Source of the DNA: Synechococcales cyanobacterium CNB
GTDB taxonomy: Bacteria; Planctomycetota; Phycisphaerae; Phycisphaerales; UBA1924
Reading direction: 5' to 3'
DNA: 64,000 bases
NCBI GenBank assembly: GCA_030263455.1
Contig: SZOZ01000002.1
Location: 1-64,000, forward strand
How positions within the stretch are numbered: the stretch's first letter is position 1; every line of letters starts with the position of its first letter. Of this stretch, positions 1 to 64,000 are shown piece by piece. The position numbers and the translations under genes are program-made. A model generated the notes under the pieces. It made no database searches. It was given only the letters and a program-made list of their open reading frames with translations, and had not been told where the DNA came from.

Positions 1-804
1 TCCAACGGTGCCATCACCTTCGTCCCCGACAACGCCGCCTCGCACACCGTCCGTTCCTCCGGACCGGACGGCACCGTCCTCACCATCGCCGCCAACGCCA
101 CCATCAACGGCGGCTCGCCCTCCCTGACCTCGACCATCTCCTCCACCGGCGCGGGCGTGCAGGCGATCCTGAACCTGGGCACGATCACCGCCGACGCCAA
201 TAGCGGCATCGTCATCAACGCCGATCAGTTCACCAACGAGGGAACCGTCCGCGCCGCCTCCGGCTCCACGCTCCGCATCGACCTCCCCGGCTCGGGCACA
301 ACCTGGACCAACGACGGCACTATCGCGGTTGCGCCAGGCTCGAAGGTCGAGATCATCGACAATCTGACCCTGTCGGCGACCTCGCTGGTGAGCATCAGTG
401 TGCAGGGGGCGGGCGCGGCGAACCACGGCGTCCTCACGTCGACCGGCGCGACGACAATCTCCGGGGGCTTCACCGCGGCGTACGTGAATGGGTACGTGCC
501 CGCGGAAGGCACGTTCTTCGACGTGCTGACCGCCACCGGCGGCCGCACGGGCCAGTTCACCTCGACCGCGCTGCCGACCGCGCCCCCCACAGACAAGACC
601 GTGCTGATCTACGAAGGGACGCGCGTGCGGATGCTCTCGACGGACCTGGCCGACCTGAACCTGGACGGCGTCACAAACTCGCTGGACTTCGTGCAGTTCC
701 TCAACTGGTTCACCTCGCTCGACCCGCGAGCGGACACGAACGGGGACGGCAACGTCAACTCCCTCGACTTCATCCTGTACCTCAACTGGTTCACCGACGG
801 CTGA
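1..804 (+). CDS. Secreted repeat protein with C-terminal GC-type dockerin (5' end outside window)
   Basis: The frame is open from base 1, so the start lies upstream; 267 residues are visible. The first ~200 are Thr/Ser/Gly/Asn-rich beta-type sequence (NLGTITADANSG, GTTWTNDGTIAV), as in passenger-like adhesin or autotransporter-type repeats. The last ~50 residues are a double EF-hand-like dockerin: DLNLDGVTNSLDFVQFLNWF, then a second copy starting DTNGDGNVNSLDF. Asp/Asn at positions 1, 3 and 5 of each loop suit Ca2+ binding. Such tails are common on exported Phycisphaerae proteins and are thought to anchor or sort them. The substrate is unknown. It could be a polysaccharide-associated adhesin. 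The dockerin is clear; the rest is inference. Confidence 0.8.
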   Translation, partial: SNGAITFVPDNAASHTVRSSGPDGTVLTIAANATINGGSPSLTSTISSTGAGVQAILNLGTITADANSGIVINADQFTNEGTVRAASGSTLRIDLPGSGTTWTNDGTIAVAPGSKVEIIDNLTLSATSLVSISVQGAGAANHGVLTSTGATTISGGFTAAYVNGYVPAEGTFFDVLTATGGRTGQFTSTALPTAPPTDKTVLIYEGTRVRMLSTDLADLNLDGVTNSLDFVQFLNWFTSLDPRADTNGDGNVNSLDFILYLNWFTDG

Positions 805-894
805 TCCGCCGGGCGCACACGATGGCGACGGCTTCCCCGTGCTGCCCGAGAGCCGTCGAGGGCGCGTCGTGGCTCCGCCGCCCTGTGCCCGAAG

Positions 895-1305
895 TCAGGC
901 TTTCAGGTTCGCCCGGATGCGGGTCAGGATCTCTGTCGAGACCGCCTCGTCGCCGACGATGCCGACGCGGATGCGGACGGAAGTCGTCTTGTCCGATTTC
1001 TTCTCGAGCGCGATGTTGACGTCGCTGTTGTCGGCTCGCTTGGCCGTGACGATCGAGTTGAAGGCGTCCTGAGACTCCCGCACGAGCGTGAATCCGAGGT
1101 CGTCCACGGCCTTCAGAGCGGCCGCGTGCACCTCCGCCAGCGGGGCGTCCTCGACCGATTCGAGCCGCCCCTCGGTGTAGACGTACGTCCCGGCGATGCC
1201 CGCCGCGGCGGCACCGGCGACCAGCGCAACCGTGCAACCGGGGCACACGACCGTGCCGCCGATCGCAACCAACGCCCCAGCACAGAACCCACGCAGGCGT
1301 TTCAT
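895..1305 (-). CDS. DUF3568-like small exported protein
   Basis: 136 residues. I chose the ATG at 1305 because a strong GAGGAGGTG Shine-Dalgarno precedes it; the frame stays open further upstream without one. The N-terminus (MKRLRGFCAGALVAIGG) is a signal peptide with cysteines at 21 and 24 (CPGC), so it may be a lipoprotein. A small-residue helix follows (VALVAGAAAAGIAGTYVY), then an alpha/beta domain ending VSTEILTRIRANL. This arrangement resembles the DUF3568 family of small periplasmic or outer-membrane lipoproteins. No function is known. It is divergent from the PEP-CTERM gene at 1606. Confidence 0.7.
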   Translation of the reverse strand: MKRLRGFCAGALVAIGGTVVCPGCTVALVAGAAAAGIAGTYVYTEGRLESVEDAPLAEVHAAALKAVDDLGFTLVRESQDAFNSIVTAKRADNSDVNIALEKKSDKTTSVRIRVGIVGDEAVSTEILTRIRANLKA

Positions 1306-1522
1306 CCGTACACCTCCTCGTGCGTCCTCGCCCAGCGCTCCGGATCGGATCCGCTGCGCGTCTCCCCCCTCCTGCTCCATACGCTCGCCCCCTTAGAAGG
1401 TTGAGTCAACAACCCCGGGGCTAAGCCCGGGTCAGGGTCGTGTTCAGCGAGCAACATACGAACATTGATCGGCTGAGCGATAACGAACTCGCGCGAGCAC
1501 GCCGCATCCCGCATATCCGCCG

Positions 1523-1550
1523 TTGACCCGTGGAGATGACGTTTTATAAC
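1523..1550 (+). promoter_or_regulatory. Sigma70-type promoter for the PEP-CTERM gene at 1606
   Basis: TTGACC (1523-1528) and TATAAC (1545-1550) each match the sigma70 consensus at 5 of 6 positions, with a 16-nt spacer. The predicted leader is about 50 nt and holds a GGAG ribosome site before the ATG at 1606. It is one of the best classical promoters in the window. Confidence 0.65.
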
Positions 1551-1605
1551 TTGGCAGGAGTGACGGAACCCGGGCGTGATCCGGGGGGAACACAGGAGAC
1601 AAGCC

Positions 1606-2391
1606 ATGACACGTTCCGCATTGATGGGGTGGTTCTCGGCTGCGCTCGTTTCATCCGCGGGGATCTGCCTCGGCCAGGGACAGATGTTCGCCGTGGACAG
1701 CAGCCGTGCGCTCTTCGAGATCGACATCGCCACCGGGGGCAAGACACAGATCGGCACGGTGAGCGCGAACGCGGGCACGACGGGCGGTCTCGCGTTCGAT
1801 CGCGCCACCGGCACCGTCTACCTCACCTCGACCAGCCTCGACTCGCTCTTCACGCTCGATCTCAGCACCGGGGAGGCGACGCTCGTGGGGTTCTACGGCG
1901 ATTCCTCCGTGGTGATGCACGGGCTGGAGTGGGACAGCAGCACCCGAACGCTCTACGGCGTGTCGTCGCACAACAACGGACTGTACAACATCGACATCAC
2001 CACGGGCTTCGCAACCCTCATCGGCACCTCGGGGCTGTCGTCGTTCTCCAACCTCGGATACAACTCCCACACCGACACCATGTACCTGACCAACAGCGGC
2101 GCGGACAGCTTCTACACCGTGGACCGAGCGACCGGGCAGACCACCCTCATCGGTCCGCTGGTGAACTCCACCAATCCGAACGGGTTGGCGTACAACTGGG
2201 ACAACGGCGTGCTCTACATGGTGGACAACAGCACCGACAACTTCTACTGGATCGACACGACCACGGGCGTTGCGAACGTCATCGGCTTCATGGGCTCGGG
2301 GAACCTGCTCGGCCTCGTCTATGTCCCTACGCCTGGCTCGCTCGGCGTGATCGGGCTTGGACTGCTCGCCGCCGCGCGAAGGCGACGCTGA
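1606..2391 (+). CDS. PEP-CTERM exported beta-propeller-like protein
   Basis: 261 residues. The start ATG at 1606 follows ACAGGAGA; an upstream in-frame ATG at 1576 lacks a site. Signal peptide of about 27 residues (ALMGWFSAALVSSAGICLGQ). The body has about five repeats of the form 'L-Y-x-I-D-x-x-T-G-x-x-T-x-I-G', for example LFEIDIATGGKTQIGT and LYNIDITTGFATLIGT, as in Kelch/YVTN-like propellers. The C-terminus is PTPGSLGVIGLGLLAAARRRR-type, a PEP-CTERM sorting tail with a short hydrophobic helix and four Arg. Expected fate: export, then processing by an exosortase encoded elsewhere. Ligand unknown. Confidence 0.85.
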   Translation: MTRSALMGWFSAALVSSAGICLGQGQMFAVDSSRALFEIDIATGGKTQIGTVSANAGTTGGLAFDRATGTVYLTSTSLDSLFTLDLSTGEATLVGFYGDSSVVMHGLEWDSSTRTLYGVSSHNNGLYNIDITTGFATLIGTSGLSSFSNLGYNSHTDTMYLTNSGADSFYTVDRATGQTTLIGPLVNSTNPNGLAYNWDNGVLYMVDNSTDNFYWIDTTTGVANVIGFMGSGNLLGLVYVPTPGSLGVIGLGLLAAARRRR

Positions 2392-2417
2392 ACCGCCTCG
2401 ATCGAGCATCGTGCGAG

Positions 2418-2663
2418 TCATCGGCGGGCGGATGCTGACCCGCGTCCGCCCGCTGTCTTGCGCGTGGCGCCGGTCCCGGCCTTCCGCGCCGGCTTCGTCC
2501 CGGGCTTGTGAGCCGGTGTGCCCCGCAGCGCCTCCTCATTGCGCTCGATGAACCTGTTCGCGGTCGCCTGTCTGGTCGTCCGCCCGATGACCTCGATCTT
2601 CCTGCGACGGTCATCCGGCAACGAGGTCAGGTATTCCTTGACGGTTCCGGCCTTGCTCTTCAT
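2418..2663 (-). pseudogene. Internally deleted DUF1801-type protein remnant
   Basis: 81 residues from the ATG at 2663. Residues 1-25 (MKSKAGTVKEYLTSLPDDRR) resemble the beginning of DUF1801 proteins (normally ~120-140 residues). Residues 25-47 (EVIGRTTRQATANRFIERNE) resemble the family's C-terminal helix. The central catalytic-like domain expected between them is missing. A Lys/Arg/Gly tail (KPGTKPARKAGTGATRK) follows. The frame is intact, so a short product could still be made. I read it as an in-frame internal deletion of a DUF1801 gene; a genuine short basic protein is the alternative. Confidence 0.5.
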
Positions 2664-2798
2664 TCGGGCGGTGTACCCCCGGGAGTTACGAGCCGATAGG
2701 GAGGGAACCCCTGCGCCGCGGCCGCGAAGCGATTGATCGGGGTGAGCCCGCCCGGTAATCTGGCGTCGGCGTCGGCGTGGGGAGGCGGAGGCCGGCGA

Positions 2799-4178
2799 GT
2801 GAGCAATCCCTTCATCTGTTGTGCGTTGGCGACGGCCGTCGCGGCGTGGAGTGGGTTGCCCGCCTCGCGCTGCGCTGCCCAGGCGCCCTGCCTTCATCAG
2901 AAGCTGACGGCGTCCGATGGCTCGCACGACGACCAGTTCGGGCTTGGGCTTGCGCTGCGCGGCCCCCTCGCCGCCATCGGCGCGTTCGGCGCGAAGAGCC
3001 AAGGCCCCTTCACGGGCAAGGTTCGCATCTTCGAGCGCCAGGGAACGGCGTGGGACGAGACGACGCGCCTGACCGCCCCCGGCGCGGCCCAGGGCGACTG
3101 CTTCGGCTATTCGATCGCGATGTCGAACTCGTTGCTTGTCGTCGGTGCGCCGAGCCTCTTCCCCAGCGAGGCGCCGGGGCGCGTGCATCTCTTCTCGCGG
3201 GTGGCGGGCGAGTGGGTCCACATGCAGCGGCTGAACGGATCGCAGGCCGGGCGCGGCGCACGTTTCGGACAGAGCATCGGCGTGCAGGGAACTCGGATCG
3301 TGATCGGTTCGCCGGAGGACCTGAGCCCGGCAGATACGGGCAAGGTCTACGTCTTCGAACTCAGCGCCAACGACCCGGACGAAGGGTGGAGCGAAGCGGC
3401 GATCCTCCGAGCCTCGGACGGCGCCGGCTCCGACCGATTCGGAGCGGCCGTCGCCGTCTCTGCTGATCGCATCCTCGTGGGCGCACCGAGGCATGGCGGC
3501 GGCAACGCGGGAGCGGCCTACATGTTCCGGCGCACGCCGGATGGTCAATGGGTCGAGGAGGCAAAGTTTACCGGCCCGAGCGGCTCCCAGGCCGGATCGG
3601 CCGTCGCGCTCTCCGGCGGGCTGGCCGTCATCGGCAGGCCGGGCGGTGCGCAGTCGAGCGCGGCCATCTACAGGCTCGTCGGCGGCGTGTGGGCGCCTGA
3701 ACAGTCCGTCTCCAGCGGGGGCCAGAGCTTCGGGCGGGCTGTCGCCTGCGCGGGCGACACCGTCATCATCGGCGGACGATCCGACCCGGAGTATCCCGGC
3801 GCGAACGCCGCTCGAGTCTACCGACGACAGGCGGGCGCATGGAGCCACACGAACGCTTTGAGCGTCGAGTCGCCTCCGGTTCCCGACCTGTTCTCAAGGA
3901 CGCTTGCGCTCAACGGCAACGTCGTGCTCGTGGGCGCGAACCGCGACGGGACGGACCACCAGAACCTCCCGGGGGCGGCCTACGTCTTCGGCCTCAACGG
4001 CTGCTCGTACTGCCCGGCCGACTTCGACATGAACGGGACCGTCGACCCCCTCGACGTCCAAGCGTTCCTCGTCGCGTTCACCGGCGGCGACCCCGTCGCC
4101 GACATCAATACCGACGGCGTACTCAGTTCGCTCGACGTGCTCGCCTTCCTGAGCGCGTGGTCGGCGGGGTGCGAGTGA
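2799..4178 (+). CDS. FG-GAP-type propeller protein with GC-type dockerin
   Basis: 459 residues. The GTG start at 2799 sits behind GGAGGCGGAGG. The signal peptide runs to about residue 28 (ALATAVAAWSGLPASRCAAQA). The body carries seven or so repeats ending 'G-x-A-Y-V-F / V-x-I-F-E-R' with 'D-x-F-G-x-x-V-A-x-x-G' (DQFGLGLALRG, DRFGAAVAVSADRILVGAP), typical of integrin-like FG-GAP propellers. The last ~55 residues are a double dockerin motif beginning CPADFDMNGTVDPLDVQAFL and closing LSAWSAGCE. It is probably an exported, surface-anchored protein; binding partner unknown. Confidence 0.85.
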   Translation: MSNPFICCALATAVAAWSGLPASRCAAQAPCLHQKLTASDGSHDDQFGLGLALRGPLAAIGAFGAKSQGPFTGKVRIFERQGTAWDETTRLTAPGAAQGDCFGYSIAMSNSLLVVGAPSLFPSEAPGRVHLFSRVAGEWVHMQRLNGSQAGRGARFGQSIGVQGTRIVIGSPEDLSPADTGKVYVFELSANDPDEGWSEAAILRASDGAGSDRFGAAVAVSADRILVGAPRHGGGNAGAAYMFRRTPDGQWVEEAKFTGPSGSQAGSAVALSGGLAVIGRPGGAQSSAAIYRLVGGVWAPEQSVSSGGQSFGRAVACAGDTVIIGGRSDPEYPGANAARVYRRQAGAWSHTNALSVESPPVPDLFSRTLALNGNVVLVGANRDGTDHQNLPGAAYVFGLNGCSYCPADFDMNGTVDPLDVQAFLVAFTGGDPVADINTDGVLSSLDVLAFLSAWSAGCE

Positions 4179-4277
4179 ACCCCATCGAGCCGACCTCCGT
4201 TCCTCGGCCCTGAGTTGCCCGGCTGACGCCCGGCTTGACTCCGAATGTAGCCTTGGCTACAGGCAAGGAGAATCGTC

Positions 4278-5138
4278 GTGCATCACGCCCTGTCCAGGCT
4301 CGTGACGACGGCAGCGCTCTGTCCGACGATCGCGGGGTCGTGTCCGAGCATGGCGGACGCTCAGCCCGTGCCCGACAAGTCGGCCTACTCCCTGTTCAAC
4401 CCGACGCCGGCGGAGCTCCGCAGGCCGCTGAGCGCGGACAGGCCCGATGCGACGGAAAGCCCGTACACCGTCGATGCCGGTGCGATCCAGCTGGAGATGA
4501 GTTTCGTCGAGCACGCCTGGAGCGGCTCCGGCGCGCGGCGTGTCTCGTCTACGTCGATCGCTCCGCTCAACCTGAAGCTCGGCCTGACCAGCAGCGCCGA
4601 CATCCAGTTCCTCCTTGACCCCTACCTGGTCGGCGATGATCCCGAGCAGGGAGCCCGCCGCGGCGTCGGAAACACGGGGCTGCGGCTGAAAGTCAACCTG
4701 TTCGGCAACGACGACGGGGACGCCGCCCTCGCGATCCTGCCATACCTCGTGTTTCCGACCGGCAGCGATGACGTGGCCTCCAATCGCGTCGAGGGCGGCA
4801 TCGTCGTGCCCTTCGCCTGCTCGCTCGCCGAGGGGTGGGACCTCGGTGCCCAGGTGCAGATCGACCGCGTTCGCGGCGGGGACAACAACGGGCACGAGAC
4901 TGTCTTCTCGCACACGGTCGCGCTCGGGCGCGAGATCACGGACCGCTTCGGGGTGTACGGCGAGTACATCGGAGAACTCTCGCTCGCCGACGACAGCGGC
5001 TACAGCCCGTCGATCGCGGGTGGGTTCGCGTTCTCGATCACGCGCGACCTGCGGTTCGATGCGGGCGTCGTCGTGGGCCTCGACCATCCCGACACCGAAA
5101 CCGTCCGCCTCTTCGCGGGAATGACGGTTCGGTACTGA
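4278..5138 (+). CDS. Outer-membrane transporter-like protein (MetA-pathway phenol degradation family type)
   Basis: 286 residues. The GTG start at 4278 is preceded by AAGGAG at 7 nt. The N-terminal signal peptide (VTTAALCPTIAGSCPSMADAQ) is followed by 'LSADRPDATESPYTVDAGAI', a phrase typical of the 'transporter'/phenol MetA-type beta-barrel family. The rest alternates hydrophobic residues in likely strands (LQLEMSF, LNLKLGL, LRLKVNLFG) and ends in an aromatic (TVRY), as outer-membrane barrels do. The solute is unknown. It converges with the LOG-family gene at a 5-nt gap. Confidence 0.75.
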   Translation: MHHALSRLVTTAALCPTIAGSCPSMADAQPVPDKSAYSLFNPTPAELRRPLSADRPDATESPYTVDAGAIQLEMSFVEHAWSGSGARRVSSTSIAPLNLKLGLTSSADIQFLLDPYLVGDDPEQGARRGVGNTGLRLKVNLFGNDDGDAALAILPYLVFPTGSDDVASNRVEGGIVVPFACSLAEGWDLGAQVQIDRVRGGDNNGHETVFSHTVALGREITDRFGVYGEYIGELSLADDSGYSPSIAGGFAFSITRDLRFDAGVVVGLDHPDTETVRLFAGMTVRY

Positions 5139-5143
5139 CGGGA

Positions 5144-5962
5144 TCAGCGCACCGTCTGCTCGCCCGCGCGGCTCGGCTCCGGGCGCGATTCGCCGAGGAT
5201 CGGGCTGGGCTTCGGCGGGTGGTCCATGGGGCGGATGCCCGCCATCACACGCTCGACGGCCTCGGCGGGATCGTCGGTCGCGGAGAAGAGCTCGAGATCG
5301 ACGGGGTCGATGGTGCCCTCGGGCACGAGCGTGTGCCGCAGGAACTCGCCGAGCGGCCGCCAGTAGTCCCGCCCCATGATGACGACGGGAAAGTGCTCGA
5401 TCTTGCCCGTCTGGATGAGCGTGCCCGTTTCGAAGACCTCGTCGAGCGTGCCGTAGCCACCCGGGAGGACGATGAACGCAGACGAATACTTCACGAGCAT
5501 CACCTTGCGCACGAAGAAGTAGTTGAACTCGATGAACTTGTCGAGGTAGGGGTTCGGCTCCTGCTCCTTGGGCAGCAGGATATTGCACCCGATGCTCAGG
5601 CCGCCGGCCTCCTTCGCGCCGCGGTTGGCGGCCTCCATGATGCCCGGCCCGCCGCCGGTCATCACGGCGAAACCGGTCTCGGCGAGCCGACGCCCGACCT
5701 CGCGGGCCATGATGTAGTAGCGGTGATTCTCCTTGAACCGCGCCGACCCGAAGACGGTTACGCACGGCCCGACGAAGTGCAGCGCGCGAAACCCGCGGAT
5801 GAACTCGGCCGTGATGCGAAGAACGCGGAAGAACTCCTCCGTCCGCGATCGCGGGCCGGCCAGCATCTGGCCTTCGAGCGGCGAGCGCGTCCCCTTTCCC
5901 CACCGATGGGCGCTGCCGTTCGGTGATCGTGCGGATCGATGATGAGGCGCTTCGTCGGTCAT
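5144..5962 (-). CDS. LOG-family / TIGR00730 Rossmann-fold nucleotide 5'-monophosphate phosphoribohydrolase
   Basis: 272 residues from the ATG at 5962. Contains both family signatures: GGGPGIMEA at ~103-111 and PGGYGTLDE at ~167-175, the phosphate-binding and catalytic loops of LOG enzymes (often mis-annotated as lysine decarboxylase). Family members remove the base from nucleoside 5'-monophosphates; some make free cytokinins, others salvage nucleotides. It has an extra ~60-residue basic N-terminus compared with 180-residue LOG proteins, as in the longer TIGR00730 members. Soluble, cytoplasmic. Divergent from the oxoprolinase gene. Confidence 0.88.
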   Translation of the reverse strand: MTDEAPHHRSARSPNGSAHRWGKGTRSPLEGQMLAGPRSRTEEFFRVLRITAEFIRGFRALHFVGPCVTVFGSARFKENHRYYIMAREVGRRLAETGFAVMTGGGPGIMEAANRGAKEAGGLSIGCNILLPKEQEPNPYLDKFIEFNYFFVRKVMLVKYSSAFIVLPGGYGTLDEVFETGTLIQTGKIEHFPVVIMGRDYWRPLGEFLRHTLVPEGTIDPVDLELFSATDDPAEAVERVMAGIRPMDHPPKPSPILGESRPEPSRAGEQTVR

Positions 5963-6066
5963 CGGGTGGAGCAAGGATAGAGGCGGAACGTGGAGGGATG
6001 GTGAGTATCGGCGATCGGACGCGGTGAAGTCCAGCGCGCACGAACGCCAACCATCCCGCCGCGCAG

Positions 6067-6072
6067 TACGCT
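6067..6072 (+). promoter_or_regulatory. -10 element (TACGCT), predicted leaderless start of the oxoprolinase gene
   Basis: TACGCT ends 6 nt before the ATG at 6079. Transcription normally begins 6-8 nt after the hexamer, i.e. at or next to the start codon. No Shine-Dalgarno sequence fits between. The -35 region shows no clear match. Confidence 0.45.
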
Positions 6073-6078
6073 TGCCGC

Positions 6079-9000
6079 ATGTGGCGCGTGTGGATCGACA
6101 CCGGCGGAACATTCACCGACTGCCTCGCACTGGGGCCGGCAGGCGAGGTCCGACGTGCCAAGGCCCTGAGCGCCGGCGTCGTGCGCGGGCGGGCGCGCGA
6201 ACGCACCGGCTCCTCTGCGGCGAGAGTCGAATGTGCATGGGCAGAGCACGACGGCCGGTTCGCCGCGGGCATGACGCTCAGGCCCGTGGATGGAGATGGG
6301 CCTGCCGCGCTGGTCGAGTCTTTCGATCCCGGCCGGCGTGTGCTGGCCGTCAGGGGCGAATGGCCGACGTGGGCAGAGCACGGCGCAGCGTTCGAACTCA
6401 GCGCACACGAAGTTGCGCCGTTGCTCGCGGCGCGCATGGTTACCGGTACGCCCGCCGGCTCACCCTTGCCGCGAATGGAGATGCGCCTCGGCACGACGAG
6501 AGCGACCAACGCACTCCTCGAGCGGCAGGGCGGGCGAGTCGCCCTCTTCATCACCCGCGGATTCGGTGACCTCTTGTTCATCGGCGATCAGACCCGGCCG
6601 GACCTGTTCTCGCTGCGCATCGAGCGACCCGCGCCGTTGTGCGAGGCGGTGGTCGAGGTGGACGAACGGCTCGACGCGCAGGGCCGCGTGCTGCGCCGGC
6701 CGGACCTCGATGCGGTCGAGCGCGAAGCACGACGGCTGGCGGGGCTGGGCGTGGTTTCAGCGGCGGTCGCGCTCCTTCACTCGTGGACCAACCCGGCGCA
6801 CGAGCGGGCCGTCGCGGAGGCCGTCCGGCGCGGCGGCATTCAGCGTGTCGCGGCATCGACCGACCTTTCGTCACGGATCAAGCTGCTCTGGCGCGCGGAG
6901 ACGGCCGTCGTCGATGCGTACCTCGCGGGCGCCGTTGAGGACTACCTCGACCGAGTGCAACGGTCGCTTGCCGGTTCTCGCCTGCTGATCATGACGAGCG
7001 CGGGCGGGCTGGTGCGGCGTGAACGAATCAGGCCCAAGGACATGCTCCTGAGCGGACCGGCGGGCGGCGCGGTCGGCGCGGCCGAAGCGGCCCGTCTCGC
7101 CGGGTTCGCGCGATCCATCGCCCTCGACATGGGCGGGACGAGCACGGACGCCACTCGCATCGACGCCGCGCCGGCACGCCGGTTCGAGACCCGTGTCGGT
7201 CACGCTCGGGTCGTCGCCCCGTGCGTCGCCGTGGAGACGGTTGCCGCGGGCGGGGGGTCCGTTTGCTTCGCGGAGCGCGGGGCGTTGCGCGTGGGACCGG
7301 AAAGCGCGGGTGCACGCCCCGGACCGGCCTGCTACGGCGCGGGTGGCCCGCTCACGCTGACCGACGCGAACCTGCTGCTCGGTCGGCTTGATGCGGCGCG
7401 CTTCGCCGTCCCGCTCGACGCGGCGGCCGCAGCGCGCCGCGCCGATCAGGCCCTCGCGGCGTGCGGCGGTGTCATGTCGCGCGATGAACTGCTCGAAGGG
7501 TTCATCCAGATCGCCGACGAGCGCATGGCCGACGCCGTGCGACGGGTCTCCGCACGCGAGGGCTACGACCCCGCGGACTACGCCCTCGTCGCGTTCGGTG
7601 GGGCGGGGCCGCAGCACGCGTGCGGGATCGCGCGGCGGCTCGGCGTGCGGACGGTCGTGGTGCCGGCGGATGCCGGCCTGCTGAGCGCGGCCGGGCTGGG
7701 AGCGGCACGAATCGAGCGGTTCGCCGAGCGAACCGTGCTGCGGTCGCTGGATGAAGACGAGGCATGGTTGCGCGGAATCGAGACCGAGGTCGAGCGTGAA
7801 GCGCGCGCCGCAGTCGCGCGTGAGGACGTTGACCCGAAGGACATTCGGACGCTCGGCGCGTGGCTCGACCTGCGCTTCGAGGGGCAGGACGAAGCGGTCG
7901 AAGTCGAGGCGGGGCCGGGCGCACGAGCAAGATTCGAGGATCGACATCGCACACTGTTCGGCGCAGCGGGGACCGGACGCGCGGTCGAAGTCGTCGCGGT
8001 GCGAGCGGCCGCGGCCGGGTCTGGCGGGCAGATTCCGAACCGCTTCGAGCGAAGGCGAGGGCGCGCGGACGAGATGAAACGGAGCGGGCGTGTCTGGGCT
8101 GAAGGGGCGTGGCGGGAGTGCGTGGTTCTGGAGCGGGGCGGTCTCGCGCCCGGCGCGGCGCTGGAAGGCCCCGCGCTCGTCACCGAGCAGCATTGCACAA
8201 CGTTCGTCGAGCCGGGGTGGTCGCTGCGCGTCTCGGACTGCGGTGCGCTCGTGCTGACAGGAGAGAACGCGGGTCGAACCCCGGCGCAGGCCGAGACCGT
8301 GAGGGCAGAACTGTTCATCAACCGACTCTCTTCTCTGGCCGAGGAGATGGGAGAACGGCTGCGGCGCAGCGCCCTCTCCGTCAACGTCAAGGATCGGCTC
8401 GACTTCTCGTGCGCCGTCGTGGACGCCGAGGGCGAGCTTGTCGCCAGCGCACCGCACGTGCCCGTGCATCTGGGCGCGCTGGGCGCGTGCGTGCGGGCTG
8501 TGCGCGGCGTGCTCGGCCACGACTTCGCCGGGCAAGTCGCCGTCTCCAACCACCCCGGCTTCGGCGGGGCGCACCTGCCGGACGTGACGGTGATGCTCGC
8601 CGTTCATGACGGCGCCGGACTGCCGCTGGGGTATGTCGCGTGCCGGGCACATCACGCGGAGATCGGCGGCATCGCGCCCGGCTCGATGCCCGCGGACTCG
8701 CGAACGCTCGAGGAAGAGGGGGTCGTCATCGCACCGACGACGATCGGTGCGCTCGGCGCGATCGATCCCGCCGCCGTGCGGGCGATCTTCGAGCGCGGGC
8801 CGCGCCCGAGCCGCGACCCGAGCACGAACGCGGCTGACCTGCTGGCGCAGGTCGAAGCCGTGGCATACGGGGCCGAAGGACTGCGCGCGCTGTCGCGTGA
8901 GTTCGGATCGGAGACGGCGCTCGGATTCATGCGCTCGCTGAAGTTTCGCGCCGCATCGCGTGTTCGGAACGCGCTGCGCCGCCGCCCCGCGGGCGTCGTG

Positions 9001-9888
9001 GAGCTCGCCGATGCGCTCGACGATGGTTCGCCGGTGCGCGTCACGATCGAGACCATCAGGGACAGGGCGATCATCGACTTCACGGGCACGGCCGGCGTCC
9101 ACCCCGGCAACCTGAACGCTACCGAGGCGATCGTGCGCAGTGTTGTGGTCTACGTGCTGCGTGTCATGATTGACGAGCCGATGCCGCTCAACGAGGGGCT
9201 GCTGCGATCTGTAGAAGTGCGCGTGCCCGAGGGGATGCTCAACCCGCGCTTCGTCGCCGACCCGGCCTTGTGCCCGGGAGTGGCGGCCGGCAACGTCGAG
9301 ACGAGCCAGCGTCTCGCCGATCTGCTCGTGCGCGCCCTCGGCCTGTGCGCCGGAAGCCAGGCAACGATGAACAACGTCGCGTTCGGCGACGAGCAGGGCG
9401 GGTGCTACGAAACCATCGGCGGCGGCGCCGGCGCTGGGCCGGGCTTTGACGGCGCGTCCGCCGTCCACGTCCACATGACCAACACGCGCATCACGGACGC
9501 GGAAGTTCTCGAACGGCGCTACCCCGTGCGCGTGGTGCGCTTCGCCGTGCGCCGCGGGTCCGGCGGCGAAGGCCGATGGCGCGGCGGCGACGGCATCGTC
9601 CGTGAACTGGAGTTCCTCGCGCCCGCGCGCATCTCGATCAACGCACAACGGCGCACACGCGGCGCACCGGGCGCGCACGGCGCACGTGACGGCGCGCCGG
9701 GCAGGCAGATTCTCATCCGCGCCAACGGAAGTAAGGAGTCGCTAACAGGTCGCGTGCGAGTTGATGCCGAACTCGGAGATCGCTTGACGGTCGAGACTCC
9801 CGGGGGCGGAGGATGGGAGAAATCTCAACTGGAAAGAAAGTCGATTTCTGACCCCAGAACGCGGTTTTTCGGGGTTTCTCCGGGTTGA
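6079..9888 (+). CDS. 5-oxoprolinase / hydantoinase (fused HyuA-HyuB)
   Basis: 1269 residues, the size of eukaryotic-type ATP-dependent 5-oxoprolinase. The HyuA half starts with the actin-like phosphate loop DTGGTFTD (7-14), has RLGTTRATNALLER and a second phosphate motif LDMGGTSTD, and extends to ~740. The HyuB half (~745-1250) begins AELFINRLSSLAEEM and includes HPGFGGAHLPD and NNVAFGDEQGG. The expected reaction is ATP-dependent opening of 5-oxoproline to glutamate, or of a related hydantoin. The protein continues 20-odd residues past the usual 'PGGGGW' end, through a sequence that looks like an old terminator. Substrate not determinable from sequence. Confidence 0.92.
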   Translation: MWRVWIDTGGTFTDCLALGPAGEVRRAKALSAGVVRGRARERTGSSAARVECAWAEHDGRFAAGMTLRPVDGDGPAALVESFDPGRRVLAVRGEWPTWAEHGAAFELSAHEVAPLLAARMVTGTPAGSPLPRMEMRLGTTRATNALLERQGGRVALFITRGFGDLLFIGDQTRPDLFSLRIERPAPLCEAVVEVDERLDAQGRVLRRPDLDAVEREARRLAGLGVVSAAVALLHSWTNPAHERAVAEAVRRGGIQRVAASTDLSSRIKLLWRAETAVVDAYLAGAVEDYLDRVQRSLAGSRLLIMTSAGGLVRRERIRPKDMLLSGPAGGAVGAAEAARLAGFARSIALDMGGTSTDATRIDAAPARRFETRVGHARVVAPCVAVETVAAGGGSVCFAERGALRVGPESAGARPGPACYGAGGPLTLTDANLLLGRLDAARFAVPLDAAAAARRADQALAACGGVMSRDELLEGFIQIADERMADAVRRVSAREGYDPADYALVAFGGAGPQHACGIARRLGVRTVVVPADAGLLSAAGLGAARIERFAERTVLRSLDEDEAWLRGIETEVEREARAAVAREDVDPKDIRTLGAWLDLRFEGQDEAVEVEAGPGARARFEDRHRTLFGAAGTGRAVEVVAVRAAAAGSGGQIPNRFERRRGRADEMKRSGRVWAEGAWRECVVLERGGLAPGAALEGPALVTEQHCTTFVEPGWSLRVSDCGALVLTGENAGRTPAQAETVRAELFINRLSSLAEEMGERLRRSALSVNVKDRLDFSCAVVDAEGELVASAPHVPVHLGALGACVRAVRGVLGHDFAGQVAVSNHPGFGGAHLPDVTVMLAVHDGAGLPLGYVACRAHHAEIGGIAPGSMPADSRTLEEEGVVIAPTTIGALGAIDPAAVRAIFERGPRPSRDPSTNAADLLAQVEAVAYGAEGLRALSREFGSETALGFMRSLKFRAASRVRNALRRRPAGVVELADALDDGSPVRVTIETIRDRAIIDFTGTAGVHPGNLNATEAIVRSVVVYVLRVMIDEPMPLNEGLLRSVEVRVPEGMLNPRFVADPALCPGVAAGNVETSQRLADLLVRALGLCAGSQATMNNVAFGDEQGGCYETIGGGAGAGPGFDGASAVHVHMTNTRITDAEVLERRYPVRVVRFAVRRGSGGEGRWRGGDGIVRELEFLAPARISINAQRRTRGAPGAHGARDGAPGRQILIRANGSKESLTGRVRVDAELGDRLTVETPGGGGWEKSQLERKSISDPRTRFFGVSPG

Positions 9889-9914
9889 TCCACCCCTTTC
9901 GCCGACCATGATCC

Positions 9915-9945
9915 TTGACCGACCCCCCGGTGAAACGATTAATCT
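9915..9945 (+). promoter_or_regulatory. Candidate promoter for the PAS-LuxR regulator
   Basis: TTGACC at 9915-9920 is followed either by ATTAAT (9938-9943, 17-nt spacer) or TAATCT (9940-9945, 19-nt spacer). Being here, it argues against a start codon at 9908 and for the downstream ATG at 10040. Confidence 0.45.
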
Positions 9946-10039
9946 CCTCGTTGAGTCTGGTTCTCGTGCGGTGGGCCCCGGCGACGGACCGTCGGGCGTA
10001 CGGGAACCGGTCGAAACCCCGCAGAGGACCGAACCCATC

Positions 10040-10717
10040 ATGGTGACCACATCAACCCCGACCGGGTCTCCCCCGGCAGTCGGACACGAGGAGTACTCCC
10101 TCCAGCCGATCCATCCCGCGCCGGTCTGCTGGCAGGCGCTGGCCGAGGACACGGGCGTGTGCGTGCTTGTTCACGACACCGACGGCAAGATCGAGTTCGT
10201 GAACGGTGAAGCGGCACGCGTGCTCGGCGTAACGGCCGACGCCGTGCGCGGCCAACACCTCCGCGCCGTCATGCCGACCGAGGTCGCGGACGAACGGGTC
10301 CAGTACGCGCGCCGTGCCGTCGAGAGCGGCAAACCGCTCATCGTGGACGGGATGTTCGGCGGGCGGATGCGTCGCGCCCATGTGCGCCCCGTCCCCGGAG
10401 AGCATGGCGAGCCTGCCCGTGTCCTGATCGTCTGCCACCCCATCTCGGCGACGACCCCCGCCGAGCCCGGTGTCGAGCGCATCGAGGCCCGGCACAGCGA
10501 CGAGGGTCCGATCGGCTCGCTCACGCCCCGCGAGCGCGAGGTGCTCGCCCTCATCGGCCAGGGTCTATCCACCGCCGATATCGCCAAGAAACTCCACCGG
10601 AGCGTCAAGACTGTCGAGTGGCATCGGGTCTCGCTGGGGAACAAGCTCGGTGCGTCGAACCGTGTCGAGCTTGCGCGCATTGCCATCCGTGCCGGGCTGG
10701 CGTCGCTCGACGAGTGA
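10040..10717 (+). CDS. PAS-domain LuxR-type transcriptional regulator
   Basis: 225 residues from the ATG at 10040; an in-frame ATG at 9908 lies upstream of the candidate promoter. Residues ~35-130 form a PAS sensor domain (VCVLVHDTDGKIEFVNGEA). After a linker, residues ~162-222 are a classic LuxR/FixJ-type helix-turn-helix: LTPREREVLALIGQGLSTADIA, then KKLHRSVKTVEWHR and NKLGASNRVELA. There is no receiver domain, so the PAS domain probably senses a small ligand, redox or light directly. Targets are unknown. It stands alone between the oxoprolinase and a barrel-like gene. Confidence 0.88.
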   Translation: MVTTSTPTGSPPAVGHEEYSLQPIHPAPVCWQALAEDTGVCVLVHDTDGKIEFVNGEAARVLGVTADAVRGQHLRAVMPTEVADERVQYARRAVESGKPLIVDGMFGGRMRRAHVRPVPGEHGEPARVLIVCHPISATTPAEPGVERIEARHSDEGPIGSLTPREREVLALIGQGLSTADIAKKLHRSVKTVEWHRVSLGNKLGASNRVELARIAIRAGLASLDE

Positions 10718-10878
10718 GAGGTCGCTTCTCGCGCTGATCGCTTCGGGATGAGGGGGTCGCCGGATGTTTCCCCGGAGCCGTAACCGCGCGGCCGCGACGC
10801 TTGGTCTCAGCGGATGCTCTATTCTTCGAACGACGCCCGCGGCAACCGCGCCGCGAGGCGGCGGTAGAGGGCGGTGCG

Positions 10879-11640
10879 ATGGCTCACACCCGCGAGATCG
10901 CCACGCTGGTCGCCTCGCTCGCGCTGGCCGTTCCCGGCGCGGCGTTCGATCCTCCTGCCGAAGAGCCTGACGACCTCGATGCGCTGGCTTGGCTCCTCTC
11001 CGACATGATCGAATCGCCGGTTCTCGCTGTCGTGTTCTCGCCGGCCGCGTTCACGACGGAAACGGAATCGCACGATCCGTTCTCGGGCCTGACCATCACG
11101 GTGCCGGGGCACGCCGAGTCCATCGTCGCGGAGAACGGCGATCCGCCCTCGCGCCTGGACCTGCGGCTTGCCCCGGTCGTCGAGGCGAATGACGTGCACG
11201 ATGCCGATGCGCTCGTCATCGAACCACTCTCGTCCGATCGACTCGAGCATCGCGCCGCGGAAGTGCGCCTCGGCCCGCCGCTCGGCTTCGCTGCCGTGGG
11301 CCGTGAGGCGATGAGCCGGGGAGCAGCGGCCAGACTCGACCGCCGCATGACCGCCGGCTTCGGCAGCGACGCGGAGGAACTCACGCCGCTCTCCGAGGCC
11401 TTCACGGTCATGCAGTGGGACGTCGGCGAGTGGTTGCACCTGCGCGGCACGGGCGTCGGTCGCCGGCCGGACGAGGACGAACGCCGGTTCCTCGCCATCG
11501 GCGCGGAGGCGGGTGTTGACCTCTCCCACAACGCGGGCCTGCGCTTCGGGTACGAGTTCCTCCGCGCCGGCGCCGCCGATTCGATGGGGTCCGGTCTCGG
11601 CGCAGACACGCTCTTCGCCAGGCTCCAGCTGCGATTCTGA
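10879..11640 (+). CDS. Exported outer-membrane-like protein of unknown function
   Basis: 253 residues. The ATG at 10879 follows GAGGGCGG. The signal peptide (IATLVASLALAVPGAAF) is cleaved near residue 21. The C-terminus (GLRFGYEFLRAGAADSMGSG, ending RLQLRF) has alternating hydrophobics and a final Phe, the classic C-terminal strand of an outer-membrane protein. The middle is Asp/Glu/Ala-rich without a family I recognise. Related sequences might be restricted to Phycisphaerae. Confidence 0.7.
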   Translation: MAHTREIATLVASLALAVPGAAFDPPAEEPDDLDALAWLLSDMIESPVLAVVFSPAAFTTETESHDPFSGLTITVPGHAESIVAENGDPPSRLDLRLAPVVEANDVHDADALVIEPLSSDRLEHRAAEVRLGPPLGFAAVGREAMSRGAAARLDRRMTAGFGSDAEELTPLSEAFTVMQWDVGEWLHLRGTGVGRRPDEDERRFLAIGAEAGVDLSHNAGLRFGYEFLRAGAADSMGSGLGADTLFARLQLRF

Positions 11641-11710
11641 CCCGTGCGAGCGGCGCTCTTGGGCGGTAGACTTCCCGCACCGGCGATCACCGCATCGGGA
11701 GGAGCACCAC

Positions 11711-11971
11711 ATGGCCAAGAAGAAGGGCACGGGAGCGCAGGGCGGCGCGAAGCGATCGTCGAAGAAGAGGGCGGGCGTCAAGAAGCCCGGCTCGCCTCGA
11801 ACCCCCAGCCCCGGACCGCACCCCACCGGCCCGGTCGCCCGTCCCGAAGCTTCGCCGGACGCGCTCGCCGTTCGCAAGGAGCGGCGTCTCGAAGACACGA
11901 ACGTCAAGCGGGCGATGAGCCACGTCGCCTCGCGGACCCGCGCTCGCCAGGCCAAGCGGGACTCGAAGTGA
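11711..11971 (+). CDS. Small lysine/arginine-rich protein
   Basis: 86 residues from the ATG at 11711, with GGGAGGAG 7 nt upstream. The N-terminal third is Lys/Gly-rich (MAKKKGTGAQGGAKRSSKKR), the middle is Pro-rich, and the C-terminal third is a charged helix (RKERRLEDTNVKRAMSHVAS). Composition suggests nucleic-acid or ribosome binding, but I recognise no family. Its stop overlaps the GTG start of the next gene (GTGA), so the two are probably translated together. Confidence 0.7.
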   Translation: MAKKKGTGAQGGAKRSSKKRAGVKKPGSPRTPSPGPHPTGPVARPEASPDALAVRKERRLEDTNVKRAMSHVASRTRARQAKRDSK

Positions 11972-12429
11972 GCAAGATGGGAGGCTACGAGTCGAGGATC
12001 GCCTACGAGGCCAGTCGCATCCGTGCGGCCGCGGTGTACTGCTCCGATGGCCGCGTCGGCGAGCACTTCGACGACTTCCTCCAGAATGGGCTGGGCCTGC
12101 CCCGGTACGACCGCGTCGCGCTCCCCGGCGGTCCGGCGTGCCTTGCGGGGCACCCGCAGGCGCACCTCGAGGAACAGGGCGTCGTGGACGAACTGCGGTT
12201 CCTCGTCGAGGTGCACGGGCTGAAGCGCATCGTGCTCATTGCGCATCAGGGTTGCGCGTTCTACGGCACGCGCCTCTCGCTCGGCGAGCCGCGCCTTGAA
12301 CTCGTGCAGCGGGCGGACCTCGTCCGCGCCGCCGCCTTCGTGCACCGAGTCACCGGCGTCGAGCGGATCGAGGGCTACTTCGCCCGACTCGTCGAGGGCC
12401 GGGTGCGGTTCGAGACGGTCGAGGTCTGA
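11968..12429 (+). CDS. Beta-carbonic-anhydrase-like zinc protein
   Basis: 153 residues, GTG start overlapping the previous stop by 4 nt (ATG at 11977 is the alternative). It contains CSDGR (C25, D27, R29) and, about 65 residues later, HQGC (H93, C96). These match the zinc ligands and Asp-Arg dyad of beta-carbonic anhydrases (C-x-D-x-R ... H-x-x-C), with the usual hydrophobic strand before the His (LKRIVLIAH). It is shorter than true beta-CAs (~200 residues) and has ALPGGPA where they have RNAGN. A divergent paralogous family is likely; CO2 hydration is not assured. Cytoplasmic. Confidence 0.75.
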   Translation: MSKMGGYESRIAYEASRIRAAAVYCSDGRVGEHFDDFLQNGLGLPRYDRVALPGGPACLAGHPQAHLEEQGVVDELRFLVEVHGLKRIVLIAHQGCAFYGTRLSLGEPRLELVQRADLVRAAAFVHRVTGVERIEGYFARLVEGRVRFETVEV

Positions 12430-12455
12430 CGCGCGTCGCCGCCCCGTGAACAGGC

Positions 12456-12490
12456 AAGAAAAGCGACGCCCGGTCCCCTCGGACCGGGCG
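12456..12490 (-). terminator. Intrinsic terminator of the dockerin gene 12527-13444
   Basis: A perfect 10-bp stem, CGCCCGGTCC with GGACCGGGCG and a 4-nt loop, lies between converging genes. Read on the minus strand it is followed by TCGCTTTTCTT. Confidence 0.75.
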
Positions 12491-12526
12491 CCGTGCGTCC
12501 AGGCCGGATTGCTCCGTCGTCACGCC

Positions 12527-13444
12527 TCACGGGCAGGGCGGGTTGTTGTAGAGGTTGAGGAAGCAGAGGACGTCGAGCGAGTTGATGACGGTGTCGCCGT
12601 TGCAGTCCGCGGCGGGGTTCTGCGAGGTGTAGTTGTTCAGGAAGCAGAGCACGTCGAGCGAGTTAATGACGGTGTCGCCGTTGCAGTCGACGTAGCAGTC
12701 GGCGTCGGGGAGGATCTCCGCGCTGATCCAGTTCGTCGCCGGCATGCCGGGCAGGTCGATCGTCGAGAGCAGAACGCCCGACTTGGAGAACTGGTAGGCG
12801 TCCACCGTGCCCCCGTTGAACGCGCCGGTGACCCACAGCGTGTCGTCGGCGGGGTCCCAAGCCAGCCCGTAGCCCGCGCCGCTGATGAACGAGAGCGAGA
12901 TGTGCTGGAGCAGGTTCCCGCTCAGGTCGTACTGCATCAGGCTGGTCAGCCCGCCGACGTTGCCGGCGATCCAGAGCGTGTTCGTGTTCCCGTCGTAGGC
13001 GATCCCGGACGAGCGATCGACGGGGACGAAGAGAACGGAGACGTTGTTCCAGTTCGCGTCGCCGCGGACGACCGCGAAGTTGGTGTTGAAGTCGTTGTGC
13101 GCGATGCCGTAGTTGAACGTGCCGTCGGTCGTGCCGTCGTAGACGTCCACGTAGGCGGGGTTGTTGTAGGGTCCGCCGCCGAGCGGGGCGCCGTTCAGGT
13201 CGTACTCGCGACCGTTCTCGCCTGGGTTGCGCCCGAGCACCCTGATGGTCGAGTGAATCGCCAGGGCTGTCTCTCGGAACGCACCGCTGTTCGTGAACTG
13301 ACCGATGACCTGGCCGTTCTGCACGATGACCGCCTGGTTCGTATCGTACGAGAACATGTAGAGCGGGCTTGCCTGCCCCGCCGCGAGGCCAGCTGTCGCA
13401 CACAAGAGGACAGCGGCAGCGATGACCGAACACTTCTTCGACAT
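12527..13444 (-). CDS. Exported beta-propeller-like protein with GC-type dockerin
   Basis: 305 residues. The start ATG at 13444 is behind GAGGAGAGA; a longer frame lacks a site. Signal peptide ~23 residues (VIAAAVLLCATAGLAAGQ). The body has propeller-like strands (LYMFSYDTNQAVIV, LWIAGNVGGLTSLMQYDLSG, LWVTGAFNGG). The C-terminus has two almost identical dockerin loops, each DCNGDTVINSLDVLCFLN, with Cys residues that may pair. It is probably secreted and anchored like the other dockerin proteins here. Function unknown. Confidence 0.85.
   Translation of the reverse strand: MSKKCSVIAAAVLLCATAGLAAGQASPLYMFSYDTNQAVIVQNGQVIGQFTNSGAFRETALAIHSTIRVLGRNPGENGREYDLNGAPLGGGPYNNPAYVDVYDGTTDGTFNYGIAHNDFNTNFAVVRGDANWNNVSVLFVPVDRSSGIAYDGNTNTLWIAGNVGGLTSLMQYDLSGNLLQHISLSFISGAGYGLAWDPADDTLWVTGAFNGGTVDAYQFSKSGVLLSTIDLPGMPATNWISAEILPDADCYVDCNGDTVINSLDVLCFLNNYTSQNPAADCNGDTVINSLDVLCFLNLYNNPPCP
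12551..12688. repeat. Tandem dockerin-encoding DNA repeat
   Basis: Two ~57-bp units (12551-12607 and 12631-12688) that are nearly identical through the stretch encoding DCNGDTVINSLDVLCFLN. The high DNA identity suggests recent duplication or gene conversion of the dockerin module. Confidence 0.7.
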
Positions 13445-13613
13445 GTGATCTCTCCTCGTTTCGTTGCTCGGGGAGCGAGCGACAGATCCTGCAGACGACA
13501 CCGAGCCGCCCGCGCCGCGGCCCCCGTGGTCAGTGTACCGAGCAGCCGCGGCGCGCCGGCCGCGATCTCACAAAATCAGCCTCGCCGACCGCACCACAAC
13601 GCCCCGCTCCGTG

Positions 13614-14135
13614 TCACGGCCGATCCGCGGCACGAACGAACGTCGAACGCTCACGATTCTTGACGACGCCCGGGAATCGGAGGGCGCGCCCGTGCGCGAC
13701 ACAATAGACCCCCGGCGGGAGGACACCGACCGCGAAGAGCGCTTCGGTCAGGTTCTGCAGCGCGTCCGACCGCTTCATCTCGAAGGGGCGCATCGCGCCC
13801 GTGATGACGACCGGAACACGGGGGACGCCGAGCGCGGCGTGCAGCGCCTCGCCGGTGTGCTCGAGCGTGTCGGTACCATGGAGAACGACCACGCCCGAGA
13901 CATCGCGGGACGCCAGAGCGTCCTTCACGGCGGCGACGATGCGGGCGCGGTCGGCATCGCCCATGAGCAGGCTGTCCTTGCTCATGAGTTCGACGATGCG
14001 GGTGTCGGTCTCTTCGAGACGGATGCGGCGGAGCATGCGCCGGAGGATCGAGCCGCGGTTCTCGAGCGATCCGGTGCGCTCGTCGAAGGTCTTCTCGATG
14101 GTGCCGCCCGTGGTGATGACGGTGATCGTGCGCAT
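13614..14135 (-). CDS. Single-domain asparaginase-like protein
   Basis: 173 residues from the ATG at 14135. It carries the N-terminal catalytic domain of type I/II asparaginases: TTGGTIEK at 8-15 (first catalytic Thr) and HGTDTLEHT near 89-97 (second Thr-Asp pair), then VVITGAMRPFEMKRSDA (catalytic Lys region). Full asparaginases are ~320-340 residues with a second Rossmann-like domain, which is absent. Short one-domain members exist in bacteria and their substrate is uncertain. It starts 16 nt after the kinase stop, so the two are probably one operon. Confidence 0.8.
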   Translation of the reverse strand: MRTITVITTGGTIEKTFDERTGSLENRGSILRRMLRRIRLEETDTRIVELMSKDSLLMGDADRARIVAAVKDALASRDVSGVVVLHGTDTLEHTGEALHAALGVPRVPVVITGAMRPFEMKRSDALQNLTEALFAVGVLPPGVYCVAHGRALRFPGVVKNRERSTFVRAADRP

Positions 14136-14151
14136 GGTGAACGAAGCCGCT

Positions 14152-17100
14152 TCAGTTGGGGGCGAGCAGACGCTCGATCTCGCGGTGGAACCCGAGGACG
14201 ATGTGGAGCGCGTCGGCGGAGGCGTCGGCGCGTCCGTCCCTGATCGCGACGATGGAACGGCCGTCCGGCGCGACGTCCCACGCTGGGACGCCGTCCGCGC
14301 CCACCCGGTGCACGCCCCGGTACACCGTGTCCGCGACGCCGACGAGCGGATGCCCGTTCTCGAACAGAACGTGGACGCGCTTGATCGTGTCGCGGTCCCG
14401 GTACAGCACCTCAGCGGACGCCTCGCTCCAGGCGGCGCCGTTCCAGAGCGGCTCTTCGCCATATCCCTGCGAGACATCCACGACGGTTCGTTCATCGGGA
14501 TAGCCACGAAGATAGACGCGCGGCGTGCCGCTCTCGTTCGAGACGTACAGCAGCCACCGCCCGTCGGGCGAGAACACGGGCGAGTGCTCATCGGCGGGCG
14601 TCGCGAGCAGCGCCGTGCGCTGCCCTGAGGCGATGCGCACGATGTCGCGCCCCGTGGCCGCCTGCGTCTCGACCGCGACGAGCTCCGAGGACTGACTCGG
14701 ACGCCACGAGGACGCCGCGATCGGGCGGTCGGTGCTGTATTCCTCGCGGGGCTGCGCGGCCCCATCCATCGGGATGGTCGTGAACGCCCACTTGTTCCCC
14801 ACGCTCAGCGTCGCGGTCACCGCCGAGCCGTCGGGCTTGAACGTCAATGCCACGGGACGACCGAGCAGCGGGTTACGGACCAGGGGCTGGGGTTCGGGCG
14901 CGGCGGGCGAGTACGCCCACACGCCGCCGTCCTGGCCCGAAGCGAACACGATCCTCGACGGGTCGCGCGGGTCGAAGCGCGGAGAGGCCTGGACGAGTTC
15001 GGACGTGAGCACGTCCTTCGCTTCGCCGGCCGCCCGATCGATCGGCACGCGGACCAGCGTGTTCGAGGCCTGCGCGAGCGAGCCGGGGATCAGCGCGAGC
15101 GTCCCGCCGCGCGAGACGGCGAACTCGCCCGAGGCACGGCCGGAGGACGACAGGATGCGCTGGTTCACGAAGACGGGCGCACCGGCAACAGCGAGACGAT
15201 CAGCGTCAAACTTCACCGCGTACAGCGAGTCGCCGCGCGCACACAGCAGGTAGCCGTCGGTGTACCTTGGCGCGGTGTACCCCTCCAGGACTCTGACAGG
15301 CTGCGCCCCCTCGTTCAGCGCGAGTGCGTAGATCGTCGCACCCGGCTGTCCCTCGCCGGTCAACGCCGCGTAGACGATCGACTTCCCACCCGGCAGCACG
15401 TGCGGCCAGGCGTGGGCGACCTCTCCCCGTGCCCGATCGGGCACGGTCAGCGGCGAGGGTGACCCGCCGGACGCGGGAACTCGGAACAGCCCGGGCGTGC
15501 TCGATCCCACGGCGGCGAAGATGATCTCGTTGTCGCTCACCCACGCCGCGCCGGCGACGTCGTCGGAGACCGAGGCGACGTCCTGCACGAACCGCTGCGC
15601 GCCGGTCAGGCCGACGCGGCGCAGGCGGCCAGGCGTAAAGAAACCGACCGACGAGCCGTCGGGCGCGAAAAAGGGCATGCGCCCGTCGTCCGTGTCCGCG
15701 ATCGGCTCGGCATCGACAGAGTCCAGACGCCGCAGGTACAGGCGAGCGCCAGCCGCATCCCTCGCGCGGAACACCAGCAGGCTGCCGTCCGGCGAGATCG
15801 CGACCGCGCCGGCTCCGTCGGGCGCGTCGTACTTCCCCTGCACGGGCGGAGCGAGCGCGAAGCGAGCGAGCGGAGCGCTGATCGCCGACGTCGCCTGGCC
15901 CGTCGGCCCCCCCTTGAGCACGACGGCCAGCAGCGTGGCCGCAAGCGCGAGCGCAACCCCCGCGACGATCCACGGCAACTGCGCGAGCCACGGCGAAGCC
16001 TGCGCTTCCTCTACCTGGATCGCGCGCACCTCAGAGGGCACGTCAACGTGCGACCCCGAGAGCGCCCCGTAGGCATCGTGGAGCTCGATGCGCGCGTCTC
16101 CCAGGTCGCGGAGTCTCCGTTTCGGATCCTTCTGGAGGCACTTGCGGAGCACCTCCCGCACGCGGCCCGGCGTGTCCACGGGCAGGGCCGACCAGTCCGG
16201 CTCGGAGCGCAGGATGAGCGCGATCGTGTCCGAGATCGTGTCGGCACGAAACGGCGGCGCGCCGCAGAGCGTCTCGTAGAGCACGCACCCGAAACTCCAG
16301 ACGTCCGTGCGCTTGTCGAGCGTGCGGCCGCGGGCCTGCTCGGGACTCATGTACGCTGCCGTGCCGAGGATGACGCCCTCCTGCGTGTTCTCGAGCGACC
16401 CGGTCTGCAACGCCTCGGAACCGCCGACCGTGCCGCTGTCGTGCGAGGATTTCGCCAGGCCGAAGTCGAGCACCTTGACAAGCCCGTCCGGCGTGATCTT
16501 GACGTTCCCCGGCTTCAGGTCGCGGTGGATCACGCCCCGCTCGTGGGCAGCCTCAAGCCCCTCGGCGATCTGGGCGCAGACGTGGACGGCGTCGTCCACG
16601 CTCAGCGGCCCGTTGGCAAGCCGCTCCGAGAGCGTGTCGCCCGGCACGAACTCCATGACGATGTAGTGATGGCCCTCGTGCTCCTCGAGGCCGTAGATGC
16701 CCGCAATGTTCGGATGATTGAGCGACGCGAGCAGTTGCGCCTCGCGTCGGAAGCGGGCCGCACGCTCGGGGTGCTGGGCGAAGACGTCGGGCAGCACCTT
16801 GATCGCGACGCGACGGTTGAGGCGAGTGTCCTTGGCAAGGTAGACGACGCCCATGCCCCCCCGTCCGAGTTCTCGCTCGATCGGATAGGGGCCGATGTTC
16901 TTGCCGGCGGTGATGCGCTGCCCGCCGAAGGAACTCTGCCACGGCGCGATCGTCGCGGCTTCGCCGCGGTCCGGATCCGAGCCGAGTGCGCCGGACGATC
17001 CGGGAGGTGGACGATCCCACGAGTCGGTGACGGGCCGCTGCTGCGGACTTCGCGCCGCCCACGAACCCGGTCGACCCGTGCCGGAGTCGTGAGCGGGTGG

Positions 17101-17292
17101 TGGCGGCGTATCGGGGCGGGCCGCGGGAGGCGGGGTCTGACTGCCCGTGGCGGCTGCGGCGGGAAACTCGCCCGGCGCGAGCGTCGGCTGATCCGCGAAG
17201 CCCGGCGACCGGGATGACGGGGGCTTTCGACCAGCGTTGCCGCCGGTCGCTTCGCCGCTGCCTTGAGGGTGCTGCTGCTCGCCGGACGCCAT
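14152..17292 (-). CDS. Membrane Ser/Thr protein kinase with C-terminal WD40-like (PD40) propeller
   Basis: 1046 residues. 1-130: Pro/Gly-rich disordered region. ~135-410: Hanks-type kinase with GRGGMG loop (143-148), AIKVL (K165), HRDLKPGN (H256-D258), DFG (276-278), and MSPEQ in the activation segment. ~440-460: one transmembrane helix (WIVAGVALALAATLLAVVL). ~470-1046: repeated VSPDGRWLLYVS-like PD40/TolB blades, e.g. AISPDGSLLVF, FSPDGRWLLY. Topology: cytoplasmic kinase, external propeller sensor. All catalytic residues are present, so an active eukaryote-like kinase is expected. The asparaginase gene follows 16 nt downstream. Confidence 0.93.
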   Translation of the reverse strand: MASGEQQHPQGSGEATGGNAGRKPPSSRSPGFADQPTLAPGEFPAAAATGSQTPPPAARPDTPPPPAHDSGTGRPGSWAARSPQQRPVTDSWDRPPPGSSGALGSDPDRGEAATIAPWQSSFGGQRITAGKNIGPYPIERELGRGGMGVVYLAKDTRLNRRVAIKVLPDVFAQHPERAARFRREAQLLASLNHPNIAGIYGLEEHEGHHYIVMEFVPGDTLSERLANGPLSVDDAVHVCAQIAEGLEAAHERGVIHRDLKPGNVKITPDGLVKVLDFGLAKSSHDSGTVGGSEALQTGSLENTQEGVILGTAAYMSPEQARGRTLDKRTDVWSFGCVLYETLCGAPPFRADTISDTIALILRSEPDWSALPVDTPGRVREVLRKCLQKDPKRRLRDLGDARIELHDAYGALSGSHVDVPSEVRAIQVEEAQASPWLAQLPWIVAGVALALAATLLAVVLKGGPTGQATSAISAPLARFALAPPVQGKYDAPDGAGAVAISPDGSLLVFRARDAAGARLYLRRLDSVDAEPIADTDDGRMPFFAPDGSSVGFFTPGRLRRVGLTGAQRFVQDVASVSDDVAGAAWVSDNEIIFAAVGSSTPGLFRVPASGGSPSPLTVPDRARGEVAHAWPHVLPGGKSIVYAALTGEGQPGATIYALALNEGAQPVRVLEGYTAPRYTDGYLLCARGDSLYAVKFDADRLAVAGAPVFVNQRILSSSGRASGEFAVSRGGTLALIPGSLAQASNTLVRVPIDRAAGEAKDVLTSELVQASPRFDPRDPSRIVFASGQDGGVWAYSPAAPEPQPLVRNPLLGRPVALTFKPDGSAVTATLSVGNKWAFTTIPMDGAAQPREEYSTDRPIAASSWRPSQSSELVAVETQAATGRDIVRIASGQRTALLATPADEHSPVFSPDGRWLLYVSNESGTPRVYLRGYPDERTVVDVSQGYGEEPLWNGAAWSEASAEVLYRDRDTIKRVHVLFENGHPLVGVADTVYRGVHRVGADGVPAWDVAPDGRSIVAIRDGRADASADALHIVLGFHREIERLLAPN

Positions 17293-17410
17293 CCATCGCC
17301 CCCTGACGGTCTGGATGCAAGCCTAGCAGATCGCCGGGGCTGGGTCGCGGTTCATTCCCCGACGAGGCGGTAATCTTCGGACGGGCAGGACATGTTCCGG
17401 AGGCGCGGGA

Positions 17411-18505
17411 ATGGAGATCGACGCGGACATTCGCAGGGCGCGGACGCTGCCGGGCCGGTTCTACGCCGACCCGGGCGTGTACGAGCGAGCCAGGGACGCG
17501 GTCTTCGCGCGGTCGTGGCAACTCATCGCGGACACGGACCAACTGCGGCTTCCCGGACAGGTGCATCCCGTAACGCTCCTGGAGGGGTGTCTCGACGAGC
17601 CGATCCTGCTCACGCGCGACCGCTCTGACGCCCTGCATTGCCTGTCGAACGTCTGCACTCACCGCGGGACGCTCGTCGCGGAGGCGCCGGATCGGGTCAC
17701 GTGCCTGACCTGCCGATACCACGGTCGGCGCTTCGAACTGGACGGGCGATTCCGATCCATGCCCGAGTTCGAGCGGTGCGAGGGATTCCCCAGCGAGAAG
17801 GACAACCTGCCGCGCGTGCCGATGGCGGTGTGGCGGAAGTTCATCTTTGCGGGTCTCTCGCCCGCGTTCGGGTTCGACGAACTGTCGGCGGAGATGGATC
17901 GTCGCGTGGGCTTCCTCCCGATCGAGCAGGCCCGCTTCGACCCGGCACGAAGCCGCGACTACCTCGTGAAGTGCAACTGGGCCTTGTACGTCGAGAACTA
18001 CCTGGAGGGGTTCCACATCCCGTTCGTGCACGCTTCGCTCGCGGCCGCGCTCGACTACGGGCAGTACCGCACCGAGACGTACCGCTACGCCAGCCTCCAA
18101 CTCGGGGTGAGCAAGGGGGGGGAGGACGTATTCGAGCTGCCTGCGGACTCGCCCGACAAGGGTTCCGAGATCGCGGCCTACTACTACTGGCTCTTCCCGA
18201 ACACGATGCTCAACTTTTACCCGTGGGGCATCTCGGTGAACGTGGTGCGTCCGCTCGGCGTCGATCGCACGCGGGTGTCGTTCCTCAGTTACGTCTGGGA
18301 CGAGTCGCGCATCTCGACCGGCGCGGGAGCGGAACTCGACCGCGTCGAGCGCGAGGACGAAGCGGTGGTCGAGGCGGTGCAGCGGGGCGTGCGCTCGCGG
18401 CTGTACGACCGGGGCCGGTACTCGCCGACGCGCGAGCAGGGCGTGCATCACTTCCACCGCCTGCTGGCCGAGTGGGTTGGCGCCGACGGGGCCGTTTCCG
18501 GATGA
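17411..18505 (+). CDS. Rieske non-heme iron oxygenase, alpha-subunit type
   Basis: 364 residues; ATG at 17411 with GGAGGCG upstream. The Rieske [2Fe-2S] site is C82-x-H84 and C101-x2-H104 (VCTHRG ... CRYHG). The catalytic domain has the mononuclear iron motif NYLEGFHIPFVH (N196, E199, H202, H207). Similar proteins include choline- and carnitine-type monooxygenases and aromatic ring hydroxylases. No reductase or ferredoxin partner is adjacent, so electrons must come from elsewhere. The substrate cannot be predicted. Cytoplasmic; single-gene unit. Confidence 0.9.
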   Translation: MEIDADIRRARTLPGRFYADPGVYERARDAVFARSWQLIADTDQLRLPGQVHPVTLLEGCLDEPILLTRDRSDALHCLSNVCTHRGTLVAEAPDRVTCLTCRYHGRRFELDGRFRSMPEFERCEGFPSEKDNLPRVPMAVWRKFIFAGLSPAFGFDELSAEMDRRVGFLPIEQARFDPARSRDYLVKCNWALYVENYLEGFHIPFVHASLAAALDYGQYRTETYRYASLQLGVSKGGEDVFELPADSPDKGSEIAAYYYWLFPNTMLNFYPWGISVNVVRPLGVDRTRVSFLSYVWDESRISTGAGAELDRVEREDEAVVEAVQRGVRSRLYDRGRYSPTREQGVHHFHRLLAEWVGADGAVSG

Positions 18506-18699
18506 TTCCCCCGGGCAGAGCGCGCCGGAGGCCTCGCGCCCGCCCGCGAATGTCCGGAAAGCACGAAAATCCGCCCGAATCGGCACGATCGGCGTTGTGC
18601 CGCGGCGGGCCGATGGTGTAGGTTGGGCGTGGGCGTGGGGGTCGTCCGCGACGGGGGGTCGCGGCGCAAACGCGGACCATCTTGGAACGGAGAAGGAAC

Positions 18700-21009
18700 A
18701 TGCTGCGAAGAACGGCCGGAATCGTCGTTGTTGTCGCGCTCAGCGCGGCGGTGTCGTGCGTGTGGGGGCAGGTCGCTGCGCTCGACGAGCCGATGTTCGT
18801 CGAGCGGCCCGGGCAGCAGGAGTTCTCGGGCCAGTTGATAGCGCGGCCTGTGCAGGACGCGGACTGGGCGAAGCGCGGCGTCGGCCTCGACGCAGCGCGG
18901 GCGAACGCGCGGGCCGCGAAGGAGGCCGCGCTGAAGCACGAACTCGTCGAATACGTCTGGCAGACCGACGAGTACGTGCTCGAGGTGGGAATCGGCTCGG
19001 AGGAGCGCGTCGCACGCGAGCTGTTGGACACTGGCCTGTTCCAGTACGTGCACCCGAACTGGATCGTGTACCCGATCGGGTGCCCGAACGATCCGCTGCT
19101 CAACAACCAGTGGCACCACAACGCGAACCGCATGAGTTCGTGCGCGGGGTGGGACATCCACACCGGCAACCCGACCACGGTCGTCGCCTACTGCGACACG
19201 GGAATCCGGATCACGCACCAGGACCTGCTGCTGCACCGCAAGGAGGCGTACAACGCGGTGAACAAGCTGTGGGAGTCGCAGGGCGGGCAGATCACGGACA
19301 TCAACGGGCACGGGACGAACGTGACCGGGTGCGGGTCCGCGAACGGCAACAACGCGGTCGGTGTCTCGGGCGTGGGCTGGAACCTCGGCCACCGCATGAT
19401 GCGGGTCTCCAACTCCAGCGGCGGCAGTTCTGACCTGACCACGCTGAACCACGCGGCGCGGACGGCGATCGAGGCGGGCGACAAGGTCGCCAGCGTCAGT
19501 TACAGCGGCGTGGACAACCAGACCAACCTCACCAGCGCGACCTACATCAAGTCGCTCGGCGGGCTGCTCGTCTGGGCAGCCGGCAACGACAACCGCAACC
19601 TAACCTTCGGCAATCGTGACGCCGACGACCTCATCGTCGCGGGCGGGACCGACCAGAACGACAACAAGGCCTCGTTCTCCGCCTACGGCCCGTTCGTGGA
19701 TGTCGTCGCCCCGGCCGTCAACGTCTACACCACCAGCAACGGCGGCAACTCCTCCTACTCGGCCGTCAGCGGGACCAGTTTCGCGTGCCCGCTCACCGCC
19801 GGGCTGTGCGGCCTGATCTTCTCCGCCAACCCGTCCCTTACGCCCGACGAGGTCGAGGCCATCCTCAAGGCCGGGTGCACCGACCTCGGCTCGCCGGGCG
19901 TGGACAACACCTTCGGCTACGGCCGCATCAACGTCCTCGGCTCGCTCTCGCTCATCTCGACGCTCAAGTTCGACTTCCCCAACGGCCTGCCGAGCGTCAT
20001 CGACCCCCAGGGCGGCGACACCGTCCGCGTCAACGTCACCGGCACGGGCATCAACCCCGTCCCGGGCACGGGCACGCTCCACGTGAACACCGGGGGCGGA
20101 TGGCAGGCGATCCCGATGACGGTCGTCTCACCGAACGTCTACGACGCGGTCTTCCCGTCCTCAACGTGCGGCTCGAACGTCGCCTACTACTTCAGCGCGC
20201 AGGCGGACGACAGCAAGACCTACACCTCGCCCGCCAACGCCCCGACCAACTCGCACAGCGCGCTGTCCGCCAAGGGCCTGATCACACTCTTCGAGGACAA
20301 CTTCGACACAAACAAGGGCTGGACCGCCGGTGCTCCGGACGATGACGCCACGACCGGCCACTGGAGCCGCATGGCGCCGCAACAGACCACCAACAACGGC
20401 ATCATCGTGCAGCCCGGCTCGGTCGTCTCGGGCACGAACTGCTGGGTAACGGACGGACGCGGCGGCAGCGCGGGACAGTACGACGTGGACAACGGCAAGA
20501 CCACGCTCTTCAGCCCGGTCTTCGATCTGGCCGGACAGGATCCGGTCGTCAGTTACTGGCGCTGGTACTGCAACCACGCCGGCAACGGGCCGTACTCGGA
20601 CGTCTTCGTCGTGGACGTCTCGACCAACGGCGGCACGACGTGGACGAACGTCGAGACCGTCGGGCCGAGCGGCTCGGAGGTCGAAGGCGGCTGGCTCTAC
20701 AAGGAGTTCAGGCTGGCGGACGTCGTGACGCCGACGAGCCAGATCCGCTTCCGCTTCATCGCGTCGGACTACAACCCGCAGTCGCTGGTCGAGGCGTGCA
20801 TCGACGACTTCCGCATCACGGTCGTCGATTGCGGCGTGGACTGCCCTGCCGACTTCAACGGCGACACGGTGGTCAACTCGCTTGACGTGATCGCGTTCCT
20901 CAATGCCTACAACGACGGCGACCCGAAGGCCGACTTCAACGGCGACACGGTCATCAACTCCCTCGACGTGATCGCGTTCCTCAACGCCTACAACGACGGC
21001 TGTCCGTGA
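18700..21009 (+). CDS. Secreted subtilisin-family serine protease (S8) with GC-type dockerin
   Basis: 769 residues; ATG at 18700 after CGGAGAAGGA. Signal peptide to ~23, prodomain ~30-120 (ELVEYVWQTDEYVLEVGIGS). The S8 catalytic domain has D156 (AYCDTGIR), H194 (NGHGTNVTG), N286 (WAAGNDN) and S350 (SGTSFACP), so it should be active. ~420-700: beta-sandwich domains probably for substrate binding. The last ~55 residues are two nearly identical dockerin loops, DFNGDTVVNSLDVIAFLNAY and a second copy. It is probably an exported protease tethered to the cell surface. A terminator follows at 21046. Confidence 0.93.
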   Translation: MLRRTAGIVVVVALSAAVSCVWGQVAALDEPMFVERPGQQEFSGQLIARPVQDADWAKRGVGLDAARANARAAKEAALKHELVEYVWQTDEYVLEVGIGSEERVARELLDTGLFQYVHPNWIVYPIGCPNDPLLNNQWHHNANRMSSCAGWDIHTGNPTTVVAYCDTGIRITHQDLLLHRKEAYNAVNKLWESQGGQITDINGHGTNVTGCGSANGNNAVGVSGVGWNLGHRMMRVSNSSGGSSDLTTLNHAARTAIEAGDKVASVSYSGVDNQTNLTSATYIKSLGGLLVWAAGNDNRNLTFGNRDADDLIVAGGTDQNDNKASFSAYGPFVDVVAPAVNVYTTSNGGNSSYSAVSGTSFACPLTAGLCGLIFSANPSLTPDEVEAILKAGCTDLGSPGVDNTFGYGRINVLGSLSLISTLKFDFPNGLPSVIDPQGGDTVRVNVTGTGINPVPGTGTLHVNTGGGWQAIPMTVVSPNVYDAVFPSSTCGSNVAYYFSAQADDSKTYTSPANAPTNSHSALSAKGLITLFEDNFDTNKGWTAGAPDDDATTGHWSRMAPQQTTNNGIIVQPGSVVSGTNCWVTDGRGGSAGQYDVDNGKTTLFSPVFDLAGQDPVVSYWRWYCNHAGNGPYSDVFVVDVSTNGGTTWTNVETVGPSGSEVEGGWLYKEFRLADVVTPTSQIRFRFIASDYNPQSLVEACIDDFRITVVDCGVDCPADFNGDTVVNSLDVIAFLNAYNDGDPKADFNGDTVINSLDVIAFLNAYNDGCP
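20848..21000. repeat. Tandem dockerin-encoding repeat in the subtilase gene
   Basis: Two 72-bp units (20848-20919 and 20929-21000), differing at only a few bases, each encode ADFNGDTVxNSLDVIAFLNA-type loops. Spacing is 81 bp. Confidence 0.75.
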
Positions 21010-21045
21010 ACGCCGACTCCTGACCACGACCCCACGGGGGTACAC

Positions 21046-21087
21046 ACGCCCGCCCTTGCGCACGCCGCCGGGGCGGGCGTTTTCTTT
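21046..21087 (+). terminator. Intrinsic terminator after the subtilase gene
   Basis: Perfect 10-bp stem ACGCCCGCCC / GGGCGGGCGT (21046-21055 and 21071-21080) followed by TTTCTTT. Confidence 0.85.
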
Positions 21088-21130
21088 GGTCGCCGCGCCG
21101 GCGGTATGATGCGCGGGAAGGAAGCATCCC

Positions 21131-22399
21131 ATGCCGCGCTCGACGCTCTTCGCCTTCGCATCCGCCGTTCTCGCACTCCAACTGCCCGCGGTCGCGCAGG
21201 AACGCCAGCACCCCGACGTCATCGAGCGAGCCTTCACCGCTGGGCACGGCGACGGCACGCTCACCGCCGCCGAAGCCGCCCTCGACGCCCACCTCCGCGG
21301 CAGCCCGCGAGACGAAGACGCGCGCTTCACGCTCGCCATCGTCCGCTTCCTTCGCACCGGGGAACGGCTCTCGCAGTCGCTCTACAGGCACGGCGGGTTC
21401 AACACGGTCGCCCTCGCCAGCATGATGACCGGCCTCGGCGGCGTGAACCAGGGCGTCGCCGCGAACCCTGACCCACAGCCCATCACCCACGAGCAGTTCG
21501 AAGCCATCATTCGCGCATGGCTCGACGACGTCGCGGCGGTCGAACGCACTCTCGCCGACGTTCGCGCAGACGGCGTGAAAGTCCGGGCACGCCTCGGCCT
21601 CACACGATTCGATCTCAACGCCGACGGCGTCGCCACCGAAGACGAGGAACTCTGGCGGCTCTTCCGCATCGTCCAGGACGCCTTCCGCCCGAACCGTCAG
21701 ACCGCAGCCGAGTTCGTCATCGCCTTTGACCGCGGCGACGCCGAGTGGCTCCGCGGCTACTGCCGCATCTGCATGGCGTTCGGCGAGCTCCTCCTCGCGT
21801 ACGACACACGCGACCTCTTCGAGCGTGCGGGTCATGTCTTCTTTCCCGCGAACGTCACGCCGCACGAGTACCTCAAGGGGCCGCGGCGGCAGTTCGACAT
21901 GGGCACGGGCGTGGACGTGTCGGACGTGATCGCCTTCGTCCACCTGCTGAGTTTCGATGTGAAGGACGCGGCGCGATTGGAGACCGCCCGCACGCACCTC
22001 CTGGCCGCGGTCGCGCACAGCCGCGCCATGTGGCGGTACTTCGACACCGAGACCGACAACGACCGCGAGTGGATCCCCAACCCGCGCCAGACGGCGGCCA
22101 TCCCCGGGGCTCGCGTGGATGATGACATGCGCGAGGCCTGGCTGCTCGGCCTAGACGAGGCGGAGGCGCTCCTCGAAGGCCGGCGATTGCTCCGCTTCTG
22201 GCGGGGCGACGGCTCGCGCGGCATCAACGTCCGCCGCGTCTTTGCCGAGCCGCGACGGTTCGACCTCGTGCTGTGGGTGCAGGGCTCCGCTGCCGGGCCG
22301 TATCTCGAAGAAGGCGAGTTTACCGCGGACGGCACGTGGAATCGAATGGTTCGGGCCTTCGAGGGGCAGGTCTTCCGGCACGCGTGGTGGTTCAACTGA
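21131..22399 (+). CDS. Exported tetratricopeptide-like hypothetical protein
   Basis: 422 residues; ATG at 21131 after GGAAGG, with a TATGAT -10 about 20 nt upstream. Signal peptide ~22 residues (LFAFASAVLALQLPAVAQ). Residues ~35-90 resemble a TPR-like helix pair (AALDAHLRGSPRDEDARFTL). Residues ~158-170 (FDLNADGVATEDEE) form a single EF-hand-like loop. The rest is mostly alpha-helical with many Arg/Glu. I recognise no enzyme family. The combination suggests a planctomycete-specific periplasmic protein. Confidence 0.7.
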   Translation: MPRSTLFAFASAVLALQLPAVAQERQHPDVIERAFTAGHGDGTLTAAEAALDAHLRGSPRDEDARFTLAIVRFLRTGERLSQSLYRHGGFNTVALASMMTGLGGVNQGVAANPDPQPITHEQFEAIIRAWLDDVAAVERTLADVRADGVKVRARLGLTRFDLNADGVATEDEELWRLFRIVQDAFRPNRQTAAEFVIAFDRGDAEWLRGYCRICMAFGELLLAYDTRDLFERAGHVFFPANVTPHEYLKGPRRQFDMGTGVDVSDVIAFVHLLSFDVKDAARLETARTHLLAAVAHSRAMWRYFDTETDNDREWIPNPRQTAAIPGARVDDDMREAWLLGLDEAEALLEGRRLLRFWRGDGSRGINVRRVFAEPRRFDLVLWVQGSAAGPYLEEGEFTADGTWNRMVRAFEGQVFRHAWWFN

Positions 22400-22453
22400 G
22401 GTTCCGATGAGAACGCGGCGCGAACCGCTTGCTGACGCGCGCGGCTTGCCGGG

Positions 22454-23023
22454 TCAACGCACCCCGGATATCTCGGCGTGGCGCGGGCAGGAGATGAGGT
22501 GGTCGTTCACCATCCCGACCGCCTGCATCAGCGCGTAACAGACCGTCGTGCCCACGAACGCGAACCCGCGGCGTTTGAGGTCCGTGCTCATCGCGTCCGA
22601 CACCGCCGACGACGCGGGGATGTCGCTCATCCATCGTCGCCGATGCACGATCGGGCGGCCGTCCACGAACCGCCACAGGCAGGCGTCCAGCGAGCCGAAC
22701 TCCTCCCGCGCGCGCAGCACGGCCCGCGCGTTGGCGATCGCCGACTCGACCTTCGCCCGGTTGCGGACGATGCCCGGGTCGGCCAGCAGACGCTCAACGT
22801 CAGCGGGGGTGAACCGCGAGACACGCTCCGGGTCGAAACCCTCGAACACCTCGCGGTAGCGACCCCGCTTGCGGAGGATCGTCTCCCACGACAACCCCGC
22901 CTGCGCCCCTTCGAGCGTGATGAACTCGAAGAGCGTGCGGTCGTCGTGGCACGGAACGCCCCACTCGGCGTCGTGGTACGCGATCGACAACTCCGTCTTC
23001 GCCCAGGGGCAACGAACGGGCAT
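22454..23023 (-). CDS. tag: DNA-3-methyladenine glycosylase I
   Basis: 189 residues. Begins with the family signature CPWAKTELSIAYHDAEWGVP and contains LEGAQAGLSWETIL. Zinc ligands C5, H17, H175 and C179 match E. coli Tag closely in position. It excises 3-methyladenine from alkylated DNA to start base-excision repair. It lies 2 nt after the PH-domain gene on the same strand, so it is the last gene of a three-gene operon with two membrane PH-domain proteins, an unexplained pairing. Ribosome site GGAG upstream. Confidence 0.95.
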   Translation of the reverse strand: MPVRCPWAKTELSIAYHDAEWGVPCHDDRTLFEFITLEGAQAGLSWETILRKRGRYREVFEGFDPERVSRFTPADVERLLADPGIVRNRAKVESAIANARAVLRAREEFGSLDACLWRFVDGRPIVHRRRWMSDIPASSAVSDAMSTDLKRRGFAFVGTTVCYALMQAVGMVNDHLISCPRHAEISGVR

Positions 23024-23025
23024 CG

Positions 23026-23784
23026 TCAGGCTCCTGCAGCGTGGATCGCCCGCGCTGCCTCGCGGATGTCGCGCAGGACGGCGCGGTGCTCGGGGGTGAG
23101 TGTTGCCGAGGCCGGGCGGGCGAGCGGGGCGGCATCGCGTTCGTCGCCGAGGCCGGCGGAGCGCGAGGCGGTGACGAAGCGCATGATGGTGTCGCGCAGG
23201 GCGGGCGCGTCGTCAACGCCCTCGATCAGGCCGTGGTGCGAGCCAGCGCCCGGCTGTGCACCGTGCGGTCCCGCGCCGCCCCCGCCGCCCGCCGTCTGCA
23301 CGTGCAGGTCCGCGATGCCGTAGCGCCGCTGGAGAGGACCCTGCCGAACGGCGACGTTCTGCACGTTCTCGAAGGTGATGGTGCTCTCGCGGATGATCCA
23401 GATACCGCGCCGGATGCGCAGGCTCCGGGGCGTGAAGACGTACCACGTGGTGTCGTAGCGGAGGTGGATGGCGACGTAGGCGATGACGTCCGGCACGAAG
23501 GCGACGACCAGGTACACCGGGAATATCCACAGTCCAACCGTGCGATTCGCTACGAGCAGCACGACCCACAGGGCGGTGAGCAAGCCATCCATCAGCAGCA
23601 GCACGATCCAGAACTTGAACTTGACGTAGCGCAGATATCCCGGCGCGGGGCGCGTCGAGCGTATCTCCTCGCCCGGTCGCACGGGCAGCGTCGGCGGCTC
23701 GCCCGGCACGCGGAAGTCGCGGGCGATCGCGCCCCACACGCCGCGGTAGACCCACTCGCAGGCGCGGTCGGCGGCGAGGGTCAC
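23026..23784 (-). CDS. Bacterial PH-domain membrane protein (first of two)
   Basis: 252 residues; GTG start at 23784 overlaps the preceding stop (GTGA, 4 nt), implying translational coupling. Two hydrophobic segments near residues 55-105 (FWIVLLLMDGLLTALWVVLLV, IFPVYLVVAFVPDVIAYVAI; I count them as TM helices) precede a bacterial PH-type (bPH2/YdbT-like) domain: WYVFTPRSLRIRRGIWIIRES, then ITFENVQNVAVRQGPLQRRY and IADLHVQTAG. A Gly-rich loop and a charged C-terminal tail follow. Function of such proteins is largely unknown; membrane-associated. Confidence 0.85.
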   Translation of the reverse strand: MTLAADRACEWVYRGVWGAIARDFRVPGEPPTLPVRPGEEIRSTRPAPGYLRYVKFKFWIVLLLMDGLLTALWVVLLVANRTVGLWIFPVYLVVAFVPDVIAYVAIHLRYDTTWYVFTPRSLRIRRGIWIIRESTITFENVQNVAVRQGPLQRRYGIADLHVQTAGGGGGAGPHGAQPGAGSHHGLIEGVDDAPALRDTIMRFVTASRSAGLGDERDAAPLARPASATLTPEHRAVLRDIREAARAIHAAGA

Positions 23785-24293
23785 GCCGTGCCTCCCCGCG
23801 CGGCCAGCACGCGCAGCGCATCGCGCACCTCGCGCAGCGTGTCGAGCAACTCGTCTACTTCTTCCGGAGAACCTTCACGCACAGACTCGGCGTCGCTCTC
23901 GCCGCGCGCCCCGCGCATCCGCTTGTAGAGGAAGTCCCGCAGGGCGTCGGCGTCCAGCACGCCCTCGATCGTGATCTCGGGCGTCGCGCTCGCGGACGCA
24001 GTCTGGACCTGCACGACGGCAAGCCCGAACCACCGCTGGATCAGCCCGCGCGAGACGTGGATGTCCTGGATGCGCCGGTAGGTGAGGTTGATCTCGCGCC
24101 GGAAGAGGAGACCCCACGACATCCAGACGCCCTCGTCGTCGAAGCGGTATCGAAGCGTCCGGTACCTGCAGTAACGCTCGACGATGAAGATCGGGAAGAG
24201 CGGGCCGGTCAGGAGTGCGACCACGCTGTAGTACCGCATCAGGATCGGGTCGGGGCGGGTGATCACCCGGGGGTCGAAGGCCGCGTTCGCCAT
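23781..24293 (-). CDS. Bacterial PH-domain membrane protein (second of two)
   Basis: 170 residues; ATG at 24293, only 6 nt after a TATGCT -10 (leaderless prediction). One hydrophobic segment (YYSVVALLTGPLFPIFIVER) is followed by a bPH2 domain: LRYRFDDEGVWMSWGLLFRR, then INLTYRRIQDIHVSRGLIQRW and AVVQVQTASASATPEITIEG, matching the downstream protein's layout. The C-terminal ~40 residues are an acidic helix. It is the first gene of an operon with the next PH protein and tag. The pair probably forms a hetero-oligomer in the membrane. Confidence 0.82.
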   Translation of the reverse strand: MANAAFDPRVITRPDPILMRYYSVVALLTGPLFPIFIVERYCRYRTLRYRFDDEGVWMSWGLLFRREINLTYRRIQDIHVSRGLIQRWFGLAVVQVQTASASATPEITIEGVLDADALRDFLYKRMRGARGESDAESVREGSPEEVDELLDTLREVRDALRVLAARGGTA

Positions 24294-24299
24294 GCTGAC

Positions 24300-24305
24300 A
24301 GCATA
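24300..24305 (-). promoter_or_regulatory. -10 element (TATGCT on minus), PH/tag operon, predicted leaderless
   Basis: TATGCT on the minus strand ends 6 nt before the ATG at 24293. It faces a second such element at 24343 that serves the divergent gene. Confidence 0.5.
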
Positions 24306-24342
24306 CCGGCGCCCCCTCGGCTCACGCCGCTGCTCGCCGAGG

Positions 24343-24348
24343 TATCCT
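24343..24348 (+). promoter_or_regulatory. -10 element (TATCCT), esterase gene, predicted leaderless
   Basis: TATCCT ends 6 nt before the ATG at 24355, so the mRNA should start at or next to the start codon. Confidence 0.5.
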
Positions 24349-24354
24349 GTCGCC

Positions 24355-26340
24355 ATGAAGCCCGTTCTTGCCCTGCGGTTCGGCCTCGCCGCAACCGCCT
24401 CGATCGGTTCGGCCACGCTCGCAGACGTGCGCCTGCCCGCGTTCTTCGACGACGGCATGGTCCTGCAGCAGAACGCCGAGGCCCGCCTGTGGGGCTGGGC
24501 TGACCCCGGCGAGCGCATCACGGTCTCGCCCGACTGGCCCGGCGCGCAGCCTGCGAGCGCGACCGCCGACGCACACGGCCGTTGGATGGTGCGCCTGCGC
24601 ACGCCCTCCGCGGGCGGGCCGCACACGATCACAGTGCGCGGCCGGAACGAACTCACGATCAACGACGTGCTCCTGGGCGAGGTCTGGCTCTGCTCGGGCC
24701 AGTCCAACATGGAGATGCCGCTGGGCAACGTCGGACCCGGTTATACCGGCGTGCTGGACTGGGAGGCGGAGGTCGCCGCGGCCGACCACCCCGCGATCCG
24801 ACTGTTCACCGTCGCCAATGCGCTCTCGGCGAAGCCCGAGGACGACTGCCGGGGCGCATGGACCGCCTGCACGCCAGAGACCGCACGCACGTTCAGCGCG
24901 ACCGCGTACTACTTCGGCCGTGAACTCCACCGCGAACTTCGCGTGCCGATCGGGCTGATCGCGGCAGACTGGGGGGGCACCGTCTGCGAGGCGTGGATGA
25001 GCGAGGCCGCAGTCGCGAGGTTCCCTGAACTCGCCGACCGGCTCGAAGTCGTGCGCCTGACGCGCGACGACCCCGATCGGCTCGATCGCGAACACGCCGA
25101 GGCGGTCGCGGCGTGGGAGCGCACGATCGAACGCGACGAGCGCGCCGCCTGGGCACGACCCGACTTCGACGACAGCGCATGGCCGACGCACCCCGTGCCC
25201 GCGACCTGGAGTGGGCCAGACCTCGGCGGGTTCGACGGAACCGCCTGGTTCCGCACCACCATCCACCTGCCGTCCGAGTGGGCGGGGCGGGACCTGCTGC
25301 TCTCACTCGGGCCGATCGACGATCAGGACTGGACGTTCTTCAACGGGGAGAAGGTCGGCGAAATGACCGGCCCGGGCCGCTGGAACCAGCCGCGCCGCTA
25401 CACGGCGCCTGGTCGGTTCGTCGCGGCGGGGCGGAACACGATCGCCGTCGCGGTGCTGGACACGGGCGGCCTGGGCGGGATCAACGGCTCACCAGAGGAT
25501 CTCTGGGCGCGCCCGGCGGACGCAGAGGGCGTTCAGCCGGTGCGCCTGGCGGGCGAGTGGCGCTATCGGCGCGCGGCGGAAGGCTCGCTCCCCCCTCGCC
25601 CGGAGCCGCGGCGGATCGGGCCGAACTCTCCGACCGCGCTCCACAACGGCATGATCGCCCCGCTCGCGCCGATGGCCGTGCGCGGTGCGATCTGGTACCA
25701 GGGCGAGTCCAACCGCGGGCGGGCGTGGCAGTACCGCACGCTCTTCCCCGCGCTGATCGAGGACTGGCGCGCCGTGTTCCAGAACCCGGAGATGCCGTTC
25801 TACTTCGTGCAGATCGCGCCGTTCGAGTACCAGAACGATCGGGGCGAGACGGCGGAACTGCGCGAGGCGCAACTGCTCGCCATGCGCACGCCGCACACGG
25901 GCATGGTGGTGACGATGGACGTCGGCGAGGCGAAGGACATCCACCCTCGCAACAAGCGCGACGTCGGTCGGCGGCTCGCGCTCTGGGCGCTGGCGAAGAC
26001 CTACGGCGTGGATGGCGTCGAGTGCTCGGGGCCGATCTTCCTCGACGCCTCGCCCGAGGACGGCATGATCCGCGCCAGGTTCGCGCACGCCGACGGGCTG
26101 TCGGCGCGGGGCGGGATGCCGCGCGGGTTCGAGGTGGCGGGCGAGGATCGCGTGTACCACCCCGCGGGCGCGATCATCGACGGGGCGAGCGTGCTGGCGT
26201 TCAGCCCGCTGGTGCCCGAGCCGGTGGCGGTGCGCTACGGCTGGGGCGCGGCGGCGGACCCGAACATGTTCAACGGCGCGGGGCTGCCCGCGTCGCCCTT
26301 CCGAAGCGACGACTGGGAACGAGTGACGCAACCGAAGTGA
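24355..26340 (+). CDS. Sialate O-acetylesterase family protein
   Basis: 661 residues from the ATG at 24355. Signal peptide ~20 residues (LRFGLAATASIGSATLADV). The SASA signature LGEVWLCSGQSNMEMPLGNV contains the catalytic Ser (GQSNM); the second block AVRGAIWYQGESNRGRAWQY and a C-terminal MVVTMDVGEAKDIHPRNK (catalytic Asp-His) complete the triad. Between ~290 and 400 lies an inserted jelly-roll domain (LLLSLGPIDDQDWTFFNGEKV-like). It removes O-acetyl groups from sialic acid or plant/algal polysaccharide. Located 11 nt before a sugar-importer operon, which suggests sugar-scavenging. Confidence 0.92.
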   Translation: MKPVLALRFGLAATASIGSATLADVRLPAFFDDGMVLQQNAEARLWGWADPGERITVSPDWPGAQPASATADAHGRWMVRLRTPSAGGPHTITVRGRNELTINDVLLGEVWLCSGQSNMEMPLGNVGPGYTGVLDWEAEVAAADHPAIRLFTVANALSAKPEDDCRGAWTACTPETARTFSATAYYFGRELHRELRVPIGLIAADWGGTVCEAWMSEAAVARFPELADRLEVVRLTRDDPDRLDREHAEAVAAWERTIERDERAAWARPDFDDSAWPTHPVPATWSGPDLGGFDGTAWFRTTIHLPSEWAGRDLLLSLGPIDDQDWTFFNGEKVGEMTGPGRWNQPRRYTAPGRFVAAGRNTIAVAVLDTGGLGGINGSPEDLWARPADAEGVQPVRLAGEWRYRRAAEGSLPPRPEPRRIGPNSPTALHNGMIAPLAPMAVRGAIWYQGESNRGRAWQYRTLFPALIEDWRAVFQNPEMPFYFVQIAPFEYQNDRGETAELREAQLLAMRTPHTGMVVTMDVGEAKDIHPRNKRDVGRRLALWALAKTYGVDGVECSGPIFLDASPEDGMIRARFAHADGLSARGGMPRGFEVAGEDRVYHPAGAIIDGASVLAFSPLVPEPVAVRYGWGAAADPNMFNGAGLPASPFRSDDWERVTQPK

Positions 26341-26350
26341 GGGACGACCG

Positions 26351-27313
26351 ATGCGCAGGCTGATTGTCGCGTGTGCCGCCATTGCGATGCTGGCGACGGC
26401 GTGCAAGGAGCAGGCCGCCGCGCCCGAAACCGGCGGGCCGAGGCGGCTGGTCGTCGGGTTCTCGCAGATCGGCGCGGAGAGCGCGTGGCGCACCGCCGAG
26501 ACCGAGTCGATCCGCTCCGAGGCCCAGGCACGCGGCGTGGACCTGAAGTTCAGCGACGCGCAGCAGAAGCAGGAGAACCAGATCAGCGCCCTGCGCTCCT
26601 TCATCACGCAGAAAGTGGACGCGATCATCCTCGCGCCGATCGTCGAGACCGGATGGGAGCCGGTGCTGCGAGAGGCGAAGCGAGCCGGCATCCCGGTGGT
26701 GCTTGTCGATCGCGGCGTGGACGTGGACGACGACTCGCTCTACACCACGCTGATCGCATCGGACTTCGTCGAGGAGGGACGCATGGCGGGCAGGTGGCTC
26801 GCCGAGCGGCTCGGCGGCTCGGGGCGCATCGTGGAACTCCAGGGCACGCCCGGCTCCGCGCCAGCCATCGACCGGAAGCGCGGATTCGAGGAGGCCATCG
26901 CCGAGTTCCCGGGCATGACCGTCGTCCGCTCGCAGTCGGGCGACTTCACCCGCGCCAAGGGCAAGGAGGTCATGGAAGCGTTCCTCAAGGCGGAACGGGA
27001 GAAGATCGACGCTGTTTACGCGCACAACGACGACATGGCGCTCGGCGCGATCCAGGCGATCGAGGAGGCCGGACTGAAGCCGGGCACGGACGTCGTTCTC
27101 GTCTCCATCGACGGCGTGCGGGCCGCATTCGAGGCGATGGTCCAGGGCAAACTGAACTGCACCGTCGAGTGCAACCCGCTGCTCGGCCCCGCCGCGTTCG
27201 ACGCGGTCGAGCGGGCGCTCGCCGGCGAGACCCTGCCGAAATGGATCAAGGTCGAGGACCGGGTCTTTGACCAGTCCGTGGCGGCGGAGGTTATCGATAC
27301 GCGGAAGTACTGA
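26351..27313 (+). CDS. ytfQ: Sugar ABC transporter substrate-binding protein (YtfQ type)
   Basis: 320 residues; ATG at 26351 with GAGGG upstream, 11 nt after the esterase stop. Signal peptide with Cys18 (LATAC), possibly a lipoprotein. The sequence is close to E. coli YtfQ over its length: VGFSQIGAESAWRTAETESI, VELQGTPGSAPAIDRKRGFE, VVRSQSGDFTRAKGKEVMEA and AVYAHNDDMALGAIQAI. YtfQ binds galactofuranose, so furanose or a related sugar is the likely ligand, though pocket specificity may differ. Periplasmic. First gene of the importer set. Confidence 0.92.
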   Translation: MRRLIVACAAIAMLATACKEQAAAPETGGPRRLVVGFSQIGAESAWRTAETESIRSEAQARGVDLKFSDAQQKQENQISALRSFITQKVDAIILAPIVETGWEPVLREAKRAGIPVVLVDRGVDVDDDSLYTTLIASDFVEEGRMAGRWLAERLGGSGRIVELQGTPGSAPAIDRKRGFEEAIAEFPGMTVVRSQSGDFTRAKGKEVMEAFLKAEREKIDAVYAHNDDMALGAIQAIEEAGLKPGTDVVLVSIDGVRAAFEAMVQGKLNCTVECNPLLGPAAFDAVERALAGETLPKWIKVEDRVFDQSVAAEVIDTRKY

Positions 27314-27334
27314 CTGCGCGGGCGACCTCGCCGG

Positions 27335-27340
27335 TATGCT
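27335..27340 (+). promoter_or_regulatory. -10 element (TATGCT) before ytfR
   Basis: TATGCT ends 9 nt before the ATG at 27350. It predicts a second, nearly leaderless transcript inside the sugar operon, separate from the esterase-ytfQ message. Confidence 0.4.
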
Positions 27341-27349
27341 GACGCGCCG

Positions 27350-28864
27350 ATGGGCGAGGCACCCCCACTGCTCGAAGCACGCGGACTGGTCAAGGTCTAC
27401 CCAGGCGTGCGCGCGCTCGACGGCGCGGACTTCACGCTCCGCGCGGGCGAGGTCCATGCCCTCATGGGCGAGAACGGAGCGGGCAAGTCCACGCTCATCA
27501 AGGCGTTGACCGGCGCGGTGTTGCCGGACGCGGGTGAGGTGCGGCTTGACGGTCGTGTCGTCAGGCCGCGCTCGCCTGTCGAGGCGCAGAGGCTTGGCAT
27601 CAGCACGGTCTACCAGGAAGTGAACCTCGCGCCGAACCTGTCGCTCGCCGAGAACGTGCTGCTCGGCAGGCAGCCGCGACAGTTCGGGCTGATCGACCGA
27701 CGGCGGTCGCGCCGGCGCGCCGAGAAGGTCATGGCACGCCTGGGCGTGCGAGCGGACGTGGGACGACCGCTGGGGTCGCTCCCCATCGCGGTGCAGCAGA
27801 TGGCCGCGATCGGGCGTGCCCTTGACCTTGATGCCCGCGTGCTCGTGCTCGACGAGCCGACGTCGAGCCTCGACGCGGAGGAGACGGCGCGGCTGTTCGC
27901 GGTGATGCGCGACCTGGCGACGCGCGGCATGGGCGTCGTGTTCATCACGCACTTCATCGGACAGGTGTACGAGGCGTGCGGGCGCATCACTGTGATGCGG
28001 GGCGGGCGTGTGGTCGCCGTGCGCGACGCCGAAGACCTGCCACGGCTGGAACTCGTTGCCCTGATGCTCGGCGTGTCGATGGAAGAGGCGCGGGCGATCG
28101 AGCGCTCGCACGCTCGGACGGGTTCTTCGGCGGACGTTGCGCTGCGCGCGCAAGGGCTGCGCCGCGGGCGGGTCGGGCCGATCGACCTCGAACTGCGGAA
28201 GGGGGGCGCGCTCGGCCTAGCGGGGCTGCTCGGATCGGGGCGCACCGAAACCGCCCGCATGGTCGCTGGCGCGGATCGGCCCGAGAGCGGCCGCGTCGAG
28301 ATCGACGGGCGATCCGTGCCGACCGGCTCGCCTCGCCGCGCGATCGCCGCGGGGATCGCGCTCTGCCCGGAAGACCGCAAGGCGGAGGCTCTCGTGCCGG
28401 GGCTGTCGGTGCGAGAGAACATCTCGCTCGCAGCGCAGGCACGCCGAGGGTGGTGGCGTCCGATCGGGCGGCGCGGGCAGCGTGAACTCGCCGAGCGGTT
28501 CGTGCGTTCGCTGCGCATCGCGACGCCGGGCGTGGAGAAGGCCGCGGGCGAACTGAGCGGCGGGAACCAGCAGAAAGTGGTGCTGGCGCGATGGCTGGCG
28601 ACGGAGCCGCGCGTGCTGCTGCTGGACGAGCCGACACGGGGCATCGACGTGGGCGCGAAGGCGGAGGTCGAGCGGCTCGTCGGCGACCTGTGCGCGCGCG
28701 GCGTGGCGATGCTGTTCATCTCATCGGAGGTCGAGGAAGTCGCCCGCGTGTGCGACCGCGTCCTGGTGCTGCGGGACGGTCGCGCGGCGGGCGAACTCTC
28801 CGGCCAAGTCGTGACGGTCGAAGCCGTCATGCGGCTGATCGCGGGGGAGGGCGAGCGTGCGTGA
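27350..28864 (+). CDS. ytfR: Sugar ABC transporter ATP-binding protein (YtfR type)
   Basis: 504 residues, two ATPase domains, as in RbsA/XylG/YtfR importers. Domain 1: Walker A GENGAGKST at ~40-48, a degenerate signature (LPIAVQQMAAIGRAL), Walker B VLVLDEPTSSLD. Domain 2: GLLGSGRTET as a degenerate Walker A, then intact ELSGGNQQKVVLARWL and LLLDEPTRGIDVG. The degenerate second P-loop is normal for this family. It energises sugar import with the two permeases. Its stop overlaps the next start by 8 nt. Confidence 0.93.
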   Translation: MGEAPPLLEARGLVKVYPGVRALDGADFTLRAGEVHALMGENGAGKSTLIKALTGAVLPDAGEVRLDGRVVRPRSPVEAQRLGISTVYQEVNLAPNLSLAENVLLGRQPRQFGLIDRRRSRRRAEKVMARLGVRADVGRPLGSLPIAVQQMAAIGRALDLDARVLVLDEPTSSLDAEETARLFAVMRDLATRGMGVVFITHFIGQVYEACGRITVMRGGRVVAVRDAEDLPRLELVALMLGVSMEEARAIERSHARTGSSADVALRAQGLRRGRVGPIDLELRKGGALGLAGLLGSGRTETARMVAGADRPESGRVEIDGRSVPTGSPRRAIAAGIALCPEDRKAEALVPGLSVRENISLAAQARRGWWRPIGRRGQRELAERFVRSLRIATPGVEKAAGELSGGNQQKVVLARWLATEPRVLLLDEPTRGIDVGAKAEVERLVGDLCARGVAMLFISSEVEEVARVCDRVLVLRDGRAAGELSGQVVTVEAVMRLIAGEGERA

Positions 28865-29861
28865 CTCGGCGCGAGCAGCGCTGCGAGCGATCGGACGGGC
28901 CGCGCCCGCCGCGGCGGCGGTCGGCCTGCTGCTGGCGTTCAACGCCCTCTTCACGCCGGGATTCTTCGACCTGTCGGTCATTGACGGCCGGCTCACCGGG
29001 TCGCTCGTGGACGTGCTGAACCGCGGCGCGATCGTCGTGCTGCTCGCGCTCGGCATGGCGCTCGTCATCGCCACGGGCGGCGTGGACCTCTCGGTCGGCG
29101 CGGTCATGGCGATCGCGGGCGCGACGGCGGCCACGCTGGTGGCGCAGCACGGGACGAACTCGTGGGCGGCCATCGCGGCCGCGCTCGCCGTCGGCGCGGC
29201 AGCCGGCGCGTTCAACGGCACGCTCGTCGCCGGCGCGGGCGTGCAGCCCATCGTCGCAACGCTCGTCCTCATGGTTGCCGGCCGCGGCGCGGCGCAACTC
29301 CTCACGGGAGGACAGATCGTCACCTTCAACGACCCCATCCTGAACTTCATCGACGGCGGTTTCATCGCGGGCGTGCCCATGCCCGCGCTGATCGCCGCCG
29401 GCGCGCTGACGCTCGGCGTCGCGCTCACGCGCGGCACGGCCCTCGGCCTCTTCATCGAGGCGACGGGCGACAACGAACGAGCCGCTCGCTTGGCGGGCGT
29501 GCGCGTGCGGGTGGTAAAGGCATCGGCCTACGTGCTCTGCGGCGCGGCGGCCGCCGTCGCCGGGCTGCTCGCCGCGAGCGACATCCGCGCCGCCGACGCC
29601 AACAACGCCGGTCTGTACCTCGAACTGGACGCGATCCTCGCCGCGGTGCTGGGCGGGACCGCGCTGCGGGGGGGGAGGTTCTCGCTCGTCGGGGCCGCGC
29701 TCGGCGCGCTGTTCATCCAGGGAATGACGACGACGCTCTACCTGCACGACGTCGGCCCGAACGCGACGCTGGCCCTGAAGGCAACCGCAGTGCTGGCGGT
29801 ATGCCTGGCGGTCTCGGAGCGGGCAAGGGCATGGACGACGAGGTGGCGGGGAGAACGATGA
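28857..29861 (+). CDS. ytfT: Sugar ABC transporter permease (YtfT type)
   Basis: 334 residues; GTG start overlapping ytfR. About eight hydrophobic helices are predicted. Matches YtfT at FFDLSVIDGRLTGSLVDVLN, LALGMALVIATGGVDLSVGA, VAGRGAAQLLTGGQIVTFND and ADANNAGLYLELDAILAAVL. The C-terminal DLSVGA-type and GG loops are typical of the ribose/xylose branch of permeases. Inner membrane, pairs with the following permease. The stop overlaps the next start (ATGA). Confidence 0.93.
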   Translation: MRDSARAALRAIGRAAPAAAAVGLLLAFNALFTPGFFDLSVIDGRLTGSLVDVLNRGAIVVLLALGMALVIATGGVDLSVGAVMAIAGATAATLVAQHGTNSWAAIAAALAVGAAAGAFNGTLVAGAGVQPIVATLVLMVAGRGAAQLLTGGQIVTFNDPILNFIDGGFIAGVPMPALIAAGALTLGVALTRGTALGLFIEATGDNERAARLAGVRVRVVKASAYVLCGAAAAVAGLLAASDIRAADANNAGLYLELDAILAAVLGGTALRGGRFSLVGAALGALFIQGMTTTLYLHDVGPNATLALKATAVLAVCLAVSERARAWTTRWRGER

Positions 29862-30859
29862 ACCAGCAGCCCGCCAGACGCCTGCTCTTTCGCGCTCTTC
29901 GTGGCCTTCGCGTTCACGCTCTGCTCTCTCCGCAAGACGTGCCGCTCGCCGCGACGGTCGGCGTGCTGATCGCTCTCTTCACGGCGTGCGCCATCGCCTT
30001 TCCGGGGTTCCTGTCGCCCGGCGTGGCCCGCAACCTGCTCGTCGGCAACGCCGTCCTCGGACTGGTCTGCATCGGCATGACCTTCGTCATCATCTCCGGC
30101 GGCATCGACCTCTCCGTCGGCGCGGCGATCGGCTTCTCCAGCATCCTCATCGCCTTGCTCGTGCAGCACGGCTGGCACCCGCTGTCGGCGTTCGGCGTCT
30201 CGCTCGCGACCGGCACGGCGGGCGGGGCAGCGATGGGAACGCTCATCCACCGCTTCGCATTGCCGCCGTTCCTCGTCACGCTCGCGGGCATGTTCCTCTA
30301 CCGCGGCGGCGCGCTGATGGTCAGCGAGCGATCCATCACCATCCGCCACCCCTTCCACCGCACGCTCGCGGAATGGGGTTCAGGCCCGGTCCCGCCGGCG
30401 GTCGTGATGTTCATCATGATCGCCGCGGCGGGCTTTGTGCTCGCGCGGTGGACACGCTTCGGGCGCGACGTGTACGCCCTCGGCGGTGGCGAGGAGTCCG
30501 CCCGGCTGATGGGTGTCCGCGTCGCAAGCGTGAGGATGCGCGTCTACGCGATCAGTGGGCTGTGCGCCGCGCTCGCCGGGGTGGCAATGACGCTGGCGAC
30601 AGGCGCGGGCAACGCCACGACCGGACACCTCGCGGAACTCGACGCGATCGCTGCCGTGGTCATCGGCGGCACGCCCCTCGCGGGCGGCGCTGGTTCGATC
30701 GTCGGGACGGTGGCCGGCGTGCTGATCTTCGGACTGATCCAGGAGGCGATGCCGCGCGCGGGCGTGACGAACTCGTGGTGGTTCCGCATTGCCGTGGGCG
30801 GGCTGCTGCTGGGATTCGTGCTGCTGCAACGGGGCCTGGAAGGAAGAAGGGCGAGATGA
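29858..30859 (+). CDS. yjfF: Sugar ABC transporter permease (YjfF type)
   Basis: 333 residues; ATG at 29858 overlaps the ytfT stop by 4 nt. Features: about eight to ten helices, GMTFVIISGGIDLSVGAAIG, SERSITIRHPFHRTLAEWGS, ALGGGEESARLMGVRVASVR, and the terminal VIGGTPLAGGAGSIVGTVAG. This matches E. coli YjfF, the second permease of the galactofuranose importer, and the gene order ytfQ-ytfR-ytfT-yjfF is the same as in E. coli. Inner membrane. Last gene of the operon. Confidence 0.93.
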   Translation: MNQQPARRLLFRALRGLRVHALLSPQDVPLAATVGVLIALFTACAIAFPGFLSPGVARNLLVGNAVLGLVCIGMTFVIISGGIDLSVGAAIGFSSILIALLVQHGWHPLSAFGVSLATGTAGGAAMGTLIHRFALPPFLVTLAGMFLYRGGALMVSERSITIRHPFHRTLAEWGSGPVPPAVVMFIMIAAAGFVLARWTRFGRDVYALGGGEESARLMGVRVASVRMRVYAISGLCAALAGVAMTLATGAGNATTGHLAELDAIAAVVIGGTPLAGGAGSIVGTVAGVLIFGLIQEAMPRAGVTNSWWFRIAVGGLLLGFVLLQRGLEGRRAR

Positions 30860-30910
30860 CCGTGCCAGGCTCCCTGGAGCCGACGTTTGCGCGTGTCAAC
30901 CGTTCGTGCA

Positions 30911-30946
30911 CAAGAACCCCGCCACCGGCTTCCCGGCGGGCGGGGT
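30911..30946 (-). terminator. Terminator of the PEP-CTERM gene 30968-31648
   Basis: On the minus strand a GC-rich stem (CCCCGCC...GGCGGGG with inner CCGG pairing around a GAAG loop) is followed by TTCTTG. One or two mismatches are in the stem. Confidence 0.6.
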
Positions 30947-30967
30947 CGTGATCGTGCGGCGAGTCCG

Positions 30968-31648
30968 CTATCGCCGCCGGCGGCGGATGGCAGCCATGCC
31001 GAGTCCGCCCAGGACCGCGAGTGTGGAGGGTGCCGGGATCACCGACCAGTGGAACGCCGTCTCGACGGAGTAGCCGCTCAGGAGCGGGCTGATCGGGACA
31101 CCGTTGGGGTCGCGTGCGATGAAGCCGTCGGACGCCGTGGCGTCGTAGAAGGTGAACCACTGGTACTGCGGTTCAGCGTACTTGCCGCCCATCACCAGGC
31201 CCATGTACCCCTCGGGCGGGAGCGCTCCCTGCACGTCGTCGAACGCGACGGCCATCAGACCCGCGAAGCCGGGCGCATCGAAGGTGGCGTACGCGAACGT
31301 GATGAAGGGCTCATTCAGGTCGTGCTCGATCTCCTTGCCGTCCTTCATCCACGAGACCGTGTAGCTCATCGAATCCTTGGGGACCGCGATGTTCTTGACG
31401 CCACCCGCCGCGATGTTGACGTCGTCGGTCGCGTCGCCCTTCCTGAGAATCTCGGTCCTCTTGCCCGTGTTGTTCGCGCCGTCGAACGCGTACAGGTCGG
31501 AGAGTGTCCGCACGTTCTCCTTCGACTGGTTCCTGATCCTGAAGTTCTTCGTATCCTGCGCGTGCGCCAAGCCGCACGGCAACGCCACGACCCCCGCGGC
31601 AGCGAGCGCAAACGACGCCGCCGTCAACCGAAACTGGGAACCCTTCAT
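30968..31648 (-). CDS. PEP-CTERM exported protein
   Basis: 226 residues. ATG at 31648 follows CAGGAGTATCAG; a longer frame has no ribosome site. Signal peptide ~30 residues (LTAASFALAAAGVVALPCGLAHAQ). The middle is a beta-rich globular domain (FITFAYATFDAPGFAGLMAV). The C-terminus IPAPSTLAVLGGLGMAAIRR-type tail ends in four Arg. Exosortase-dependent surface sorting is expected. The cargo domain is not in any family I know. Confidence 0.85.
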   Translation of the reverse strand: MKGSQFRLTAASFALAAAGVVALPCGLAHAQDTKNFRIRNQSKENVRTLSDLYAFDGANNTGKRTEILRKGDATDDVNIAAGGVKNIAVPKDSMSYTVSWMKDGKEIEHDLNEPFITFAYATFDAPGFAGLMAVAFDDVQGALPPEGYMGLVMGGKYAEPQYQWFTFYDATASDGFIARDPNGVPISPLLSGYSVETAFHWSVIPAPSTLAVLGGLGMAAIRRRRR

Positions 31649-31812
31649 GTCTGATACTCCTGCAAACCGCTGGTGCACGGCCGGCGCGCCCGGGGCAACC
31701 CGCCCCGGATGATCACGCGCTCCGTTCTGTCTCTCCAAACGCAGCCCCGAGCCACGACTCACGCCGTTCTTGCCGCATCGCCGCCGAATCCCCGCCTGTG
31801 CAACAATCACCC

Positions 31813-32730
31813 ATGCGCGAATCAGACCTGCTCGCCCACGTCTACACCATCGCGGCGGGAGCCGATGCCGCCGCGGCGGGGGTTCTCGTCGGCCCGGGCG
31901 ACGACTGCGCGGTCGTGCGCGCGCCGGGCGGCGATGAACTGCTCCTCACGGTGGACCAGGTCGTCGAGGGAAGGCACTTCGAGCCGGGAACACCCGTTGA
32001 CCTGATCGCCCGCAAGGCCGTCGCGCGGTCGATTTCGGACATCGCTGCGATGGGCGGTGTGCCCGCGTGGGGGCTTGCCGCGGGCGTGCTGCCGGAGAAG
32101 TACGAGCACGGGCGCGACCTGTGCGACGCCCTGCACAGGTGGGGAATGCACTGGCGCTGCCCGATCGTGGGCGGCGACATCGCGTCGGGACCGGGACCGC
32201 TCACGATGACCGTGACCGTCGTCGGCCGCATGGACGGTGTGAAGCCGGTGCCGCGCTCCGGCTCGCTGCCAGGCGATGAACTCTGGCTCACAGGCCAGGT
32301 CGGCGGTTCGTTCGAGTCCGGGTGGCACCTCCGGTTTGAGCCGCGCCTGGAGGCGGGGCGCGCCGCGGCGCGATCCGGGCTGGTCCACGCGATGATCGAC
32401 CTCTCGGACGGACTCGGGCGCGACGCGGGCCGGATCGGCGCGGCGTCCGGTGTGCGTCTCGTGATCGACGCCGCGAAGATCCCCGTCAGCCACCGCTGCC
32501 GCGACTGGCGGCAGGCCGTGCGCGAAGGCGAGGACTACGAACTCCTCATGTGCGTCGCTGTGGGCGACGTCCGCTCGGGGCGTCCGCCGTTCGACGCGCA
32601 GCCGCCGCTGATCGGCCCGATCGGCTTGGTCCGCGCCTGCCGCGAGCGCGAAGCCCCGGGGGCGACGATCGTGGACGCCTACGGGCGAGAGCACGACGCG
32701 GGCGAGATGGGCTGGGACCACGGGGGCTAG
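31813..32730 (+). CDS. thiL: Thiamine-monophosphate kinase
   Basis: 305 residues; ATG at 31813 (a GTG at 31798 would add five residues; ThiL usually begins MRES). Signature segments: GDDCAVV (PurM-like ATP site), DISDI/AVARSISDIAAMGGVP, VGGDIASGPGPLTMTVTVVG, LSDGLGRDAGRIGAASGVRL and GEDYELLM. It phosphorylates thiamine phosphate to thiamine diphosphate, the last step of the thiamine pathway. A single gene, not under a TPP element as far as I can see. Cytoplasmic. Confidence 0.92.
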   Translation: MRESDLLAHVYTIAAGADAAAAGVLVGPGDDCAVVRAPGGDELLLTVDQVVEGRHFEPGTPVDLIARKAVARSISDIAAMGGVPAWGLAAGVLPEKYEHGRDLCDALHRWGMHWRCPIVGGDIASGPGPLTMTVTVVGRMDGVKPVPRSGSLPGDELWLTGQVGGSFESGWHLRFEPRLEAGRAAARSGLVHAMIDLSDGLGRDAGRIGAASGVRLVIDAAKIPVSHRCRDWRQAVREGEDYELLMCVAVGDVRSGRPPFDAQPPLIGPIGLVRACREREAPGATIVDAYGREHDAGEMGWDHGG

Positions 32731-32798
32731 TGGCTCCACTTGTGGTCGATGCCATCGGCGTTGGCGTGGTATGCTCGGCCCATTCCGAGGGTTGTTCC

Positions 32799-35114
32799 AT
32801 GCCGATCGTCTTCGCCATCGCCATCTTCGTCGCGGCAGCGCTGCTGTTCATCGTGCAGCCGCTGGCAGCCAAGCTCTTCCTGCCGGTGTTCGGCGGTACG
32901 CCCGCGGTCTGGAACACGGCCATGTTGTTTTTCCAGACCGCGCTGCTCGGCGGCTACTTCTACGCCCACCTGCTCACGACGCGCATCGCGGCGCGGTGGC
33001 AGGGCGTGGTGCATGGCATCGTCCTGCTGGCGGCGTTCGTCGCGCTGCCGATCGCGCTGCCGGAGTCGCGGCTGGGGCTTGCGTCGGGCGCGCCGCCCTC
33101 GCTCGCGCTGCTCGCGCTGCTCGGGATCGCGGTCGGGTTGCCCTACTTCGCGGTGTCGAGCGCCGGGCCGTTGCTGCAACGGTGGTACAGCCTGACGCCG
33201 CACAGGGGGGCGGGCGACCCGTACTTTCTGTACGCCGCGAGCAACGCGGGGAGTCTGCTCGGCCTGCTCGCGTACCCGTTCGCGCTCGGGCCTGCGTTGG
33301 GGCTGAAGGCGCAGGGCGTCGCGTGGACGATCGGCTACGCGGCCTTCGTGCTGCTGGCGGCTGCGTGCGCGGTCGCGGCAATGCGCGCCGGACGCAAGAC
33401 AGCCGACCCCGCCGCTGGCGGCGAGTCGCCGGACGACAAGGTCGAGCGACCCAGCCAGACGCTGTCCTTCTCCGTGTTCGGCGCGCGGCTTTCGGTCCCT
33501 CCGCGGCTCGCGTGGGTTGCGCTGGCGTTCCTGCCTTCGAGCCTGATGCTCGGCGTGACGCAGTACATCACGACGGACGTTGCCGCGATCCCCCTGCTGT
33601 GGGTGCTGCCGCTGGGGGTGTACCTGCTCACGTTCATACTCGCGTTCTCGCGCAGGTCGCTGGCGTCGTCCGGTCCGTCGCACGCCAGCCGCGTGACGAA
33701 GACGTGGAAGGTGCTTGCGGTAGGCGTCGCGCTGGCGTTCCTGATGCAGGCGCACAACCCGATTGCCGCGCTGGTCGTGCTGCACCTGGCCGCGCTTTTC
33801 GCGGGCGGCTTGCTCTGTCACGGCCGGCTCGCCGCGCTGCGCCCCGAGCCGGCGCGGCTGACGGAGTTCTACCTCCTGATCTCTGTCGGCGGCGCGCTGG
33901 GCGGCGTGTTCAACGCGCTCATTGCCCCGGTCATCTTCAATGACGTGCTCGAGTATCCCCTGGTCATCGCGCTGGCGTGCCTGGCCATCCCTCGGACGCC
34001 GAAGCCCGCGTTGCCTCCCGTGTCGAAGAAGCGCTCACCGGCCGCGAAGGGGCAGCGCGAAGCAGGTCCGACGTGGCGAGAGGCCTTCGACTTCGCCGCA
34101 CCCGTGCTGTTCCCTGTCGGTCTCGTCCTGTGGATCGTGCTCATGCGGGCATGGATCAGGACGAACCACGGCGGGGCGCCGGACATCAACCAGCAGGCGC
34201 TGCTGGTCGGCCTTCCCGCGTTCGCGGCGTATCTCGCCTCGGGCAAGCCGCTCGCGTTCGCGCTCTCCCTCGCGGTACTCATGGGCGCGGGAACCGTCGG
34301 CGCGACCCAGAACGTGCGCGTGCTGCACAAGGACCGCACCTTCTTCGGCGTGCACACCATCACGCTCTCCGAGTCGGGTCGCACCGTCACGCTGCTGCAC
34401 GGCACGACCATCCACGGGCTGGAGAGCCGCGCGCCGCAGATCGCCGGCATGCCGCTCGCCTACTACCACCCCGACGGCCCGACGGGGGCGATCATGGGCG
34501 CCTTCGGCGCGACGGCGCAGCGCGTCGGACTGGTCGGGCTTGGCTCCGGCTCGCTCGCGGCGTACGGCCGGCCCGGCCAACGCTTCGACTACTTCGAGAT
34601 CGACCCGCACGTCGTCTGGATCGCCCGCGACTCCGGCCACTTCACCTTCGTGCAGAACTCGAAGGCCGAAATCCGCTACGTCCTCGGCGACGGACGGCTC
34701 ACCCTGCGCGAGGAGCCGGACGGCCGGTATGACATGCTCATCCTCGACGCTTTCAGCTCAGACTCGATCCCGATCCACCTGATGACACGCGAGGCATTCG
34801 AGGTCTACACGGCGAAACTCTCGCCCGGCGGGGTGATCGCGCTGCATGTCTCGAACCGCAACCTCAACCTGCCCCCCGTGGTGGCCGCGCTCGCCTCCGA
34901 CGCCTCGCTGCACGGGCTGATCCGGCAGGACGAAGAGGGCGAAGGACGCGGCTCGGGCCGATTCGGGTGCACATGGATCGTGCTCTCACCTTCCCGCGAG
35001 ACACTCCGCCGGATCGAGTCGGACACTCGCTGGATCCCGCTCACACCACCGCCCGGCTTTCCGGTCTGGACGGACAACCACGCCGACATCCTGCGCATCC
35101 TCCGCTGGCTGTAG
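32799..35114 (+). CDS. Membrane-fused spermidine-synthase-like protein
   Basis: 771 residues; ATG at 32799, CGAGGG upstream and a TATGCT -10 26 nt away. The N-terminal ~480 residues have about 12 hydrophobic segments (FAIAIFVAAALLFIVQPLAA, FFQTALLGGYFYAHLLT), the MFS-like 'fused spermidine synthase' region. The C-terminal ~200 residues hold a SpeE-like methyltransferase/aminopropyl fold: VGLVGLGSGSLAAYGRPGQ, YFEIDPHVVWIARDS, YDMLILDAFSSDSIPIHLMT. Such fusion proteins are common in bacteria, with no defined substrate. Inner membrane. The aroC gene follows 15 nt later. Confidence 0.88.
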   Translation: MPIVFAIAIFVAAALLFIVQPLAAKLFLPVFGGTPAVWNTAMLFFQTALLGGYFYAHLLTTRIAARWQGVVHGIVLLAAFVALPIALPESRLGLASGAPPSLALLALLGIAVGLPYFAVSSAGPLLQRWYSLTPHRGAGDPYFLYAASNAGSLLGLLAYPFALGPALGLKAQGVAWTIGYAAFVLLAAACAVAAMRAGRKTADPAAGGESPDDKVERPSQTLSFSVFGARLSVPPRLAWVALAFLPSSLMLGVTQYITTDVAAIPLLWVLPLGVYLLTFILAFSRRSLASSGPSHASRVTKTWKVLAVGVALAFLMQAHNPIAALVVLHLAALFAGGLLCHGRLAALRPEPARLTEFYLLISVGGALGGVFNALIAPVIFNDVLEYPLVIALACLAIPRTPKPALPPVSKKRSPAAKGQREAGPTWREAFDFAAPVLFPVGLVLWIVLMRAWIRTNHGGAPDINQQALLVGLPAFAAYLASGKPLAFALSLAVLMGAGTVGATQNVRVLHKDRTFFGVHTITLSESGRTVTLLHGTTIHGLESRAPQIAGMPLAYYHPDGPTGAIMGAFGATAQRVGLVGLGSGSLAAYGRPGQRFDYFEIDPHVVWIARDSGHFTFVQNSKAEIRYVLGDGRLTLREEPDGRYDMLILDAFSSDSIPIHLMTREAFEVYTAKLSPGGVIALHVSNRNLNLPPVVAALASDASLHGLIRQDEEGEGRGSGRFGCTWIVLSPSRETLRRIESDTRWIPLTPPPGFPVWTDNHADILRILRWL

Positions 35115-35117
35115 CGG

Positions 35118-35123
35118 TATGCT
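35118..35123 (+). promoter_or_regulatory. -10 element (TATGCT), aroC, predicted leaderless
   Basis: TATGCT ends 6 nt before the ATG at 35130. The site lies just past the previous gene's stop at 35114. Confidence 0.5.
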
Positions 35124-35129
35124 TCCGCC

Positions 35130-36323
35130 ATGCCACGCCTTGACTACCAGACCGCCGGGGAATCGCACGGACCCGCGGTCCTCTGCACCGTGACCGGCCT
35201 GCCCGCCGGACTCACGCTCGACGTGGATTTCATCAACTCCGAACTCGCCCGACGGCAGGGCGGCTACGGGCGCGGCGGCCGACAACGCATCGAGACAGAC
35301 CGCGTCGAGTTCCTCTCGGGGGTGCGACAGGGCCACACCATCGGCTCGCCGCTGACGATGATCGTCCGCAACAAGGACTCACGCCTTGACGACCCCCAGA
35401 GGACGCCGCCGGTGCATCGCCCGCGGCCCGGGCACGCGGACCTGGCCGGGAGCGTCAAGTGGCTGACGACCGACTGCCGGGAGACCCTCGAGCGCGCGAG
35501 CGCGCGTGAGACGGCTGCCCGAGTCGCGGCGGGAGCGGTGGCGCGATGCCTGCTCCGCGAGTACGGCGTCGAGGCCTTCGGCTTCGTGCGCGCCATCCTT
35601 GACGCGGAGACCGCCGTGCAAGTTGCACCCCAGAACTGGCGATCGCTGGTGGCGGCGCGCGACGCGAGCGAGACCTACTGCCCCGATCCGGCCGCCACCG
35701 AACGCCAGTGCGAGATCATCCGGCAGGCGAAGATCGACAAGGACACGGTCGGCGGCGTCGTGGAAACGCACGTCTTCGGCTGCCCGCCCGGCCTCGGCTC
35801 GTGCATGGACTGGCGCGACAAGCTCGACGCCCGCGTCGCCTGCGCCGTCATGGGCATCCAGGCGTTCAAGGCCGTCGAGATCGGGCTGGGGCGCGAGTGC
35901 GCTCGCCGAACAGGCTCCCAGGTCCACGACCCGATCCACTTTGATGCCGCGAAGGTCGGGACGAACACGCTCGGCTTCGAGCGGCCGACGAACAACGCCG
36001 GCGGGACCGAGGGCGGCATGACCAACGGGCAGCCCGTGGTGGTGCGGGGAACCATGAAGCCGATCTCGACGCTGCTGCGCGGCCTGCCGAGCGTGAACCT
36101 GAACACGAAACAGCCGGAGCAGAGCCAGTACGAACGCTCGGACATCTGCGCCGTGAGCGCGGCGAGCGTCGTGATGGAGAACGTCGTGGCCTTCGAGATC
36201 GCCCGCGCTTTGCTGGACAAGTTCCCGGCGGACTCAATGACGGAACTGGACGCGGCGTTCCGCAACTACATGAACCTCGCCCGCAGCCTGCCGCTGGACC
36301 CGCCGGCGATGACAATCGCGTAA
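35130..36323 (+). CDS. aroC: Chorismate synthase
   Basis: 397 residues, typical for the family (~360-400). Motifs: N-terminal YQTAGESHGPA, GGYGRGGRQRIETDRVEFLS, HRPRPGHADLAGSVKW, RASARETAARVAAGAVARCL, RPTNNAGGTEGGMTNGQPV. Converts 5-enolpyruvylshikimate-3-phosphate to chorismate with reduced FMN as cofactor, the last shared step of aromatic amino-acid biosynthesis. No other shikimate genes are adjacent. A 15-nt gap follows the spermidine-synthase-like gene, so both share a transcript at least in part; an own leaderless promoter is also likely. Confidence 0.96.
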   Translation: MPRLDYQTAGESHGPAVLCTVTGLPAGLTLDVDFINSELARRQGGYGRGGRQRIETDRVEFLSGVRQGHTIGSPLTMIVRNKDSRLDDPQRTPPVHRPRPGHADLAGSVKWLTTDCRETLERASARETAARVAAGAVARCLLREYGVEAFGFVRAILDAETAVQVAPQNWRSLVAARDASETYCPDPAATERQCEIIRQAKIDKDTVGGVVETHVFGCPPGLGSCMDWRDKLDARVACAVMGIQAFKAVEIGLGRECARRTGSQVHDPIHFDAAKVGTNTLGFERPTNNAGGTEGGMTNGQPVVVRGTMKPISTLLRGLPSVNLNTKQPEQSQYERSDICAVSAASVVMENVVAFEIARALLDKFPADSMTELDAAFRNYMNLARSLPLDPPAMTIA

Positions 36324-36581
36324 GTAATCAAAGCAGAGTCCGAAGCGAAACGGCAAGCGGAACGAAACAGAGAACGAAGCGCAAGCGAGCGTCCCGCGAG
36401 AACATGCGGAATGATCTTCTCACGCCGCGTGCCATCTCATTCGGCCGTTCTAAGCCAAAGTCGGCGCGTTGCGTGCCCGTCGTGCGCACAGCACGCCGAG
36501 GTCGCAAGTCCGATCTCGATGGCACGAACGTTGTCGCTCGGGGAACCATGCACCACGCTCCCCCGCATCGCACGGGCCGAC
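36324..36581. other. Intergenic stretch without a recognised gene
   Basis: 258 nt between aroC and the promoter of the riboswitch. Bases 36330-36400 are purine-rich with short imperfect repeats (GAACGAAGCGCAAGCGAGCG). No convincing gene, tRNA or terminator with a T-run is visible. Confidence 0.6.
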
Positions 36582-36609
36582 TTGACACGGCAGTGCGGCG
36601 CGGTAGGCT
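36582..36609 (+). promoter_or_regulatory. Sigma70-type promoter for the cobalamin riboswitch
   Basis: A perfect TTGACA (36582-36587) is followed after 16 nt by TAGGCT (36604-36609). The predicted start (~36615-36617) falls at the 5' strand of riboswitch helix P1, which begins at 36613, so promoter and RNA element fit each other. Confidence 0.7.
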
Positions 36610-36612
36610 GTG

Positions 36613-36840
36613 TCCGTCATCGGTGCCCCGTTCGGCCGCGTGTGCGGCTGTCGGGGTGAAGAGGGAAGTGTGGTGAGGTCTCGCCTGCGGGCGGACCGAT
36701 TCCACCGCGGACGCGCCGCCGTGACGGGCGTATGCCGCGGGTTCATGAAAGCCACTGGCCGGGGGCGCGTCGGAGCGCGCCCGAGGCTGGGAAGGCGGAC
36801 CCGCGAAGGCCCGGAGCCGGAAGACCTGCCGATGGCCGGA
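36613..36840 (+). ncRNA. Cobalamin (adenosylcobalamin-class) riboswitch
   Basis: The conserved core of B12 riboswitches is present in order: CGGTGCCCC (36621-36629), the paired GCCCCG / CGGGGTGAA of P2, AGAGGGAAG (36660s), the GCCACTG B12-box (36751-36757), and the terminal GGAAGACCTGCC (36819-36830). Helix P1 closes as CATCGG (36618-36623) with CCGATG (36829-36834), extended by TCCG / CGGA. The B12-box forms the ligand-dependent kissing loop in this class. Adenosyl- or another cobalamin normally represses downstream genes. A strong 6-bp hairpin follows at 36850-36864, but I see no T-run, so control may be on translation. The start codon of the regulated gene is at 37030. Confidence 0.92.
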
Positions 36841-37029
36841 GTCGAGGTCGTGCGCGCGGCGCACGGCCCAGCCTCCGATCGGTCCGGTCGGCCCCCGCGT
36901 TCAGGGGCTTCGGCGGCGGCACCGCGCTCGTTCCCGGCGCGCCCCCCACTGCCGAGTCATGCCCCGCGGCGGCCTGAGCAAGGTCGGGAACCGTCCCGCG
37001 CGGATCGGGGCGAATGCGGAGTGATCGAG

Positions 37030-38115
37030 ATGAGAACGGTGGTTGTGTCGTGCGCGGCCGCGGCCGCGCTGGGAGTCTCCTTCGTCGCCCCGGCCGTGAA
37101 AGCCGACGCCTTCGGGCGCTACGGGCAGTCGTGGCGGACGGTGTCGCCGCCGCCGATCGGGCCGCAGAGCTACCAGGTGCTGGGCGGCGCGCTGCCGGAC
37201 GGGCGCATGCTCGCCGTCACCGGCAACAGCGTCTTCCTCGAGAGCGGCGCGGGCACGGGCGCGTTCGACGAGGTCGCCGTCTTCGATGCGGGCAAGACGG
37301 GGGGGGGGAGCGACCCGGCGTTCGTGACCGTCGGGCCGACGGGCAGGATCGCCGTGGGCACGGGGTTCGGGCGGCCGGTCGTCGTCTTCGACGTCGGTGC
37401 GCTGGGCGCCCCGGGCGCACCGACAACGCTCACCCCCGGCGTGGCGAACTACTTCGACGTCCCCCACTACCACGGCGCATGGACGCCCGACGGACGGCTC
37501 GCGCTCACGGCGGGCGACTTCGGCTCGCCGGCCCGCGTCACGCTGCTCGACGTGCTGAGCGACCCCAACTCGCCCGTGAACGTCACCATCGTTGAGAACA
37601 TCGCCGGGGCGTCGGCGGGCGTCGCCTTCGACGCGGCCGGGCGGCTCTACACCGCCAACGGTTTCGGCTCCGGCGGCTGGTCCGACACCGGCTGGATCAA
37701 GGCCTTCGAGCCGACGGCATGGCAGCACGGGCCGGCGGACTTCGAGGCCCATGGCACGCTCATCGGCGACGTGCTCAGCGGCGTCTCGCTCACGTTCGAC
37801 GCCTTCGGCAATCTCGCCGTTGGGGGGGGGGACTTCCTGGAGGGCGACTCCGGCTACCTCGGCGTGATCGCCGCCGGCGCGATCGCCGACGCGCTGGCTG
37901 GCCTCGGACCCATCGACCGCAACGACCCGCTCCAGATGCGCCCGCTTTTCCCGCCCACGAACGGGTTCGCATTCTTCTCCGCGTCGTACAACGCGGCGAC
38001 GGGCGAGCTGTACGCCTTCGACGGCGGCGAATGGTTTGCAACCGTCCCCGCGCCCGCGTCGCTCTCGCTGCTCGGCCTGGCCGCACTGGGCATGAGGAGG
38101 CGACGCCATGCGTGA
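37030..38115 (+). CDS. PEP-CTERM surface beta-propeller protein, B12-riboswitch controlled
   Basis: 361 residues; ATG at 37030 with GCGGAGTG upstream (GTG at 37021 is the alternative). Signal peptide ~24 residues (VVVSCAAAAALGVSFVAPAV). The body is propeller-like: repeats such as LPDGRMLAVTGNSVFLE, GPTGRIAVGTGFGRPVVVFD, TPDGRLALTAGDFGSPARVT and FDAAGRLYTANGFG. It ends VPAPASLSLLGLAALGMRRR, a PEP-CTERM tail. The gene is directly behind the cobalamin riboswitch. BtuG, the B12-binding protein of Bacteroides, is also a surface propeller, so this may be a functional analogue; homology to BtuG itself is not established. Confidence 0.85.
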   Translation: MRTVVVSCAAAAALGVSFVAPAVKADAFGRYGQSWRTVSPPPIGPQSYQVLGGALPDGRMLAVTGNSVFLESGAGTGAFDEVAVFDAGKTGGGSDPAFVTVGPTGRIAVGTGFGRPVVVFDVGALGAPGAPTTLTPGVANYFDVPHYHGAWTPDGRLALTAGDFGSPARVTLLDVLSDPNSPVNVTIVENIAGASAGVAFDAAGRLYTANGFGSGGWSDTGWIKAFEPTAWQHGPADFEAHGTLIGDVLSGVSLTFDAFGNLAVGGGDFLEGDSGYLGVIAAGAIADALAGLGPIDRNDPLQMRPLFPPTNGFAFFSASYNAATGELYAFDGGEWFATVPAPASLSLLGLAALGMRRRRHA

Positions 38116-39199
38116 GACAGCGCGGAGGAACTGGCGCAGTCAGCGACGTACCGCGATGTGGCGGCTCGTTTCCCGCATCCATGTCCCGATCTGTGCTCTC
38201 TGTGTCTGGGTCGTGAACTCCGCGTCGGCGCCCGCGGCCGCGCAGGAGGCGTCCTGGTTCGCCGCGCGCGTCCTCGACTACTCCCCCGCGCCGGGCCAGT
38301 TCGTGCGGCACCCGGCGCTCAGCGACCCTGCTCGCGCCCTCGGCCCTCCCATCGGCGGCGGCACGCTCGACGGCGACGACACCAAGGTCGTCACGCTCGG
38401 CGGCTTCGGCGGCTCCATCACGCTCGGCTTCGACCGCCGCGTGATCGACGACCCGAGGAATCCGATGGGACTCGACTTCATCGTCTTCGGCAACGCCTTC
38501 TGGGTCGGCGGCAACCCGAACCGCCGATGGGCCGAGCCTGCGATCATCGAGATCAGCCTCGACGCGAACGGCAACGGCATCCCCGACGACCCGTGGTACG
38601 TAATCCCGGGATCGCACCTCGCCCTGCCGCCGGTGGTGCATCTTGACTGGCAGACGTGGGACGACGACATCGCGGACCCGACGTGGCCGCCGCATCACGC
38701 CTCGTGGCTGCCCTTCGGCGCGTCGGGAACGTGGACGACCTGGGCATACCGTCCTCCGTCCGCGGTGTTCGAAGCGCAGTCGCCGGTGCTGGACAACCCG
38801 AACGGGCCGTGGGCAAGCGTCGAGGGCGTGTGGGGCTACGCGGACCTTTCGCCGACGCTGGCGCTGGGCGACATGAACGGCGACAACGCGGTCGATGACC
38901 CGGCGATGACACCGGACCGGTTCTACACCGTGCCGGACGACCCCTTCGAGGTGGGCGTCACGCCAGGCTCAGGGGGGGGCGACGCCTTCGACATCGCGTG
39001 GGCGGTCGATCCCGCAACGGGGGCGCCCGCGATGCTGCCGGGGTTCGACTTCATCCGCATCACGACGGCCTGCAACGTCGTGCGCCCGCCGTTCGGTGAG
39101 TCGTCGGCCGAGATCGGAGGCGTAGCCATCGTGCGGCCCGCGGCGAATGGCGGCGCATCCGCTCCCGCCGCACCGCACAGCTCGAGGCGGTGGCCATGA
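38108..39199 (+). CDS. Secreted 'PAPGQF' surface protein, Bacteroidetes B12-locus type
   Basis: 363 residues; ATG at 38108 overlaps the previous gene by 8 nt, with GAGGAGGCG upstream. Signal peptide ~45 residues with a long charged n-region. Conserved segments: [81 protein letters not shown] and ESSAEIGG. This series strongly resembles the 'cell surface protein' found beside propeller proteins in Bacteroidetes cobalamin loci. No PEP-CTERM tail, so it may be soluble or bound to its partner. Probably helps bind or present cobalamin. Confidence 0.82.
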
Positions 39200-40029
39200 T
39201 CCATGCGCGCGGACATCGCGGGTTCACCCTCATCGAGTTGCTCGTCGTGGTGGCGATCGTCGCGCTGCTCGTGGGGCTGCTCGCGCCTGGGCTGGCGAGG
39301 GCGCGCGAGGCGGGCCGATCAGCCGCCTGCCTCTCGAACCTGCGGCAGGTCCAGACAGCCAACGACCTGTACGCGAACGACAACGGTGGGTCGCTCGCGC
39401 CGGGCGCGCCGGACATGCTCCGCAACCTCACCCGCTGGCACGGCTCGCGCGAGAAGCCTTCCGAGCCGTTCCGTCCCCGTGGCGGCACGCTCAGCGAGCA
39501 CCTCGGCGCGACGCTTGTACGCGAGTGCCCGACCTTCGCGGACACGCTGCGCGCCCTTGCCGAGTCCGGCGCGGGGTTCGAGCGGTCGGCGGGCGGGTAC
39601 GGATACAACAACGCCTTCGCCGGCGTGGTGCGCACGCGCGCGACCGACGGCACGCGCCCGCTGGTCACCGACCTTGCCGGTTCGTCGCGCGAACGCTTCG
39701 CCACGCCTGGCGCGACGATCGCCTTCGCCGATGCTGCGTTCGCCGGGTCGAACGGCGTCGGCGGTGTCGTCGAGTACAGTTTCGCTGAGCCGCGGTTCCA
39801 CCCCGATTGGGGGAGCGATGCTCGCGCGGACCCCTCCATGCACTTTCGGCACGCCGGGGCGCGTGCTGGAAGAGCCAACGTCGCGTGGCTCGACGGGCAC
39901 GCGTCGTCCGCCCCGCGCACCTTCACCTGGTCCAGCGGCCTGTACCAGCCCGAAGCCGGCAGAGTGGGACTCGGATGGCCCGGTGAATCGGACAGCAACG
40001 TGCTGTTTGATTACGAGCCGGGACCGTAG
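39196..40029 (+). CDS. Pseudopilin-like protein with prepilin signal
   Basis: 277 residues; ATG at 39196 overlaps the previous stop (ATGA). Prepilin cleavage signal [20 protein letters not shown] at residues ~9-28 (cleavage before Phe). The rest resembles planctomycete prepilin-type proteins: [20 protein letters not shown], and near the end [10 protein letters not shown], the 'H-x9-DG' tail motif. It should be processed by a prepilin peptidase and form a pseudopilus or a secretion-linked fibre. Third gene of the overlapping B12-controlled operon; it may move or display the surface proteins. Confidence 0.85.
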
Positions 40030-40073
40030 AGGTATCATCCCGGGTGAGCGCGCCGGCGCAAGATGGGAGCCGC

Positions 40074-40304
40074 ATGGAAGTCGATCGCTGCGTCTGCAGG
40101 GGCGTAACGTTCGCCGAGTTGATCCGGCTGGGCCGGACCGAGCGCCTGTCGATCGACGAACTGATCGAACGCACGGGTTGCGGCGAGTCGTGCGGGCTTT
40201 GTCTGCCCTACGTCCGGCTCGCGATCGCAACCAACCGCGCATCGCTCCCCCTGATGTCCGCGGCCGAGTGCGCGCGACAGGAACAAATGGCGGCAGGCGC
40301 GTAG
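40074..40304 (+). CDS. BFD-like [2Fe-2S]-binding protein
   Basis: 76 residues from the ATG at 40074 (GGGAG 4-5 nt upstream). A GTG at 40044, 5 nt after TATCAT, is the alternative leaderless start adding 10 residues. Cysteines C6-x-C8 and C36-x3-C40-x2-C43 (RTGCGESCGLC) fit the BFD-like domain, which binds one [2Fe-2S] cluster; Bfd itself helps release iron from bacterioferritin. The 45-nt gap after the pseudopilin gene makes operon membership uncertain. Cytoplasmic. Confidence 0.75.
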   Translation: MEVDRCVCRGVTFAELIRLGRTERLSIDELIERTGCGESCGLCLPYVRLAIATNRASLPLMSAAECARQEQMAAGA

Positions 40305-40311
40305 CGACGGG

Positions 40312-40346
40312 AAAAAAACCGGAGCGATCCCGAAGGACCGCCCCGG
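40312..40346 (-). terminator. Intrinsic terminator of the PEP-CTERM gene 40391-41137
   Basis: On the minus strand: CCGGGGCGGTCC, loop TTCG, GGATCGCTCCGG, then a seven-T run. The 12-bp stem includes two G-U pairs and a stable tetraloop. Confidence 0.9.
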
Positions 40347-40390
40347 ACTCATGGGGTGGGGGACCCCGATGCGTTTCGCGCTCGACCGCG

Positions 40391-41137
40391 TCAGCGGCGA
40401 CGGCGCGAGGAGAGCAGGCCGGCGACCCCGAGCATCGCAAGCGAACCCGGTGCGGGAACAACCTCCACGAGCACGTTGTCGAAACCGACCTCCCACCAGT
40501 TCGCGCCGTAGAAGTAACCCGGCACGAACGTCGTGAACGAGACCGCGTCAACACTGGAGAGCACACTGCTCCACGTGCGATCGGGGGGGAGGATCGGCTC
40601 GCCCCACTCGTTCTCCGCGCCGGTGCCCCCCCAGCCCGGCGGCAGCGCATCCTGCGTCGGATCGGGGAGGAGAAACTCGTAGCGAACCCAGCCGTCCTCG
40701 ATCTGTGGCAGCCCCTTGCCGAGGAACCAGACACTCACGTTGTCGTCCCAATCGTTGGGATCACCGTAATCATGGAGTTGGAGAACGAGGGGGAACCAGT
40801 CGGGGTTGAGCGGATCGCCCCAGAAGTTGTCGAGGGCGAAGACTCGGACGTCGACGGAGAACTTCGTCGGTCCGAGCTTGGTGTAGTCGCCGTTGACGGG
40901 GTTGGCGGGGTTCTCGTTCCCGAGCGTCACACCCCAGAAGTCCAGGTAGGGCACGCCCATGTACTGTCCGGGGTTGCCCCCGCCGAAGATCATTTGTTCA
41001 CCGTTCACGGTCCAGCCGCCGAAGCCGCTCTGCCAGTCGCCCTCGAAGTCCTGCGAGTCGATGACCTGGGCAGAGGCTGCACCGGCGAGGGCAACGGCCG
41101 CGAGGCACGTGCCCACACGAACGAGTCTGCTGTTCAT
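40391..41137 (-). CDS. PEP-CTERM exported protein
   Basis: 248 residues; ATG at 41137 with GAAGGAGAA upstream. Signal peptide ~23 residues (VGTCLAAVALAGAASAQ). The body is a beta-sandwich-like domain (FGGWTVNGEQMIFGGGN, WFLGKGLPQIEDGWVRYEFL) that could bind carbohydrate. The tail VPAPGSLAMLGVAGLLSSRR ends in four Arg. It faces the B12 operon convergently and has unusual palindromes in its promoter region. Cargo function unknown. Confidence 0.88.
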   Translation of the reverse strand: MNSRLVRVGTCLAAVALAGAASAQVIDSQDFEGDWQSGFGGWTVNGEQMIFGGGNPGQYMGVPYLDFWGVTLGNENPANPVNGDYTKLGPTKFSVDVRVFALDNFWGDPLNPDWFPLVLQLHDYGDPNDWDDNVSVWFLGKGLPQIEDGWVRYEFLLPDPTQDALPPGWGGTGAENEWGEPILPPDRTWSSVLSSVDAVSFTTFVPGYFYGANWWEVGFDNVLVEVVPAPGSLAMLGVAGLLSSRRRR

Positions 41138-41230
41138 CCCGATTCTCCTTCGGGCGGGTTGGCCGCCCTTGCTGTGTGCGTTCCCGGGACTTCCGGAGGA
41201 GGGGAAGTCGCTTTGTGGTCTCTTGGATAT

Positions 41231-41259
41231 GTAGTAGGGGAAACCGATCTCGGTTTCAA
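41231..41259 (-). promoter_or_regulatory. Candidate promoter with operator palindrome for the PEP-CTERM gene 40391
   Basis: On the minus strand TTGAAA (41254-41259) is followed after 17 nt by TACTAC (41231-41236), a weak -10. The spacer contains most of the inverted repeat GAAACCGA-TC-TCGGTTTC (41240-41257), placed as an operator would be. Confidence 0.4.
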
Positions 41260-41279
41260 GAAAGTTTCTCGGAAACTTT
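41240..41279. repeat. Two adjacent inverted repeats, GAAAC/GTTTC-based
   Basis: IR1: GAAACCGA-TC-TCGGTTTC, 41240-41257, 8-bp arms. IR2: AAAGTTTC-TCG-GAAACTTT, 41261-41279, 8-bp arms. Both are perfect. The region 41215-41310 is AT-richer than its surroundings. Confidence 0.7.
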
Positions 41280-41336
41280 GAGGTTGGGCTAATATTCGGT
41301 TTATGGACGGGTCAATGTCCTGCGTTCATCCTGATT

Positions 41337-42356
41337 TCAACGAGACTCGGCGACATGCGCCTGAGGCGTAACCAAGTTCGCCGCCGGAACACCCCCGCGG
41401 GCAAACTCCGTGGCGTTGGAAAGCGTGGTCTCAGCGATGGCCTCCATCGCCTCGCGGGTGAAGAAGCCCTGGTGGGCGGTTACGACCACATTCGGGAAGG
41501 TCAGGAGCCGGGCCAGGACATCATCCTGAAGGGCACGGTCCGACAGGTCGCGGAAGAAGAGGTCTCCCTCTTCCTCGTAGACGTCGATGCCCAGCCCGCC
41601 GAGCCGCCCGGCCTTCAGTGCGCGGATCACCGCCCTGGTGTCGAGCACCGCGCCGCGGCTGGTGTTCAGGATGACGACGCCGGGCTTCATGCGTGCGAGC
41701 GAGTCGTCGCTGATGAGGTGGTGCGTCTCGGGCGTGAGCGGACAGTGGAGGGAGACCACGTCGCTGCGTTCGAGGAGTTCGTCGAGGCCGACGTAGCGCA
41801 CGCCAAGCCGGGCGAGTTCCGGGTCCGGTTTCGGGTCCGCGGCGATGACGGCACACCCGAAGCCGTGCATGATGCGCGCGAAAGCCTCGCCGATGCGCCC
41901 CGTCCCCACGAGGCCGACGGTCTTGCCGTGCAGATCGAACCCCATCAGCCCGTCGAGGGCGAAGTTGTGCTCGCGCACGCGGGCGGCGGCGCGGTGTAGT
42001 TTGCGGTTCACGGTCAGCAGCAGCCCGACGGCGTGCTCGGCGACGGCATGTGGCGAGTACGCGGGCACGCGTGCGACGGTGATGCCGCGCTCCGTCGCCG
42101 CGGCGAGATCGACGTGGTTGAACCCCGCGCTGCGCAGCGCAAGCAGCCTCGTCCCGCCGGCGGCGAGCGCCTTGATCGCGGGTCGGTCGAGGCGGTCGTT
42201 CACGAACGGGCAGACGCACGCGAAACCGGCCGCCAGCCCGGCCGTCGTCGCGTCGAGGCCCGGCTCGAAGTAGACGATCTCGTGCCCGTGCCGAGCGTTG
42301 GCGCGATCGAAGAACTCACGGTCAAATGGCTTGGCGCTGAAGAGGGCGATGCGCAT
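41337..42356 (-). CDS. ldhA: D-2-hydroxyacid dehydrogenase (LdhA-type D-lactate dehydrogenase)
   Basis: 339 residues. The sequence runs like fermentative D-lactate dehydrogenase: [70 protein letters not shown] (NAD-binding), [13 protein letters not shown], and active-site [10 protein letters not shown] (Arg), [10 protein letters not shown] (Glu), [11 protein letters not shown] (His). It interconverts pyruvate and D-lactate with NADH. It starts 39 nt after the glycosyltransferase stop, so co-transcription is possible. Cytoplasmic. Confidence 0.92.
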
Positions 42357-42395
42357 GGGCGGGCCTCCTGATCGACGGACGGCGGCTGTCCCGCA

Positions 42396-43571
42396 TCATT
42401 CGCTCTCGACAGCCGAGGAAACGTGCCGAAGCAGCGACTCGTCGAACGCGATCTCCCCGAACCGCTCCGCGTTCCTCCGGCACACAATGTCCGCGCCGAG
42501 CGGGCATCGTCCCGCGGCCTCGGCGATCGCAGCCGGCTCGGGGCGGTCGAAGAACGCACCGGTTCGTCCTTCGATCACCGTATCCAGCGCGCCGCCGGCG
42601 CGGCGGGCGACGACCGGGCAACCGCACGCCTGGGCCTCGACCGCCGTGATGCCGAAGTCCTCGACCTGGGGAAAGAGGAGCAGGCGGGCGCGCCGGTACA
42701 GTTCTCGCAGCCGCTCGTCGCTCACGCGTCCCGCGATCTCGACCGTGCCCTCCGGCAGCCGTCGTGCTCGCGCGCGCAGCGCACGCTCCATCGACCCCCC
42801 CCCCGCCATGACCAGCCGCACGCCTGCCCACCGCGCGGCCTCCACCGCCAAGTCCGCGCGCTTGTACGGCTCCAGCGCGCCCGCGAAGAGCCAGAAGGGC
42901 TGCCGCGGCACGCCCGGGTCGGGCGTGAAGAACCCCGTGCGGACCGGCGGGTGCACCACAGCCGCTTCGCGACCGTAGCAGCGCGCGATCTCCGCGGCCG
43001 TGTGCGAAGAGTTCGCCAGGAAGCGCGTGACATTTGCGGCCGTTCGCCGGTCCCACGAGCGGTAGAGCGGCCCGATCGCCCGCAGCCCGAGCGTGCGCAG
43101 AGCGTCGCCGGGCGAGCGACCCACGGCGTACTCCTCCTCCACCGACCAGACGTAGCGGGCCGGGGCGTGGCAGTAGCAGACGTGCGGCACACCGCGCGGC
43201 GGACGCAGGCCCTTGACCGCCGCGGAACTGCTCGACACCACGAGGTCGATCGGCCGATCGTCGTGCAGACGCGCCAGGCGGGCGGAGAGCCAGCGCACGG
43301 CCTCGGGGTAGAGCGGGAGCATCCACCGGCGCAGCACCCGCGCCCCCGGCACACGCCCGCCGGGCCAGACGACGCGCGGCAACGCATCGACCGCCGGGCC
43401 GATGCTCGACCCGTCATCGAACATCGTGAACACGGCGACGACCTCGTACCGTTCGCGGAGGACAGCCGCGATGCGTTCGAGGACGGCCTCCCCGCCGCGC
43501 CGCCCGCAGAGCCAGTCGTGGGCGAGGAGGACGCGCGTGCGTGCTGTCGGGTTCGAGCGGGCGTCTATCAT
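42396..43571 (-). CDS. Glycosyltransferase family 4
   Basis: 391 residues; the ATG at 43571 forms part of the -10 hexamer of the divergent amidohydrolase gene. GT-B features: N-terminal RVLLAHDWLCGRRGGEAVLER (Gly-rich acceptor loop), HYCHAPARYVWSVEEEYAV, and C-terminal FLFPQVEDFGITAVEAQACG-type EX7E motif (E..E) with RLLLFPQVEDFG. It transfers an activated sugar, probably to a cell-envelope or exopolysaccharide intermediate. No other glycan genes are next to it. Confidence 0.9.
   Translation of the reverse strand: MIDARSNPTARTRVLLAHDWLCGRRGGEAVLERIAAVLRERYEVVAVFTMFDDGSSIGPAVDALPRVVWPGGRVPGARVLRRWMLPLYPEAVRWLSARLARLHDDRPIDLVVSSSSAAVKGLRPPRGVPHVCYCHAPARYVWSVEEEYAVGRSPGDALRTLGLRAIGPLYRSWDRRTAANVTRFLANSSHTAAEIARCYGREAAVVHPPVRTGFFTPDPGVPRQPFWLFAGALEPYKRADLAVEAARWAGVRLVMAGGGSMERALRARARRLPEGTVEIAGRVSDERLRELYRRARLLLFPQVEDFGITAVEAQACGCPVVARRAGGALDTVIEGRTGAFFDRPEPAAIAEAAGRCPLGADIVCRRNAERFGEIAFDESLLRHVSSAVESE
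43566..43571 (+). promoter_or_regulatory. -10 element (TATCAT), amidohydrolase, predicted leaderless; overlaps start codon of the divergent gene
   Basis: TATCAT lies 5 nt before the GTG at 43577, so the transcript may begin at the start codon. Its last three bases, CAT, are the complement of the start codon of the glycosyltransferase on the other strand. Confidence 0.45.
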
Positions 43572-43576
43572 GGCGC

Positions 43577-44707
43577 GTGCCGGGGAGCCTGCGCGTGAGC
43601 GACCTGATCCGTGACCCGCGTCGCACGCCGACGCCGGCCAACCGATTGTGCCTGGATTATCGGCGCGAAGCGGAGCGACTGGGGCGGCCGCCCGTTCCGA
43701 TCATCGACGCGCACTGCCACGTGAACGGGGCGCGTGCCACCGCCCTCTTCGGCGAGGTCTGCGACCTTTTCGGCATCGCGGCGGTCTACTCGCAGAGCAG
43801 GCTGAGCGATGCCGAGGCCGTGCGCACCGCACTCGGCGATCGCGTGCGGTTCATCGCGTTCCCCGAGTGGGGACACCCGGACCGCGCGGCCGTGCACCGC
43901 GAGCGGTTCGTCGAGCATATCCACGAATGGCATGAGCGGTTCGGCGCGAGGATGGTGAAGCTCTGGGGAGCGCCCGCCCTGCGTGACTATGTCGAAGGCG
44001 ATCCGGACGACGTGGTCGCGTTCGACAGCCCCTGGCGGCTGCGCGCGGTCGAGGCGGCGGAGCGATTGGGCATGATGCTCATGGTCCACGTCGCCGACCC
44101 CGACGTCTGGTTCCGCACTCGCTACGCCGATGCGTCCCGCTACGGCACAAAGCGACAGCAGTACGAGTCGCTCGAACGCCTGCTGGCCCGATTCGGCGGG
44201 CCGGTGATCGCCGCCCACATGGGAGGATGGCCCGAAGACCTCGGGTTCCTCGACGGGCTGCTCGGTCGCCACGCGAACCTGTACCTGGATACGTCGGCAA
44301 CGAAGTGGGTCGTGCGCGCTCTGGGCCGGCACGAACCCGAGCGTGTGCGGGCGTTCCTGTCGAGGTGGCGCGGGCGCGTGCTCTTCGGCTCGGACATCGT
44401 GACGATGGACTCGCACCTGACGCCAGACAAGTCCGGCGCGCCGAGCATCAAGGCCGATCAGGCGAGCAGCACGGAAGAGGCGTTCGACCTGTACGCGAGC
44501 CGGTACTGGTCGCTGCGCACAATGTTCGAGACGGACTACCAGGGCGAAAGTCCGATCGCGGACCCGGACCTCGCGCTGGAAGACCCGACACGCCACGACG
44601 CGATGAGCGCGCCGACGCTGCGCGGGCTGGCGTTGGGCCCGGGGATGCTTCGCACGCTGTTTCGCGACGCGGCGGTCGCACTGCTCGAACCACGATACGC
44701 GAGATGA
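43577..44707 (+). CDS. Amidohydrolase-family metal-dependent hydrolase
   Basis: 376 residues from the GTG at 43577 (a second GTG at 43595 is possible). Metal motif HxH in IDAHCHVNGARATAL, a central MVHVADPDVW (His), HMGGWPEDLG (His), and a C-terminal FGSDIVTMDSH (Asp), together as in the amidohydrolase_2 / TIM-barrel group. Such enzymes hydrolyse or decarboxylate small carbon compounds. The exact substrate is unknown. It converges with a lipoprotein gene 2 nt away. Cytoplasmic. Confidence 0.85.
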   Translation: MPGSLRVSDLIRDPRRTPTPANRLCLDYRREAERLGRPPVPIIDAHCHVNGARATALFGEVCDLFGIAAVYSQSRLSDAEAVRTALGDRVRFIAFPEWGHPDRAAVHRERFVEHIHEWHERFGARMVKLWGAPALRDYVEGDPDDVVAFDSPWRLRAVEAAERLGMMLMVHVADPDVWFRTRYADASRYGTKRQQYESLERLLARFGGPVIAAHMGGWPEDLGFLDGLLGRHANLYLDTSATKWVVRALGRHEPERVRAFLSRWRGRVLFGSDIVTMDSHLTPDKSGAPSIKADQASSTEEAFDLYASRYWSLRTMFETDYQGESPIADPDLALEDPTRHDAMSAPTLRGLALGPGMLRTLFRDAAVALLEPRYAR

Positions 44708-44709
44708 GT

Positions 44710-45330
44710 TCACCGCGGCCTCGTCTGTGCGGCGGCCTCTTCGAGCAGAGCCTCGATCCTTGCCGCAATGGCGCCGTCGAGCGGGGCGGAGACGGTGCCC
44801 GAGAGCTCGGCCGCCCCGAGCAGGTCGTTGAAGCCGTCGGTTGCGCGGGTGAGTTTGAGCGAGGCGCGCGAGATGCGACCGCCGAAACGGGAGTCGCCCA
44901 CGTTGCCCGACGGAAGCAGGAACCCCCCCCCGCTGTAGACGCCGACCTCGCCCTTGGCGAGCACAACGTGGCGGATGGCGGCCGTCGAGGCTGTGCCCTC
45001 GATCGGCGTGCGGCCGGGCCTGGGCCGGATGAACATGTGGATGTGGATGATGCTGCCGGCGAGCGTCGTCGGATCGACGGTCGGGTCGAGTTGCTCCGGC
45101 GTCAGGTCGGTGAGGTAGATGTCGGCGGTGTTCTTGTCCTGAGCCTGGTAGGCCCGCAGGCGCAGGGCGGGGCGCAGGGCCGTCCCCTCGTCGATGGACT
45201 CGACGCGAACGGACCCGCCGCCGAGGACAGTGCGACCACCGCACCCGGCGATCAGCCCCGCGAGCAGAACTCCCGCGAGCACCAATACCCACACGGTCCC
45301 GGGGTCGAACTTCGTGGTCAATCGGGTCAT
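44710..45330 (-). CDS. Lipoprotein of unknown function
   Basis: 206 residues; ATG at 45330 follows TATCGT (minus strand) by 9 nt, so nearly leaderless. N-terminal signal peptide (VLVLAGVLLAGLIAGC) with lipobox LIAGC, lipidated Cys30. The mature domain is beta-strand-rich (RLRAYQAQDKNTADIYLTDL) with no obvious catalytic motif. The last 20 residues are an acidic/Arg helix. No family recognised. Confidence 0.75.
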   Translation of the reverse strand: MTRLTTKFDPGTVWVLVLAGVLLAGLIAGCGGRTVLGGGSVRVESIDEGTALRPALRLRAYQAQDKNTADIYLTDLTPEQLDPTVDPTTLAGSIIHIHMFIRPRPGRTPIEGTASTAAIRHVVLAKGEVGVYSGGGFLLPSGNVGDSRFGGRISRASLKLTRATDGFNDLLGAAELSGTVSAPLDGAIAARIEALLEEAAAQTRPR

Positions 45331-45339
45331 AGAATGAAG

Positions 45340-45345
45340 ACGATA
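45340..45345 (-). promoter_or_regulatory. -10 element (TATCGT on minus) for the lipoprotein gene
   Basis: TATCGT on the minus strand ends 9 nt before the ATG at 45330. Confidence 0.4.
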
Positions 45346-45466
45346 CCGTCTTGGGGGGACCGGAGTGCCCTACGGATCGCCTCGGGGCAACCGGAAGGGT
45401 GTTTCGGACGGATGGGAACGCGAGGGGCGGGGGTCGGCGGCTGCCCGTCAGCCGCGGAGCCGAGCC

Positions 45467-46513
45467 ATGAGACCAGCCGGACTGATCGGGGCGCTCGCGG
45501 GTGTGTTGGTCGCCGTCGGCACGACGTCCGCCCAGCAGGACGAGCCGAAGAAGACGACGCGCTACCCGACCAGCGGCGGCGTGCGGCTGCCGGAGCGGGC
45601 GCCCCTCATGGAAACCGGGGTCGTGCGGATGCCGACGGGCAAGGCCATCGCCATCCCGCATCGGTTCGAGCTTCGACCCCGTCGGTATGCGCCGATCGGC
45701 GGCGAGAACCACAACGGTCGCCTCTCCCCTCCCATGCCGACGCGCTTCGCCAATCCGTTTGCGCCGGACCTGCCCGCACCCGGCAGGGGCGACGGCGACG
45801 CCGCGCCGGCCAACGCGCCGATGCATACGCCCGGCATGTTCAGCGAGCGTGAGATCGCCGGCGCGATCGATGCGATCCGGGACGGTCGGCCCGTGCCGGT
45901 CTCGACTTCGTCCGGCCTCTCGCGGACGGGCGTGCCGGATCGCCGCGCGTTGGACAACTCCATCGACTATGGCCCGTTCGATGGCGGTATCCACACCATG
46001 CCGGACATGACCCTTCAGCCGTACTACACGCCGCCGCGTGAGGAGGCGCCTCGCATCCAGCCGCCGGCCGCGCGCGAGCGGGGGCTTGCGATGCTCGCCG
46101 AAGGGCGTGCGGCCCACGCGCGGGCCGCACTGCGGGACCACCTCTCCGACGACCCCGAGGATGCCGAGGCCGCATTCGCACTCGGAGTTGCGGCCGTGCT
46201 CGCGGGCGACGCGCCGGGCGGCGTCGCGTCGATCACGGAAGCCCTCTGGATCGACGGCGAAATCGCGGGACGAGCGGACCTGCTCGACACGCTGCTGCCT
46301 CGCACGGCTGACCGTCGCAAACTGACGCAGGCCCTCGTGCCCCACGCCGAGCGTGCCCGCACCGGCGAGGCGTACCTGGCCGCGGCGTTCTCGGTGCACG
46401 CCATGGGCAACACCGGTCGTGCGCTCGAACTGATCCGCAAGGGCGAGCAGGCGGGCCTGGATGCCGACCTCGCGGCCCGGCTCGCTGCCGCTTGGACCGC
46501 CCCTCGTCGGTAA
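45467..46513 (+). CDS. Exported TPR-containing protein (paralogue 1)
   Basis: 348 residues; the ATG at 45467 with CGGAG upstream is preferred over longer in-frame starts. Signal peptide ~22 residues (LIGALAGVLVAVGTTSAQQ). Residues ~40-210 are Pro/Arg-rich without a known fold (PTSGGVRLPERAPLM). Residues ~215-340 form TPR-like helices: ARAALRDHLSDDPEDAEAAF, AVLAGDAPGGVASITEAL. It shares the pattern 'DDPEDAxAx.LGxAxxxxGDxxxG' with the next gene and probably arose by duplication. Periplasmic or outer-membrane associated. Confidence 0.72.
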   Translation: MRPAGLIGALAGVLVAVGTTSAQQDEPKKTTRYPTSGGVRLPERAPLMETGVVRMPTGKAIAIPHRFELRPRRYAPIGGENHNGRLSPPMPTRFANPFAPDLPAPGRGDGDAAPANAPMHTPGMFSEREIAGAIDAIRDGRPVPVSTSSGLSRTGVPDRRALDNSIDYGPFDGGIHTMPDMTLQPYYTPPREEAPRIQPPAARERGLAMLAEGRAAHARAALRDHLSDDPEDAEAAFALGVAAVLAGDAPGGVASITEALWIDGEIAGRADLLDTLLPRTADRRKLTQALVPHAERARTGEAYLAAAFSVHAMGNTGRALELIRKGEQAGLDADLAARLAAAWTAPRR

Positions 46514-46592
46514 ACTTGTCAGGGCACATGCGCGGTTCCCACGAAACGAGCCGCAACCGTGAGGGAGCGGTTCCCCACGCAAGGAGGCCGCA

Positions 46593-47558
46593 ATGTTCCG
46601 GTCAACCACAATCCGCATGTCCGCGCTTCTGTGCGCGATCGCCGTCGCGCCGGCCTTTGCTCAGCACACCCAGCCCACAACCGGCGGCGTGCGCGTCACG
46701 CTGCCGAACGTCTACGGCTTCAACCGCTCGCTCCCGATGGAGCGCACCGCGGACATCACGCCCATCCGTTCCGTGACCGTGCCCGCCGTGGTCGGCTCGC
46801 CCGTGATCTTTACGACCGGCCGGCGCGTGTACGTGCAGGAGTCCGGCTTCCGGCTGAACGCCTCGTACTCCGGCGACCGCTGGTCGATCGACGCTCGTCT
46901 CGGCTCCGACCCCGTGCAACTCATCGACGGCCGGTGGGTCACCGTCCCGGGCTACCGCTACGTCTATCCGCGCTATCCGTACACCCGCTATTACGACCGG
47001 TGGAGCGGCTACTACCCGCGCTACCCGATCGACGGCACGCTGACCGCGCCGCCGCAGATCGTGTACGTCACGCAGCCCACACAGCCCGCCGCGCAACCCG
47101 AGCCGCTCACGCCCATCGAGCGGGCGCGCGTGCTGCTCCGTTTCGAGCAATCGCAGGAAGCGGTTGCGGCCCTGCGCGAGCATCTGCGCGACGACCCGGA
47201 GGATGCGCCCGCCATGCGCCTGCTCGGCCTTGCGCTCATCGAGTCCGGCGATCCGGCCCAAGGCGCGGCCGTGCTCGCCCTCGCCTACCGCACCGATCCG
47301 ACGCTCGCCGGCAACCCCGCGGACCTCGACCTCTTCGCGGGCCGGCCGGGCCGGGCGCGGAGCATGATCGACCGCTCAATGCAGTACGCCGCGCGGGCAA
47401 ACTCGGCCTCCGGGTGGCTCGCGGCGACGGTGATGCTGCACGCCGACGGCCGGGCCGCCGCCGCCCGCCGCGTGCTCGAACGCGCCCGCGAGGCGGGCCT
47501 GGAGTCGGAGGTCTACGACCGACTCTCGGCGCAAGTGGGGTTCCCCGGTCGAGGGTGA
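46593..47558 (+). CDS. Exported TPR-containing protein (paralogue 2)
   Basis: 321 residues; ATG at 46593 after CAAGGAGG. Signal peptide ~23 residues (MSALLCAIAVAPAFAQ). A Tyr/Arg-rich middle (GYRYVYPRYPYTRYYDRWSG) separates an N-terminal beta region from TPR-like helices at ~185-310 (EHLRDDPEDAPAMRLLGLAL). The layout mirrors its upstream paralogue. Role unknown, likely envelope. A ~80-nt leader contains repeated GCGGTTCCC elements. Confidence 0.75.
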   Translation: MFRSTTIRMSALLCAIAVAPAFAQHTQPTTGGVRVTLPNVYGFNRSLPMERTADITPIRSVTVPAVVGSPVIFTTGRRVYVQESGFRLNASYSGDRWSIDARLGSDPVQLIDGRWVTVPGYRYVYPRYPYTRYYDRWSGYYPRYPIDGTLTAPPQIVYVTQPTQPAAQPEPLTPIERARVLLRFEQSQEAVAALREHLRDDPEDAPAMRLLGLALIESGDPAQGAAVLALAYRTDPTLAGNPADLDLFAGRPGRARSMIDRSMQYAARANSASGWLAATVMLHADGRAAAARRVLERAREAGLESEVYDRLSAQVGFPGRG

Positions 47559-47725
47559 CCGTTCGTCTTGCCCGCCCCTTTCACGCGGCTATTGTTCAGG
47601 CCCTGCGCGGACGGTGGGTCCGTGCCGACAAATCGGTGCCGGTTGCACCACCGAGCCTGCCCGCACCCCTGGCCGGGGCGGGTCTGAGCCGGGCTTTGCC
47701 CGGGGCCGGTGGGAGGTGGAGTCCG

Positions 47726-48157
47726 ATGGCCAAGAAAGAAGTCGTCAAATCGTTCAAGCTGATGGCCCCCGGTGGGTCGGCCACGCCCGCGCCACCTCTC
47801 GGCCCCGTCTTGGGCGCGAACGGCGTCAACCCGGGCCAGTTCATCCAGCAGTTCAACGCGGCGACCGCGAAACTGGGCGGGAAACTGGTCGGGTGCATCG
47901 TGACGGTCTATAGCGACCGCTCGTTCACCTTCGAGATCAAGAGCTCGCCGGCCTCGGTGCTCATCAAGGAGGCCGCGGGGATCGAGAAAGGCTCGGGCGT
48001 GCCCAACAAGGAGAAGGTGGGCACGATCACGAAGTCGCAGGTGCGGAAGATCGCGCAGGAGAAGCTCGCCGACCTGAACTCGGGGAGCGTCGAGGCGGCG
48101 ATGCGCGTGGTCGAGGGCACGGCCCGTTCGATGGGCGTCACCGTGGTGGAGGGCTGA
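47726..48157 (+). CDS. rplK: 50S ribosomal protein L11
   Basis: 143 residues; ATG at 47726 with GGGAGGTGGAG upstream. Highly conserved: KLMAPGGSATPAPPLGPVLG, NPGQFIQQFNAAT, DRSFTFEIKSSPASVLIKEA and a C-terminal rRNA-binding domain (TITKSQVRKIAQEKLADLN). Binds 23S rRNA at the GTPase centre. First of the ribosomal cluster; usually nusG and secE are just upstream, but here two TPR genes are. Confidence 0.98.
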   Translation: MAKKEVVKSFKLMAPGGSATPAPPLGPVLGANGVNPGQFIQQFNAATAKLGGKLVGCIVTVYSDRSFTFEIKSSPASVLIKEAAGIEKGSGVPNKEKVGTITKSQVRKIAQEKLADLNSGSVEAAMRVVEGTARSMGVTVVEG

Positions 48158-48160
48158 GCC

Positions 48161-48859
48161 ATGCCGAAACTGAGCAAGCGAGCACGCGCCAACGCCCCTC
48201 TTGCCCCGCAGTCGCCGCTGCCGATGCCGGAGGCGATCGCCGCGCTGAAGAAGTTCAAGCCGCCGAAGTTCGACCAGACGGTCGAGGTGGTGATGCACCT
48301 CGGCGTGGACGTGAAGCAGGCGGACCAGAACCTGCGCGGTTCGGTGAGCCTGCCCCGGGGGATCGGCAAGACCAAGCGCGTGGTCGCGTTCTGCACCGCG
48401 GACGTGACGAAGGACGCGCTGGCCGCCGGCGCGACGAAGGCGGGCGGCGAGGAGCTGGTCGCCGAGATCGAGGGCGGGTGGATGGACTTCGACGTGGCCG
48501 TTGCCAGCCCGGACATGATGCGCGTGATCTCGAAACTGGGCCGGGTGCTCGGGCCGAAGGGGCTGATGCCCTCGCCCAAGAACGGCACGGTGACGAAGAA
48601 CGTGGTGGACGCGGTGAAGGAGTTCGCCGCGGGCAAGGTGGAGTATCGCACGGACAAGAGCGGGAACGTCCACGCGATCATCGGCAAGATGTCGTTCCCG
48701 GAGAGCGACCTGCTGGAGAACCTGCAGCACTTCGTCGCCACGATCGAGAAGGCGAAGCCCTCCTCGGTGAAAGGGACGTACGTCAAGAAGATCAGCGTCT
48801 GCGGCACCATGACCCCGGGCGTCCAGGTGCAGTACGCCTCGGCAGTCCCGACCGCCTGA
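48161..48859 (+). CDS. rplA: 50S ribosomal protein L1
   Basis: 232 residues, ATG at 48161 four nt after the L11 stop. Conserved: VEVVMHLGVDVKQADQNLRG, PRGIGKTKRVVAF, GRVLGPKGLMPSPKNGTVTK and MSFPESDLLENL. Forms the L1 stalk of the large subunit; in E. coli it also represses translation of the L11 operon by binding its leader mRNA. Close linkage to rplK implies co-translation. Confidence 0.98.
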   Translation: MPKLSKRARANAPLAPQSPLPMPEAIAALKKFKPPKFDQTVEVVMHLGVDVKQADQNLRGSVSLPRGIGKTKRVVAFCTADVTKDALAAGATKAGGEELVAEIEGGWMDFDVAVASPDMMRVISKLGRVLGPKGLMPSPKNGTVTKNVVDAVKEFAAGKVEYRTDKSGNVHAIIGKMSFPESDLLENLQHFVATIEKAKPSSVKGTYVKKISVCGTMTPGVQVQYASAVPTA

Positions 48860-48881
48860 ACGACCCCCAAGGGGAACGACC

Positions 48882-49427
48882 ATGTCCAAAGCCGTCAAAG
48901 AGATCATCATCCGCGACTACCGCGACCGGCTCAACGGCGTCGAAGAGATGCTGCTGGTGAGCATCCGCGGCGTGAGCGCGAACGACGCGAACAAGATCCG
49001 CTCCGGTCTCGCGAAGAAGAACATCCGAGTGACCGTGCTTCGCAACACCCTCGCCCGCAAGGCGTTCGAGGGTACGCCGCTCAGCGCGCTCGAACCCATG
49101 CTCTCCGGCCCGACCGCCGGGGTGTACGGCGGCGAGACGGTCGTTGAGGTCGCCCGCGAGATCGTCGAACTCGTCAAGACCTTCCCCGGCATCGAACTCA
49201 AGGGGGCGGTGCTCGATGGCGAGCTGTACGCCGGCGAAGAGGGCGTCAAGCGGCTGAGCACCATGCCCACGCGCGAAGAGGCGATCGCGCAGGCCGTCAC
49301 GCTCATCCTTAGCCCGGCCCGCAAGCTCGCGGCCCAGATCAAGGGACCAGGCTCGCGCCTGGCGGGCGTCGTCAAGACCATCGAAGAGAAACTGGAGAAG
49401 GGCGAGACGATCGCCAAGTCCGCGTGA
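48882..49427 (+). CDS. rplJ: 50S ribosomal protein L10
   Basis: 181 residues, ATG at 48882 with AGGGG upstream. Conserved: LLVSIRGVSANDANKIRSGL, VTVLRNTLARKAFEGTPL, SGPTAGVYGGE. Anchors L7/L12 dimers in the stalk. Only 22 nt lie between rplA and rplJ, so there is no room for a large E. coli-style L10 leader before rplJ; regulation through the rplJ-rplL gap is possible. Confidence 0.97.
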   Translation: MSKAVKEIIIRDYRDRLNGVEEMLLVSIRGVSANDANKIRSGLAKKNIRVTVLRNTLARKAFEGTPLSALEPMLSGPTAGVYGGETVVEVAREIVELVKTFPGIELKGAVLDGELYAGEEGVKRLSTMPTREEAIAQAVTLILSPARKLAAQIKGPGSRLAGVVKTIEEKLEKGETIAKSA

Positions 49428-49477
49428 TCGAACGAAGCAGGCATCCGCGTCCGACTGGCCCCGCACGGGGTTAAAGC

Positions 49478-49492
49478 GCCGAACGGTTCGGC
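49478..49492 (+). promoter_or_regulatory. Palindromic hairpin between rplJ and rplL
   Basis: GCCGAAC-G-GTTCGGC, 7-bp arms, in the 104-nt gap between rplJ and rplL; a second GC-rich hairpin (CCCCGCACGGGG) precedes it. No T-run, so a translational or processing element is possible. Confidence 0.4.
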
Positions 49493-49531
49493 CCCTCTCG
49501 GGCGAGTGCATCGACAGAACGAGGTTCCACC

Positions 49532-49939
49532 ATGTCCGAGACCGCAACCAAGGAGTTCTCCGCGAAGATCACCAAACTCGGCGACGAGCTTGCCGGGCTG
49601 AGCCTGAAGGAAGCCGTCGATCTGGGCGACTACCTGAAGGAGACCTACGGCATCGAGGCCGCGGCCGGCGGCGCGGTCGTCATGGCCGGCCCGGGCGGAG
49701 GCGGCGGGGCTCCGGCGGTCGAGGAGAAGACGGAGTTCGACGTCATCCTCAAGGCTGCAGGCGCCGAGAAGATCAAGGTCATCAAGGTTGTCCGCGAGGC
49801 GACCGGGCTTGGCCTGAAGGAGGCCAAGGATCTGGTCGACGGCGCTCCCAAGCCCGTCAAGCAGGGCCTCTCGAAGGAGGATGCGGACAAGCTGGCTGCG
49901 GCTCTGAAGGAGGCGGGCGCCGAGGTCGAACTGAAGTGA
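49532..49939 (+). CDS. rplL: 50S ribosomal protein L7/L12
   Basis: 135 residues; ATG at 49532 after CGAGGTTCC. N-terminal dimerisation region ([20 protein letters not shown]), a Gly/Ala hinge ([19 protein letters not shown]), and the conserved C-terminal domain ([40 protein letters not shown]). Recruits translation GTPases. A strong terminator follows. Confidence 0.98.
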
Positions 49940-49952
49940 TCCATCGGCCGGA

Positions 49953-49999
49953 CACCCGGGGGCAGGGCAAGAAGCCCTCCCCCCGGGTGCCTTTGTCTC
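49953..49999 (+). terminator. Intrinsic terminator of the ribosomal cluster
   Basis: Long GC-rich hairpin: CACCCGGGGG-C-AGGGC, loop AAGAA, GCCCT-C-CCCCGGGTG (49953-49989), followed by CCTTTGTCTCT. It probably separates rplL from rpoB, at least partly. Confidence 0.8.
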
Positions 50000-50063
50000 T
50001 CGGGAATCAAATCAGGTAGTTTCCCTTGTTCTCGGACGTTCGTAGGGCTGGGACAGGGCGGGC

Positions 50064-50069
50064 TATACT
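50064..50069 (+). promoter_or_regulatory. -10 element (TATACT) for rpoBC
   Basis: TATACT matches the -10 consensus at 5 of 6 positions. The -35 region is poor. It gives a ~145-nt leader before rpoB, in a gap that otherwise shows no gene. Confidence 0.4.
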
Positions 50070-50217
50070 GCTGGGTTCTGGGTCGAGCATCTGGCACAAG
50101 GCGTCGGGGCAGCGTGGCAGCAGCGGGGCAGGCTTGAACACACAGGCAGGGCTGACGGCGTGCGCCGCGCACAGCGCGGACGAATGCCGTAGTCAAACCA
50201 TCACCGCGAGGTAGTTG

Positions 50218-53200
50218 ATGGCAGGGAAGACCGTGCGCGAAAAGAGGGTGCGCAACTACTCGAAGCGCGGGGACGGGATGAGCATCCCGGACCTGACGGA
50301 ACTTCAGGGGCGTGCGTACGAGCGGTTCCTCCAGTTGAACAAGGGTCCGCACGAGCGCGACCCGTCGCTCGGGCTGGAGGCTCTCCTCCGGGAAGTGTTC
50401 CCGATCGAGAGCTACGACGGCACGATGCGCCTGGAGTACTTGCACTACACGCTCGACGAGCCGCGGTATACGCCCGACGAATGCCGCGAACTGCGTCTGA
50501 CGTACGGGCGTCCGTTCCGCCTTGCGGTTCGTCTTCAGCGCGACAACCACGCCGACCTGCCGGAAGAGGACATCTTCCTCGGCGAGTTCCCGATCATGAT
50601 GGGCGGCGGCGAGTTCATCGTGAACGGCGCGGAGCGCGTCATCGTCAGTCAGTTGCACCGCTCCCCCGGCGTGGACTTCCAGATCGTCTCCAGCGAGGGC
50701 GACCGCCCGCTGCACTCGGCACGGATCATCCCCGAGCGCGGCTCGTGGATCGAGCTGGAGGTGACAAAGAAGGATGTACTGGCGATGAAGATCGACCAGT
50801 CCACCAAGATGGCGGCCACGACCTTCTTGCGCTGTCTGGACGAGTCCGTCGCCTCGACCGACGCGATCATCTCCCTCTTTTACGAGGTCTCCGAGATCAA
50901 GGCCGCGGACGTGCAGCCCGAGCACTGGGCCGCCCAGTCGATCATCGACACCGAAACGGGCGAGGAGTTCGTCCATGTCGGACGCCAGATCGGCGACAAG
51001 GCGGAGGCCATCCGTTCGTCGAGCCTGAAGAAGGTCCGCGTGGTGCAGAACCCGTCGGACGAACTGATCCTGAACACGGTCGCGGAGGAGAAACTGGAGC
51101 AGTTCGAGGCGGCCACCGACCGCGAGAAGGCGCTGCTGAAGGTGTACTCGCGGCTGCGTCCGGGCAACCCGCCGCAGGTGGACAAGGCGCTGCAGCTCTT
51201 CAACGAGAAGTTCTTCGACGAGAACCGCTACCGCTTGGGCAAGGTGGGCCGATTCCGCATCAACCGGAAGTTCGACCTGGACACGCCGGATGACGCGATG
51301 TTCCTCTCGTCGGAGGACTACCTGAAGGTCATCGCGTACATCCTCGACCTGCGCTCGAACCGCCTGGACCCGAAGACGGGCAGGCCCGCCGCCCAGATCG
51401 ACGACATCGACCACCTCGGCAACCGCCGCCTGCGCACGCTCGACGAACTGGCGGTGGACGAGCTGCGCAAGGGCTTCCTGAAGCTGCGGCGCACCGTGCA
51501 GGAACGCATGAGCGTGAAGGATCCCGAGGAGGTGACGAAGATCGCCGACCTCGTGAACTCCAAGAGCATCTCGTCGGCGATCGACTTCTTCTTCGGGCGC
51601 TCCGAGCTGAGCCAGGTCGTGGACCAGACGAACCCGCTCTCCACGCTGGTGCACGAGCGCAGGCTCTCCGCGCTCGGGCCGGGCGGGCTGAACCGCAAGC
51701 GCGCCGGCTTCGAGGTCCGCGACGTCCACATCTCCCACTACGGACGCATCTGCCCGATCGAGACGCCTGAAGGCACGAACATCGGCCTCATCGCGTCGCT
51801 GGGCATCTTCGCCTCCGTGGACGAGTACGGCTTCCTGCGCACGGCCTACCGCGTCGTGAAGAACGGCAAGCCCACGGGCGAGGTCGTACACCTGCGCGCC
51901 GACGAGGAGATGAAGGCCGTTCTTGCCCCCGCGGACGCGGTGGAGCCGGACGGGAAGCTGCGCGCCGGGACAATCCTGGCCCGCGTGGACAGCGAGCTGA
52001 AGGAGATCGACTCGGGTCAGGTGGACTATCTCGACATCTCGCCCAAGCAGATCGTGGGCATCTCGGCCGCGCTGATCCCGTTCCTGGAGCACGACGATGC
52101 GAACCGCGCGCTGATGGGTTCGAACATGCAGCGCCAGGCCGTGCCCCTCATCCGCGTGGAGCCCCCGGCGATCGCGACGGGCGTCGAGACGCACGTCGGC
52201 ATGAACTCGGGCATGGTGGTGCGGGCGAAGCGAGGCGGGACTGTCACCTTCGCCGATGCCGAGCGCATCATCATCGACAACGCGGACGAGTATGTCCTGC
52301 GCAAGTTCGTGGGCCTCAACGAGCGCACCTGCCTGAACCAGCGCCCCGTCGTCCGCTCCGGGCAGAAGGTCGAGAAGGGGCAGGTCATCGCCGATGGCGC
52401 GGCCACCTGCCAGGGCGAGCTCGCCATCGGCAAGAACGTCCTCATCGCCTTCAACACTTTCGACGGGTACAACTTCGAGGACGCCATCGTCATCAGCGAG
52501 CGGCTGGTGAAGGACGACGTCTTCACCAGCATCCACATCGACGCCTTCGACGTCGAGATCCGCGAGACCAAGCTCGGACGCGAGGAGTTCACCCGCGACA
52601 TCCCGAACGTCTCGGAGAAGATGCTCCGCAACCTCGACGACAACGGCGTGATCCGCGTCGGGGCGCGCGTCGGCCCGGGCGACATCCTCGTCGGCAAGGT
52701 CAGCCCCAAGAGCAAGACCGAGCTGACCCCCGAGGAGAAACTGCTGCACGCCATCTTCGGCCGCGCGGGCGAGGACGTGAAGAACGACTCGCTCGAAGTG
52801 CCCGCCGGCGTCGAGGGCATCGTGATCGGCACGAAGAAGTTCTCGCGCCGCACGCACATGAACGAGGCCCAGAAGAAGCAGCAGAAGAAGGACATCGAGG
52901 CCTACGAACGCTCGATGGACGTGAAGGCGATCGATCTCTTCCGCGAGATGACCGCCGCGATCAACGCGATCACCGGCTCCGAGATGGTGGACCCGATGAC
53001 CCGCCAGAAGGTGGGCGCGAGCGACATCCCGGAGGTCATCCTCGAACAGATCAAGACCTTCGACGTGAAGTGGATCAAGGGATCGAAGGAGACACGCGAA
53101 CGCGCGGAAGTCGTGCAGAAGCAGTACTGGCCGCGCATCGAGGCGATCGAGCAGGAGAAGCAGCGCAAGGTCTCGCACATGAAGCGGGGCGACGAGCTGC

Positions 53201-54039
53201 CCTCCGGCGTGCTGGAGATGGTGAAGGTCTACCTCGCCTCGAAGCGCCACCTCTCGGTCGGCGACAAGATGGCGGGACGCCACGGCAACAAGGGCGTCAT
53301 CGCCCGCATCGTGCCCGAAGAGGACATGCCGTTCATGGAGGACGGCACGCCGGTGGACGTGCTGCTGAACCCGCTGGGCGTGCCCAGCCGCATGAACGTC
53401 GGGCAGATTCTCGAACTGCACCTCGGCTGGGCGGCGCACGTGCTGGGCTTCCAGGCCGTCACGCCCGTGTTCGACGGCGCGACGGAGGAGGAAATCCACG
53501 CGGCGATCGAGGAGGCGAACGCGGACGTCGAGCGGCGCACCCGCGAGTACGAGGAGCAGGGCCGCTGGCCGCACCCGCGCGAGATCCTGGCCAGGATGCC
53601 GCGCGGCGGGAAGATCCAGCTGTACGACGGCCGCACGGGCGACCCGTTCAAGCAGCGCACCTCCGTCGGATTCATGTACCTGCTCAAACTGCACCACCTC
53701 GTGGACGACAAGATCCACGCCCGCGCGACCGGCCCGTACTCGCTCATCACCCAGCAGCCCCTCGGCGGCAAGGCCCGCACCGGCGGGCAGCGCTTCGGCG
53801 AGATGGAAGTCTGGGCGCTGGAAGCGTACGGCGCGGCGTACATCCTTCAGGAACTGCTGACGGTGAAGTCAGACGACGTCGAAGGCCGCACGAAGATCTA
53901 CGAGAGCATGGTCAAAGGCACGAACAAGCTGGAGGCGGGCATGCCCGTCGCCTTCGACGTGCTGTGCAACGAACTCAAGGGCCTGGGCATGAACGTGACG
54001 CTGGAGAAGCGGCGGCTGGACACGGGCGCCCTGCTCTAG
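50218..54039 (+). CDS. rpoB: RNA polymerase subunit beta
   Basis: 1273 residues. The ATG at 50218 (GAGGT upstream) is preferred to the adjacent TTG. Conserved blocks span the subunit: [139 protein letters not shown]. In the rifampicin pocket, F514, M515, Q510 and P564 (E. coli numbering) are V, V, E and T. The 122-nt gap to rpoC is normal for a co-transcribed pair. Confidence 0.98.
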
Positions 54040-54161
54040 CAGGACGCGGTCGGGGCCGCGTGCGCCGAGGACTGCACGCCGCGCCGGGCACGACATGGTC
54101 CGCTGTCCTCGACGGTCGACGAGCGAGAACTGAGCCGCACACATCGCGGGAGTAGACACGA

Positions 54162-58655
<4,494 letters not shown>

Positions 58656-58691
58656 ACACGACCGCCCGCTCGCAACCCCGCTCGACGACCC

Positions 58692-58725
58692 GTGGCACAG
58701 GCATCCCGCCTGTGCCACGCTTCTT
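58692..58725 (+). terminator. Terminator / palindromic repeat after rpoC
   Basis: A perfect 11-bp stem GTGGCACAGGC-ATCCC-GCCTGTGCCAC (58692-58718) followed by GCTTCTT. The sequence type is like short palindromic repeats scattered in PVC genomes, so it may be both a repeat and a terminator, also acting for the converging aminotransferase gene. Confidence 0.65.
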
Positions 58726-58738
58726 GGCGGACGGCCGC

Positions 58739-59923
58739 TCAGCCCCGCAGCAGCTCGACGATCGCGTCAAGCCCGCGCTCCAGCTGCTCGCGGCTGGTCG
58801 CGTAGCCGAGTCGGAAGTGGTCGTCGCGCGAGGAGAACACCGAGCCTGGGATGACGAGCACGCTCCGCTCGATCGCCCGCTCCACGACCCTCGAGCCGCT
58901 CAAGCCGAGCCGATCCGGCACGCGCGGGAATGCGTAGAACGCCCCGCCCGGGAACGGCACTTCCGTCACCTCGCGCAACCGGTCGACGACGAGGTTCCGC
59001 CGAGCCTCGTACTCCGAAACGTGCTCGGTCATGTCCACGTCCAGCGCGGCCACGCACCCCCACTGCAGCGGCGCCGGCGCGCACACGAACGTGTACTGCT
59101 GGAACTTTGCCATCTGCTCGACGAGCGCGGTCGGCCCGGCTGCGTAGCCCATCCGCCACCCCGTCACGCCGTAGGTCTTGCCGAACCCCCGGACCACCAG
59201 CACGTCGTGCTGCGCCGCCTCGAACCGAGCCGGGCTCGGGCAGCACGCGCGTGAGGCGTCGCCCGTGAAGCGATCGGTCCGCGACTCGGAATAGCAGAAC
59301 TCGTTGTAGATCTCGTCCGAGATGAGCAGCACGCCTCGTCGCCGGCACAGGTCGAGCAGGTCCGCGCACTCGTCACGCGTCGCCACGACGCCCGTCGGGT
59401 TTGCGGGCGAGTTGAACAGCACGATCTTGGTTCGTCCCGTGATGAGCGGCTCGACGCGATCGGCCGTCATTCGACCATCGGGATGCGTCTCGCACGCCAC
59501 CGCTCTTGCCCCGCAGAGCGTCGCCAGGTGCGGGTAGAGCACGAACCACGGGTCTGGGATGATGATCTCGTCGCCCGGTCCGAGCAGCGCAAAGCACGCG
59601 AGCAGCAGCGCGCCGCTTGTGCCGCTCGTCACCAGCGCCGAAGCCCCGGAACCGGGCGAGAAATCCCAGCCCAGATCGACGGCGAGCGCACGCTCGATGC
59701 GCCAACGCAGCTCCGCGACACCCTGTGTGAGCGTGTACCCGTTGCGGTCGGCCGAGATCGCCTCGATCGCAGCTCGCTTCACCGCCTCGGGCGCCGGGAA
59801 GTCCGGCTGGCCGATCGACAGGTTGCAGGGGTTCCTGAGTTTCGCGCCGAGTTCAAAGACGCGCCGGATGCCCGAGGCGTCGATGGCCCGGGCACGGTCG
59901 GCGAGCAGGCGGTTGATGTCCAT
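58739..59923 (-). CDS. PLP-dependent aminotransferase, class I/II
   Basis: 394 residues. AspAT-like fold I: GQPDFPAPEAVKRA, GTSGALLLACFALLGPGDEI, LFNSPANPTGVV, ISDEIYNEFCYSESR, and the PLP lysine in VRGFGKTYGVTGWRMGY. Members transfer amino groups between amino acids and 2-oxo acids; substrate specificity (Asp, Ala, Tyr or LL-DAP) cannot be fixed. Cytoplasmic. Runs in the same direction as the small basic and SPOR-like genes upstream of it. Confidence 0.92.
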   Translation of the reverse strand: MDINRLLADRARAIDASGIRRVFELGAKLRNPCNLSIGQPDFPAPEAVKRAAIEAISADRNGYTLTQGVAELRWRIERALAVDLGWDFSPGSGASALVTSGTSGALLLACFALLGPGDEIIIPDPWFVLYPHLATLCGARAVACETHPDGRMTADRVEPLITGRTKIVLFNSPANPTGVVATRDECADLLDLCRRRGVLLISDEIYNEFCYSESRTDRFTGDASRACCPSPARFEAAQHDVLVVRGFGKTYGVTGWRMGYAAGPTALVEQMAKFQQYTFVCAPAPLQWGCVAALDVDMTEHVSEYEARRNLVVDRLREVTEVPFPGGAFYAFPRVPDRLGLSGSRVVERAIERSVLVIPGSVFSSRDDHFRLGYATSREQLERGLDAIVELLRG

Positions 59924-59956
59924 GACGGACCGCGGCCGGGCCGCTCCCTTGATGCC

Positions 59957-60112
59957 TCAGCGCACCAGCGTCTTGGGGATGCCCAGGGCCTTGTCCTTCT
60001 TCGGGTCGAACTTCTTGTCGGCCTGCATCTTGGCGATGCGCTCGGAGCGCTTCAGCACCGAGCGCTTGCCCGCCAGGTTGCCCTTCGTCTTCAGCGATCG
60101 GTCCATGCTCAT
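59957..60112 (-). CDS. PVC-group small basic protein
   Basis: 51 residues; ATG at 60112 (MSMDRSLKTKGNLAGKRSVL, family usually MSLDRSLK), ends GIPKTLVR. Fully open, 26% Lys/Arg-range composition by eye. The family is shared by Planctomycetes, Verrucomicrobia and Chlamydiae, and is suspected to bind ribosomal RNA, but its role is unproven. A second in-frame Met (60106) is possible. Sits between the SPOR-like gene and the aminotransferase. Confidence 0.85.
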   Translation of the reverse strand: MSMDRSLKTKGNLAGKRSVLKRSERIAKMQADKKFDPKKDKALGIPKTLVR

Positions 60113-60131
60113 CGGTCGGCGCTCCAGTCGG

Positions 60132-60953
60132 TCAACGGTCGGATCGTTCCCACCCGGCGTCCGCGAAGTTCGAGGCCCCGCCGGCCGCCCGCCAAGCCTG
60201 CCCGAGACGCAGCGCCTCGGATCGGACCTGTGCCCGCGCGCCCTCCGACGCCCGGAACCCGTCGCTCGGGAACCCGGCCGCCGCATACAGGGCGTAGCGG
60301 GGTGGATTGTTGCCGCTGCGGGTGCGAGGATCAATCACCGCGAACGCCTGGAATCCCCGGTCGTTGAGGAACGCAATGGCGTTCACCGCGTCGTCCTGCG
60401 GCAGGGTGGCAAGCCGGAGGTAGTTGGTCTGGGGTTGGCGCGGATCGCTTATCGCCCCCGTCGGGGCGAGCGCGGCGGCCGCCCCGCCGGTAGCCGGCCG
60501 CAAGCCTTGGGGAGGCTCGGGCTGCCGTGGCTGCTGGCGTGGGGGGTCTGCCTGCCGCTGGGTGGGCGGGGTCAGGGACGGATCGGTTGCCGGGCCTTGG
60601 ATGGCGAGCTCACGCCGCAGAGCCTCGTCGCGGGCTGAGGACTCACCGGACCGGAATCCGATCGTCCATGCCCCGATCATCAGGCCGATGACCGCGGCAA
60701 GAGCGACAAGCGCATAACTCGTGGGAAGCCGGACCTCACCCCCGGAGAGACTGAACGCCTGACGCGGCTGGTCGTGTGGGGGTTCGGGTGTTGGTGTGGG
60801 CCTCGGTCGCGGTGGCGGCTCCGGTGCCGCACGCCTGGGTTCAGGGATGGGCTTCGGCGCGGGGCGCGGCCCCGGGGCCGCGTGGCGCACCCCCGCCGAT
60901 TGCGATCCCTGGAGCAACTCGAAGAGCGGCGGGCTGTGTCGGCGGCCTGGCAT
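60132..60953 (-). CDS. Membrane protein with C-terminal SPOR-like region
   Basis: 273 residues from the ATG at 60953 (leaderless prediction: TAGAAT 7 nt upstream). A Pro/Arg-rich N-terminus (PRPAPKPIPEPRRAAPEPPP) precedes one transmembrane helix (YALVALAAVIGLMIGAWTIG, ~85-104). After a Gln/Pro-rich linker, the last ~80 residues (YLRLATLPQDDAVNAIAFLN, with YALYAAAGF) resemble a divergent SPOR-like domain, which would bind denuded peptidoglycan; assignment is by pattern only. A single-pass inner-membrane protein. Divergent from the ferredoxin gene. Confidence 0.7.
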   Translation of the reverse strand: MPGRRHSPPLFELLQGSQSAGVRHAAPGPRPAPKPIPEPRRAAPEPPPRPRPTPTPEPPHDQPRQAFSLSGGEVRLPTSYALVALAAVIGLMIGAWTIGFRSGESSARDEALRRELAIQGPATDPSLTPPTQRQADPPRQQPRQPEPPQGLRPATGGAAAALAPTGAISDPRQPQTNYLRLATLPQDDAVNAIAFLNDRGFQAFAVIDPRTRSGNNPPRYALYAAAGFPSDGFRASEGARAQVRSEALRLGQAWRAAGGASNFADAGWERSDR

Positions 60954-60960
60954 ACTCACG

Positions 60961-60966
60961 ATTCTA
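60961..60966 (-). promoter_or_regulatory. -10 element (TAGAAT on minus), SPOR-like gene, predicted leaderless
   Basis: TAGAAT on the minus strand matches the consensus at 5 of 6 positions and ends 7 nt before the ATG at 60953. Confidence 0.5.
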
Positions 60967-61006
60967 TCTCCCTCCGGCGCGATCCCGAATCCGCGCAACG
61001 CGGCCC

Positions 61007-61012
61007 TATACT
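61007..61012 (+). promoter_or_regulatory. -10 element (TATACT), ferredoxin gene, predicted leaderless
   Basis: TATACT (5 of 6) ends 8 nt before the ATG at 61021. It diverges from the TAGAAT element 40 nt away. Confidence 0.5.
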
Positions 61013-61020
61013 GCCGCCCC

Positions 61021-61566
61021 ATGGCCATCCGGGAAGAGGACGTCATTCTCATCCGCCCCGCGCCGATGTCGCGCGGCGAGCGGGCCTACCTCCCCGCCAT
61101 CATCGGCGGTTTCGGCGTCACGATGCGCCACTTCTTCACCTCCTTCGGGCAGGGCAGAACCAGCCGATCCATGCAGTACCCGGAGGAGCGCAAGGAGCAC
61201 CAACCCCCAGAGCGCGGCGGGATGCAGAAGAGCAACTTCCGGGCGTTCCACCGCCTCAACCGCGACGAGCAGGGGCGAGTCAAGTGCGTCGCGTGCATGA
61301 TGTGCCCGACCATCTGCCCCGCGAACTGCATCCACATTGTGGCGGCCGAAAGCCCGTGGGACGACCGCGAGAAGTACCCCGCAAAGTTTGAGATCGACGA
61401 GCTCCGGTGCATCTTCTGCGGGATGTGCGAGGAAGCCTGCCCGGTGGACGCGATCGAGTTGACGACCGAGTACGACGTGGTCGGCCTGAGCCGCCAGGAG
61501 ATGGTCTTCGACAAGGAGAAGCTCCTGAAGGTCTACGACGTGACGGTCGAGAAGAAGCCCATGTAG
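61021..61566 (+). CDS. NuoI-like double [4Fe-4S] ferredoxin
   Basis: 181 residues; ATG at 61021. Two cluster motifs: C89-x2-C92-x2-C95-x3-C99 (CVACMMCPTICP) and C130-x2-C133-x2-C136-x3-C140 (CIFCGMCEEACP). They, and the flanks HRLNRDEQGRVKCVACMMC, FEIDELRCIFCGMC and DAIELTTEYD, match NADH-quinone oxidoreductase subunit I, which passes electrons from NuoG to the quinone-side subunits. Complex I genes are usually clustered; this one is alone, so it may be a dispersed subunit or serve another complex. Confidence 0.88.
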   Translation: MAIREEDVILIRPAPMSRGERAYLPAIIGGFGVTMRHFFTSFGQGRTSRSMQYPEERKEHQPPERGGMQKSNFRAFHRLNRDEQGRVKCVACMMCPTICPANCIHIVAAESPWDDREKYPAKFEIDELRCIFCGMCEEACPVDAIELTTEYDVVGLSRQEMVFDKEKLLKVYDVTVEKKPM

Positions 61567-61823
61567 CCCGGCCCGCGCACGCGGCCCGGGAGTCACGCTG
61601 CCGCCGTACACCTCTCGAACGGCCGGTTCTCGGACCCGGCGACACGCGAGTTTTTCTTTCGGATTGGCTGGCACGCCCGGAAATCCGGGGCATTGTGCCG
61701 CAGGACGGTGGAGTCCGTCCCTGCGGGCGGAGATTCCGTCGGCCGAGTGGAACACGCTTGTCGCACTGCTCGCAGATGTCGTGGAACCGGGATCCCGGCC
61801 ACAGATTGAGAGAAGGAGAGATC

Positions 61824-62480
61824 ATGGTCCGCAGCACGCACGTCTTGGGCATTCTGACGGCCGCCTCGATCACGGCAGCCGGCAGCGCGGAAGTCATTCT
61901 GTCCTACACCTACAGCGACGTCAGCGGCTCGTTCGACGTCGGTTCGGGCCTGTATACGGCCGTCGCGTCGAGCCAGACCTCCGGCGACGTGACCCGCCTC
62001 GACGGCGCGGCCGGAACGGCCGAGTTCAACGCCGGCTTCGCGGGAACCAGCATGGCCGACTTCGTGATGACCATCAACGTCACGAACAACAACGGCTTCA
62101 CCGCCGACGGCGCCGGCTCGTTCACCGTTTCCGATACCAACGGCGACACCGTCACCGGTGAAATCGTCGGCACTTGGATGAAGGGCGCGTTCGGCACCGT
62201 CTTCTTCAACGGACAACTCAACAACGTCACCGTCAACGACAACTCGGGCGACGGCTCCTTCGACGGCGCCACCGCCGGCTCCTTCAGCACCGACTTCTCC
62301 GGGTACAACTCGCCGTTCCAGGGCGCGATCGTCACGCTCTACATCCACTCCGCATCTGCCTTCCTCACCAAGAGTTTCTCCGGCGTCCCGGCCCTCGTGA
62401 GCGCGGAGATCGTTCCCGCCCCGGGCGTCCTGGCCCTCGCTCTGGCGAGCGGGCTCGTCGCGATCCGCCGCCGCCGCTGA
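61824..62480 (+). CDS. PEP-CTERM exported protein
   Basis: 218 residues; ATG at 61824 after AGAAGGAGAG. Signal peptide ~22 residues (VLGILTAASITAAGSAEV). The middle is Thr/Ser/Gly/Asn-rich beta sequence (FTADGAGSFTVSDTNGDTVT). The tail VPAPGVLALALASGLVAIRR ends in four Arg. The same design as the next gene; they may be related by duplication, though their bodies differ. Function unknown. Confidence 0.85.
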   Translation: MVRSTHVLGILTAASITAAGSAEVILSYTYSDVSGSFDVGSGLYTAVASSQTSGDVTRLDGAAGTAEFNAGFAGTSMADFVMTINVTNNNGFTADGAGSFTVSDTNGDTVTGEIVGTWMKGAFGTVFFNGQLNNVTVNDNSGDGSFDGATAGSFSTDFSGYNSPFQGAIVTLYIHSASAFLTKSFSGVPALVSAEIVPAPGVLALALASGLVAIRRRR

Positions 62481-62499
62481 CGCATGACCGAATCACGCG

Positions 62500-62528
62500 C
62501 GGGTCAAGCCCGAAAGGGTTTTGACCCG
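62500..62528 (+). terminator. Possible terminator/hairpin between two PEP-CTERM genes
   Basis: CGGGTCAA (62500-62507) pairs with TTGACCCG (62521-62528), with an inner CCC-GAAA-GGG hairpin. No T-run follows, so weak or Rho-dependent termination is possible. Confidence 0.4.
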
Positions 62529-62686
62529 ATTCGGGACAACGTCCCCTGATTGCTGGCAAGGTCCGGAACCGGGGGCATCTTTGATCGGCGGCCTGTGCCG
62601 TCGTAGCCCCGCCTCGTTGGGTGGGTTTCGTGGTGTCCGGAGAGAGGCCCACGCGGTGCGAGCAGGCGATCGGAAGGAGAACGCCC

Positions 62687-63388
62687 ATGAACAGGATCAC
62701 GACGTCGCTTGCCGCGCTGGCCGGTCTGGCGACCGCCGCGAACGCGAGTCTCTTCAGTTTCGCGTCCGACGTTGACCACACCTCGTTCACCTTCATGGGA
62801 ACCGGCGGCTTCGTCGGCGACGCCATGGACCCGAGCGAGCCGCTCACCCTGCTCATCGACGACACCAACGGGCCTGGCGCGCCCATCACCCTGAGCATCG
62901 AGTTCAACGCGGCATTCGAGATCGCCCACCTCGGCAGCATCCCCTCCGGCGGCGGCAACTTCATCCACGCCTACTCCCTCGACGGCTCCTTCGAGTTCCG
63001 CGACGCCTTCGGCGCACTCGTCCTCTCCGCCGTCGTCGAAGGAGGATCGCTCACCGCCCTCGGTGGCGCTGCCTCGTGGTACTCCTCCGGCGCCATCTTC
63101 GGGGCGGACGGCGCGGGCTCCTCCGTCACCTACACCTGGCACGGACCCAACATCCCCGACTACGGCCTGTTCACCGGCGACTCCGTCGATCCCGACGACG
63201 CCGCCTTCACGCTCACCTTCCTCCAGAGCGACGGCGGCATGGGCGTCGCGCTCGACCAGAACATGCTCCCCGCGATGTGGTGGCGGTCCGAAGGCTCCTA
63301 CTCCGGCTCCGCCTTCTTCGTGCCTGCTCCCGGTTCGATCGCTCTGCTCGGCTTCGGCGCGCTCGCCGCCGGCCGCCGCCGCCGCTGA
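62687..63388 (+). CDS. PEP-CTERM exported protein
   Basis: 233 residues; ATG at 62687 after GGAAGGAGAA. Signal peptide ~20 residues (LAALAGLATAANASLF). The body contains beta-strands (TSFTFMGTGGFVGDAMDPSE, FIHAYSLDGSFEFRDAF) with no familiar motif. The tail VPAPGSIALLGFGALAAGRR ends in four Arg. It is followed by a strong terminator. Expected to be sorted by an exosortase not present in this window. Confidence 0.87.
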   Translation: MNRITTSLAALAGLATAANASLFSFASDVDHTSFTFMGTGGFVGDAMDPSEPLTLLIDDTNGPGAPITLSIEFNAAFEIAHLGSIPSGGGNFIHAYSLDGSFEFRDAFGALVLSAVVEGGSLTALGGAASWYSSGAIFGADGAGSSVTYTWHGPNIPDYGLFTGDSVDPDDAAFTLTFLQSDGGMGVALDQNMLPAMWWRSEGSYSGSAFFVPAPGSIALLGFGALAAGRRRR

Positions 63389-63417
63389 ACGAGACGAACA
63401 ACCCCCGCGCGCGATTC

Positions 63418-63447
63418 ACCGTCGGCCCGCTGCGGCCGGCGGTTTTT
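63418..63447 (+). terminator. Intrinsic terminator after the PEP-CTERM gene 62687-63388
   Basis: ACCGTCGGCC (63418-63427) pairs with GGCCGGCGGT (63434-63443), one G-U, followed by a TTTTT run. Confidence 0.88.
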
Positions 63448-63499
63448 CATTCCTGGCTCAAGACAAGAACCGGCACAGGCCGCGCGCCCATACCCGCGA

Positions 63500-64000
63500 C
63501 TATCCCAACACGCGCCTCAGGTCGTCCGCCATTTCACCTGCCGCTCGCTGCACGGCCACGGTCCATCGCTCGCCAGCATTGGGGGCTGCGTAGATCACAG
63601 ATCGGCTCGCGTTGACCAGCACCCCTCGCTCGCCTGGTGTGCGCGCGCCGCGGCGAACGAGCGCCCGCACGTCGTCGGCCGTGCCGCCCTGCGCTCCATA
63701 GCCTGGCACCAGGATCGGTGCATCCGGCATCCGCGCCCGCAGCGAAGCGCCGTCGGCCGGCTTGGTCGCCCCGACCACCGCGCCGGCGTCGCTCAGACCG
63801 CGCGCGCCGCGACGCGATGAGCCGAGCGCGGCGACGTGGCCCGCCATCATCTCCGCGACCGTCCGACCGTCGTCCAGCCGCGCCGATTGCACGGCGTCGC
63901 TCCCGGGGTTGCTCGTCCGCACCAGCACGAAGACGCCGAGTCCGGCGTCCAGGAACGGCTCGACCGTCTCCGGGCCGAGATACCCGTTCACCGTGATCGC
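63500..64000 (-). CDS. pyrF: Orotidine-5'-phosphate decarboxylase (type 2), C-terminal part
   Basis: 167 residues visible; the frame continues beyond the window edge, so the N-terminus (with the catalytic DxKxxD) is missing here. Recognised by TVNGYLGPETVEPF, GVFVLVRTSNPGSDAVQ, VVGATKPADGASLRARMP, ILVPGYGAQGG and VLVNASRSVIYA. These are type-2 PyrF features. It decarboxylates OMP to UMP in pyrimidine synthesis. Cytoplasmic. The stop is at 63500-63502. Confidence 0.92.
   Translation of the reverse strand, partial: AITVNGYLGPETVEPFLDAGLGVFVLVRTSNPGSDAVQSARLDDGRTVAEMMAGHVAALGSSRRGARGLSDAGAVVGATKPADGASLRARMPDAPILVPGYGAQGGTADDVRALVRRGARTPGERGVLVNASRSVIYAAPNAGERWTVAVQRAAGEMADDLRRVLG

Follow-up and report, generated by a model that had tools for sequence, protein, structure and literature searches.

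Two inverted repeats standing side by side in the promoter region of a gene for an exported PEP-CTERM protein raise the question of whether they serve as operators and, if so, which regulator reads them. An earlier note on this DNA had taken the pair, with its GAAAC/GTTTC arms, to be a two-site operator for an unnamed regulator. In the window, by which we mean the whole stretch of 64,000 nucleotides that was analysed, both repeats were confirmed with perfect 8-bp arms, IR-A at 41240–41247/41250–41257 with a 2-nt spacer and IR-B at 41261–41268/41272–41279 with a 3-nt spacer (Table 1). On the minus strand the order towards the PEP-CTERM gene is IR-B, TTGAAA (41259–41254), 17 bp and TACTAC (41236–41231). 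The description of IR-A as lying between the −35 and −10 hexamers was nearly right, as most of it falls in the spacer but 4 bp overlap the −35. The remark that the region is AT-rich holds against the window (GC 0.44 at 41225–41310, 0.689 for the window). The promoter was missed by a simple sigma-70 scan, whose rules require the sixth base of the −10 to be T; TACTAC ends in C. Repeats of this kind (8-bp arms, spacer of up to 10) have 26 centres in the 64 kb, and IR-A and IR-B are the sole pair within 30 nt. When the 199-bp intergenic region was shuffled 2000 times with dinucleotides preserved, at least one repeat appeared in 52 shuffles and two in one shuffle. Two neighbouring repeats are unlikely to have arisen by chance. 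The leader of the PEP-CTERM gene also holds a 7-bp-arm inverted repeat (41188–41209) with a CCTCCTCC loop on the minus strand, partly retained in one sister species (G001). It was rejected as a 5′-UTR hairpin element, the leader (41138–41225) folding no better than shuffles (z −0.81).

Table 1. Features of the PEP-CTERM promoter region and the candidate regulator gene
Feature	Position	Strand	Remark
Target gene, exported PEP-CTERM protein, 248 aa	40391..41137	-	TIGR02595 match
−10-like hexamer TACTAC	41231..41236	-	TATTAC in one sister species; 17-bp spacer
IR-A, perfect 8-bp-arm repeat over −35 and spacer	41240..41257	.	Non-conserved, probably coincidental
−35-like hexamer TTGAAA	41254..41259	-	2 bp from the 17-bp core of IR-B
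IR-B, candidate operator palindrome AAAGTTTC-TCG-GAAACTTT	41261..41279	.	Fits consensus AAGTTTCCnGGAAACTT
D-2-hydroxyacid dehydrogenase	41337..42356	-	Neighbour upstream of PEP-CTERM gene, same strand
Candidate regulator gene	G000:C13:60395-61648	-	HTH-like ORF with palindrome 5′

The two repeats fared differently among related genomes. IR-B is very probably an operator whose reader is a helix-turn-helix (HTH)-like protein, and we put at about 0.85 the probability that a dimeric transcription factor binds there, the factor being encoded by the candidate regulator gene of Table 1, whose counterpart in relatives usually lies divergent from the PEP-CTERM gene. This part of the original proposal draws support from conservation, specificity across the genome, co-occurrence, and covariation of operator and regulator; its two-site form found no support. 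Absence from related promoters and from elsewhere in the genome, which the earlier note had named as grounds for giving up its reading, was found for IR-A and not for IR-B. The conservation, location, co-occurrence and helix–operator covariation are observed; from them we infer binding, dimerization, activation in preference to repression, and sensing.

Copies of AAGTTTCCnGGAAACTT precede genes for PEP-CTERM or dockerin surface proteins across Phycisphaerales, most often ending 2 bp short of a TTG-type −35. In the genome search that the earlier note had proposed, the core AGTTTCnnnGAAACT of IR-B was found at no more than one mismatch in only two places of the 3.2-Mb genome, namely IR-B itself and a site 5′ of a 451-aa candidate regulator ORF on contig C13. 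With the PEP-CTERM protein as query, matches were obtained in 46 of 101 genomes (the window's and 100 relatives), some of them to the C-terminal tag only. Of 30 loci we inspected by eye the 17 in gene orientation, leaving out 13 minus-strand matches, and GAAGTTTCCnGGAAACTTC-like palindromes were seen in 13 of these 17, mostly immediately 5′ of a TTG-type hexamer. Two other species of the window's genus (G001 and G002) retain the inner palindrome AGTTTC-GAAACT, TTGAAA and TA(C/T)TACAT, and within an upstream region that has diverged among the three congeners, IR-B's inner core and the −35 are conspicuous. The outermost A of the left arm is G in both sister species, so the full 8-bp arms of IR-B are particular to the window; one spacer base is also changed in G001.

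Scanning a named genome collection yielded 75 loci of the regulator, mostly titled Phycisphaerales, Phycisphaeraceae, Phycisphaerae or Planctomycetota and including strain Pla86, whose locus carries the motif, and strain Poly30. A site with up to three mismatches lies 5′ of the regulator in 61 of the 75, one match (L173) probably being due to chance. In the per-position profile of the 61 sites the palindrome arms give the strongest signal, in part by construction because the sites were chosen by motif; free of that selection are a TTGnAA block and an equally strong AT-rich block on the far side. The AT-rich block, AAAATTTCTT, is conserved 3–12 bp from the palindrome on the regulator side (L106–L180), and is possibly an UP-like element or a piece of the regulator's promoter. 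The regulators of 65 of the 75 loci were aligned, L107 being dropped for a stop codon and L123, L131, L141, L154, L164, L168, L173, L177 and L179 for a partial or doubtful frame. At L168, from strain Poly30, three GTTTCC/GGAAAC-type half-sites are clustered near the regulator start (approximately 3945–4020), an unusual multi-site layout. No convincing regulator–target pair was found at three further motif places (G037:C1:3059594, G068 and G025:C4:783335).

The palindrome on contig C13 lies 43 bp before the probable start of the regulator ORF, and among 30 homologue loci scanned the motif stands upstream of the regulator gene in 22; the eight without it are a fragment at a contig end and more distantly related homologues. 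Most relatives that bear the motif have the palindrome flanked by the regulator orthologue and the PEP-CTERM gene in divergent orientation, the arrangement expected of an autoregulated regulator–target pair. An exception is the window's own genus, in which the two genes are separated (on different contigs in the window's genome), the regulator adjoins ispD, and a palindrome is retained at each gene. We attach more weight to this than to any other single observation. The regulator's longest open frame (G000:C13:60377-61729; L034:183-1538) begins, with a TTG start, upstream of the gene's own palindrome, so automatic annotation may set the start too far 5′; the sister species suggests a start near residue 28. 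Members of the regulator family also occur in contigs titled Candidatus Aegiribacteria and Actinomycetes (L124, L128 and L162), reflecting either inter-phylum transfer or mis-binned contigs.

The geometry of the promoters bears on what the bound protein might do. With the palindrome core at positions 0–16, 39 of 60 promoters on the surface-gene side reached a score of at least 8 out of 12. Of these 39, 31 share the window's offset of 19 for the −35, and two place it at offset 15, where it overlaps the site. The trinucleotide TTG stands at the window's offset in 36 of the 60 related promoters; in two of the 60 rows (L106 and L107) it is ispD that lies on the surface-gene side. Towards the regulator, offset 27 is the most frequent position of TTG (16 of 60), also outside the site. 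For the surface gene the centre of the site is estimated to lie near −46, given spacers of 16–17 bp. Activation is favoured because the site usually stands upstream of both −35 hexamers, and on this geometry the regulator is probably an autoregulated activator. The same site and regulator could, however, work by repression, the protein bound beside the −35 denying RNA polymerase access to the two divergent promoters pending a releasing signal. A dimer 2 bp from the −35 would fall inside the usual polymerase footprint, and autorepression by divergent regulators is common. Against this, most sites on the surface-gene side overlap neither −35 nor −10 and keep a nearly fixed spacing to the −35, and the commonest regulator-side TTG is likewise outside the site. 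We regard repression as a serious contender that has less than an even chance of being correct.

IR-A can be considered separately from the proposed activator site. It might be a second working operator in the window's species, a phased half-site at the −35 having been completed by a new right arm; its arms are a perfect 8 bp, its GAAAC lies 11 bp from the GAAAC in the right half of IR-B, and even one such repeat is rare among the intergenic shuffles. The right arm is nevertheless altered in both sister species, no 7-bp-arm repeat is present at the corresponding place in any of the 60 related promoters, and the nearest match elsewhere in the genome has three mismatches. A second operator is thus improbable, and the idea of a two-site operator that includes IR-A is rejected in view of the sister species and the 60 related promoters. 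It looks like a chance or species-specific repeat, to be taken as a coincidence pending a footprint.

The association of IR-B-like sites with the proposed regulator extends to whole genomes. A close homologue of the regulator is found in 24 genomes, 23 of which carry the motif, versus 12 of the 77 others (Fisher P=5×10⁻¹³, hand-tallied); the exception, G038, has NKDL-type proteins as its three best homologues and carries an HRKL-type homologue as well. At the order level, where a site anywhere in the genome was counted, the figures are 41 of 47 genomes with a homologue (E≤10⁻⁹⁰) versus 43 of 254 others (P=8×10⁻²¹, hand-tallied). In G037 the listed site beside the regulator, with two mismatches, falls outside the order-level criterion and a site elsewhere was counted instead. 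A reversed-pattern control also hits many genomes, above all outside the window's family, so that part of the 12 of 77 and the 43 of 254 is background.

The predicted recognition helix and the palindrome also covary. When 132 regulators were grouped by the recognition-helix segment (57 DKVL, 10 NKDL, 7 HRKL and 58 others), the window's motif was found upstream of all 57 DKVL-type regulators, where shuffles would lead one to expect 0.6, and of none of the 10 NKDL-type or 7 HRKL-type; among the other paralogues 4 of 58 have a weak match. Instead, all 10 NKDL-type regulators carry ATTCTCnnnGAGAAT or TTCGCnnnGCGAA (two of these rows being one place), and 6 of the 7 HRKL-type carry TTGTTTCnGAAACAA. 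One place (L161 and L181) counts twice in the motif tally of the 132 and once in the shuffle and tree counts. The grouping was made without L107, L154, L164 and L179, which were not entered, and without L131, L141, L177 and L217 on account of translated length; five of these (L107, L131, L141, L177 and L179) do bear the motif, and L154 and L164 have too little upstream DNA. Since the NKDL and HRKL motifs had been read off the same loci, further HRKL-type loci were fetched, 24 of 30 being retained after six already used were left out, and 23 of the 24 were new. At no more than three mismatches TTGTTTCnGAAACAA was found in 22 of the 24 and the window's motif in none, with 0.4 expected from shuffles for either. 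One of the misses, L272, has a DMKL helix and is the same place as the earlier L206; without it the count is 22 of 23. Further NKDL-like loci with N-K/R-type helices gave the NKDL motif in one of three (present at L305, NKDV; absent at L304, NRDI, and L306, NRSI), and L303 showed no match to it. The helix groups are nearly clades on the tree (six label changes, the least possible being three), so the covariation rests on few evolutionary events. A more distant paralogue with the helix INPTLRSR (L069, approximately 7533; G014:C3:10532) likewise shares its upstream region with a divergent PEP-CTERM gene, and overlapping copies of TTTCCCGGAAA lie in that region.

This covariation also weighs on the suggestion that IR-B is read by some other regulator and that the HTH-like protein is a co-regulated passenger. 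A site at both genes would suit two targets of a third protein, but the motif shifts with the recognition helix of this protein, being present in 57 of 57 DKVL-type, 0 of 10 NKDL-type and 0 of 7 HRKL-type regulators, and the paralogues at 22 of the 24 follow-up loci carry another one. Moreover, no PEP-CTERM tail was seen in the best divergent candidate at the 21 of these 24 HRKL-type loci that were inspected, although a few of the candidates have hydrophobic N-termini and the flanks are short. We judge a passenger role quite unlikely. Least probable of all, and rejected here, are terminator hairpins of the dehydrogenase gene, since although both palindromes fold as RNA hairpins (−13.8 kcal mol⁻¹, z −2.76) and IR-B begins 57 bp past the stop codon of that gene on the same strand, the gene is outside the conserved module, most relatives have the counterpart of IR-B between divergent genes neither of which reads into it, a terminator scan reports none at 41240–41279, no T-run follows, and the pairing of IR-A is lost in both sister species.

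The proposed target belongs to a varied set of surface proteins. The window's PEP-CTERM protein passes the TIGR02595 model (17.4 bits, cut-off 16) and is below the cut-off of the Pfam PEP-CTERM model (14.3 against 20.7). The 58 surface proteins compared were that of the window and 57 divergent partners; one PEP-CTERM family model is matched by 27 of them, mostly as weak tag matches, and a GC-type dockerin model by 16 (E≤0.05). Many of the partners appear from their sequences to form one family with differing C-terminal anchors, a loose one as the mean column identity is 14%; the set is biased to exported proteins because partners were picked by a hydrophobic N-terminus.

The regulator itself has nothing significant in Pfam, NCBIfam, PHROGs or the PDB sequences, although it may belong to an unlisted family. 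The window's own copy has no Pfam family at E≤10; the 65 aligned members matched 17 Pfam families at E≤1, LacI not being among them, and HTH_3 was matched by one member at a non-significant E of 0.21. Its N-terminus holds QALATRLGIDKVLASRIL, which resembles a helix-turn-helix in its sequence pattern, and ALATRLGIDKVLASRIL has the spacing of the LacI HTH. A confident structure model of an orthologue (L106, pLDDT 89.7) has a helical N-terminal region and a β-rich C-terminal half, with 12 strands and two helices at residues 167–419. In a whole-model fold search the C-terminal half resembled Ost1 and the N-domains of M1 aminopeptidases (Z 8.4–11.5, 4–11% identity), which we read as a common architecture of the predicted fold and not as a shared function. 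The N-terminal domain alone gave weak fold matches without significance: XRE-type chains were included (3f6w, Z 5.4 over 78 residues at 3.3 Å; 2o38, Z 4.7 over 67 residues at 2.7 Å, and E 0.94 in Foldseek), as was lambda repressor (1lmb, Z 4.4 over 82 residues at 5.1 Å), and unrelated helical proteins ranked above them (e.g. talin R4, Z 6.7). With predicted helices, the sequence pattern and weak fold matches that rank among unrelated helical bundles, we call the segment HTH-like.

Our working hypothesis is that the N-terminal segment QALATRLGIDKVLASRIL would read the GTTTC/GAAAC half-sites, and that the dimer would sit directly upstream of the −35, centred near −46, where it could touch RNA polymerase and switch on the surface-protein gene. 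The second copy of the site, before the regulator's own gene, would provide autoregulation, and the predicted β-rich C-terminal half is perhaps a sensor. More broadly, and at somewhat under even odds, we suggest that Phycisphaerales harbour a so far undescribed family of transcription factors, rich in paralogues, that combine an HTH-like domain with a β-rich sensor and follow a recognition code of their own, in which DKVLASR, NKDLSSR and HRKLAWQ go with GTTTCCnGGAAAC, TTCTCnnnGAGAA and TTGTTTCnGAAACAA, respectively. The DKVL clade would serve one surface protein, keeping the palindrome at both genes after their separation, and the C-terminal domain would sense the ligand or export state of that protein. 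Among the matches listed from the open-licence literature we recognized no published description of the motif or the regulator family, which does not prove that none exists, and the matches listed for a query with the motif letters were primers. For bacteria represented here mainly by metagenome bins, the locus offers an operator, a regulator and a target through which the control of a surface protein can be tested. It also brings to light a regulator family for which the Pfam and NCBIfam copies searched gave no significant match, and the paralogue-specific palindromes of this family are a natural experiment on the joint change of recognition helix and DNA site.

Several known systems invite comparison. 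LacI-family regulators and their palindromic operators (PMC4052901) are similar to the proposed system in that a palindromic operator adjoins a promoter and paralogues change the operator along with helix residues. In contrast to LacI, no Pfam LacI HTH or sensor domain is among the matches listed for the regulator family, and the C-terminal half is predicted to be β-rich, not the Rossmann-like α/β fold of periplasmic-binding proteins. The all-helical N-terminal domain, with XRE-type chains among its weak fold matches, recalls the XRE and lambda-repressor proteins, from which the regulator differs in having no significant sequence or fold match and in its large unrelated C-terminal half. Activation from a position directly 5′ of a −35 is known from lambda CI as well. 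Finally, a report on Aquincola (PMC9850573) describes the PEP-CTERM gene pepA as dependent on RpoN (sigma-54). Control of that kind was rejected for the window's gene, as no −24/−12 pattern with up to three mismatches was found within 41138–41336. The window's promoter differs from that of pepA in being sigma-70-like in appearance, and resembles it in that a PEP-CTERM gene would again be under dedicated transcriptional control.
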